In this document: positions 1 to 35,846 of the stretch, piece after piece
Position numbering within the stretch: the stretch's first letter is position 1
How the letters are laid out: every line of letters begins with the position of its first letter
From: a virus
Length of the DNA: 35,846 nt
Reading direction: 5' to 3' (one strand)
IMG/VR virus record: IMGVR_UViG_3300034062_002743
Location: 1 to 35,846 of that record
Notes under the pieces: model-generated
The model's database searches: none
What the model saw: only the letters and a program-made list of their open reading frames with translations
Told to the model about the DNA's origin: nothing
Made by a program: the position numbers and the translations under genes

Positions 1-111
1 AATCGCTCTAAAGGATTAAGCACTCCGGGCTAACTAAGGGCGCACTTGTCTCGCCGCGCGGAAGAAAAGGACAAGCGTTACCTGCACGACAGCAGTAGTC
101 ACCGCTAGACG

Positions 112-567
112 GTGGCCGGTGGGCGTATCCAGGCGCCGGAAAGTCTGGATCCCGAAAGGGGGCGATACCTCTTCTACCTCTCACTTTTGTCTGTGGGGGG
201 TAGGGGGGCTTTAGGCGAAACACTGCGCAAACAGGCGGATTCGGTGATCACAGTGCGATGCAAGCAGGGCAAATACACGATGCCTGCAGATGTGTGGGCG
301 AGCTACAGACGGCTGTACCCGAGTGCGGACGATGAGTTTGCCCGCATGTCGATCTGGTTGGAGCTGAACGCAGCAAAGAGGCCGGCAGCGCCTGCGAGTG
401 CACCGCGGTTTGTTGCCAACTGGTTCAAGAAAGTGCGGGCGGCCCAGCCTGCGCGAGTGCAGCGCGAACTGATTGTGGACTTGCTGACAGGACGGACACA
501 TGGAAATCACCGAGCAGACAACAACGTCATCGACATCGAAGCCGCCCCTGCCCGCCGCGTGGGTTGA
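112..567 (+). CDS. C-terminal part of a phage replication initiator (O-like), start uncertain
   Basis: The frame is open from codon 109 after a TAG, and the first possible start is GTG at 112. The recognisable part is residues 45-110: a YPSADDEFARMSIWLE segment followed by a basic stretch ending RFVANWFKKV. This resembles, from memory, the C-terminal domain of phage O-type or replisome-organiser proteins, where LYPxVD...W...NPxKR...F..NWL is typical. Such proteins are usually 220-300 residues with an N-terminal winged helix, which is absent here. The residues before about 40 look unnatural and cross a G6-TA-G6 tract, so the true start may be further in (GTG 245 or ATG 279), or the gene may be broken or cut by the window edge. 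It overlaps the next gene by 68 bp. The domain is reasonably supported; the gene boundaries are not. Confidence 0.5.
   Translation: MAGGRIQAPESLDPERGRYLFYLSLLSVGGRGALGETLRKQADSVITVRCKQGKYTMPADVWASYRRLYPSADDEFARMSIWLELNAAKRPAAPASAPRFVANWFKKVRAAQPARVQRELIVDLLTGRTHGNHRADNNVIDIEAAPARRVG
195..208 (+). repeat. G6-TA-G6 tract
   Basis: Two runs of six G separated by TA lie inside the 5' part of the O-like frame. They are followed by CTTTAGGC, closely matching the end of the window, where GGTA-G12 is followed by CTGTAGGC. The tract is slippage-prone and could mark a frameshift, a replication-origin element within the initiator gene, or an assembly problem. The sequence alone does not decide between these. 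Confidence 0.6.
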
Positions 568-1021
568 GCGGATTTTCGAGGTAATGGCCGCCGTTTACGG
601 GCGCCAGCGCTTGGGCACGATGTTCGACGGCCAGGAGCCGGACATGGTGAAAAAGGTGTGGGGCCGCGCGCTGGCAGCTCTGCCTGCAGACGCTGTGGCC
701 GCTGCCGTTCATCGGTTGCCGGAGCAGGCGTGGACATGGCCGCCGACGCTGCCGGAGTTCGTGGCCTTTGCGCGCGAGCAGATTCCGCCTGCTGCTCACC
801 GCCCTGCGTTGCCTGTGCCAAATCGCCGGCAGGTTGACATAGAGATCGGCGCGCAAAAAGCGGCCGCCCTGAAAGCTGCTGTTAGCGACCGTAAAGACCC
901 GCGTGCCTGGGCGCACAAGATTTTGGAGCGCCACGCAGCCGGCGACAGCACCCTTGCGCCAATCACGATCCAGTTTGCGCGCGAGGCGTTGAACAAGCCG
1001 GCGTTTGGGGGTGATGCATGA
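500..1021 (+). CDS. Replication protein P-like (helicase-loader candidate)
   Basis: This 173-residue protein directly follows, and overlaps, the O-like gene, the classical O-P arrangement of lambdoid phages. Visible features are a W-x-x-R-I-F-E segment followed by AAVYGRQRLGTMF (about residues 20-43), a central all-helical region, and WTWPPTLPEFVAF (about residues 79-91), which matches the W-x-PTLxEF signature I associate with lambda P-like proteins. Such proteins recruit the host DnaB helicase to the origin complex. A GGACGG ribosome site precedes ATG 500. A tiny 11-codon ORF (ATG at 1018) overlaps its stop codon and is probably meaningless. The family call rests on remembered motifs and gene order; a role other than loader is possible. 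Confidence 0.55.
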   Translation: MEITEQTTTSSTSKPPLPAAWVERIFEVMAAVYGRQRLGTMFDGQEPDMVKKVWGRALAALPADAVAAAVHRLPEQAWTWPPTLPEFVAFAREQIPPAAHRPALPVPNRRQVDIEIGAQKAAALKAAVSDRKDPRAWAHKILERHAAGDSTLAPITIQFAREALNKPAFGGDA

Positions 1022-1043
1022 GCGGCCTGATATCGCCTGCAAT

Positions 1044-1073
1044 CAATTGCTAGCAGTTGCTATCAACCGCTAC
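1044..1073 (+). repeat. Three tandem 10-bp units upstream of the H-NS gene
   Basis: CAATTGCTAG, CAGTTGCTAT and CAACCGCTAC follow one another without gaps, with CA at positions 1-2 and GCTA (or GCTA-like) at 6-9. A T7 run follows about ten bases later, 38 bp before the H-NS start. The period equals one helical turn, so this may be a protein-binding array, for example for autoregulation. Confidence 0.5.
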
Positions 1074-1110
1074 ACGCTGAGTTTTTTTGCTAACCAACCA
1101 AGGACAGACA

Positions 1111-1389
1111 ATGATTGAACAACTGATGATGCAACGCGCAGAAATTGACGCCGCAATTGACGCCGAGCGCAAAGCTTTGTCAGCGGTGGCGATTGCGAAG
1201 GTGCGCGATTTGGTGGCCGCGCACAGCCTGCGCATCCAAGACGTTTTCCCTGGCGGTTCTGCAAGCCGGCCTGCGGCAAAGAAGGTGGCCGCGAAGTACC
1301 GCGACCCGTCTACCGGCAAAACGTGGAGCGGCCGGGGAATTGCGCCGCGTTGGTTTGACAAGAGCCGCCCGCAGGACTTCGCGCTGTGA
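1111..1389 (+). CDS. H-NS-family nucleoid-associated protein
   Basis: This 92-residue protein has an N-terminal helical region (residues 1-45, rich in A, E, I and L) for oligomerisation. Its C-terminal DNA-binding domain has the core AAKYRDPSTGKTWSGRGIAP (about residues 60-79), typical of betaproteobacterial H-NS/MvaT-type proteins with a G-R-G loop that inserts into the AT-rich minor groove. The ATG at 1111 is chosen over an upstream in-frame start at 1087 because AAGGA lies 7-8 bases before it. H-NS proteins silence AT-rich DNA and can form mixed oligomers with the host copy. A phage-encoded copy may temper host silencing or regulate phage AT-rich genes. Its 3' end overlaps the next gene by 4 bp (GTGA). 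Confidence 0.9.
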   Translation: MIEQLMMQRAEIDAAIDAERKALSAVAIAKVRDLVAAHSLRIQDVFPGGSASRPAAKKVAAKYRDPSTGKTWSGRGIAPRWFDKSRPQDFAL

Positions 1390-1487
1390 TCGACGCTCTG
1401 TTGCTGGACTGGCTGTATAGCGGCCTGGGCGCTCTGTCGGGCGCTGCTGTGCTTTACGGGTGCATGTGGCTCGCCGACTGGCCCTAA
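1386..1487 (+). CDS. Small single-pass membrane protein
   Basis: GTG at 1386 overlaps the H-NS stop codon (GTGA), giving a 33-residue peptide that ends WLADWP. Residues 4-29 are almost entirely hydrophobic (leucine, alanine, glycine, tyrosine, tryptophan), so one membrane segment is likely. No family is recognised. The tight coupling to the H-NS gene is the main evidence that it is real. It could instead be a translational relay between its neighbours. Confidence 0.5.
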   Translation: MIDALLLDWLYSGLGALSGAAVLYGCMWLADWP

Positions 1488-1678
1488 GGGACGACAAGCC
1501 GCCGTGTACACAATGTACGTACGCCAAGCAGCACAAGCCTGCGTTTCTCAGCGAGCGCGCGCCGTATGTGTGGGTGTGTACACACGCCAGTGCGCTGCGG
1601 ATCAACGACGGGTCGGTGTGGTCGGTAAATATTGCACGCCCGGTGTGTAAAGGACGGCGGTTTGAACATAAGCGCTGA
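1460..1678 (+). CDS. Small cysteine-rich phage protein (putative zinc binding)
   Basis: This 72-residue protein starts at an ATG inside the preceding small gene. It contains CTQC (residues 16-19), then a single Cys before THAS (about residue 40) and a fourth in PVCKGRRF near the C-terminus, a C-x2-C...C...C pattern suitable for one zinc site. Similar Cys4 proteins are common among phage early genes, but no function is known to me. It overlaps both the previous gene (28 bp) and the next (17 bp), fitting a compact early operon. Confidence 0.6.
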   Translation: MHVARRLALRDDKPPCTQCTYAKQHKPAFLSERAPYVWVCTHASALRINDGSVWSVNIARPVCKGRRFEHKR

Positions 1679-1844
1679 TCTGCAGAAGGTGTTGGAGTTG
1701 TTGGCACAAGGCGCGATTGATGCGGAAGCCATCGGCGCGGTGAGTTGCGAGCTAACGATCACAGACCCGCACGGTGCCGGCGTTTTGTACCGTTACGTGG
1801 GGCAGGCCGCCGAGTTCAAACCTGCGGAGCCGGAATGGCACTAA
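1662..1844 (+). CDS. Hypothetical small phage protein
   Basis: A TTG start at 1662 is preferred because AAGGAC sits 7 bases upstream; the longer frame from 1632 has no ribosome site. The product is about 60 residues: a helical N-terminal half (DLQKVLELLAQG) and a beta-like C-terminal half containing ITDPHGAGVLYRYVG. No family is recognised. The stop lies 10 bp inside the next gene. Confidence 0.55.
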   Translation: MNISADLQKVLELLAQGAIDAEAIGAVSCELTITDPHGAGVLYRYVGQAAEFKPAEPEWH

Positions 1845-2158
1845 CCCCAACGCAGCGCAGTACGCGCCATCTGCAGGCAGAGGGTTACCACGTTGAGCTG
1901 GTCGAGCAGACCAAGCGCGTCGGCCAGCCTGGGGCGATGAAGGTGTGGAAGGTTGACCTGTGGAACTTCATTGATCTGCTGTGCATCCGTCGCGGGGAAG
2001 TCTTGGCTGTGCAGGTAACGTCGGCAAGCAACGTGCCCGCCAGGGTGCGCAAGATCACCGACAGCCCATTGCTGCCACTGGTGCGTGAGGCTGGCGTGCG
2101 CATTGTTGTCCACGGCTGGCATCCAGACGGCCGCCTGCGATTGGTGGACTTGTCTTGA
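1835..2158 (+). CDS. Restriction-endonuclease-fold-like small phage protein
   Basis: The 107-residue protein begins TPTQRSTRHLQAEGY, then has VDLWNFIDLLCIRRGEVLAVQVTS (residues about 39-62, broken here only by the linker RRGE), then a basic R-V-R-K segment. The order hydrophobic-D-hydrophobic...LAVQ-V-T-S...R..K recalls small PD-(D/E)xK-fold phage proteins, with Asp in IDLL and Gln in place of the usual Glu of the ExK strand. Catalysis is therefore uncertain, and it may be only a binding protein or an inactive member. It sits between two other tiny early genes. The fold call is a pattern inference. Confidence 0.55.
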   Translation: MALTPTQRSTRHLQAEGYHVELVEQTKRVGQPGAMKVWKVDLWNFIDLLCIRRGEVLAVQVTSASNVPARVRKITDSPLLPLVREAGVRIVVHGWHPDGRLRLVDLS

Positions 2159-2331
2159 TTGTGGAGCGACTGCGCGAGCTGCTGCCACTACTCCCAAAAC
2201 GGGAGTTCGGCTCAGTTCATCGTGCGCTACGGGCAGCGATGAAGCACATCAACGCCTTGGAAGCCCGCGTGACAGAACAGGAAAAGCACCTTGCCATGCT
2301 GCGCGCTCAAGTGCTGAAAGCTCGCAAATGA
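2155..2331 (+). CDS. Small coiled-coil protein
   Basis: A TTG at 2155 overlaps the previous stop (TTGA); an alternative GTG start lies at 2161. The product is 58 residues, all helical, with LRELLPLLPKRE followed by a heptad-like stretch HINALEARVTEQEKHLAML. That stretch should form a coiled coil and hence a dimer. The stop overlaps the next ATG (ATGA). No family is recognised. The overlaps on both sides argue for a real gene. Confidence 0.55.
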   Translation: MIVERLRELLPLLPKREFGSVHRALRAAMKHINALEARVTEQEKHLAMLRAQVLKARK

Positions 2332-2657
2332 CCGACGACAGATTGTCCTGGTTGCTGGATCTATGGCGGGACTGGATGCGCAGGCCAGACCACCGGCACG
2401 AACTAGGGTATCCATCCACCGCTGCGGGCATCCGTTTTCGGGCTGGCAGCGACTTCGACAGCATGGTCGACAACGTGGACAACTCGCAGGCATTGGCAGT
2501 GGATGCGGCCATTGACAGCCTGCCGCACCTGGAGCGCACCGCCGTGCACCACGTTCTCATCGCCAGCGTGTACCGGGCAAGGGAGCCGCTACAGGACGTT
2601 TACGGGCGCGCCAGGGAACTGCTGAAGATCAGTCTGCACGCAAGGAACATTGAATGA
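2328..2657 (+). CDS. Candidate late-gene regulator (Q/RinA-position protein)
   Basis: The 109-residue protein starts at an ATGA overlap. It has an aromatic-rich start (LSWLLDLWRDWMR), a GYPS motif near residue 27, and a helical second half with AIDSLPHLERTAVHHVLIASVYR, reminiscent of the helical region of phage late regulators that sit just before the terminase genes. From memory, similar proteins in Burkholderiales phages are left as hypothetical or called antitermination protein Q. Position at the end of the early operon and just upstream of a terminator and the packaging genes supports late transcription control. No DNA-binding motif is clear. The role is inferred from context. Confidence 0.45.
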   Translation: MTDDRLSWLLDLWRDWMRRPDHRHELGYPSTAAGIRFRAGSDFDSMVDNVDNSQALAVDAAIDSLPHLERTAVHHVLIASVYRAREPLQDVYGRARELLKISLHARNIE

Positions 2658-2857
2658 CCGACGAATACCTGAGTACCAATGAATTCGCTGATGCCATTGG
2701 CGTGGCGCACAGAACCATCCACGACGCCCGTACAAAGGTTGGCCACTTCCACAACTTCCAGCCGATTGAACTACCGAATGGTCGCCTCGCATGGCCGCGA
2801 GCCTTCGTAGATGTTTGGTACGGTCGTCGATTTCAGAAGGCTGAAGAAACTAAGTAA
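2654..2857 (+). CDS. Small helix-turn-helix DNA-binding protein
   Basis: This 67-residue protein overlaps the previous stop (ATGA). Residues 5-26 (LSTNEFADAIGVAHRTIHDA) form a plausible MerR/excisionase-like helix-turn-helix: two helices with a G-V turn and a T-I-H recognition start. A short basic and aromatic C-terminus follows (RAFVDVWYGRRF). It is the last gene before a terminator. It could be a regulator of the late region or a Nu1-like DNA-recognition accessory. The small terminase is more likely the gene at 4320. Confidence 0.6.
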   Translation: MTDEYLSTNEFADAIGVAHRTIHDARTKVGHFHNFQPIELPNGRLAWPRAFVDVWYGRRFQKAEETK

Positions 2858-3025
2858 CACGGTTTCACACGGTTACCTTGCAGACTAAGCCGTGATGTAA
2901 TTCTCGCGGGAAGGTGTCTTCGGAACTTTCCTATCTGTCTCCTCCTCCTTAGTGGCCGACACCACTTTAACCGCCGCCATGGCGGTTTTCTTTTTTGCGG
3001 AACAATCCGACAGGAACTCCGGCAC
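2858..3025 (+). other. Early-late junction region
   Basis: This 168-bp stretch has no gene. It starts with GTAAC (2854-2858) and GTTAC (2872-2876), the same half-sites as in the immunity region, inside the imperfect repeat ACACGG. It ends with a hairpin terminator (2969-2996). A late promoter would be expected here, but no convincing -35/-10 pair was found. Confidence 0.4.
2969..2996 (+). terminator. Rho-independent terminator upstream of the late genes
   Basis: The arms AACCGCC and GGCGGTT flank a 5-base loop (GCCAT) and are followed by TTCTTTTTT. It ends the early right operon and lies 29 bp before the ParB-methyltransferase start, so late expression must either read through it by antitermination or start after it. 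Confidence 0.8.
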
Positions 3026-4312
3026 ATGCAAGAGCAGCTTGCTATTGATTACCGCGCGATTGATGCGTTGATTCCATACGCGCGGAACAGTCGGACGCAT
3101 TCGGACGCGCAGGTAGCGCAGATCGCGGCATCGATTTCGGAGTTTGGTTGGACGAACCCGGTGATCGTTGATGGCAGCAACGGGATCATTGCAGGGCATG
3201 GGCGGGTGCTGGCTGCGCGCAAGCTCGGGCTTGATACCGTGCCGTGCATCGAGGTCGCGCACATGAGCGAGGCGCAAAAGCGCGCGTATGTCATTGCCGA
3301 CAACAAGCTCGCGCTGAACGCTGGTTGGGACGACGAACTGCTGAAGGTCGAGTTCTCAGACCTGATGGCTGAAGGGTTCGACATTTCCGTTATCGGCTTT
3401 GACGAGCTTGAGATCGACGCACTGCTTGGTGTCGAGGCGTCGGAGGGGCTGACCGACGAAGACGCGGTGCCGGAGGTGCCAAATCAGCCGGTGACAGTGC
3501 CTGGCGATGTGTGGATCATGGGGCGTCATCGAATCGTTTGCGGCGACGCTACAAATTCCAATGATTGGGCAAAGCTTAAAATTGAAGATGGATACGCATT
3601 ATTTACTTCACCGCCTTATAACACTAGCGGGTCATCGAAATTAAGCGGCAACAAATCTTCGTCGTTAAAAGGCGTATTTTACGACAAATATTCAGACGAT
3701 TTGTCTTCAAACGAATATACGAATCTTTTGATTTCGTGCGTTTCTACTGCGTTTCCTTATGTTGAAGCTGCTGTTTTTAACGTGCAGCCGCTTGCGGGAG
3801 CAAAACGCGCACTGATCAAATGGATGAATAATTTGTCATCGCATCTTGTCGATGTGATTACATGGGACAAAGGTCACGCTGCGCCACATATTCAACCAGG
3901 AATTATGTCCAGCAGATTTGAATGGCTGGTTGTTATGTCAAGGTCAGAAAACGCAAGCCGAGTTATCCCATTTTCTTCTTGGCAAGGTAAATTTTCAAAC
4001 GTCTACCAAGCGCCACCGCAGCGAAATAACGATTTCGCGTCGGTTCATGGCGCAACTTTTCCCGTTCATTTGCCTGAGTTTGTTATTGGCGATTTGATGA
4101 ATCGGTCACGCGGGGTTGTCGATTGTTTTCTCGGAACTGGAACAACCATCATTGCCGCTGAAAAGTTAGGTCGTGATGGGCGAGGTATTGAGCTTTCGCC
4201 TGCCTATGTAGATGTTGCGGTCAAGCGTTGGCAAGAATTCACCGGAAAGCAGGCGACTCTTGAAGAGACCGGCAAGACTTTTGCCGAAATGTCTGGCGCG
4301 CGTTTGGCGTAG
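3026..4312 (+). CDS. ParB-domain DNA methyltransferase
   Basis: The protein has 428 residues. Residues 5-100 are a ParB/Srx-like domain with IIAGHGRVLAARKLG (54-68) and the conserved VIADNKLAL. Residues about 165-405 are a beta-class DNA methyltransferase: catalytic TSPPYN (194-199), then the AdoMet-binding FLGTGTT (368-374) placed after the catalytic motif. The SPPY form fits N4-cytosine or N6-adenine methylation. Such fusions are common just before phage terminases and may protect phage DNA from host restriction. The DNA from about 3550 to 4130 is clearly poorer in GC than the ParB part and the extreme 3' end, so the catalytic and target-recognition segment looks imported. ATG 3026 has GACAGGA about 9 bases upstream. 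Confidence 0.92.
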   Translation: MQEQLAIDYRAIDALIPYARNSRTHSDAQVAQIAASISEFGWTNPVIVDGSNGIIAGHGRVLAARKLGLDTVPCIEVAHMSEAQKRAYVIADNKLALNAGWDDELLKVEFSDLMAEGFDISVIGFDELEIDALLGVEASEGLTDEDAVPEVPNQPVTVPGDVWIMGRHRIVCGDATNSNDWAKLKIEDGYALFTSPPYNTSGSSKLSGNKSSSLKGVFYDKYSDDLSSNEYTNLLISCVSTAFPYVEAAVFNVQPLAGAKRALIKWMNNLSSHLVDVITWDKGHAAPHIQPGIMSSRFEWLVVMSRSENASRVIPFSSWQGKFSNVYQAPPQRNNDFASVHGATFPVHLPEFVIGDLMNRSRGVVDCFLGTGTTIIAAEKLGRDGRGIELSPAYVDVAVKRWQEFTGKQATLEETGKTFAEMSGARLA

Positions 4313-4319
4313 TTATAAA

Positions 4320-4658
4320 ATGCCGCGCCCAAGTTACAAGCCCACTGACGAATCAAGGCGTCTTGTCAAAGCGTTAGCAACGACAGGAACGCGGCACACT
4401 GACATTGCTGAAAAGCTTTCGGTTTCGCATGACACGCTTGCTAAGTATTACGCAAACGAACTGCGTGACGGGCGCATAGACGCAAACGCGAAAGTAGCGC
4501 AAGCGCTGTTTCAGCAAGCGGTTAACGGAAACGTGACCGCGATGATTTTTTGGTTGAAAACAAGAGCCGGATGGAAAGAAGCGGACAGACTTGAGCTTTC
4601 CGCTACTGGCGACGCAAAGTCTTTGACTTTTAAATGGGCGACTCCGGAAGAGTCGTAA
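4320..4658 (+). CDS. Small terminase subunit (TerS) candidate
   Basis: The product is 112 residues, starting at ATG 4320, 7 bp after the methyltransferase stop. A helix-turn-helix lies near residues 15-45 (HTDIAEKLSVSHDTLAKYY), followed by a helical region and the segment AMIFWLKTRAGWKE (about residues 82-95), which I associate with terminase small subunits of this phage type. TerS recognises the packaging site on the phage DNA and hands it to the large subunit. The 3' end overlaps the large terminase by 25 bp, the normal order. An upstream in-frame start at 4212 lies inside the methyltransferase and was rejected. Confidence 0.8.
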   Translation: MPRPSYKPTDESRRLVKALATTGTRHTDIAEKLSVSHDTLAKYYANELRDGRIDANAKVAQALFQQAVNGNVTAMIFWLKTRAGWKEADRLELSATGDAKSLTFKWATPEES

Positions 4659-5902
4659 TCCCTTACTCGCCAAGAGCGGCATTCCTGCCGTTCCACCAGC
4701 GCACCCAGCGTTGGTCGGTGATGGTCTGCCATCGCCGCGCGGGTAAGACGGTCGCGTGCATCAACGATCTGCTGCGTAGCGCGCTGACGACACAGCGTGC
4801 AGACTGGCGCGGGGCATACATCGCACCGTACTACTCGCAGGCCAAGGATACGGCCTGGGGGTATTTGAAGAAGTTTGCCGGCGTAGTGCCTGGTGTGCAG
4901 TTCAGCGAAGGGGAGTTAAGGGCCGATTTCCCCAATGGCTCACGCATCCGGCTGTACGGTGCCGACAACGCAGACGTAAGGTTGCGCGGGATTTATCTCG
5001 ACGACGCAATCCTGGATGAATACGCGGATTTTGCGCCGCAGCTTTGGGGCGAAACCCTGAGGCCTTTACTTTCAGATCGGCAGGGGCGCTGCACGTTCAT
5101 CGGCACGCCAAAGGGCCACAACAGCTTCTATCGCATCTTCAGCGAAGCCGACGGGAAACCGGATTGGTTTCGGCTAATGCTGCGTGCATCTGAGTCGGAT
5201 ATCTTGCCCGCCGAGGAATTGCAGGCCGCTGCCAGCCAGATGACTGCCGACCAGTTCGCGCAGGAGTTTGAGTGCAGCTTCGAGGCCGCGATACAGGGCG
5301 CGTATTACGCCAAAGACCTGCAGGCCGCTGAGACGGACGGGCGCATTACCGATGTGCCGATTGACCCTGCCGTGCCCGTCAATACCGCCTGGGATTTGGG
5401 CGTCGCTGATAGCACCACGATCGTGTTCTTCCAGGCACCGCGTGGCGGCTCTGTGCGCATCGTGGATGCCTACGAAGCCTCTGGCTTTGGACTGGATCAC
5501 TACGTTCGCGTGGTCAAGGATCGCGGCTATTCATACGGCGACCATTGGGCTCCACATGACATCGAGGTGCGCGAACTAGGTAGCGGTCGCAGTCGACTGG
5601 AAACCGCTGCAAGCCTGGGCATCAAGTTTCGCGTGGCACCTAACCTGCCGGTGGCTGACGGTATCAACGCGGTGCGGATGCTGTTGCCACGCACCTGGTT
5701 CGACAAGCGCCGATGCGCTGGCCTGCTGGATGCGCTGCGTCAGTACCGCGAAAAGATTGACGACAAGCGGCAGATCAGCTTAGGCCCGCTGCATGACTGG
5801 ACTAGCCACCACGCCGATGCGTTCAGGTACTTGGCGGTGGCACTGAAGGAACAACAACCGGCTCGCAAGCCTGCGGATGCCGAAATTCATTGGATGTCGT
5901 AA
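4634..5902 (+). CDS. Terminase large subunit (TerL)
   Basis: The 422-residue packaging motor has Walker A CHRRAGKT (32-39), Walker B ending ILDEYADF with the DE pair at 128-129, and coupling motif FIGTPKG (155-161). The C-terminal RNase H-like nuclease has acidic residues in WDLG (Asp254) and in HHADAFRYL (Asp395). It cuts concatemeric DNA and pumps it through the portal using ATP. ATG 4634 lies inside the TerS gene with no obvious ribosome site, so translational coupling is likely. The stop overlaps the portal start by one base (TAATG). Confidence 0.95.
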   Translation: MGDSGRVVIPYSPRAAFLPFHQRTQRWSVMVCHRRAGKTVACINDLLRSALTTQRADWRGAYIAPYYSQAKDTAWGYLKKFAGVVPGVQFSEGELRADFPNGSRIRLYGADNADVRLRGIYLDDAILDEYADFAPQLWGETLRPLLSDRQGRCTFIGTPKGHNSFYRIFSEADGKPDWFRLMLRASESDILPAEELQAAASQMTADQFAQEFECSFEAAIQGAYYAKDLQAAETDGRITDVPIDPAVPVNTAWDLGVADSTTIVFFQAPRGGSVRIVDAYEASGFGLDHYVRVVKDRGYSYGDHWAPHDIEVRELGSGRSRLETAASLGIKFRVAPNLPVADGINAVRMLLPRTWFDKRRCAGLLDALRQYREKIDDKRQISLGPLHDWTSHHADAFRYLAVALKEQQPARKPADAEIHWMS

Positions 5903-8349
5903 TGGCTGATAAAGACGTTTTGGCGGATGCGAAGGAGCGGTTTCGGCTGGCTCACGACGCAGAAGCTGAGAATCGCAATTGGGCCATTGATGATCTGATG
6001 TTCGCGCGCATGGGCGAGCAGTGGCCGCTGCATGTGCGTAAGCAGCGCGAGCTGGAAGGCAGGCCGTGTCTGACGATCAACCGCATGCCAGCGTTTGCGC
6101 GCCAGGTGGTGAACGATGCGCGCCAGAACAAGCCCGCTATCCGCGTGCGTCCCGCTGACAGCGAAGCCGATCCAGAGACGGCAGAGATTTTTAATGGCCT
6201 GATCCGCAACATTGAGCAGAGCAGCAATGCCGATGTGGCGTATGACACCGCATTGGAGTCCGCTGTCTACACCGGCTTCGGCTACTTCCGGCTGTCAACG
6301 GACTACGCGCACGAAGATACTTTCGATCTGGACATCAAGATTGAGCGCATTGCCAACCCGCTCACCGTCTACGCCGATCCCACCAGCACGGCACCGGATG
6401 CGAGCGACTGGCGCTTCGGGTTCGTCACCGACCTGATGCCGCTGACGGAGTTTGAGTCCAAGTACGGCAAGAACACGCTGGCCAGCAACTGGTCAGCAGA
6501 CGGTGATGACCGCGACTCGCTGTGGCGCAACGAGGATTCGGTGCGCATTGCCGAGTACTGGACGCGCGATGAGTACATGAAGGCCATCGTGCAGTTGAGC
6601 AACGGCCAGGTGCTGGATGCCGCATTGTATGAGGCTAACAAGCCGCTGTGGGATGCGCAGCAGCTGACCGTCATTGGCGAGCGTGAGACGCGCTGCTATC
6701 GCGTCAAGCAGCGCATCATGACCGGAGCAGAAGTGCTAGAGACGACTGACTGGCCGGGTAAGTACATCCCGATCGTCCCCGTCTATGGCGATGAGGTCAA
6801 CATTCAGGGCAAGCGCTATTTCCGCAGCTTGGTGCGTGATGCGCGCGACAGCCAGATGATGTTCAACTTCTGGCGCACTGCCAGCACCGAGCTAGTTGCG
6901 TTGGCTCCCAAGGCTCCGTTCATTGGGCCGCGCGGGGCGTTCGATGGCGATCCCAAGTGGCAGAGCGCCAACGTCAAGTCGCATCCCTACTTGGAGTACG
7001 AAGGCAGCATCCCGCCGCAGCGCCAACCGTTTGCTGGCGTGCCTGCTGGCGCGTTGCAGGAGGCGCTGAATAGTTCGGATGACATGAAGGCCATCCTGGG
7101 GATTTACGACGCATCCCTGGGCGCACGCAGCAACGAGACCAGTGGCCGCGCCATCCTTGCACGCCAGCGCGAGGGTGATGTGTCAACGTTCCACTTCATT
7201 GATAACTTGAGCAGGGCTATCAAGTACGCGGGCAGATGCCTGATCGACTTAATCCCGGCGGTCTACAACACTGAGCGCATGGTGCGCGTGCTGGGTGAAG
7301 ACGGCGACGTGAAGAACGTGCTGGTCAACCCCAGGCAAGCTGCCGAGTACGGCAAGGTCTACGAGCTTGCGCGCGGCAAGTACGACCTGGTGGTCGAGGC
7401 CGGCCCATCGTTCAGCACGAAGCGCGACGAGACGCAGAATTTCCTGCTCGAAACCATGCGCGCCAATCCCAGCACCGCACCGCTGCTGATGGATGTGCTG
7501 GCTCGCAACATGGACTTCCCGGAAGCCGAAAAGATCGCTGCGCGGTTCAAGACGATGCTTCCTCCTGCCATCCAAAAGATGGAAGAGCAGGGCGAGGATG
7601 TCACCGAGCAGACGCTGATGGCCCAGCTCTCGCAGGCGCAGATGCAGATGCAGCAGATGCAGCAGGCGCTGCAGTCTGCAGAGATGCAGAAAGCGCAACT
7701 AGAGTCGCAGAAGGTGCAGCAGGACGGCCAGATCGAAGCGCAGAAGCTGCAGCTACAGAAATCGATAGAAGACCAGCGCGCAGAACTGGAGCGCTACAAG
7801 GCCAACCTAGACGCTCAGGTGCGTGTGTACGTCGAGCAGCTCAAGGCCGGCACGCTGGAAAGTTCGCAGCAGCGGCAGTTTGATGTTGAGAACAAGCGCC
7901 TGGTGGCCCAGCAACTCGGCACCGACTTGGGCACGGTGGACGCGCTCATTCAGACAACGCAGGAAATCACCGCGGGCATGCAGGCCATGCAGTCATCGCT
8001 GTCTCAGCAAGTCAGCGGGCTGGCCAGTGTGGCGACAGCGCCCAAGCGCGTGGTGCGCGATCAGAACGACAAGGTAGTGGGCGTGGAATCTGTCATGCCG
8101 CCGATGCCAGAGATGATGCCCGCTGAGTCCATGCAGCCGCCTGTCATAGCCGATGCAAGCCCGGGCGGGCTGGTGCAGTCCATGGCTGACGTTGCTAGCG
8201 GAATGCGAGAGATGCAGTCGTCGATGTCGGAAATGATGGCCGGATTGGCCGCAGCAATGGCAGCGCCCAAGCGGGTGGTGCGTGATCCCAAAACGAACAA
8301 AGTAGCCGGCGTTGAGCCTGTGCTGCCGGCTTCGCAACAATTTCAGTGA
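5902..8349 (+). CDS. Portal protein, P22-like with long helical C-terminus
   Basis: The 815-residue product starts at ATG 5902, sharing one base with the terminase stop; an in-frame ATG at 5890 would add four residues. The N-terminal half has the P22 gp1-like pattern: RFRLAHDAEAENR, then RPCLTINRMPAFARQVVND, then NPLTVYADPTS. It forms the dodecameric vertex ring through which DNA is packaged and ejected. From about residue 575 the protein is Q/M/E-rich and coiled-coil forming, like the P22 portal barrel. The last 125 residues hold two copies of a unit built on MQSS, APKRVVRD and GVE-V (coding regions about 7975-8100 and 8200-8325). Confidence 0.92.
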   Translation: MADKDVLADAKERFRLAHDAEAENRNWAIDDLMFARMGEQWPLHVRKQRELEGRPCLTINRMPAFARQVVNDARQNKPAIRVRPADSEADPETAEIFNGLIRNIEQSSNADVAYDTALESAVYTGFGYFRLSTDYAHEDTFDLDIKIERIANPLTVYADPTSTAPDASDWRFGFVTDLMPLTEFESKYGKNTLASNWSADGDDRDSLWRNEDSVRIAEYWTRDEYMKAIVQLSNGQVLDAALYEANKPLWDAQQLTVIGERETRCYRVKQRIMTGAEVLETTDWPGKYIPIVPVYGDEVNIQGKRYFRSLVRDARDSQMMFNFWRTASTELVALAPKAPFIGPRGAFDGDPKWQSANVKSHPYLEYEGSIPPQRQPFAGVPAGALQEALNSSDDMKAILGIYDASLGARSNETSGRAILARQREGDVSTFHFIDNLSRAIKYAGRCLIDLIPAVYNTERMVRVLGEDGDVKNVLVNPRQAAEYGKVYELARGKYDLVVEAGPSFSTKRDETQNFLLETMRANPSTAPLLMDVLARNMDFPEAEKIAARFKTMLPPAIQKMEEQGEDVTEQTLMAQLSQAQMQMQQMQQALQSAEMQKAQLESQKVQQDGQIEAQKLQLQKSIEDQRAELERYKANLDAQVRVYVEQLKAGTLESSQQRQFDVENKRLVAQQLGTDLGTVDALIQTTQEITAGMQAMQSSLSQQVSGLASVATAPKRVVRDQNDKVVGVESVMPPMPEMMPAESMQPPVIADASPGGLVQSMADVASGMREMQSSMSEMMAGLAAAMAAPKRVVRDPKTNKVAGVEPVLPASQQFQ

Positions 8350-8357
8350 GGTAAAAA

Positions 8358-8822
8358 ATGGCAGTCGGTGACATTAAGTGGTTCGCGCAAGCGCTGCTTG
8401 ATTTGGGCAAAGAAATCCATGACTTGAGCAATGACACACTCAAGCTAGGCTTGGTCACGTCGGCTACCACTCCGACCGTCGGCATGAGTGATCCGCGCTG
8501 GGGTACGGGTGGCGGTACCAACCTAACCACCAACCAAGTGCCAACTGGAACTGCTTACAGTTCTGGTGGCCCGTCTTTAGCAAGCAAAACATGGGCGTTG
8601 CAATCAAACATTCCAACATTGCGCGCCAACGCGGTTGTTATTAATCAGGATGCGTCTGGGTTCACGACGGCCAGGTGGGGGATTGTTTATAACGATACCG
8701 TTGCTGGAAAGCAAGCATTGGCGTTTGTTGATTTAGGCTCGGATCGCTCCATCGTTGGCGGCTCGCTGACGCTTGATTGGAGCGGTGCAGACAACGACAT
8801 CCTTACCATTACACAGTCGTAA
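8358..8822 (+). CDS. Putative virion decoration protein
   Basis: This 154-residue protein begins MAVGDIKWFAQALLDLGKEI and continues with a beta-rich, Gly/Thr/Ser-rich body, including DPRWGTGGGTNLTTNQV and ARWGIVYNDT. From memory, homologous proteins occur near head genes of many phages and are described as structural or hypothetical. The high beta and small-residue content fits a capsid-surface protein. AGGT lies 6 bases before the ATG. It is the first gene of a lower-GC block inserted between portal and scaffold. The exact role is unknown. Confidence 0.6.
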   Translation: MAVGDIKWFAQALLDLGKEIHDLSNDTLKLGLVTSATTPTVGMSDPRWGTGGGTNLTTNQVPTGTAYSSGGPSLASKTWALQSNIPTLRANAVVINQDASGFTTARWGIVYNDTVAGKQALAFVDLGSDRSIVGGSLTLDWSGADNDILTITQS

Positions 8823-8825
8823 GCC

Positions 8826-10640
8826 ATGTCGGGTGCGGTTAACGTAACGCTGCGCTGGACAAGGGCCGGCGGCGGGCCGACGCTTATTTCTCCAACGACT
8901 ATTCAAGCGTGGAATAGCACGTCTATTCTCAAAGTCATTCCGGCGACTTGGCAAGACGAACTGGCTGCCGGCCAATATCCTATCTACAGAACGTATCAGT
9001 GGACAAAAAACGGCAGCCCTATAAGTGGGGCAACCGCTCCTATTTATACTCCGCTGCCGTCTGATGACGGAAATACAATCGGGGTAGTAGAAACCGCTGG
9101 CTTTCTAAATGCAACGACACCAACAACACCGCCAGCAGTAACAGCAACATCGTCGTCTAGTCTTGTCCCTACCGGATCGCCGTCTAGCTCTCTGTTAGTA
9201 AAAAAAGAAAACGTCGTATATCAAGGCACTTTTTTGCTTCCGCGAGGCACGACTGGATTTGCTTACGGAGGAAATGCGCTGTGGTTTAACCCAAGCGGAA
9301 CTGGCTCGGTAAATACCTTCAACATCGCGGGCGGAACAAACGCCGGAGAAGTAAATTACCCGACGTTATACAAAATTACAAATTTTGTATCAAACGCCGA
9401 ATTAACAAGCGTTCCTACGGCAACTATACTTCAATCTGCTACAGACCCGTCTGAAGGAGGCTTTTCTACGTCCGGCGTATCTGGGTCAGGGGTTAGAAAC
9501 ATAAACGGAATGTCTGTTTATTCGTCTAGTCTATATTTTACCTACGGGGACTCATACCCAACAGTTTCATCTTATAGCGTATTTTATAAAAGACCCTTTA
9601 ATCTTAGTACAACCGGAAGCGTTGAAGGGCCATTTGTTATCTATGACCCGCTGTACCAAACAGAAACAAGGTGGACTGCGGGCGGCGCGTGCAACATACC
9701 AAGCACACTGGTTGGTGGCGTAAATTATCAAACGGCACTAGGCGGCAATATGCTGTTTGGAAAATCTTGGGGCAGTATTAACGAATCATTGTCTACCGGC
9801 CCGTGTGCAATCTCCGTGGATATGTCAACCATTTCAACGGCATTGGCGACGAAAAACACCGGCACAGCTCAAGGCGGATCGTCAAACACAATTCAACTGG
9901 CAACATCTGCCAACAGCACGACCGGATACTACGAAGGGCAATTTATAGTTGTTCCGTCCTCGTCATCTGTTGGAATTAAAATTACATCGTATGACGGGCC
10001 GTCAAGAACGGCAACAATTGGTCAGAATTGGCCCATTGCCAACCCAACGTCTTCAAGTACATATAAAACTGTTCCTTATGTTTCGGGAAAGCAGTTAGTT
10101 GGTTATCCGCCAAATGATGGCAGCGGTACGCCGATGATTGACCCTTGGTGGATAACGCCTCGTCCAAAGTTTCCGTTTTTGTGGGGGACAAAAGGCAATT
10201 TCACTGGGATGGTAATACCAAACGGAACTAGATCGCTGTTATTTGTAGGCAGATCCGGAGATGGAATAAATTCTTACGGCGAGAACGGTGGAACGGGAAC
10301 GTTTGGAGAGAAAATATATGATCCAGATGATACGGCCCAAGGAACTCACGCTTATCCGTACAGCGTAAGAGTGATCGCTTATGATTTAGATGATTTGGCT
10401 GCTGTAGCATCAAATCCGGCAACCAACAGAATGTACAACGTAAAGCCATACGCAGCATTTCAATTAAATATTCCGGGCGAAACAACTTACAGCAATACAT
10501 ATATCAAAAGCGTTGCGTATAATTCTGAACAAAAAATGATGTATGTCACAGTTGGGATTTCAGACGGTAATATTGGCGGCGGCGGTTTCGGGGCGGTTCT
10601 TGTTCACGCATTCTTAATTGACAATGCGGTATCTGCATGA
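8826..10640 (+). CDS. Large beta-rich surface or fibre-like protein of unknown function
   Basis: The protein has 604 residues. Residues about 10-92 resemble an Ig-like domain: a WT..G..ISG..APIYTP.PSDDGNTIGV pattern with YQWTKNG. A Thr/Ser/Pro linker follows (residues 93-125). The large remainder (126-604) is rich in S, G, T, N and Y, repeatedly alternating as in beta-propellers or adhesins. There are two cysteines in the middle, no enzymatic motif and no signal peptide. Its DNA is much poorer in GC than the portal and coat genes, suggesting import. A head-surface fibre or host-binding protein is likely. The stop overlaps a 16-codon ORF (ATGA at 10637) that could be a remnant of a lost partner. 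Confidence 0.55.
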   Translation: MSGAVNVTLRWTRAGGGPTLISPTTIQAWNSTSILKVIPATWQDELAAGQYPIYRTYQWTKNGSPISGATAPIYTPLPSDDGNTIGVVETAGFLNATTPTTPPAVTATSSSSLVPTGSPSSSLLVKKENVVYQGTFLLPRGTTGFAYGGNALWFNPSGTGSVNTFNIAGGTNAGEVNYPTLYKITNFVSNAELTSVPTATILQSATDPSEGGFSTSGVSGSGVRNINGMSVYSSSLYFTYGDSYPTVSSYSVFYKRPFNLSTTGSVEGPFVIYDPLYQTETRWTAGGACNIPSTLVGGVNYQTALGGNMLFGKSWGSINESLSTGPCAISVDMSTISTALATKNTGTAQGGSSNTIQLATSANSTTGYYEGQFIVVPSSSSVGIKITSYDGPSRTATIGQNWPIANPTSSSTYKTVPYVSGKQLVGYPPNDGSGTPMIDPWWITPRPKFPFLWGTKGNFTGMVIPNGTRSLLFVGRSGDGINSYGENGGTGTFGEKIYDPDDTAQGTHAYPYSVRVIAYDLDDLAAVASNPATNRMYNVKPYAAFQLNIPGETTYSNTYIKSVAYNSEQKMMYVTVGISDGNIGGGGFGAVLVHAFLIDNAVSA

Positions 10641-10702
10641 CAATAAGCGTTGCCGAAAAAGCCCGCGGCGTCTGCGTAAACACTTAAATTATTGGAGTTG
10701 TA

Positions 10703-11212
10703 ATGGCTACCACAACCACTAATTACAGCAGCAACACTGCCATTACGATGGACTTGGCAAATCTTGGCTCAAACTCTACGTTTGTTGCTGGGCGCGAGTC
10801 AAGTCAAATTGATAACACATCCAACAAATTCAACGATTGTCTTGTCAGTGGTTTTGTCAGTGTCGGCACGACACCAACTGCAAACACGACAATAAACGTT
10901 TATGTGTGGGGTGCTGATACTTCGCTGGCAACGACGGCCTTAGACGTTTTAGACGGTACTGACAGCGCGGAAACGCTGACCAATACTGGAATATTGAACG
11001 CCTTGCGGTTTGGCGCGTCTGTTGCTGTGCCTGCAAATACCAGCGATGTGCAATACATCGTTTTGCCGTTTTCGGTTGCGGCGTTGTTTGGCGGTGTGAT
11101 GCCTAAGTTTTGGGGGTTATACGTTGCCCACAATACTGCGGTCAATCTTAGAAATAACGCCGTTAATACCAACAGTTTTGAGTTTGTCGGTATTAAATAC
11201 GACGTGGCGTAA
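10703..11212 (+). CDS. Putative virion structural protein
   Basis: This 169-residue product is rich in Thr, Asn, Ala and Val, with alternating beta strands (TINVYVWGADTSLATTALDV; QYIVLPFSVAALFGG; FWGLYVAHNT) and no catalytic motif. GGAGTTGT lies just before ATG 10703. It belongs to the low-GC surface-protein block between portal and scaffold. Proteins of this size and composition occur beside decoration proteins in other phages, and I infer a structural role. Confidence 0.55.
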   Translation: MATTTTNYSSNTAITMDLANLGSNSTFVAGRESSQIDNTSNKFNDCLVSGFVSVGTTPTANTTINVYVWGADTSLATTALDVLDGTDSAETLTNTGILNALRFGASVAVPANTSDVQYIVLPFSVAALFGGVMPKFWGLYVAHNTAVNLRNNAVNTNSFEFVGIKYDVA

Positions 11213-11247
11213 TTAATTAAAATGGCAACCGCACTGGTAATAATACC

Positions 11248-12711
11248 GTGAGTGTTTTTCTTGCAAAACGGTGGCGGCAACAACCGCAAGGTTTGCTGCA
11301 AGTAGATTTAGGCAATCCGCTTGCTCAAGCCATTGGCTTGGACACTGTATGGAGCGGCACGAACCCGACAATGCGGTTCAGTGTGCGCAATGGTATTGCG
11401 CGAAACTCAGTTAATAACTTCGACGGCCAGTCAGTAAGAGCCAATGCTTATTTGGGCGGCTCAAGCGTTGGAGTTACGACAACCGCGGCAAATAGCCCGG
11501 ACATTGACCTTGGCGCGTTACCAAGCCTTACCGAATTTTCGATCATTTCTGTGTTTTCACAAGGAACTCAGACAAACACCTTCCCTATTGCTGCTCGATC
11601 ATCAAGCTCAACAGCAGGCTTCGATTTGCTTACAACAGGAGCTTCCGGTGGGGGAGTAACTCTTCGCACACAAGTTAACGCTGGCGGCTCTGCTGACGCA
11701 GCAAGCGCAGCTTTATTTAATGACCCGTCTTCTCATACTTATTTTGGCACTTGGAAGTCATCTAGCCCTGTTCTGCTGTACATCGACCGCAGAGCGAATA
11801 GATATATAACTGCTGATTTAAGCGGAACAATTACGCCAAGCCAAAACCTGAAATTGGCTAACCGCGTAGGAACAAGGTTTAGTGGATTTTTTAGTCTTCT
11901 TATTTTTGGCACAAGACAAAATACAGACGCAGGGCTAGAGCTTCTAGACAATCCTTGGCAAATATTTGCGCCACAACAAAAGCCCAGAATATTTCTTGGC
12001 CTTGCTTCGCAAACCGTTGACACAATTGTTGGCTCTGCCATTGCAGCTGGCAACTCGTTTGCATTAAACGAGAACATTGCCGCCGGGGTGGGTGGCTCAA
12101 CCGCTGCGGGCAACACGTTTGCATTAAGTCAGTCAATTGGACTGGGCGTCGGGAATGCGGTTGCGGGAGGGCCGACAGGCGCAGCGGTATCCGTGAACAC
12201 AAGCATCTTTACTTTGCTTGGGAGTGCAGCGGCCGCCGGTCAGTCCTCTGTCGTTACTGGTGGCCAGCTAATTGGCTGTGGAGTAGGCAACGCAGTCGCT
12301 GCGGGCCAGCGTTGCGAAATCTTGCCGCCGCTCACCGTAGCACCTAGTGCAACGCCTGGCTATGCGCCCAGGACGCGCTACCGCGTGCGGGTGGGTAGCA
12401 GGTGGATGGAAGTCGATCCGCTCGATCCGATGAGCGTGCGTAGAGCCTACGACGCCGCACAAGAAGACGCACAAGACGCTGCCACGCAAGACGTAGAAGC
12501 ACCTGCCGCTGTGGCTGCGCAGGCCGTGGTGGTGCAGCCTATCAAGGGGCCGGATTACGCTGGGCTTGCCAAAGAGGCCCGACGGATTAGCGAAGATATC
12601 CGCAAGGTTTACGCAGACGCACTGCAAACCGCACTCATCGCGCGCCTCATGCGCGAACAGATAGAGCGCGACGACGAAGACGACATCGCCGTCCTGCTCG
12701 CCAGTATCTAA
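11248..12711 (+). CDS. Mosaic virion protein: LamG-like head, glycine-rich repeats, high-GC tail
   Basis: The protein has 487 residues from GTG 11248. Residues 1-250 look like a concanavalin/LamG-type beta sandwich (including FSIISVFSQGTQ and HTYFGTWKSSSPVLLYIDRR). Residues about 258-365 contain degenerate units of the type G-x-AxAAG-x-S/T...GxG (GSAIAAGNSFAL, GSTAAGNTFAL, GNAVAAGQ). The C-terminal 120 residues are charged and helical, including YRVRVGSRWMEVDPLDP. The GC content rises to the backbone level near this tail, so the gene joins an imported head to a conserved phage C-terminus. A 9-codon ORF (ATG 11222) ends on the GTG start. A surface-fibre or decoration role is inferred. Confidence 0.55.
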   Translation: MSVFLAKRWRQQPQGLLQVDLGNPLAQAIGLDTVWSGTNPTMRFSVRNGIARNSVNNFDGQSVRANAYLGGSSVGVTTTAANSPDIDLGALPSLTEFSIISVFSQGTQTNTFPIAARSSSSTAGFDLLTTGASGGGVTLRTQVNAGGSADAASAALFNDPSSHTYFGTWKSSSPVLLYIDRRANRYITADLSGTITPSQNLKLANRVGTRFSGFFSLLIFGTRQNTDAGLELLDNPWQIFAPQQKPRIFLGLASQTVDTIVGSAIAAGNSFALNENIAAGVGGSTAAGNTFALSQSIGLGVGNAVAGGPTGAAVSVNTSIFTLLGSAAAAGQSSVVTGGQLIGCGVGNAVAAGQRCEILPPLTVAPSATPGYAPRTRYRVRVGSRWMEVDPLDPMSVRRAYDAAQEDAQDAATQDVEAPAAVAAQAVVVQPIKGPDYAGLAKEARRISEDIRKVYADALQTALIARLMREQIERDDEDDIAVLLASI

Positions 12712-12733
12712 CCGCAGCGCAATCGGTTAGCAC

Positions 12734-12757
12734 AAGCCGCCTTCGGGCGGCTTTTTT
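12734..12757 (+). terminator. Rho-independent terminator before the scaffold gene
   Basis: Perfect 8-bp arms AAGCCGCC and GGCGGCTT flank a TTCG tetraloop, with six T continuing from the stem. It closes the surface-protein block and lies 25 bp before the scaffold start. Confidence 0.9.
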
Positions 12758-12781
12758 ATTGCGCGTTCACTTCGGAAACAC

Positions 12782-13648
12782 ATGAACGACACAGAGAACA
12801 ATCTGCCGGAAGCGGCGGAACTCTCGCAGCCCGCGCTCGACCAAGCGCAGCCCGAGATCGGAAGCGACCCCACTGCAGACCAGTCCGACGACACCGATGG
12901 CGATACGCAAGGCGTTGACCCAGAGGTTTTTGAGGAAGTCGAGTACGAAGGGAAGAAATACGCACTCCCGCCTGAGTTGAAGGACGCAATCCTTCGGCAA
13001 GCCGATTACACGCGAAAGACGCAGGAACTGGCGCAAACACGCCAACAAGCCGAGCAGACATTCGCGCAGCAGCAGGCACGCATCGAGGCTGAAAGGGCAA
13101 ACATCCAAGCGGTGGCGCGACTCACTGCGCTGGATGAGCGTCTGCAGCAATACGCAGGCGTTGATTGGGACAGCCTAAGCCAGAGCAACGGCGAACTGGC
13201 CCAGCGCGAGTTTATGAAGTACCAGCAACTCAAAGACTCACGCCAACAATTTGTCGCACAAATCCAGCAGCACGAAGGCCAACGCGCGATGCAAGAGCAG
13301 CAGGAAACTGCCAAGCAACTGCAAGAGGCAAACGAGGCATTGAGCCGCGAGATTAAAGGGTGGTCACCCGACTACGCGCAATCCCTGCGCGAAGTAGCGA
13401 AGTCACTGGGCGCAAAAGAAGAGCAGCTAAACGGCATCCGCGAACCGTGGATCGTAAAGGCACTTCATGCGCAAAAGGTGCTCGCAGAGATGACCAAAAA
13501 GGCGGGCGCTGCTGCACCGGCAGTCGCTGCAAAACCTGTTCGCACCATCAGCGGCGGCAACGCAAAAGCCACGGTTGATCCCGACAAGATGAGCATCGAA
13601 GACTGGATGCGCCACGAACAGCGGCGCACGGCATCTGCACGCCGATAG
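12782..13648 (+). CDS. Capsid scaffolding protein
   Basis: The product is 288 residues, strongly acidic at the N-terminus, with the motif YEGKKYALPPELKDAILRQA (about residues 55-74). A long Q/E/A-rich coiled-coil region follows (about 80-185) and a basic C-terminus ends with MRHEQRRTASARR. The acidic, helical, basic-tailed layout and the position between portal and coat match P22 gp8-type scaffolds, whose basic C-terminal helices bind the coat protein during procapsid assembly and are then released. There is no protease domain. It is flanked on both sides by terminators, suggesting its dose is set separately. Confidence 0.82.
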   Translation: MNDTENNLPEAAELSQPALDQAQPEIGSDPTADQSDDTDGDTQGVDPEVFEEVEYEGKKYALPPELKDAILRQADYTRKTQELAQTRQQAEQTFAQQQARIEAERANIQAVARLTALDERLQQYAGVDWDSLSQSNGELAQREFMKYQQLKDSRQQFVAQIQQHEGQRAMQEQQETAKQLQEANEALSREIKGWSPDYAQSLREVAKSLGAKEEQLNGIREPWIVKALHAQKVLAEMTKKAGAAAPAVAAKPVRTISGGNAKATVDPDKMSIEDWMRHEQRRTASARR

Positions 13649-13680
13649 CACTCACCACAACTTAGTCACACACAAACCCA

Positions 13681-13702
13681 AAGCCGCGAAAGCGGCTTTT
13701 TT
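13681..13702 (+). terminator. Rho-independent terminator between scaffold and coat genes
   Basis: Arms AAGCCGC and GCGGCTT flank a GAAA tetraloop, followed by a run of six T that starts within the stem. It lies 18 bp before the coat protein start, where it could trim the scaffold-to-coat ratio or protect mRNA ends. Confidence 0.85.
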
Positions 13703-13720
13703 CATTTCCAGGACGCAATC

Positions 13721-14923
13721 ATGCCTAATACCATCCTTACCCCCACCGCAGTGACCCGCAAGGCTCTGCAGATCCTCCACCAGCGCCTTAATTTCGTTGG
13801 CAACATCAATCGCACCTACGACGACTCTTTCGCCAACAGCGGCGCAAAGATCGGCGACTCGCTGAAAATCCGTCTGCCCAACGAGTACACCGTTCGCACC
13901 GGTGCCAACCTGTCCACGCAAGACACCACCGAGACCAGCACCACGCTGCAGATCGCTACGCAAAAGGGCGTGGACATCACTTTTAGCAGCGCCGAGCTGA
14001 CCCTGAGCCTGGACGACTTCTCTGCTCGCATTCTTGAGCCTGCGATGGCTGTGCTGGCTGCGAACATCGAAGCCGATGCGCTAAGCATGTACAAGGACGT
14101 GTACAACATCGTTGACAACGATGCGGGTGCCATCTCGTTCTTGAATCTGATGCAGGGCCGTAAGCTGCTCAACGACAACCTGGCTCCGATGGACAGCAAC
14201 CGTTATGCGCTGCTATCTACCGACCACACTGCCAAGCTGGTGGATTCGCTGAAAGGTCTGTTCCAGGACTCCAACGCGATCAAGCAACAGTACCGCGAGG
14301 GCATGATGGGCCGCACCGGTGGTTTCGACTTCTACGAAAACACGCTGCTGACCAACCACACCACCGGCACCGCTGCCAAGACGACCACCTACACCGTCAA
14401 CGGTGCAGTGACCACCAACGGCTCGACCGCTGTCACCGTGCAGACTGGCAGCACTACGTTTAAGGCTGGCGACGTGTTCACCGTTGCGGGTTGCTTCCGC
14501 GTTCACCCTGAGACCAAGGTTTCGACGGGCGTGTTGCAGCAGTTTGTGGTGACTGCTGATTACGCTGGCGGCGCTGGTTCGCTGGCGTTCGCTCCGGCCA
14601 TCTACACGTCGGGCGGTCGTCAGAACGTCGTTGCTGCCGGTATGGCGAACAGCTCGGCCATTGTGAAGGTTGGCGCTGGCGCTTCGGAGCAGCTCACCCC
14701 GTCGATGGTCTTCCACCGCGATGCTTTTGCCTTTGCAACCGCTGACCTGGTGATGCCCAAAGGCGTGGACTTTGCTGCGCGTGAAGTCTATGACGGCATC
14801 TCGCTTCGTACCGTGCGCCAGTACGCAATTAGCACGGACACCATGCCTTGCAGGATTGACGTTCTGTACGGCTACAAGACGATCCGCGCTCAACTGGCTG
14901 CGCGCATCCACGCTGACGGCTGA
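13721..14923 (+). CDS. Major capsid protein, P22 coat (gp5) type
   Basis: The protein has 400 residues, close to the 430 of P22 gp5. It begins MPNTILTPTAVTRKALQILH, the typical start of this family, followed by GDSLKIRLPNEYTVR and a helical spine region around residues 95-140. A Thr/Gly-rich insert at about 215-310 corresponds in place to the P22 I-domain, and the end has PKGVDFAAREVYDGISLR. It forms the icosahedral shell with the HK97 fold around the scaffold. AGGACG lies 7-8 bases upstream of the ATG. Codon use is strongly biased to C/G-ending codons, as expected for the most abundant product. Confidence 0.93.
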   Translation: MPNTILTPTAVTRKALQILHQRLNFVGNINRTYDDSFANSGAKIGDSLKIRLPNEYTVRTGANLSTQDTTETSTTLQIATQKGVDITFSSAELTLSLDDFSARILEPAMAVLAANIEADALSMYKDVYNIVDNDAGAISFLNLMQGRKLLNDNLAPMDSNRYALLSTDHTAKLVDSLKGLFQDSNAIKQQYREGMMGRTGGFDFYENTLLTNHTTGTAAKTTTYTVNGAVTTNGSTAVTVQTGSTTFKAGDVFTVAGCFRVHPETKVSTGVLQQFVVTADYAGGAGSLAFAPAIYTSGGRQNVVAAGMANSSAIVKVGAGASEQLTPSMVFHRDAFAFATADLVMPKGVDFAAREVYDGISLRTVRQYAISTDTMPCRIDVLYGYKTIRAQLAARIHADG

Positions 14924-14946
14924 TCGCCCTAGGCGTTAAGCAGTAA

Positions 14947-14971
14947 GGGGCCGGCTCACAAGGCTGGCCCC
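14947..14971 (+). other. GC-rich stem-loop after the coat gene
   Basis: GGGGCCGGCT pairs with GGCTGGCCCC (one or two G-T pairs) around a CACAA loop. There is no T run, so it is more likely an mRNA-stabilising or processing hairpin, or a weak pause, than a terminator. It lies between the coat gene and the adaptor gene. Confidence 0.6.
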
Positions 14972-14990
14972 ACCATCACCAGAGGGAACT

Positions 14991-15623
14991 ATGGCGCTCG
15001 ATACCTACGCGGAACTCAAGACGCAGGTAGCCGCATGGCTGCATCGCAACGATCTGACAGACAGGATTCCGACGTTCATCGAGTTTGCTACTAACCGACT
15101 TGCCCGCAACATCACGTCGCCACGCATGGAAGCGTCCACGACGCTGAGCGTGGTCAATGGCATTGCTTCGCTGCCGAATGATTTCCGCGCGGCAATCTCA
15201 ATGACGCTAGGCACAGTCGAATACAAGGCCATCACCGCTGCAGACATGCGGGCGATGGATCAGGGCGGCATCCGGCCCACCTACCCGGTGTATTCCATCG
15301 TCAACAACCAGATCAAGGTCTACCCAGCTGACAGTTCATCGCCCACCTTTATTTACTCGGTGCGTCTGCCCAACTTGGTAGCGGACAGCGACACCAATTG
15401 GGTGCTGCAGGACTACCCAGATGTGTATCTCATGGCATCGCTCGCAGAGGCGCGCAAGTTCGTGCTGGATGACACGCGCCTGGTGCAGTACGAACAGATG
15501 ACCATTGCGCGCATCGCGGAACTGAACCGCAACGAGCTGCGCAACGTCGAGAATTCGGCCACCTGGTACAAGCAGCGCGAACTGCCGGTGCACCTGCCGG
15601 CCTACGACATCCGGTTCGGTTGA
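14991..15623 (+). CDS. Head-tail adaptor, gp4-like
   Basis: The product is 210 residues, beginning TYAELKTQVAAWLHRNDLTD and followed by FIEFATNRLARN. This start is typical of adaptor proteins of P22-like and related podoviruses (P22 gp4 position). Helical N- and C-terminal parts flank a beta-rich middle (IYSVRLPNLV). Twelve copies would extend the portal and bind the tail hub. AGAGGGAAC precedes the ATG. It stands between the coat and gp10-like genes, the canonical order. Confidence 0.8.
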   Translation: MALDTYAELKTQVAAWLHRNDLTDRIPTFIEFATNRLARNITSPRMEASTTLSVVNGIASLPNDFRAAISMTLGTVEYKAITAADMRAMDQGGIRPTYPVYSIVNNQIKVYPADSSSPTFIYSVRLPNLVADSDTNWVLQDYPDVYLMASLAEARKFVLDDTRLVQYEQMTIARIAELNRNELRNVENSATWYKQRELPVHLPAYDIRFG

Positions 15624-15624
15624 C

Positions 15625-17094
15625 ATGCTGGTTCCGCTAACTCAATTCGCACCGGACGCTGACCCGGGTGTGGCTGGCGCATTGGTAGACGCTACCGGCG
15701 TCATGCCCATCGAGCGCTCTATCAAATCCGCTCCAGAGGCGCTGGATACGGGCATCGCTACCGCTGCATCGGAAGTCTATGGCGCGGCCACTGTGGAGCG
15801 CGTGGATAGCAGCAAGACGCTATACATGGGCACGGCCACCAAGCTGTACTCGGCCAGCGGATCGACATGGACGGACGTTACCCGCTCAGCAGGTAACTAC
15901 TCCGCGCCCGCGTCCAGTAGCTGGTACTTCACCACCTTCGGCAACCAAGTGCTGGCGGCCAACAACGGCACGGTGATGCAGGTATCCACTGGCAGCCTGT
16001 TTGCTGACATCACTGGCGCACCGCGTGCTGAGATTGTCGAAACGGTTGGCCTGTTTGTCATGGCGTTCAACGCATCGGACGGCGCAAGTTGGGACTACGA
16101 CGACGGCTGGTGGAGCAGTGCGCAGGCCAACGCTACGGACTGGACGCCTGCCATTGCAAGCGGCTCTGTGCGTGGACGCTTGTATGCCACACCCGGCCCC
16201 ATTCGTGCCGCCAAGCCGCTGGGCGAGCAGATGGTGGTGTACAAGAATTCGGGCGTGTATCTGGGAACTAATTCCGGCCCGCCGCTGTGGTGGACTTGGC
16301 AGCTAGTGCCAGGTGATGGCGGGTGCGTCGGCAAGTACGCGGTGGCGCAGATTGTGGTGAATGGTGCGCCCGCACATTTTGTTGTCGGCCCGCGCGGCAT
16401 GTATGTGTTTGACGGCTCGCGCCCTGTTAAAATTGGGGACGGGATAGTACGTCGGTGGTTTTACCAACGACTGAACCCCACCTACCGTGAGAAAACCTCT
16501 TGCGTTGTAGACCGCGCAGAAGGCGTCGTCTACATCCTGTTTGCCAATAGCGAGTCGACCGGCAGCCTGAATGACTGCCTGATCTACTCTTTCATCACCG
16601 GCAAGTGGGGCAGAGGGCGCAACTACGCAGCAAGGTTTGGCCTGCAGTACCTGGCCCCGTCCAGTACGTTCGATACCGTGCCGCCGGTTGGCGTGACGTA
16701 TGAGGCAATCGACGCACCGAGCTACGACGACCTGTTCCGTGACGCGGATATGGAAGCGGCGGCCATCGTCACCACTGGCGACCGTATCGCAACGCTGAAC
16801 GGCTCGGCCAACAGCAGCACATTCCGCACAACGTATTTCGGCACTGACGGCAATCTGTCGCTCATGCGCCGGGTGCGCCCGCGATTCATTGCAAACCCCA
16901 CCGCTGCCAGCATGAACCTGCTGGTGGGCGATGCGCTGGGTGATGTGCCGTCCACATACCAATCCGCCACCTACGCCGACAAGAGGTTCGATGTGCTGGT
17001 TGAGGCGCGTTGGCATCAGGTGGATATGACCGTCACAGGCGGGTTTGAAATCACCGCGCTGGATGTCGATCTGTCTGGAGTCAGTTCCGAGTGA
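15625..17094 (+). CDS. Tail hub / packaged-DNA stabilisation protein, gp10-like
   Basis: The protein has 489 residues, almost wholly beta-structured, with repeated small-residue and aromatic motifs (WYFTTFGNQVLAANNG, LYATPGPIRAAKPLGEQMVV, GPRGMYVFDG) characteristic of P22 gp10-like hub proteins. It starts one base after the adaptor stop. In P22, six gp10 copies bind the gp4 ring and close the portal after packaging. A partner needle (gp26) is not evident here. The stop overlaps the next gene (GTGA). Confidence 0.8.
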   Translation: MLVPLTQFAPDADPGVAGALVDATGVMPIERSIKSAPEALDTGIATAASEVYGAATVERVDSSKTLYMGTATKLYSASGSTWTDVTRSAGNYSAPASSSWYFTTFGNQVLAANNGTVMQVSTGSLFADITGAPRAEIVETVGLFVMAFNASDGASWDYDDGWWSSAQANATDWTPAIASGSVRGRLYATPGPIRAAKPLGEQMVVYKNSGVYLGTNSGPPLWWTWQLVPGDGGCVGKYAVAQIVVNGAPAHFVVGPRGMYVFDGSRPVKIGDGIVRRWFYQRLNPTYREKTSCVVDRAEGVVYILFANSESTGSLNDCLIYSFITGKWGRGRNYAARFGLQYLAPSSTFDTVPPVGVTYEAIDAPSYDDLFRDADMEAAAIVTTGDRIATLNGSANSSTFRTTYFGTDGNLSLMRRVRPRFIANPTAASMNLLVGDALGDVPSTYQSATYADKRFDVLVEARWHQVDMTVTGGFEITALDVDLSGVSSE

Positions 17095-17399
17095 AGCTAA
17101 ACGAAGACCCGGTGCTGCCGTCGCTGACGGGGCCAACCTTCCTGCCGTTTCTAAAGCACTTGCTGGCAAGCCTTGCCCGCCAAGTGAATGGGGCAACAGA
17201 AGGCCGCATTGCCTCCATCCACGCCGCTAATACCTCGTTTCCGACGACGGGCGACTGGATGCAGGGCGATGTGGTGCGCAACAGCACGCCAACAGAACTG
17301 GGTACGGCTGGCAGCAAGTATGTGATTACGGAGTGGGTGTGCGTTGCGAGCGGCACGCCTGGCACTTGGGTGGCTGCTCGCGCACTGACGGGGAACTGA
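17091..17399 (+). CDS. Small tail-associated protein
   Basis: The GTG start overlaps the hub stop by 4 bp. The 102-residue product has a helical N-terminus (FLPFLKHLLASLARQV). Its C-terminal half, including TTGDWMQGDVVRNSTP and VCVASGTPGTWVAARAL, resembles a short beta module often seen in phage fibre and tail proteins. It may link the hub to the fibre. The stop overlaps the next start (TGATG). Confidence 0.55.
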   Translation: MKLNEDPVLPSLTGPTFLPFLKHLLASLARQVNGATEGRIASIHAANTSFPTTGDWMQGDVVRNSTPTELGTAGSKYVITEWVCVASGTPGTWVAARALTGN

Positions 17400-17749
17400 T
17401 GAACGTCGCAGAGATTGCGCTGCAACAAGCTGCGCACAGGCCGTTTTCTCCGCAGCAGATGCATCACTTCGGCGGTGGCGTGTACGCCAAGGAAATGCGC
17501 CTGCCTGCCGGCTCATTCGTTGTGCAGCACAAGCATGAGTTCGATCACCTGTCGGTGCTGGCTAGCGGGCGTGTGTATGTCGGCGTGGATGACGCTGTGA
17601 GCGAGTACAGCGCACCGGCTTGCATAGTGATTAAGGCCGGAGCGAGTCACGTCGTAGAGGCCATAGAGGACGCGGTTTGGTATTGCGTTCATGCAACCGA
17701 CTGCACCGACACGGGCGCAGTGGATAACCAATTGATTGAAGGGGCGTAA
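17399..17749 (+). CDS. Cupin-fold protein in the tail operon
   Basis: The protein has 116 residues with a single cupin barrel. Motif 1, QHKHEFDHLSVLASGRV (43-59), supplies His44, His46 and His50, and a second-motif histidine is in GASHVVEA (His84). The metal-binding pattern is thus largely kept. Cupins carry out many metal-dependent reactions or bind sugars, and no substrate can be read here. It overlaps the previous stop and sits 2 bp before the ejection-protein genes, so it is part of the late operon and may be a virion component or a modifier of a surface ligand. Confidence 0.75.
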   Translation: MNVAEIALQQAAHRPFSPQQMHHFGGGVYAKEMRLPAGSFVVQHKHEFDHLSVLASGRVYVGVDDAVSEYSAPACIVIKAGASHVVEAIEDAVWYCVHATDCTDTGAVDNQLIEGA

Positions 17750-17751
17750 AC

Positions 17752-18720
17752 ATGCCAATCATTGCGGCAGCAGCACTTACGGCAGGCGGCAGTCTGCTAG
17801 GCGGCATGGCGTCTAGACGAGGCGGCGGCACGCAAATCAGCAAGCAAGAGTTGCCAGACTTCCTGCAGCCCTATGCGCCAGAATACGCCCAGAGGGTGCA
17901 GGACGTTGCAAACCTGCCGTACAACGAGTACGGATACAACCGCGTCGCTCCGTTTAGCGAAGACACGCTCGCCGGCATGGACATGGCACGCAATGCGGCC
18001 AACTACAACCAGCCGCTGTTCGATCAGGCGCAAGGCGAACTGTCCAAAACGATGTCGGGCGCGTACCTGTCGCCAGATAGCAACCCATACCTGCAAGGCA
18101 CCTACGATGCCGCTGCAGGCCGCATGGCCGATGCGTACAAGACGGGCACAGCAGCGCAAACCAACGCCGCAGCGGGCTTTGGTGGCGCGTTTGGTGGCAG
18201 CGCTCAGTCGGAACTGCAGGGCCAGCAGAACCGCGCATTCGGTGACTCGCTGGGTCAGTTTGCAAACAACCTGTACGGGCAAAACTATCAGGCAGAGCGT
18301 GGCCGCCAGCTCGGTGCAGTGCAGGCCGCTCCTGCCTTTGCCGGCGCACGACAAGCGTTCGATTTTGGCAATGCAAACGCATTGAACAGCATCGGCCAGC
18401 AGCAGCAGGCACTCGGCCAAAACTACCTGAACGCCGACTACGCGCAGTTCCAGGACGCCAACAACTACCCGCGTCAGCAGCTCGACGTGTTTGCGTCTAT
18501 GTTCAATCCCAACTTGGGACGCACCGCTACTGGCACGCAGTCCATCAACCCGATGCTGGGCACGCTGGGCGGTGCGGCGGGCGGGCTTGGTATGGCGCGC
18601 AGCTTTGGCCTGCTGGGCGGCGGCAATCCATTTGCAAGCGGGCCTTCATCTGCCGAAATGGCTGGGTTCAATAACGACGCGGCTTTTCAATTCGCCAACG
18701 GCAACGGAACGATCTGGTAA
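17752..18720 (+). CDS. Putative DNA-ejection (internal virion) protein 1
   Basis: The product is 322 residues. The N-terminus is hydrophobic and Ala/Gly-rich (residues 3-20), followed by a Q/N/A/G-rich helical body with GFGGAFGGSAQSELQGQQNR (about residues 142-161), a feature I associate with podovirus internal proteins. Its position after tail hub genes and before two more Ala/Gly/Gln-rich proteins parallels the P22 gene 7-20-16 ejection set. Such proteins leave the capsid with the DNA and help cross the envelope. Direct homology cannot be verified by eye. Confidence 0.55.
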   Translation: MPIIAAAALTAGGSLLGGMASRRGGGTQISKQELPDFLQPYAPEYAQRVQDVANLPYNEYGYNRVAPFSEDTLAGMDMARNAANYNQPLFDQAQGELSKTMSGAYLSPDSNPYLQGTYDAAAGRMADAYKTGTAAQTNAAAGFGGAFGGSAQSELQGQQNRAFGDSLGQFANNLYGQNYQAERGRQLGAVQAAPAFAGARQAFDFGNANALNSIGQQQQALGQNYLNADYAQFQDANNYPRQQLDVFASMFNPNLGRTATGTQSINPMLGTLGGAAGGLGMARSFGLLGGGNPFASGPSSAEMAGFNNDAAFQFANGNGTIW

Positions 18721-18729
18721 GGGGCAACC

Positions 18730-19062
18730 ATGAATTGGTCAAACATCACCAGCGGCTACATGCCGCAAGGCTCGCAGTATCTCGGCGGCTTGCTCGGCGG
18801 GCCTGCTATGCAAAACCCCGGCATGTACGCGCCGCAATTCAGCGCCATGTTTCGCGGCTTTGGGCAGTCACCGTTCCCGCAGTACGGCGGCAACACGCGC
18901 AGCGCGCAGATGATGAACAACTACATGGGCGGCCTGCTGTCGCGCAGACAGGGCTACCAACCGCCTGCCATGCCTAGCCGTGTTGCACCGGCTGCCGCAC
19001 CAACTGCTATGGGTTATGGTGGGCAACCCATCCCCGACTACGTTCCTGAAAACAGAGGCTGA
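18730..19062 (+). CDS. Hypothetical Gly/Pro/Met/Tyr-rich late protein
   Basis: The protein has 110 residues of low complexity, rich in G, P, M, Y and Q with repeated MGG/LGG blocks, and no predicted fold. AAGGGGC lies 4 bases upstream of ATG 18730. It is located between two ejection-protein candidates, so it may be a small companion injected with the DNA. No family is recognised. Confidence 0.55.
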   Translation: MNWSNITSGYMPQGSQYLGGLLGGPAMQNPGMYAPQFSAMFRGFGQSPFPQYGGNTRSAQMMNNYMGGLLSRRQGYQPPAMPSRVAPAAAPTAMGYGGQPIPDYVPENRG

Positions 19063-19063
19063 C

Positions 19064-20569
19064 ATGCCGGGATTGCTCGATGCACGCGGTGGGTTCAATG
19101 ACCCGATCACCATGGGCCTGCTGGGTGCGTCGCAGGCATTGCTGACGCCTATGTCGCAGGGTGGCGGGCTAGGCGCTGCGTTTGGCGCGTTCCCGGCTGC
19201 ACAGCAGGCTGCGGAAGCCAACCGCTACAAGCAGATGCTGCAGGCGTATCAGATGCGCAAGATGCAGCAGGAAGACGAAGACCGGCAGACCGCGCGCGAT
19301 CTAGATGCGCAGATCAAAGCCGCTGCACGCAATTCGTTTGTCCCGCCATCTCCTGGTTCACTTGGCGGCGGCGTTGCGCCTGGCTCACAACAAGGGCAGA
19401 TGCTGCTCGCAAACATGTCTGGCGATACTGAGTTTGATTCGGCTTTGCTGCAAGCAACCAACAGCGGATTAAACACTGTCGGCCCCAAGCAATCAGTTTC
19501 GTTGCCGACGCAGGGCGGGTTTGACCAGGGCAAGTTTTTCAACAATCTGATGCAAGTCAGCCCGCTGCAGGCCATGAAGCTGCGCAAAGACATGCAAGCC
19601 GATTCGCCGTGGGCAAAGATCAATCCAGGCGAATACACACCAGATTCGGTTGCCGCGTTTGCCGCGAGCAACAACCCGGCCGTCCTCCGCAAGGCCACCG
19701 GCCCAGTCAAATACAGCAGCAGAGACACTGGCACGACGATTGAATATTTCCCAGAAGGCCAACCAGATCAAGTTGTGCACCGCGTGCTCAAAGCGCGATC
19801 GCCAAGTTTCTCTGGCATTGCAACGGAAGGCGGCGGGGTTAGCGTTATCGACAATACGACTGGCTTAGTTCAGGACGCCAGGACGCTTACTGGCGATCGT
19901 GTACTCAAGCCGTTAAAAGAACTGCCGGCCACCGTGGCAAATGGATACATTGAGAATCAGGTTGCGCTGAACAAGATTGACGAAGCAATTACAGAGGTTC
20001 AGAAGTACCCCAATGCGCTTGGTCTAAAAAACCTGATGGGCGATGCTGTGCGTCAGCGCACCGACCCGGAAGGCGTTGCAATCCGGGCAATGATTGCAGA
20101 CATCGGCAGCATGAAAATCCATGACAGATCAGGAGCTGCTGTTAGTGCTGCAGAGTTTCCGCGCCTGAAGCCGTTTGTTCCGTCTGCTAACGATGAGCCT
20201 GCTGCTGCGGTTGAAAAACTCAAGCTCTTCAAGCGGGAGTACGAGCTAATGCAGCAAGGAATCACGACGTTTTACAGCGAAGGGTATAAGCAGCCGCCTA
20301 CGTCGCCCGCGCCAGCGCCGACGCTACGGCCAGCGTCTGCTGTGCCACCGCAAGCACAACCATCACCAGCGCCGCAACCCCCGCAGTCACTGCCGCAGCA
20401 GCCAACCGGGCTAGGGACGCCAAGGGTGGAGGGCAAAGTACTTGGGCCTAAGCCGGTAGCAACGCAGGCCGATGTTGACGCAACGTTCGCCAGCATGAGG
20501 AAAGCAAACCCAAGCATTACACGCCAGCAAGTTATCGATTCGCTTAGCCAAATTTACCGGATTCAGTAG
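19064..20569 (+). CDS. Putative DNA-ejection protein 2
   Basis: The product is 501 residues from ATG 19064; an in-frame ATG at 18980 was rejected because it lies within the preceding gene and lacks a ribosome site, while CAGAGG precedes 19064. The N-terminus has MPGLLDARGGFNDPITMGLL then a Q/M/R helical stretch (YKQMLQAYQMRKMQQEDEDR). The middle is mixed alpha/beta. Residues about 405-460 form a Pro/Ala/Gln-rich hinge, and a short helical C-terminus ends DSLSQIYRIQ. Composition and position fit P22 gp20-like injection proteins. It is followed after 2 bp by the transglycosylase-bearing protein. Confidence 0.55.
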   Translation: MPGLLDARGGFNDPITMGLLGASQALLTPMSQGGGLGAAFGAFPAAQQAAEANRYKQMLQAYQMRKMQQEDEDRQTARDLDAQIKAAARNSFVPPSPGSLGGGVAPGSQQGQMLLANMSGDTEFDSALLQATNSGLNTVGPKQSVSLPTQGGFDQGKFFNNLMQVSPLQAMKLRKDMQADSPWAKINPGEYTPDSVAAFAASNNPAVLRKATGPVKYSSRDTGTTIEYFPEGQPDQVVHRVLKARSPSFSGIATEGGGVSVIDNTTGLVQDARTLTGDRVLKPLKELPATVANGYIENQVALNKIDEAITEVQKYPNALGLKNLMGDAVRQRTDPEGVAIRAMIADIGSMKIHDRSGAAVSAAEFPRLKPFVPSANDEPAAAVEKLKLFKREYELMQQGITTFYSEGYKQPPTSPAPAPTLRPASAVPPQAQPSPAPQPPQSLPQQPTGLGTPRVEGKVLGPKPVATQADVDATFASMRKANPSITRQQVIDSLSQIYRIQ

Positions 20570-20571
20570 AC

Positions 20572-22551
20572 ATGGCAATCACAGACGAATTGCTAGATCG
20601 GCTGCGAATGGCCGAGTCTGGCGGCAATCCTCGCGCCGTGTCAAAGGCCGGTGCAATGGGCGCTTATCAGTTCATGCCAGGAACGGCCAAGCAATTCGGC
20701 ATTGACCCGTTTAATGAAGGCCAATCTAGAGAAGCGGCAAGGAAGTACCTGACTTCGCTGTACACCGAGTTTGGTTCTGTTGAAGACGCATTGCGTGCGT
20801 ACAACTGGGGGCCGGGCAACATGCGTGCGTATCTCAAAACGGGATACGGAGTGAACGGCAAACCAATGCCTGCCGAAACCGCAAACTATGTGAACGCCGT
20901 GCAAAAACAACCAGCCCAATCAAAAGGCCGCGATCTGTCTGCGGAAATTTCCGGCACGCAATCACAAGGCGGCAGGGATTTGTCTGGCGAGCTTATGTCG
21001 GCAATGGCGCAAGCCCAAGAGCAAGAGCGCCCCGGTGCCTTCATGCGTGGCGTGCAAGGCGTAGCCCAAGGCATTGCAGACCCTATAAACGCGCTGGGCC
21101 AGCTGTTTACCCAAACCGGTGCTGCTGTCGGCTTGCCTGGTGCTGCAAACAAAGCCGCCGAGTTCGACAAGTACGTCACTCAGCAAGACGCGCAATACAA
21201 GACCAACGTACGCGGCGGCCAGACCGACTTTGATTTCGGTCGCATGTTTGGAAACGTCGCAAGTGCGTTGCCGTTGACAATGGCGCTTCCGGCTGGCGGC
21301 ACGCTTGGTGCGGCGGCCACGTTTGGCGCGGGCGGCGGCGCGCTGTCCGGTGCGCTGCAGCCAGTCATGGGCGGCAACTTTGGCGAGCAAAAGCTAGGGC
21401 AACTGAAAGCCGGCGCGCTAGGCGGCGCTGTTGCTGGCCCGGTTGGCAACATGTTGGGCCGCGCTATATCTCCCACCGTCAACCCGCAGGTGGCGTTACT
21501 GCAGCGCGAAGGCGTCACGCCAACCATTGGCCAGATCATGGGCGGCGGCTTCAAGACGGCAGAAGAAAAGCTGACCAGCGTGCCGTTGCTTGGCTCTGCT
21601 ATCGCTAGCGGTCAGGGCAGGGCGAATGAGCAATTTAACCGCGCTGCATTTAATCGGGCGCTTGCTCCGTTTGGCGAGCAATTGCCGGATGGCGTTGCAG
21701 GCAGAGACGCAGTGCGCTTTGTTGGGCAGCGCATCGGACAGGCTTACGACGACGCGCTGAATGCGGTCGGGCCAATTCGACTTGATCCACAGTTGTCGAC
21801 CGCCCTTACCGGACTGCAGAACAGGCTAACCTTTTTGCCGAAAGAGACGGCGGATCAGTTTTCGAGACTCTTGCAGACCGAGGTTGCCGACAGGGCGCAG
21901 AACGGCATACTGACGCCGGAGGCAATGAAGGCCGCTGAAAGTCAGCTCGGGCAGATGGCTCGAGGGTATGGCAGATCGCTTGATTTTGATCAGCGTCAAC
22001 TTGGCCAGGCAATTTCGGAAGCGCAGACGGCACTGAGAGATGCGGTGCAGCGCCAAGCACCGCGGGGTGCAGCGGATGCTGTAAGGGCGGCCAATACTGC
22101 CTACGCAAACTTCCTGCGCACTCAGCGTGCAGCGTCGTCTGTTGGTGCCAATGATGGGGTTTTCTCTGCATCGCAACTGCAAAACGCAGTGCGGGCGCTT
22201 GACCCGACGCGATCACGATTCGCAAGAGGTGATGCGCTGATGCAGGACTTGTCGGACGCTGGCAAGTCTGTACTGGCTCAAAGAACGCCGGACTCCGGTA
22301 CTGCTGGCCGCCTACTTCCTGCAGCCATCGCCGGTGGCGCTGCGGGCGGGGCCGTCACGATCAACCCTTGGCTGGCTCTGGGTGCAGTGCCCGCATTGGC
22401 TTACACCGCCACCGGTCAGCGTGCGCTATCCAACCTGCTCACCGGACGCCAAGGTGCAGGCTATGGGTTGCTATCGGACGCGGCTCGCAGGCTTGCCGTG
22501 CCGGGTGGTGTTGCGCTCAGCCCTGCGCTGCAAGGCTTGCTGAATCAGTGA
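20572..22551 (+). CDS. Ejection protein with N-terminal lytic transglycosylase domain
   Basis: The protein has 659 residues. Residues 1-110 form an SLT-type lytic transglycosylase domain: AESGGNP with catalytic Glu15, then GAMGAYQFMPGTAKQFGIDP, then ALRAYNWGPGN. It would cut the glycan strands locally during DNA entry. A Gly/Ala-rich, membrane-active-looking stretch (about residues 225-262) and a long helical region follow, ending in another hydrophobic Ala/Gly patch near the C-terminus. The design matches P22 gp16 or T7 gp16-like ejection proteins that carry a muramidase. It is the last gene before a strong terminator. Confidence 0.82.
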   Translation: MAITDELLDRLRMAESGGNPRAVSKAGAMGAYQFMPGTAKQFGIDPFNEGQSREAARKYLTSLYTEFGSVEDALRAYNWGPGNMRAYLKTGYGVNGKPMPAETANYVNAVQKQPAQSKGRDLSAEISGTQSQGGRDLSGELMSAMAQAQEQERPGAFMRGVQGVAQGIADPINALGQLFTQTGAAVGLPGAANKAAEFDKYVTQQDAQYKTNVRGGQTDFDFGRMFGNVASALPLTMALPAGGTLGAAATFGAGGGALSGALQPVMGGNFGEQKLGQLKAGALGGAVAGPVGNMLGRAISPTVNPQVALLQREGVTPTIGQIMGGGFKTAEEKLTSVPLLGSAIASGQGRANEQFNRAAFNRALAPFGEQLPDGVAGRDAVRFVGQRIGQAYDDALNAVGPIRLDPQLSTALTGLQNRLTFLPKETADQFSRLLQTEVADRAQNGILTPEAMKAAESQLGQMARGYGRSLDFDQRQLGQAISEAQTALRDAVQRQAPRGAADAVRAANTAYANFLRTQRAASSVGANDGVFSASQLQNAVRALDPTRSRFARGDALMQDLSDAGKSVLAQRTPDSGTAGRLLPAAIAGGAAGGAVTINPWLALGAVPALAYTATGQRALSNLLTGRQGAGYGLLSDAARRLAVPGGVALSPALQGLLNQ

Positions 22552-22620
22552 CACAACGGTCGGCACAACCGCAGAGATGGCCGCCACCGCCAGGATTCTG
22601 TAGTACTGCTCGCTATCCAT
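22471..22620 (-). CDS. Antisense small membrane protein candidate
   Basis: A 49-residue reading frame on the minus strand begins MDSEQYYRILAVAAISAVVP, with one clear membrane segment (residues 9-29) and a basic tail (QRRAERNTTRHGK). AGAAAGG lies 6 bases before the ATG, a good ribosome site. It overlaps the 3' end of the transglycosylase gene by 81 bp in antisense. No promoter was found, and the upstream DNA is the terminator hairpin, so expression is uncertain. If real it may be a holin-like or regulatory peptide. It could equally be a fortunate shadow frame. Confidence 0.4.
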   Translation of the reverse strand: MDSEQYYRILAVAAISAVVPTVVSLIQQALQRRAERNTTRHGKPASRVR

Positions 22621-22661
22621 CAGACGCCTTTCTATAACCGCCACATCCTGCCACGCCACCC

Positions 22662-22705
22662 AGCGCCGCGCTGTCGGAGAACTCCGATGCCGGCGCTATT
22701 TTTTT
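22662..22705 (+). terminator. Two-tier hairpin terminator after the ejection genes
   Basis: An outer stem AGCGCCG/CGGCGCT (22662-22668 and 22691-22697) encloses an inner hairpin TCGGA-GAAC-TCCGA and is followed by A and seven T. It separates the ejection operon from the tail fibre gene, which starts 13 bp later. Confidence 0.8.
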
Positions 22706-22718
22706 GCCCGGATGAACC

Positions 22719-23693
22719 ATGCCCGTACCATCAGCCATCACCGACCTGTCCACCACAGCGGCGTCTAACTCACCGGCAGGCGCAGAGTCGGCCAGGGGAA
22801 CGATAGACGACTACCTGCGCGCCCATGCGTCTTTTATCGCCCAGACGCGGGCAGGCACATCGGCCACCACCTACACGTTCAGCGCCACGGGCGCGCGGAT
22901 ACAGGGCGACTTTAGCAACGCGACGCTGACGAACCGGACATCGCTGCAGACCAGCACAACCAATGGCGCGACGGGTGTCAATGTATTGCCGAATGGCAGC
23001 GGCACGGTGTCTGCGCTCACTGCGTTTAACAACTCAGACCCGACCAATGCGGGTTACGTTGGGCTTGGCATTTCCTCCACTTCCACAAGCCTGACGTCAG
23101 CAAATACCGGTAGCGGTACGGCGCTGCCGTTGATTATTTACGTTGGCTCTGGCGGCCCAGAGCGCGCTCGATTCTCAACTGACGGGCAGTTTTTGCTTGG
23201 CACCGCAACAACAACATTCGGCGGCTCATCTGCAAACGCAAAACTGATCCCAACCAGCGCATCAAACGTCGGCATTGCGACTGGGACTTGGAACAATGTC
23301 GGTGCTGCGATGGATTTCTACGCGAATATCGGCACATCCACCGTGTATTCGGGTTCGGTTTCGCTTAACGGCGCAACAACTTCATACAACTCCGCATCGG
23401 ACTACCGCCTAAAGAGCAGCCCGCAACCGTTGACTGGCAGCGGCGCGTTTATTGATGCTTTGCAGCCAAAGACATGGACATGGGTTGGTGACGGCTCCCA
23501 AGGGGTCGGATTCATTGCGCATGAAGTTGCACAAGTTGCGCCGCGCAGTGTGTGCGGTGAAAAAGACGCGGTGAACGACGACGGTTCGCCTAGATATCAG
23601 AGCATGGAGTACGGCAGCGCCGAGTTCATCGCCAACATCATCGCCGAGCTGCAATCGCTGCGTGCCCGCGTTGCCGCGCTGGAGGCAGCATGA
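22719..23693 (+). CDS. Tail fibre protein with C-terminal peptidase S74 chaperone domain
   Basis: The protein has 324 residues. The N-terminus (1-50), with STTAASNSPAGAE and a DDYLRAHASFI segment, is a common podovirus/siphovirus fibre attachment start. The middle is a Ser/Thr/Gly-rich beta shaft. Residues 225-324 form an S74 intramolecular chaperone: SDYRLK (227-232) supplies the catalytic Ser227-Lys232 dyad, followed by GVGFIAHEV, a conserved Y-x-S-M-E-Y segment, and a C-terminal coiled coil (LQSLRARVAALEA). S74 domains help the fibre trimerise and then cut themselves off. The short shaft means this is either a short fibre or one of several. Confidence 0.88.
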   Translation: MPVPSAITDLSTTAASNSPAGAESARGTIDDYLRAHASFIAQTRAGTSATTYTFSATGARIQGDFSNATLTNRTSLQTSTTNGATGVNVLPNGSGTVSALTAFNNSDPTNAGYVGLGISSTSTSLTSANTGSGTALPLIIYVGSGGPERARFSTDGQFLLGTATTTFGGSSANAKLIPTSASNVGIATGTWNNVGAAMDFYANIGTSTVYSGSVSLNGATTSYNSASDYRLKSSPQPLTGSGAFIDALQPKTWTWVGDGSQGVGFIAHEVAQVAPRSVCGEKDAVNDDGSPRYQSMEYGSAEFIANIIAELQSLRARVAALEAA

Positions 23694-23956
23694 CTGCCGA
23701 TCCCGATTTCCTGCGCTTGGAAGCCAAGGTAGACAAGCTCACCGACGCGGTAATGCGCTTGGTGCTAATCGAAGAGCGCCAGACGACACAAGGTGAGCGT
23801 ATCGGTGCCTGCGAGACGAAAATCGCAGTCAACGAAGCGGCCATTGTCAAAACCGATCGCAAGGTCGATCAGTGGGTGAACCGTGGCGTCGGTGTGTGGC
23901 TCGCCGCGATGGTGCTGTTCACGCTTGCGCAGTTTGGTGCCAAGTTCATCAAGTAG
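23690..23956 (+). CDS. Holin-like or lysis-accessory membrane protein (XhlA-type layout)
   Basis: This 88-residue protein overlaps the fibre stop (ATGA). An amphipathic coiled-coil N-terminal part (residues 8-58) is followed by a single C-terminal membrane segment (about 67-84, VGVWLAAMVLFTLAQFGA) and a lysine end. The layout matches haemolysin XhlA-type lysis proteins. The endolysin gene starts 3 bp later, which supports a lysis role. It could instead be a membrane anchor without pore-forming ability. Confidence 0.65.
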   Translation: MTADPDFLRLEAKVDKLTDAVMRLVLIEERQTTQGERIGACETKIAVNEAAIVKTDRKVDQWVNRGVGVWLAAMVLFTLAQFGAKFIK

Positions 23957-23959
23957 CCG

Positions 23960-25024
23960 ATGTTCACCAACCAGGCCGGCGTCGAACTTATAAAAGAGTT
24001 CGAAGGGCTGCGGCTGCGCGCGTATCGGTGCCCCGCAGGCGTTCCAACCATTGGCTACGGTACCACTGTGTATCCCACGGGCTACAAGGTGCAGATGGGC
24101 GAGCAGATCACCGCAGAGCAGGCCGAGGAATATCTGCGCAGTGATCTACGGGCTTTCGAGCGCGAAGTCGAGCGCATGGTGCGCGTGCCGCTCAACTCCA
24201 ACCAGTTTGCCGCACTTGTAAGTTTTGCTTACAACCTGGGCGCGGAGGCGCTGCGCAAGTCCACCCTGCTGCGCCTGCTGAACGCCCACAACTACGCGGG
24301 TGCTGCCGAGCAGTTTGCACGCTGGACGTATGCCGCTGGCAAGCAACTGCCAGGCTTAGTGCGCAGACGTGCTGCTGAACGCGCACTGTTCCTGCGGGCC
24401 GATGTAGCGCCTAGCGCTACGCCAGAGATTGGCGACTTCCCAACCATGCAGCCGGTGGCTGCGCTCCACGTGGAACAAACTATGGCCCCAATCGTCGCGG
24501 CGCTCATGCCGAGCCTTATCTCTGCCATCCCCGAGATTGCCAAGCTGTTTGGATCTGGGCCGCGAACAGATAAGACGGCGGCCATCGCGCAGAAGGTTGC
24601 CGAGACAGTGATTGCGGCCACCAACACGGCCAACCTGCAGGCCGCTGTTGAAACCGTGCAGGCCGATCCGCAGATGCGCAAGCAGGCGACGGAAGCCGTG
24701 CAGGCCATGTGGTACGAGCTGCAAGAGATTGGCGGGGGCATCAGTGCCGCACGCGAGTTTTCCGCAAGGACTGCGGCAGACGGGGCCAGCTTTATCCGCA
24801 TGCCGGCGTTCTGGATCAGTCTCGCCCTGCTGCCGCTTCTCTACGGCACCGTGTACGCGGTACTGACGGGCGGGGATGGGTTCACCAGTGAACTGCGTGC
24901 AGCCATTGCATCGAGCGTCGTCACAGGCGTCCTGGGCGCTGTGGCGGGCTTCTGGCTTGGTTCCTCGTTCACTACAAGCCGCTCCAGAGGGCTGGGCGCA
25001 ACGCCCATTAGCGATCAGCCATGA
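23960..25024 (+). CDS. Endolysin (GH24 lysozyme) fused to a membrane domain
   Basis: The protein has 354 residues. Residues 1-145 are a T4-type lysozyme: Glu15 in FEGLRL, Cys24 in place of the T4 Asp, and Thr30 in PTIGYG, giving the E-C-T variant spaced as in T4 (9 and 6 residues). Residues about 170-270 form a helical domain containing ALMPSLISAIPEIAKLFG, QADPQMRKQATEAVQAMWYE and similar. Two membrane segments follow (about 284-302 and 315-334) and a short polar tail. In other phages, as far as I recall, the C-terminal part occurs as a separate membrane protein near the lysis genes, so this looks like a fusion that tethers the enzyme. No signal peptide is present. Confidence 0.88.
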   Translation: MFTNQAGVELIKEFEGLRLRAYRCPAGVPTIGYGTTVYPTGYKVQMGEQITAEQAEEYLRSDLRAFEREVERMVRVPLNSNQFAALVSFAYNLGAEALRKSTLLRLLNAHNYAGAAEQFARWTYAAGKQLPGLVRRRAAERALFLRADVAPSATPEIGDFPTMQPVAALHVEQTMAPIVAALMPSLISAIPEIAKLFGSGPRTDKTAAIAQKVAETVIAATNTANLQAAVETVQADPQMRKQATEAVQAMWYELQEIGGGISAAREFSARTAADGASFIRMPAFWISLALLPLLYGTVYAVLTGGDGFTSELRAAIASSVVTGVLGAVAGFWLGSSFTTSRSRGLGATPISDQP

Positions 25025-25227
25025 AAGCCGCTTTTGCGTTTGTGGCCGCGATGGTTCCGGCCCAAGCGCAAGGGCCGACGTTCGACATTCAAGTGGCTTG
25101 CGACGGCCCGGTGCCTATCGGCATGCGGATTACCGCGTTGCGAGCTGGCTCCGCTTTGCTGCGGGTTTCTGAGCTTTTGGAGTTCTGTGCGCGTGACTAC
25201 GAGCAAGAAGAAAAAAAGCGGATCTAA
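25021..25227 (+). CDS. Small exported protein candidate
   Basis: The ATG overlaps the endolysin stop (ATGA). The 68-residue product starts with a short hydrophobic leader (MKAAFAFVAAMVPAQAQG), plausibly cleaved after AQA, and then two cysteines in a small domain. There is no lipobox, so it is not a classical o-spanin, yet its place after the endolysin is where spanins lie. No other spanin was found. Function is unknown. Confidence 0.5.
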   Translation: MKAAFAFVAAMVPAQAQGPTFDIQVACDGPVPIGMRITALRAGSALLRVSELLEFCARDYEQEEKKRI

Positions 25228-25492
25228 GCCTGCGGTGATGGTGCGGGTGAAGTGGACGGACGCAGCAATGTCGACATCCCCGCACTGGCAAGAAGGCCAG
25301 CAACCCCGGCCACCAAAGCGCAAAGCCATGCACATCTGCCTCACTGTGGGCTGGCTTGTGCACCTGGATGAGAACTGGTGCCAGGTGGTAGCCACGCTCA
25401 CCGACGGCGGCCACGCGCATGTGACCGAGATTCCCACCGGGATGATTGAGACGATTGAAGTGCTAGAGCCTGCGGGCGAGATAGGTGCCTGA
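25193..25492 (+). CDS. Hypothetical phage protein
   Basis: GTG 25193, with GGAG 11 bases upstream, is preferred over the longer frame from 25034, whose first 50 residues look like shadow sequence. The product is 99 residues: a lysine-rich start (TTSKKKKSG), then VMVRVKWTDA, CLTVGWLVHLDENW and a mostly beta C-terminus with a conserved-looking GHAHVTEIPTGMI. It overlaps the previous gene by 35 bp and the next by one base (TGATG). No family is recognised. Confidence 0.6.
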   Translation: MTTSKKKKSGSKPAVMVRVKWTDAAMSTSPHWQEGQQPRPPKRKAMHICLTVGWLVHLDENWCQVVATLTDGGHAHVTEIPTGMIETIEVLEPAGEIGA

Positions 25493-26448
25493 TGGCTGTG
25501 CGCAAGTTCACGGATGAGCAGTTGCTGGAGGCTTTACGCGAAACCAAAAGCCCAGCAAAACTAGCGGCAAAGTTTGGTATGTCCACGCGCGCAATGGTGA
25601 CGCGCATGCGTGCTGTAGGCGTTGCTCCGGCCAAGTCGGCCATGGATGCACAGGGCGTGCCAACCAAGGCAATGGTGGAGCGCAGCATCGGGCGCATCAG
25701 CACAACGATCACAGACGGTCGCGCGGTGGTGTTCTCGGACGCCCACTTTCAGCCAGACTGTATCTCAACTGCGAATCGCGCCCTGCTGAAGTTGCTGCCC
25801 GAGTTGCGCCCCGCGCTTGTTGTGTGCAACGGCGACGCGCTGGACGGTGCAAGCATCAGCCGGCACCCGGCGATTTTTGGCGAAAAGCCGCACACACCTG
25901 CCGCAGAACTGCGCGCATGCCAGGAGCGGTTGACGGAGATTGCTGAGTTATCAAAAGGTGCGCTGCGCATCTGGACGCTGGGCAACCACGACATCCGGCT
26001 GCATACCTACCTGGCCACTCAAGCCCCGCAGCTTGCAGACATGCCAGGGCTGGACTTGCGCACGCTGTTCCCAGAGTGGCAATTTTGCTGGTCGCTACGG
26101 GTCAACGACGACACGGTGATCAAGCACCGCTACAGGGGCGGCATGTACGCGCCTGCCAACAACGTGCGCGGCTCAATGGGTATGTCGTTCGTTACCGGCC
26201 ACCTGCACAGCCTGAAAGTTATGCCTATCTCGGCATACGCCGACAGGCGCACCGCATACGGCGTGGACACCGGGATGCTGGCTGAGCCGGATTGGCCGGC
26301 GTTCATGTACCGGGAGGATTCGCCAGCGGATTGGCGCTCGGGGTTTGTGGTGATGACCTGGCGCGGTGGCCGCCTGCTGTGGCCCGAGGTGGTCAACGTG
26401 GTGAGCGAGGGTGTGGTTGAGTTTCGTGGCGAGCTGATGGAGGTTTAG
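25492..26448 (+). CDS. Calcineurin-like metallophosphoesterase with N-terminal HTH
   Basis: The protein has 318 residues. Residues 5-42 look like a helix-turn-helix of the DEQLLEALRETKSPAKLAAK type with STRAMVTRMR as recognition helix. Residues 78-245 contain the full two-metal set: SDAH (Asp83, His85), NGDALD (Asp115), GNHD (164-167), a KH pair at 211-212, and GHLH (236-239). It should hydrolyse a phosphoester, possibly in nucleic acid or a nucleotide signal. The HTH suggests DNA binding or a DNA substrate. It stands after lysis genes, so it is late or accessory. Similar proteins occur in phages without an established substrate that I know of. Confidence 0.88.
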   Translation: MAVRKFTDEQLLEALRETKSPAKLAAKFGMSTRAMVTRMRAVGVAPAKSAMDAQGVPTKAMVERSIGRISTTITDGRAVVFSDAHFQPDCISTANRALLKLLPELRPALVVCNGDALDGASISRHPAIFGEKPHTPAAELRACQERLTEIAELSKGALRIWTLGNHDIRLHTYLATQAPQLADMPGLDLRTLFPEWQFCWSLRVNDDTVIKHRYRGGMYAPANNVRGSMGMSFVTGHLHSLKVMPISAYADRRTAYGVDTGMLAEPDWPAFMYREDSPADWRSGFVVMTWRGGRLLWPEVVNVVSEGVVEFRGELMEV

Positions 26449-27717
26449 ATGGCAGATAGGCGTGGCGTTGGGCTGTTGGATGCGTACAGGCAATACGTGG
26501 GCGACCCGTTTGCATCAATGGTCGGTGGCGCTGCGCGTGGCTACCTTGGGTTGGATAAGCCAACCTATGCCAACGAGGAGGCGTATCGGACTGCGCAGGC
26601 CATTGGCAACATGCCCGGCTTCGGCGCGCCCGCTGGAATCTTCAAGGCTGCGGCCAATGCGCCGGATGCTTTAGTGGCTATTGGCGGGCTGCTGGGCAAA
26701 GCTGCCGTGCCAAAAATGAGCGCTCAAGAGGCGCGAGCAGCTGGATATTGGCATCCCATTGGCTTGGGTAAGAAATTAGAGAAGCCATATCAAGATATAT
26801 CGTTTGCTACCGAAACAATTAAAAACCTGCCGGCCAGGAAAAACATTTCGCTTGAAGACCTACAGGGGCAATACATTGTGCCCGCAGTTGGTGACAGAAC
26901 CGCAGCCGGGAAGTTGCTGACTGAGGTTGAGGGCGTCAAGTTTAACAACCCAGTAGAGCTAGAGGGCGGGCCGGATTTTATGCTGACGCATGGGGCCAAG
27001 GGTGGGCCTGATTCAACAATATGGGCCAGCGGGCAATCTATTGTGAGCGCACTTAGGAACCGAGCAGTTCAAGCGGAATCTATGGGTGGCAACGCAAACT
27101 TGATGTATGTGCCAATGGGGTACAACTCGCTCAATTTCAGCACTATGCCTACTGACGCTGCGCTTGAAATGATTAAAAGCGGGAAGATTACAAAAAAAGC
27201 CAAAAAAGAGTTTGATAACTCAGTGCGTGCGTTTCGCCCTGAATTTGCTGGGATTGACTCTCCGCAGGCAATTGAACAATTACGCGCTAACGGAGAGCTT
27301 CGACATGCGTTTTTGGATCGCATGCAACTTGATCAATTCAGAAATGCAGGCTTTCCTGATATCACTGCAATCAGAAAGTCAATTATGGAGCCTGCTCTTG
27401 AAAATGTTCCGCTCTATCACGGTGGCTACTCCGTTGGCAAAATTGATACATCTTTCCCAATTAACAAGTTGCCAAAGTTGCCGCACAAGACTTATCCCGC
27501 GCAATTGCATGGCACTGTGATTGGCGGGATGGATATCCCGGTACCGCACACAATGTTGTGGCAAGACTTTTTTAACGAACGGCGAGCCAGAGGAATGCCC
27601 GTGGAGGGCGACCGCATGGCGTTTGAAAGATCCAAGCCACTGCAATTAGTAAATCAAGGGCTTCTAGACCGAGTCATGCCATACGTCGAAGCGGCTAGGC
27701 GTTCGGGTCGACCTTAA
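26449..27717 (+). CDS. Mosaic accessory protein resembling phage polyvalent-protein domains
   Basis: The product is 422 residues from an ATG directly after the previous stop, with GGAGG 6 bases upstream. Residues 1-95 (YRQYVGDPFASMVGGAARGY and an Ala/Gly-rich stretch) have backbone GC and read like a generic N-terminal module. From about residue 100 the DNA becomes AT-richer. The protein there contains YIVPAVGDRTAAGKLLTEV, ELEGGPDFMLTH and IWASGQSIVSALRNRA, which I recall from large polyvalent phage proteins injected into hosts. The last 100 residues (LYHGGYSVGKIDTSFP, HTMLWQDFFNERRARG) form a further segment. No catalytic motif is certain. An injected or effector-like role is inference. Confidence 0.6.
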   Translation: MADRRGVGLLDAYRQYVGDPFASMVGGAARGYLGLDKPTYANEEAYRTAQAIGNMPGFGAPAGIFKAAANAPDALVAIGGLLGKAAVPKMSAQEARAAGYWHPIGLGKKLEKPYQDISFATETIKNLPARKNISLEDLQGQYIVPAVGDRTAAGKLLTEVEGVKFNNPVELEGGPDFMLTHGAKGGPDSTIWASGQSIVSALRNRAVQAESMGGNANLMYVPMGYNSLNFSTMPTDAALEMIKSGKITKKAKKEFDNSVRAFRPEFAGIDSPQAIEQLRANGELRHAFLDRMQLDQFRNAGFPDITAIRKSIMEPALENVPLYHGGYSVGKIDTSFPINKLPKLPHKTYPAQLHGTVIGGMDIPVPHTMLWQDFFNERRARGMPVEGDRMAFERSKPLQLVNQGLLDRVMPYVEAARRSGRP

Positions 27718-27868
27718 TTTCAAGGGCTTCTTGGAGCAGCTTGTAGACGACGTACAGACATCGTTCCGTCCGCTCTGTGTAAGGGTGCGGCCCGCCTTCC
27801 GGCTGCTCGGCGTCTACCGCTAGATGAATTGCATCAACGATTGAATGGTATCTAGCAACTTTGTCCAT
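27695..27868 (-). CDS. Small conserved-looking phage protein, minus strand
   Basis: This 57-residue protein begins MDKVARYHSIVDAIHLAVDA and continues with an acidic, helical second half ending IKVDPNA. AGGA lies 7 bases before the ATG. It runs against the late operon and overlaps the last 23 bp of the preceding plus-strand gene. Composition is balanced and helical with no low-complexity sequence, and the ribosome site is good, so I consider it real. No family is recognised. It may belong to the small-gene cluster that extends to 28.9 kb. Confidence 0.65.
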   Translation of the reverse strand: MDKVARYHSIVDAIHLAVDAEQPEGGPHPYTERTERCLYVVYKLLQEALEIKVDPNA

Positions 27869-27927
27869 GATCAATCCTATTTAAGCAGAGGCTGATTAGT
27901 AATGAGTGTTGTCAATATTTGCACCAA

Positions 27928-28071
27928 ATGAGCGCCGCCCTGATCGCCGCTGTCGGCGTCGTCTACGCCGTTATCGCCACCGACCTGTACCGCTCCGGCC
28001 AGACCGGCCTAGCACTGGCGTTTGCCGGGTACGCGCTGGCCAATGTTGGGCTGTGGATGGAGGCGCGCTAA
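27928..28071 (+). CDS. Small two-pass membrane protein
   Basis: The product is 47 residues and begins MSAALIAAVGVVYAVIATDL. Two hydrophobic segments (about 3-20 and 26-43) are separated by YRSGQTG and followed by MEAR. This pattern recurs, as I remember it, as a tiny phage gene in Burkholderiales. It is divergent from the small minus-strand gene at 27868, with 59 bp between them. A nine-codon ORF (ATG 27902) overlaps its start and may be a leader. Its role is unknown; a lysis or superinfection function is conceivable. Confidence 0.65.
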   Translation: MSAALIAAVGVVYAVIATDLYRSGQTGLALAFAGYALANVGLWMEAR

Positions 28072-28089
28072 AACGGCGCAGGCGGCATA

Positions 28090-28305
28090 TCACTCGGGTA
28101 GCGCTTCTGCCGCTTCTGCTTCACCGGCTTGCGCATCCGGCCGAACGGCCAATTCGGATTGTCTTTGAACATTGGCGGCAAACTCCTTGATGGCTGGATG
28201 ATGCTCTGGATAGGCCCAGACTTCCAAGGGGCGCAGACCCTGCTCGCGCAGCCGCGCACGGTGGGCGGCTACGCGGCTGGCTGATGGGCGGGTGTCTTTC
28301 TTCAT
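28090..28305 (-). CDS. DUF3018 / MazE-like antitoxin-type protein
   Basis: The protein has 71 residues. The segment SRVAAHRARLREQGLRPLEV (10-29) followed by W and HPAIKEFAANVQRQ matches the pattern S-R-V-x2-H-R-x2-L-R-x2-G-L-R-P-V-x-I-W of DUF3018, described as antitoxin MazE-like. The ATG overlaps the stop of the upstream gene (ATGA). No toxin of the MazF type follows: downstream lies only the convergent membrane-peptide gene. It may be an orphan antitoxin, a DNA-binding regulator, or a guard against a host toxin. Confidence 0.6.
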   Translation of the reverse strand: MKKDTRPSASRVAAHRARLREQGLRPLEVWAYPEHHPAIKEFAANVQRQSELAVRPDAQAGEAEAAEALPE

Positions 28306-28628
28306 TCAGTAGTCTTGGCAATGGCTGCGCGAGCGATGTCCGATATGCTTTTTCTCAAACTTGTGGCCTGTTCTGCAGTCAGTTTTTCGCTTTTGCATTT
28401 CCCTGGGCCGGTTGTGTTGTATTCGGCTAACGCTGCAATTTGAAGCAAAGCAGCAAGTAAATCGGGCGCGGCGGCGATTAGCCTGGAGTCGGCGCTGCAT
28501 TGAATGCCGGTTGCAACTTCGCAGTGAAAGGCAACAATCCGATGCTGCGACTCAAACGCATCGCCGTCGGCGTCGTGGCCGGGATTATAGGTTTGGGTGG
28601 CCCAAGGGGCGGGTGTGTGTGCGTTCAT
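28302..28628 (-). CDS. Phage protein of the HTPAPW...SADSRLIAAAPDLL type
   Basis: The product is 108 residues from ATG 28628; a TTG at 28649 would add seven. It begins NAHTPAPWATQ and contains CSADSRLIAAAPDLLAALLQ, then a helical end with SISDIARAAIAKTTE. This arrangement recurs in many phage early proteins of unknown function: a short beta N-terminus, an SADSRLIAAAP hinge and a helical tail. GGGA lies 9 bases before the ATG. Second gene of the small leftward operon that starts at 28906. Confidence 0.7.
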   Translation of the reverse strand: MNAHTPAPWATQTYNPGHDADGDAFESQHRIVAFHCEVATGIQCSADSRLIAAAPDLLAALLQIAALAEYNTTGPGKCKSEKLTAEQATSLRKSISDIARAAIAKTTE

Positions 28629-28678
28629 GTTCAGATTTCCCAGGTTCAAGTTAGCCCGGCCGGAGCCGGGCGGGTTGG

Positions 28679-28906
28679 TTAGTAATTTGATTCGCGCGCT
28701 GCAGCTTTGGATTCGGCCAGGTAGATGCTGGCTTCCTGTTTGGCGTGGAATTCAATGTGCGCCATGGCGGTCAAATCGGCGTATTTGCTCGACCAATAAT
28801 TCGCGTCAGCCGCCCATTCCTCGAAGTACGAATCGGCCAGACCGCGAATACCGTGCCGCGCAAAAATAATTGCGACTTCTGCGGCGGTGATCTTGAGTTT
28901 TCCCAT
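28679..28906 (-). CDS. Small helical phage protein, first gene of an accessory leftward operon
   Basis: The protein has 75 residues and begins MGKLKITAAEVAIIFARHGI. AGGAGAG sits 7 bases before the ATG, so the longer frame (from 28945) is not used. The protein is helical and alanine-rich, with an aromatic middle (YFEEWAADANYW) and a basic end. It lies about 45 bp downstream of a good promoter (28952-28980) whose spacer is a perfect palindrome. No family is recognised. Confidence 0.65.
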   Translation of the reverse strand: MGKLKITAAEVAIIFARHGIRGLADSYFEEWAADANYWSSKYADLTAMAHIEFHAKQEASIYLAESKAAARESNY

Positions 28907-28951
28907 GTTTCTCTCCTGGTTGGCGCGCTGCGTCGTGCAGCGCATGAGTCA

Positions 28952-28980
28952 ATATTAGATGGTTACTAGTAACCAGTCAA
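28952..28980 (-). promoter_or_regulatory. Leftward promoter with a palindromic operator in its spacer
   Basis: Read on the minus strand: TTGACT (28980-28975), 17-bp spacer, TAATAT (28957-28952). The spacer holds the perfect 14-bp palindrome GGTTACTAGTAACC (28961-28974). GTTAC/GTAAC half-sites also occur in the repressor-Cro region and in the promoter of the leftward early operon, so the phage repressor is the natural candidate to bind here. It drives the gene at 28906 and those after it. Confidence 0.7.
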
Positions 28981-29015
28981 GGGGGGTAGGCAAAAAAGTT
29001 TTCGGGCGCTCAAGC

Positions 29016-29233
29016 CTGTCTAATACTCGCAAAAACGCCTCGGTTTTCACCGAGTTTCGCTACAGCCAAGCTTGCCTCGTTTCTTAGACACCGCGAGCGC
29101 TAGATCGGCTCTGTGTGCGGCCTAGCGGGCGATTTTGTAGCGAATGACCGAGTACCTTACCAAGACGTAGATCGGCTATCCATGCGGGTCTTTAGGCGTC
29201 GTTGTCTAACAAATCCAAAAGCTGTCTAATACT
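29016..29233. other. attP-like region with integrase-arm-type repeats
   Basis: CTGTCTAATACT occurs twice (29016-29027, 29222-29233). TGTCTAA also occurs at 29203-29209, and its inverse TTAGACA at 29084-29090. TAGATCGGCT is repeated (29101-29110, 29168-29177). TTCGCTACA (29056-29064) has its inverse TGTAGCGAA at 29136-29144. A small hairpin CTCGGT-TTTC-ACCGAG lies at 29039-29054. This non-coding stretch lies directly downstream of the integrase gene, where tyrosine-integrase phages keep attP. The crossover core cannot be named without a host attB. Confidence 0.6.
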
Positions 29234-29234
29234 T

Positions 29235-30194
29235 TCAGCGTTTTGCGGTCTTGCTGGGGCCGATGACGACGGGCACAACCTTGTCCCGCAGGTAACGCCT
29301 GGTCACTTTGGCGTCCGCATGGCCAAGCAGTTTTTGCGCATCAATGCCCTGGGCGTCGGCGTCGGTTCCGCTCATCGCTCGCAGATCGTGCAGGTTGGCG
29401 TCCAGCACTCCAGCCTTCTCGCAAGCCACTGTCCACTGCTTGTGAATCATGTGATAGGCCGGCGGCTTTGCGCCCAACAAATAGATGTGCACTACATTCC
29501 GGTGCAGCGCCCTGGCGTCGGCCACCGCATTGCGAAGCTCGGGCGTCCAAGACAGCAGCAGCCTGCTTTTCGTCTTTTGCTGCTGAACAAAAATCCCTTC
29601 CTCGCTGATGTCGTCGCGTCCAATTTTCAGCACATCACCGATGCGCTGCCCGGTCGCGTAACACAAGTCCATCACCACGCGCAGCAACGGCTTAGCTTGC
29701 TCGCGTATAGCGTCAAACTCGGGTTGAGTAATTCGCCTGGTGCGCGCCTCTTGCTTAATCCGTTTGATTGCAATACAGGGGTTTGATTCGACAAGCTGCT
29801 CTTCCAGTCCGTAGTTGAAAATCAACCTTAAGACGGTAATCAGCCTGTTCGCCACCGCCGGCGTGGCTACAAACGCCCTGCGCATTTGCGCTACATCCCG
29901 CGGCGTCACTTGGTGTGGAGCGAAGTCTGCAAAGATGTCTTGCAGCTTGACTGCGCAAAAAGTGTATTGCTTGATCGTTTCCTTGGCCTTGCCGCGCAAA
30001 ATAGTCGGCAGCGCCTCTTGAATCAATGCGGGCATGCCGCCTAGCTTTTGCTGCTGCAGGCGTGCGTACTCTGCAAGCGACTGATCGAGGTCAGTGCCTA
30101 GCCGCAGCCACTTGCCTTTCTTAACGTACCAATACGCCCCGTGTTTCAGGTAGACGCAGGCGGGGAGATGGCGCTGCAGTTTTCTCGGGCGCAT
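29235..30194 (-). CDS. Tyrosine-recombinase integrase
   Basis: The protein has 319 residues. An N-terminal basic arm-binding part with WYVKKGKWLRLG (22-33) is followed by a SAM-like core-binding domain (about 60-150) and the catalytic domain with Arg184 (TGQR), a lysine in KTKS (207-209), His269 and Arg272 (LHDLR), His292 (LLGH) and Tyr301 (RRYL). All essential residues are present. It integrates the phage at a host attB. It is the last gene of the leftward operon, overlapping the DUF4224 gene by 74 bp and ending next to the repeat-rich attP-like stretch. Confidence 0.95.
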   Translation of the reverse strand: MRPRKLQRHLPACVYLKHGAYWYVKKGKWLRLGTDLDQSLAEYARLQQQKLGGMPALIQEALPTILRGKAKETIKQYTFCAVKLQDIFADFAPHQVTPRDVAQMRRAFVATPAVANRLITVLRLIFNYGLEEQLVESNPCIAIKRIKQEARTRRITQPEFDAIREQAKPLLRVVMDLCYATGQRIGDVLKIGRDDISEEGIFVQQQKTKSRLLLSWTPELRNAVADARALHRNVVHIYLLGAKPPAYHMIHKQWTVACEKAGVLDANLHDLRAMSGTDADAQGIDAQKLLGHADAKVTRRYLRDKVVPVVIGPSKTAKR

Positions 30195-30336
30195 GTTCTA
30201 CATCCCTCCTAAAGACGACTATTGATCCGTCTGTGCGCCTGCGAAACGGCACGCCCAGGGCACGCAATTCTCTAGCCTGTGCGCTGTTCATCTTGCGCCC
30301 CGTTAGCGTTTGCAACTCTTCCATGCTCAGAATCAT
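30121..30336 (-). CDS. DUF4224-type protein beside the integrase (excisionase candidate)
   Basis: The product is 71 residues from ATG 30336. It begins MILSMEELQTLTGRKMNSAQ and continues RELRALGVPFRRRTDGSIVV. This fits the DUF4224 pattern (ILS-x-EEL-x-x-LTG...Q...L...G-x-P-F...DG-x-x-V), a small family commonly encoded next to phage integrases. A GGGGAG ribosome site precedes it, and it overlaps the previous stop (ATGA). Position suggests a recombination-directionality role, which remains an inference. It overlaps the integrase start by 74 bp. Confidence 0.75.
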   Translation of the reverse strand: MILSMEELQTLTGRKMNSAQARELRALGVPFRRRTDGSIVVFRRDVEHAPEKTAAPSPRLRLPETRGVLVR

Positions 30337-30527
30337 CGCGCGCTCCCCGGGCGCTTCGGCAAAGGCGACCACGCCACGAAGTTGCTGTCGTCCAGCCAGT
30401 CGCCAATAACTGCGACGCCGCCATCGGTGAGAATGAGCAGCTTCACGCCGCGCGGTGGCCGCTCTTGCTCGGGATCGCGCCAGTACGCTTCTCCAGACTT
30501 GGCTGGCATCAACGTGTTCTCGCTCAC
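30333..30527 (-). CDS. Small phage protein with a G-V-K-L-L-I-L-T beta motif
   Basis: GTG 30527 overlaps the upstream stop (GTGA), with AGGA about 9 bases earlier; a later ATG is at 30509. The product is 64 residues: SENTLMPAKSGEAYWRDP, then RGVKLLILTDGGVAVIGDW, then FVAWSPLPKRP. It is a compact beta-rich protein with several conserved-looking aromatics. I recall similar tiny proteins in Burkholderiales phages, of unknown function. Confidence 0.6.
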   Translation of the reverse strand: MSENTLMPAKSGEAYWRDPEQERPPRGVKLLILTDGGVAVIGDWLDDSNFVAWSPLPKRPGSAR

Positions 30528-30697
30528 CGGGCTTGATCCTGCCCACTTTGGGCATGCCAGCCGCGAAGCTTGGCTATCTCTGCGCACGCGCATGCGTAGT
30601 GCGCTGGCCCCCACGACCAGCAGCCGTCTGCGTGCGTAAGTAATTTAGGCGAATTATTCTGCTCGGATAATTTCTGCGCGTCGTCAGGCTTTTCCAT
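30524..30697 (-). CDS. Small phage protein with clustered Cys and His
   Basis: A 57-residue protein starts at ATG 30697, with 14 bp of overlap with the previous gene. The core is HADGCWSWGPAHYACACAEI (22-41), with three cysteines and two histidines, followed by a basic end. A small metal site is possible. Its stop overlaps the next GTG. The motif H-x-D-G-C-W-x-W-G-P-x-H-Y recurs in small phage proteins, to my recollection, without known function. Confidence 0.65.
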   Translation of the reverse strand: MEKPDDAQKLSEQNNSPKLLTHADGCWSWGPAHYACACAEIAKLRGWHAQSGQDQAR

Positions 30698-30866
30698 CTA
30701 GGTGCCTCACCAATTCCTGCAGGTACAGATTCGCCATCGCAACGTCCTGCCGATGCAGCCAGATCGCCATCGCGCCAAGCAGGAACAGCGCGCGCGGGTT
30801 CTTGCCGCTAAGGGCTGCAAGAACGGCGTCAATGCACAGCTCCTTGTCTTTATTCTTCGTTTTCAC
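30684..30866 (-). CDS. Small helical phage protein
   Basis: GTG 30866 overlaps the upstream stop (GTGA). The product is 60 residues, helical throughout, with LCIDAVLAALSGKNPRALFL followed by LHRQDVAMANLYLQELVRHL. It may form a small helical bundle. The hydrophobic middle (ALFLLGAMAIWL) could also be a short membrane segment. No family is recognised. Overlap on both sides supports it. Confidence 0.6.
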   Translation of the reverse strand: MKTKNKDKELCIDAVLAALSGKNPRALFLLGAMAIWLHRQDVAMANLYLQELVRHLDGKA

Positions 30867-31354
30867 GCTGCCAGCACCGGGTTGCTCAACCACGCTGACG
30901 CAACGTCCGGCCTGCGCGTGTTGACTGCGTTTTGAACTTGGTTCGATTCCCGCCAACCAGGAGTGATGTAGACGTAGGACTTGTGCGGCGTGCCGTGCTC
31001 GTTGAGTGGGTGATACGCATCCAACTCACCGGCCTTTAGCGCAAGCCGCAACGCGGTGTGGATGGTTGCCGGCGGCCCGCCAATGTGCTGGTGCAACTCT
31101 CGGTAAGAGAGCGGCCCATGCTTGTTAATTAGCTCTGAAATTCGCTCGATAACGGTCGGACAAGCTGGTCGCTCCACCCCGGCGTTGCAGTGCGTTGCCA
31201 AGGCTTCCAGCAGGTCACGCAGCGGTCTATGCGCAGCGCGCGGGTAACGCTGTTCGATGTCGGCTATGCGCTCCAAGAGGCGCTCGGAATTGTGTGTGAC
31301 TGTCATGCCTGCCATGCTTGCCTCAGAGTCGGTTAACGCCATGCGTAGCTCCAT
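30863..31354 (-). CDS. Winged-helix DNA-binding protein
   Basis: The 163-residue protein starts at the ATG directly after the previous stop (TGAATG). Residues about 65-125 hold a winged helix: TVIERISELINKHGPLSYRE, then HIGGPPATIHTALRLALKAG as the recognition helix region, then a wing with GTPHKSYVYIT. The N-terminal third is helical and the C-terminus short and polar. Likely a transcription or recombination accessory factor of the leftward operon. The exact family is unknown. Confidence 0.65.
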   Translation of the reverse strand: MELRMALTDSEASMAGMTVTHNSERLLERIADIEQRYPRAAHRPLRDLLEALATHCNAGVERPACPTVIERISELINKHGPLSYRELHQHIGGPPATIHTALRLALKAGELDAYHPLNEHGTPHKSYVYITPGWRESNQVQNAVNTRRPDVASAWLSNPVLAA

Positions 31355-31840
31355 TCACACCGTCTCCGCAGTCCGCATGCGCTCTCTGTGCTCCTTGTGC
31401 GTCTGTGCGTGGTGCGTACTGCACAACCATGAAACCGCAAGAGGAGCGCTATAGTCAGGGTGGTGCGCCTGGGCCTCGTTGCCGCACACAAAACACGGTT
31501 GCCTATCAAGCCGTCCGTCTCGTAATGCATTGCTGACTGCAGTGGCCGCTTTTTTTCTGATTGCGTTTGCAACCCCCCAATTCTTTACGGAAATTGCGTG
31601 CGAAATGCGATATTCGTCTGTCATGCGGTAGGCCGCCCTAGAATTAACTCGGTGCGGCAAGTTGCTTCGTATCCTGTCAAAAGCTCGGTAGTACTCAATC
31701 TTTGCGTTACGATTTGCGATTACCGCAGCCTTCGTGCATTCCTTGCATTTGTTCAATCGCCCGTCTTTCATTTTGCTGTGCGGATAAAATTCATCCGTAG
31801 GCTTTTCAAAAAGACAGACAAAGCATTGCTTAGAAGACAT
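31355..31840 (-). CDS. HNH-type endonuclease with N-terminal zinc module
   Basis: The protein has 161 residues from ATG 31840, with GGAAAG 8 bases upstream. Residues 6-35 form a Cys4 zinc module: CFVC (6-9) and CKEC (32-35), with the segment EKPTDEFYPHSKMKDGRLNK between. The C-terminal HNH-like core has CFVC (116-119), HH (126-127), then LCSTHH (His143, His144) and His148. A role in recombination, restriction or packaging is possible. It resembles its operon neighbour at 32141-32677 in overall design but is not obviously a recent duplicate. DNA here is somewhat AT-richer than the flanking genes. Confidence 0.7.
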   Translation of the reverse strand: MSSKQCFVCLFEKPTDEFYPHSKMKDGRLNKCKECTKAAVIANRNAKIEYYRAFDRIRSNLPHRVNSRAAYRMTDEYRISHAISVKNWGVANAIRKKAATAVSNALRDGRLDRQPCFVCGNEAQAHHPDYSAPLAVSWLCSTHHAQTHKEHRERMRTAETV

Positions 31841-32144
31841 ACGAATACTTTCCGCGATGAGGGTTGGCAAACGGAATATCTGAGTCCGTGTCATCAAAGC
31901 CGCTGCTGACTCGCTTGGGTGCAGGTTTTTGCGCGGGGGCGGGTGCCGCAGCCGGGGCGTCTTTGCGCTTTGCTGACAGCGAGTAGAACGATCCGCTGCC
32001 GTCGTTCTTTTGCCGCTGCCAGCCATCGAGCCAATACTCAACGCCCTCGATGTTGATCTGGCCCTTGATGTCGGGGTGCTTCTCGGTTTCCTTGCGCAGA
32101 TTCTTGGAGATGATTCCGCGATTGGTGTCGTCGTACTGAGTCAT
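31830..32144 (-). CDS. Putative single-strand DNA-binding or recombination accessory protein
   Basis: The product is 104 residues. N-terminal half: [20 protein letters not shown] followed by a beta-rich stretch ([28 protein letters not shown]) compatible with a small OB-like fold. Then an Ala/Pro linker and an acidic DDTDSDIPF end, reminiscent of the SSB acidic tail. Together with Erf and the exonuclease it would complete a recombination module. The start overlaps the previous stop (ATGA). The call is moderate because the beta fold is read by eye only. Confidence 0.5.
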
Positions 32145-32677
32145 GTTGGTTCCTTGTTGATGAGGTTGGTAACTGTTTTCACGGCGTATATGCCGTGCTT
32201 AATCCGTTTGCCGTGACGCAGACCGCTTGATCCTCGACCTTTGCTCACCATGTCTTGAACGTTGTCGTCCGGAGTGCCAAGAAACAGATGGTCTGGGTTG
32301 ACGCACCCAGGGTTATCGCAGCGATGGCAAACAAACAGCCCATCAGGAATTGGGCCTCTGAAAATTTGCCATGCAACGCGGTGCGCCATTTGCTTTTTGC
32401 CAAACGCGTTGATCGTTCCGTAGCCAAAAGAATGGTGTTCTCGGTTCCAAAGCCAGCAACCGGACATCGGCTCCGGCTGATATTGGGCTTCGAAGCGAGT
32501 CAGAATGTCCTTGCCTGTAAGTTTCCGGATCGGGTCGCTCCCGCGTATTTTTAGATACGCCGCGTTGATGACGCGCACGCAATCCCGGCAGTACACACAA
32601 AGGCCGTCGCGCGTAGAAACGTTCTTGTTGAACTGGTCAAGCGGCTTTCCGGTGGCGCATTTTGGGCAACGCTTCAT
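32141..32677 (-). CDS. HNH endonuclease with N-terminal zinc module
   Basis: The protein has 178 residues. Residues 4-33 are a zinc module with CPKC (4-7), then CVYCRDC (27-33). The body has [15 protein letters not shown], then AHRVAW (His99, Arg100) and the HNH signature [18 protein letters not shown] (117-134), typical of phage HNH (homing-type) nucleases. It probably cuts or nicks DNA. It may be a mobile free-standing endonuclease or a functional part of the recombination operon. Overlaps on both sides (ATGA) suggest long residence rather than recent insertion. Confidence 0.85.
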
Positions 32678-33297
32678 GCAACAACATCCGTTTGCGTCAA
32701 CTGGTCAAACATTTTTTGCACTTCCGCTAGAAACTTGCGGGCGTGTTCTTCGATCTCTTCCACCTCTTCCCGCTTTGGCGTCCACTCGGCAATGTGCAGT
32801 TGCCTGCGCGGATCGCGCACACGCGGGTCATAGCTGACGAACACCGCATGCTCGCGGCCAGTGCAAGCGAGTTGGGCCAAGATTTGCGGCTTGTGCTGAT
32901 CGGGCACCCCGCCTGCAAGCAGCCACGACACATGCGTCGTCGTCTGCGGGCACTTAAACTCAATCACGCCGCCAGGCAGGAACCCGTCTGGAGTTGCAGC
33001 GAAAAAATCAATCTCTGGGTGATCAATCGTCCTGCACGGCGTAATCAGCCGACCTGTTGCAAGTTCAAATGCCGCTTTAGCTGCCGGCTCTTGATCTAGC
33101 CCCCATTGCATAAATGCGTTGACGTGGTGCGGCACTGCGTCTCCGGTAATTCGCTCGGCGAGAATTTCGTACTTCAGTGCTCGACGCTTTGCGCCCTCAG
33201 CGCCTTTGCTTGTCATGTCCAGCGCTTGATGCATGCGGCTGGCCGTGAGCTTGCCGCAGCGAGCCGACAGGAACGCAGACTTCTCGGAGTCGTTCAC
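32674..33297 (-). CDS. YqaJ / lambda-type recombination exonuclease
   Basis: The product is 207 residues from GTG 33297, which overlaps the preceding stop. An N-terminal CGKLTASRM segment is followed by WGLDQE (Glu70), ATPDGFL (Asp104) and VIEFKCP (Glu113, Lys115), the active-site set of the lambda exonuclease/YqaJ family. It degrades one strand of linear duplex DNA to give single-strand overhangs for the annealing protein encoded two genes upstream. The C-terminus is a charged helix. Used in replication-coupled recombination and concatemer formation. Confidence 0.93.
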
Positions 33298-33512
33298 AGC
33301 CGCCCATCCAGTTCGTCCAAGGCATCCTCTGCACGGCACATGGCGCGGCCTAAGTCTTCGTCAGACGCCGGCTTGCACTGGTGCGCCATCACATAGTCGG
33401 CATCTCTGCGCCGCACTACATCGACAAGGTTGCGCAGCGCGCCAATGGCATCGCTACGGTAGACATCGCCACGCCTGCGCATCGGTTTGTTGGGATAGGT
33501 TTGCGTGTTCAT
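33294..33512 (-). CDS. Hypothetical small protein between Erf and the exonuclease
   Basis: The product is 72 residues, with a basic start (MNTQTYPNKPMRRRG) and helical body including RSDAIGALRNLVDVVRRRDA and [16 protein letters not shown]. There is no recognised family. It overlaps the stop of the annealing gene (ATGA) and the start of the exonuclease (GTGA), so it is an integral part of the recombination operon and may be an accessory of these enzymes. Confidence 0.65.
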   Translation of the reverse strand: MNTQTYPNKPMRRRGDVYRSDAIGALRNLVDVVRRRDADYVMAHQCKPASDEDLGRAMCRAEDALDELDGRL

Positions 33513-34129
33513 GCTGGCACCTTCTCTGCGGCTGATTTCAATGCGGCCTGGTGCTGCGTCCAGACGCTGGTTTTCGTGGGTGAGTTGGGGATGGCCTTGA
33601 ACCGCGCCTGCAACGCTTCCAGGCCGTCCACAGCCGCTTCGCGCAGGCTGTCCAAGATGAGCGCCGCTTCCTGCTCGTTGGCGCGCTGTGCAGGCTTAGG
33701 CGCGATTTCGTGCGTGTGCAAGTCCGCGTCGTTGTCACCTTCTGTCGGGATGCAAAACGCCTGCATTGCTGCGTACTTGTAAGCCGCGCTCATGGCCTTG
33801 TTGGTGGCCTTGTCTGCCGAATCCATCGCTTCGCCGTATGTCTTAACGGTGTGTTTGCTGCCATCCTCTGCAGACACGAAGTCGAACTCGACTTCAACGG
33901 TGACGTAAAACAGCGGCGAACCTTTTGCCGTCTGGCGCTCTATGCACTCGCGGCTCAGGGTTCGCGGCAGCACAACCAGTCCGTTTCGAGCCAGCACTGG
34001 GCCAAGCGCGTTGTACACATCGTCAATGCCTCGGAACGAATAGCCCTGTGCCTGATTCTTGCGGGCTTTTGCAATGCCGGATTCGGCCATCGTTGCCGCG
34101 ACGGATGCAATTGCTTGATAGACCTTCAC
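33509..34129 (-). CDS. erf: Erf-family single-strand annealing protein
   Basis: The protein has 206 residues from GTG 34129, which overlaps the upstream stop and has GGGAG 7 bases before it. The ERF core runs from YSFRGIDDVYNALGP (30-44) through VVLPRTLSRE, FYVTVEVEFDFVSAEDGS and YGEAMDSADKATNKAMSAAY (98-117), all typical of the family. The C-terminal 70 residues are a variable acidic linker and a helical end. It anneals complementary single strands produced by the exonuclease and helps circularise or concatenate phage DNA. Confidence 0.92.
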   Translation of the reverse strand: MKVYQAIASVAATMAESGIAKARKNQAQGYSFRGIDDVYNALGPVLARNGLVVLPRTLSRECIERQTAKGSPLFYVTVEVEFDFVSAEDGSKHTVKTYGEAMDSADKATNKAMSAAYKYAAMQAFCIPTEGDNDADLHTHEIAPKPAQRANEQEAALILDSLREAAVDGLEALQARFKAIPNSPTKTSVWTQHQAALKSAAEKVPA

Positions 34130-34293
34130 AGCATTACTCCCCAAAGAGTCACAAGAACCAGAGCCAGCACTGCCCACAGAGCCGCGCCCCAGATCATTGC
34201 GTTGACGATGCCCTCGGCGGCATCCAGCTCGCGCCGATGTTGCTGGCAGTCGCGCCAGCCTTGGCCGTATCGCGTCGAATGCGAGTTGCTCAT
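34126..34293 (-). CDS. Small single-pass membrane protein
   Basis: The product is 55 residues from ATG 34293, with AAGGAGCGG just upstream. The N-terminus is hydrophilic and helical (residues 1-28, with W-R-D-C and QQHRRELDAAEG) and residues 31-53 form a strong membrane segment (AMIWGAALWAVLALVLVTLW). It overlaps the previous stop (ATGA) and the next start (GTGA). No family is recognised. Early membrane peptides in lambdoid phages can affect superinfection or cell division, but that is only an analogy. Confidence 0.65.
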   Translation of the reverse strand: MSNSHSTRYGQGWRDCQQHRRELDAAEGIVNAMIWGAALWAVLALVLVTLWGVML

Positions 34294-34442
34294 TTCCGCT
34301 CCTTCGTCAGCTTTTGCACCGTCTTCCATGTGCGCTGGATGTCCGTGTGTTTAAGGTTCACTGGGTAACCCTTGCGGCGCTGGTCGCACCAGCCCAGCAC
34401 GGGCGCACGGCCCGCCTGCTCAATCATTTGGCGTGCAGTCAT
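34290..34442 (-). CDS. Small basic phage protein
   Basis: The product is 50 residues: MTARQMIEQAGRAPVLGWCD, then a basic tail with WKTVQKLTKERK. Likely nucleic-acid-binding from its charge (over ten Lys or Arg). ATGA overlaps at both ends. It was found by reading the minus strand between two longer frames. No family is recognised. Confidence 0.6.
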   Translation of the reverse strand: MTARQMIEQAGRAPVLGWCDQRRKGYPVNLKHTDIQRTWKTVQKLTKERK

Positions 34443-34651
34443 GCCGCCTCCTTGCGCAACACGACTTGCTGCGCAGACAGGTCAATGTCCGGCGTCGAGT
34501 CAATCGGGCAGCAGATGTCGACAGTCATGCGGTGACCGTCGTTGCAGACAACGGAGACCTTCAGCACACGGAAAGGCGCACAGACGCCTCCGTGGATGTC
34601 CTGTGTGCTGATGGTCACAGGCTCGCTGGTGTGCAGAGTCAGAGTGCTCAT
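34439..34651 (-). CDS. Hypothetical beta-rich early protein
   Basis: The product is 70 residues from ATG 34651 (the longer frame from 34828 is a shadow of the neighbour). It starts MSTLTLHTSEPVTISTQDIH and is beta-strand-rich with three cysteines (GVCAP, VVCND, DICCP). Stop and start overlap the neighbours by ATGA. No family is recognised. Confidence 0.65.
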   Translation of the reverse strand: MSTLTLHTSEPVTISTQDIHGGVCAPFRVLKVSVVCNDGHRMTVDICCPIDSTPDIDLSAQQVVLRKEAA

Positions 34652-34956
34652 TGCCAGCCCTCCGTTGCATCGGACATGTCTTCGCCGAGTGCGTGCAGGC
34701 GCTTCAGTTGCCAAGCGCGACGGGTAGCCCAGGCGTTGCTGAACTCGTGGTACCAGGCGGCCAGAGTGCCGGCCTGGACTGCGCGCACCAGTTGGGCGGG
34801 CGTGCAGACTTCCTCTTCCATGAGCCACTGCGCCAGGTCTTCCTGTGCGCCAACCGTGTAGCCGGCGGCAAACAGTGCCGGAACGGGATCGTTGGACGGC
34901 AATGCGTCCCAGACTTCATCGTAAGCGCGTCGGTGTGCTGCGTTCAGATCAAACAT
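34648..34956 (-). CDS. First gene of the leftward early operon, unknown function
   Basis: The product is 102 residues from ATG 34956, with GGAGGGAACG upstream. It is helical, beginning FDLNAAHRRAYDEVWDALPS, then AQEDLAQWLMEEEVCTPAQL and an aromatic-rich WYHEFSNAWATRRAW. No family is recognised. As the promoter-proximal gene, the place of N and kil-type functions in lambdoid phages, it is a candidate for antitermination or host takeover, but no arginine-rich RNA-binding start is present. Confidence 0.65.
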   Translation of the reverse strand: MFDLNAAHRRAYDEVWDALPSNDPVPALFAAGYTVGAQEDLAQWLMEEEVCTPAQLVRAVQAGTLAAWYHEFSNAWATRRAWQLKRLHALGEDMSDATEGWQ

Positions 34957-34993
34957 CGTTCCCTCCATGCCGCGTTCAGTGCGGTGTGAGGGA

Positions 34994-35034
34994 ATAGTAA
35001 TCTGAAGTTACGTCGTACGCAAGCCCATGTTACG
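34994..35034 (-). promoter_or_regulatory. Leftward early promoter (pL-like) with operator half-sites
   Basis: Read on the minus strand: TTGCGT (35022-35017), 17-bp spacer, TACTAT (34999-34994), about 38 bp before the first leftward gene. GTTACG occurs at 35007-35012 inside the spacer and again at 35029-35034, two helical turns apart, matching the half-site of the repressor-Cro region. Repression by the phage repressor is inferred. Confidence 0.6.
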
Positions 35035-35036
35035 AA

Positions 35037-35432
35037 TTATTTTATTTCGGCCTGCTCTGACAGCTTTGTCAGGTACTCGCTGAAGGCGACGTAGTTCTTA
35101 GAAGTGGGCGGCGCAAGGAACTGCGCGGGCAAAGACTGCGATACCCGCTCGGCCAGGATCAGCGCCTCGAGCACATACAGCTTGAGACCTTCGGGCAGTT
35201 CATGGATGCGGCGCTCATAAACGCCTTCTGGTTGCCGGCCCAGCAAAAGCCAGTCTAAAGACGTGCCTGTTTCGCGGCAGAACGCAATCAGTTGCTCTGT
35301 GGCCGGGAAGTTGCGGCCTGATTCGTAGTGAGACACAGCGACCCTCGATACGCCCATCAAGGCAGCGACATCCTCCTGGGAATGGCCGGATGTCTTGCGA
35401 ACTTGCTTGAACCGCATACCGAAATCGCTCAT
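35037..35432 (-). CDS. Phage repressor (XRE family, CI-like, no peptidase domain)
   Basis: The protein has 131 residues from ATG 35432; a TTG at 35438 with GGGGAA at proper spacing is an alternative start. Residues 6-65 form an XRE-type domain with helices SQEDVAALMGV and SRVAVSHYESG, then a typical SLDWLLLG end. The C-terminal half is helical and contains no S24/LexA-like Ser-Lys protease. Induction would therefore need another route than RecA-stimulated cleavage. It is divergent from the Cro-like gene and is best read as the lysogeny repressor. Confidence 0.88.
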   Translation of the reverse strand: MSDFGMRFKQVRKTSGHSQEDVAALMGVSRVAVSHYESGRNFPATEQLIAFCRETGTSLDWLLLGRQPEGVYERRIHELPEGLKLYVLEALILAERVSQSLPAQFLAPPTSKNYVAFSEYLTKLSEQAEIK

Positions 35433-35438
35433 CCGCAA

Positions 35439-35512
35439 ATCGTATTCCCCTTGTTACCCGCGCGCGTAACTTGCGCTTGCTCATACAGGTAACACTGAGT
35501 TACGATACGGGC
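35439..35512. promoter_or_regulatory. Repressor-Cro intergenic operator/promoter region
   Basis: Two inverted repeats lie here: GTTACCCGCGCGCGTAAC (35453-35470, one mismatch) and GTAACACTGAGTTAC (35489-35503, perfect 5-bp arms). A weak rightward promoter may be TTGCTC (35477-35482), spacer 18, TACGAT (35501-35506), which would place transcription start near the Cro ATG at 35513 and imply a leaderless or very short leader. The -10 element overlaps the second repeat. Confidence 0.6.
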
Positions 35513-35728
35513 ATGAGCACAGTCATGCACGAATCAAGCCCAGAACTGGCGCTTCAGCGCGCCATCAAAAGCGCAGGCGGATATACCGCGCTGGCAAAAC
35601 TGGTTGGCGTCAGCCGCCCTGCGGTTGCGCGGTGGAGCCTATGCCCACCAATGCGCGTGCTGGCCGTCGAGGCCGCAACAGGCGTCCCGCGCCAGCAATT
35701 GCGTCCCGATCTGTACCCGGCTGAATAA
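35513..35728 (+). CDS. Cro-like/YdaS-type repressor
   Basis: The product is 71 residues from ATG 35513 (an ATG at 35525 is a second choice). ALQRAIKSAGGYTALAKLVG, then VSRPAVARWSLCPPMRVLAV forms a compact helix-turn-helix ending RQQLRPDLYP, a pattern typical of YdaS-like Cro proteins. It faces the repressor and would act on the shared operators to favour lytic growth. No strong ribosome site is seen, only ACGGG 3-4 bases before 35513. Confidence 0.82.
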   Translation: MSTVMHESSPELALQRAIKSAGGYTALAKLVGVSRPAVARWSLCPPMRVLAVEAATGVPRQQLRPDLYPAE

Positions 35729-35732
35729 CTGT

Positions 35733-35843
35733 ATGCATGTACAGCAGTCTGAACCACTGGTGGCTCATGAAATGAGCCTGCAGCCGGCCTACGTCGGTCG
35801 GTGCTGTGTCCCTAGCTCTTTGGTAGGGGGGGGGGGGCTGTAG
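35733..35843 (+). CDS. Short frame running into the G12 tract, probably incomplete
   Basis: ATG 35733 opens a 36-codon frame (HVQQSEPLVAHEMSLQPAYV, then a segment ending SSLVGGGGL) that stops just after the G tract. Its place after cro is where cII-type or replication genes start. Loss or gain of one G changes the ending, so the real frame cannot be judged. Low support. Confidence 0.25.
   Translation: MHVQQSEPLVAHEMSLQPAYVGRCCVPSSLVGGGGL
35826..35837 (+). repeat. G12 homopolymer at the window end
   Basis: Twelve consecutive G lie 9 bp before the window ends, in the context GGTA-G12-CTGTAGGCA. Long G tracts mutate by slippage and are poorly read by common sequencing methods, so this may be a phase-variable element or a reason for the sequence to end here. 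Confidence 0.75.
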
Positions 35844-35846
35844 GCA

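Follow-up and report, generated by a model that had tools for sequence, protein, structure and literature searches.

A putative palindromic operator in an accessory promoter of an uncultivated temperate phage and its probable regulator, a MazE-like protein of family PF11455

Introduction

The closest described systems are small operons with a repressor of their own promoter. In acr-aca operons, which contain known anti-CRISPR genes, control is exerted by the autorepressors Aca1-Aca10 (PMC9410906, PMC9410881, PMC8434428), every known one of which is matched by an HTH model (PMC9765179). Antitoxins such as MazE of the Escherichia coli MazEF system and MazE6 of Mycobacterium tuberculosis autoregulate via an operator in their own promoter, which for MazE6 is the -10 region TANNNT (PMC9477884). 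Other relatives are the PF11455/DUF3018 antitoxins of PemK/MazF operons, in which a toxin is present and the regulator is the first gene. Palindromic operators in promoters of temperate phages are typical of lambda-type CI/Cro control. Cluster K mycobacteriophages reportedly possess Start-associated sequences, a conserved element ahead of varying phage genes.

The DNA analysed here, referred to as the window, is a whole virus record of 35,846 bases. Its accessory operon most likely works like an acr-aca operon, to judge from its layout: a strong promoter with an inverted repeat inside the core promoter is followed by small variable genes and then by a small conserved gene for a putative DNA-binding protein, and the immunity repressor does not appear to be needed. 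It is called like acr-aca and not acr-aca because none of its genes is known to inhibit CRISPR-Cas, in contrast to the known anti-CRISPRs of acr-aca operons. The putative regulator also differs, as it belongs to the non-HTH family PF11455, whereas the Aca regulators are HTH proteins. With the PF11455 toxin-antitoxin operons it has in common the protein family and the upstream operator GTTAC-NN-GTAAC, but here no toxin is found, the regulator comes last, unrelated small phage genes are controlled, and the centre of the operator is TA, CG, CA or TG in the phages instead of AT. The likeness to MazE and MazE6 is one of proposed autoregulation through an operator in the protein's own promoter; operator and toxin partner are different, and the fold is modelled at modest confidence. 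The lambda-type systems resemble the locus in having a palindromic operator in a temperate-phage promoter, but here the site is single and its geometry differs from what is seen around the CI gene of the window itself. Finally, the Start-associated sequences are comparable with the 5' hairpin leader of the operon as a conserved element before varying genes and differ from it in sequence, host and copy number, the leader being present in essentially one strong copy per contig.

A conserved promoter with a palindrome in its spacer

The promoter lies on the minus strand at 28980-28952 (Table 1). The original prediction that TTGACT and TAATAT are separated by exactly 17 bp was correct, and the perfect palindrome reported in the spacer is present as well, although it is longer than stated, covering 16 bp (TGGTTACTAGTAACCA). 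The 17-nt spacer reads GGTTACTAGTAACCATC, and its 5' part, GGTTACTAGTAACC, is contained in the palindrome. By chance, a 16-bp perfect palindrome is expected about 0.75 times anywhere in 35.8 kb and with a probability of about 2e-4 within one given 17-nt spacer; for GTTACNNGTAAC the expectation over the whole window is 0.02 occurrences. The arrangement GTTAC-N2-GTAAC occurs only once in the whole window, at the accessory promoter.

A scan of the window for consensus promoters was at chance level (3 found versus 3.1 expected). The promoter is judged real because the spacing of -35, palindrome and -10 is conserved in other phage contigs, ahead of different genes, and not because of its scan score. 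Scans of IMG/VR identified the same -35 and palindrome in L006, L009 and L004/L016 and a version with one base changed in L022, in each case with the same leader next and then differing first genes. In nine aligned promoters TTGAC, GTTAC (spacer positions 2-6) and GTA.C (positions 9-13) are kept, while the central two bases vary between TA, TG, CA and CG; the -10 element is weak in some relatives (L009/G018). The core GTTAC-TA-GTAAC is kept in related phage promoters and also upstream of bacterial PF11455 genes. The earlier proposal of a repressor-type operator within the promoter of the accessory operon is supported.

No close match to the site at 28952-28980 was found among catalogued phages or plasmids. 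Exact 16-mer matches in L012-L015 and 12-mer matches in L007, L010 and L011 have no leader and lie in other sequence, and they were set aside as unrelated.

Table 1. Features of the accessory operon and its surroundings in the window
Feature	Position	Strand	Remarks
-35 element TTGACT	28975..28980	-	TTGAC identical in all nine phage promoters aligned
-10 element TAATAT	28952..28957	-	17-bp spacing from -35
Putative operator, 16-bp perfect palindrome TGGTTACTAGTAACCA	28960..28975		core GTTAC-TA-GTAAC at 28962-28973
5' mRNA leader CATGCGCTGC-ACGAC-GCAGCGC	28925..28946	-	starts at about the expected +1
Shine-Dalgarno AGGAG	28913..28917	-	sequence
Operon gene 1, 75 aa	28679..28906	-	no family
Operon gene 2, 108 aa	28302..28628	-	phrog_1273 (function not known)
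Operon gene 3, 71 aa (p71)	28090..28305	-	PF11455, MazE-like; proposed autoregulator
Tyrosine integrase	29235..30194	-	promoter directly downstream, as in several relatives
Immunity-region GTTAC/GTAAC words	34997..35503		other geometry than the operator; for comparison

Genes of the accessory operon

Three small genes follow the promoter, with a 4-nt overlap between the end of gene 2 and the start of gene 3. The first gene differs among the phages that have this promoter in common, and for gene 1 of the window nothing close was found in catalogued phages or plasmids. Comparisons of genes 1 and 2 with families, phrogs, NCBIfam and PDB sequences gave no informative relatives, and a PDB sequence search with all three operon proteins gave no useful match.

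The product of gene 3, p71, matches the PF11455 profile with 39.5 bits (cut-off 22, E 5.6e-10). This is its sole match in Pfam, where no HTH family was hit. A weak, sub-threshold NCBIfam match to 'biofilm formation regulator BacA' (E 8.6e-5) was also seen, and that model may include a PF11455-like N-terminal part. The AlphaFold monomer has two helices (pLDDT 72, pTM 0.37), and at this modest confidence no confident fold match in the PDB was obtained. No PemK/MazF toxin (PF02452) was detected in the window or in 16 related phage records (17 phages), and p71 is therefore regarded as a member of PF11455 by sequence and not as half of a toxin-antitoxin pair.

Some other reading frames lie nearby. 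A 47-aa membrane-protein-like frame (27930-28073, plus) is convergent with the operon, and a separate 57-aa gene (27695-27914, minus) is preceded by a TTGACA of its own and by CATTACTAATCAGC, which resembles a half-site. In L155 (9827-10381) and L182 (11298-11852), a frame that by eye resembles the sigma factor FliA runs convergently towards the last gene of the accessory operon; it possibly lies beyond a prophage boundary, in host DNA.

Association of the operator with PF11455 proteins in phages

Two sets of phages were collected by different routes. The first comprised 34 contigs picked by their shared 5' leader. A PF11455 protein above the cut-off was encoded in seven, all of them among the nine contigs with GTTACNNGTAAC in the spacer; the remaining two of these nine (G005 and G012) have diverged PF11455 homologues. 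None of the 25 leader contigs with other spacers has a PF11455 protein. This association gave a Fisher p of 2.5e-5 with a near copy removed and of 7e-8 when the diverged homologues were counted.

The second set was found by the PF11455 protein alone and yielded seven new informative loci. In three of them (L200, L203 and L204) the promoter contains the operator unchanged, in L203 and L204 without the hairpin leader, and in L195 and L196 the operator has one mismatch (GTTACTAGTAGC). In the other two, L201 and L202, the proteins are diverged and the promoters contain GTGAC-YR-GTCAC (GTGACNNGTCAC); the N-terminal segment of these proteins is changed from RVAA[HL]R to RKA[AK]ER. A regulator and its site would be expected to diverge together in this way, and the N-terminal helix (RVAAHR to RKAAER) is thus a candidate recognition element. 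The PF11455 gene is kept at the end of the operon, and the genes ahead of it vary.

Operators of this type were additionally noticed in L203, L204, L157 (3415) and L162 (17158), where they lie in second accessory promoters that lack the hairpin leader (TTGCgTTACCGGTAAC); some of these precede a conserved 59-aa gene.

The operator upstream of bacterial PF11455 genes

Bacterial loci were likewise selected by the protein: four plasmid genes, which all adjoin PemK/MazF toxins, and 19 genes from an even draw of 299 Pseudomonadota genomes. A perfect GTTACATGTAAC was found within 200 nt upstream in 11 of the 23 loci and a site with one mismatch in a further 5/23, counts that do not represent independent events, as the loci share ancestry. 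The other seven had weak matches or none. Control windows from the same loci contained no site with 0 or 1 mismatch (0/215), and when any 5-N2-5 inverted repeat was searched for openly, GTTAC was the sole recurrent half-site. Presence upstream of protein-selected genes and absence from control windows suggest that GTTAC-NN-GTAAC belongs to the PF11455 family in general. This would assign an operator to a family for which none, neither GTTACATGTAAC nor any other, was found in the literature searched on the subject.

Proposed regulation and alternative explanations

Taken with the observed association, these data indicate that the palindrome is very probably the operator of p71, the MazE-like last gene product of the operon that it controls. 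The operon is most likely self-regulated by this orphan protein and independent of CI immunity. The strong sigma-70-type promoter would fire without p71, for example just after DNA entry, and give a transcript with a stable hairpin at its 5' end, in which the genes for small, fast-changing proteins precede that for p71. Accumulating p71, presumably as a dimer, would bind GTTAC-TA-GTAAC between -35 and -10, exclude RNA polymerase and so turn the promoter off. Such negative autoregulation would run independently of CI and Cro and predicts that expression surges early in infection and then declines, and that it is low in the lysogen, instead of an operon that is off until induction. We infer p71 binding, its dimeric state, repression, timing and the roles of the small proteins from sequence comparisons.

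The original prediction had placed the operon in the immunity regulon, with the palindrome as a site for the 131-aa immunity repressor or Cro. A CI site would indeed look like this, specific in sequence and placed in the spacer of a promoter, and GTTAC/GTAAC words do crowd the repressor-Cro and pL-like regions, as had been noted: six were counted at 35007-35503, in 520 nt around the repressor gene and the pL-like region, versus 0.46 expected. However, the CI/Cro control regions have other geometries than the operator, since the words there are arranged as GTTAC-N8-GTAAC, as everted GTAAC-N5-GTTAC or singly, and GTTAC-N2-GTAAC is absent at the window's CI, Cro and pL. Among eight records examined, the window showed a cluster of these words at its repressor gene; in the majority of the other records they were most densely packed at or near the accessory promoter. 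With the CI protein of the window, tblastn detected homologues in only two other operator-bearing phages, G005 (33%) and G016 (24%), and none in G001, G002, G007, G012 and G018, which all have the operator. G007 is circular (96-nt terminal repeat), so that the missing CI homologue is not simply a missing piece. In G005 and G016 the operator is confined to accessory promoters; it is present twice in G005 and G012, with both copies in neighbouring accessory promoters. Moreover, the operator tracks the PF11455 gene of the operon across phages and into bacterial toxin-antitoxin operons. On geometry and distribution the palindrome was therefore rejected as a CI operator, and membership in the immunity regulon appears improbable. 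The words in the immunity region are possibly true CI/Cro operators, and, given their presence there, CI could share half-site specificity with the regulator of the operon or cross-bind its operator. A palindrome in a temperate-phage promoter is not necessarily a site for the immunity repressor, and a natural misreading is corrected.

A different view of p71 would be that it acts mainly as an antitoxin against a MazF-type toxin of the host or of a rival, in a decayed or anti-toxin-antitoxin module that has inherited promoter binding. The family name MazE-like, the PemK/MazF toxins beside the plasmid PF11455 genes and the fact that autoregulation is standard for antitoxins (MazE6, PMC9477884) fit this idea, which is also compatible with assigning the operator to p71. 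It is nevertheless rather unlikely, because PemK/MazF was present in 0/17 phages and because conservation of the last gene, with change in the earlier ones, fits selection for regulation. For the former reason p71 is counted as an orphan antitoxin-type protein used as a regulator, and phages appear to have made a PF11455 toxin-antitoxin regulator into a stand-alone operon autorepressor. That a host transcription factor binds the site, with the link to PF11455 as a by-product of the module's shared ancestry, has nothing specific in its favour and is hardly credible, as the operator accompanies PF11455 genes in numerous Pseudomonadota that are not related, lies in promoters that are not related either, and is diverged where the protein is diverged. 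Autorepression by p71 is the preferred explanation.

The 5' hairpin leader and the genes behind it

Directly after the -10 element, the transcript is predicted to begin with the leader CATGCGCTGC-NNNNN-GCRGCGC, which is followed by the Shine-Dalgarno sequence. In the window it contains a 7-bp hairpin (stem 28937-28943 with 28925-28931). Besides the window, the leader was found in L006, L009, L016-L023, L025, L043-L135, L195, L196, L200 and L202. Over 30 contigs of uncultivated phages share it although their promoters and the genes behind it are unrelated, and each scanned record has essentially one strong copy. Since scans with a free loop gave many chance matches in GC-rich DNA, hits were filtered by a following Shine-Dalgarno sequence and start codon. 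The hairpin likely forms in RNA, because in three base pairs both partners show compensatory changes and none of the shuffles attained as high a covariation score (a small set of 12 sequences, some chosen for divergence). A role in mRNA stability or translation may be supposed. No relevant Rfam match was obtained in 27600-35846 even at E 5. Matches in INPHARED phages were weak, partial and mostly in coding genes, with no convincing copy, and a scan of bacterial genomes for the leader pattern gave almost solely chance matches in coding DNA.

A common operator in all phages with the leader was considered and rejected, as their spacers carry different inverted repeats. The leader follows, for example, CTCACgtttGTGAG, TATCGGccgcCCGATA or CTACCGtatcCGGTAG, and contigs with the leader and other spacer repeats are G014 (L181), G017 (L175), G021 (L188), G013 (L165), G010 (L167) and L059. 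By our own reading of the proteins, it seems to open the main early operon in G014, G017 and G021.

Operator and leader together may serve as a DNA handle for collecting fast-evolving accessory genes, among them candidate anti-defence proteins. Tentatively, and with somewhat more doubt than confidence, the operons could represent a counter-defence (anti-CRISPR-like) class of uncultivated temperate phages with a conserved leader and interchangeable operator-regulator pairs, of which one would be a domesticated MazE-like antitoxin and the first non-HTH 'Aca'. If this were true, a search with operator and leader could uncover further anti-defence genes that are new.

A short hairpin was also noticed elsewhere in the window: the pL-like leader (34962-34990, minus) likewise opens with one, CCGC-ACTGAAC-GCGG, just before the ribosome-binding site.
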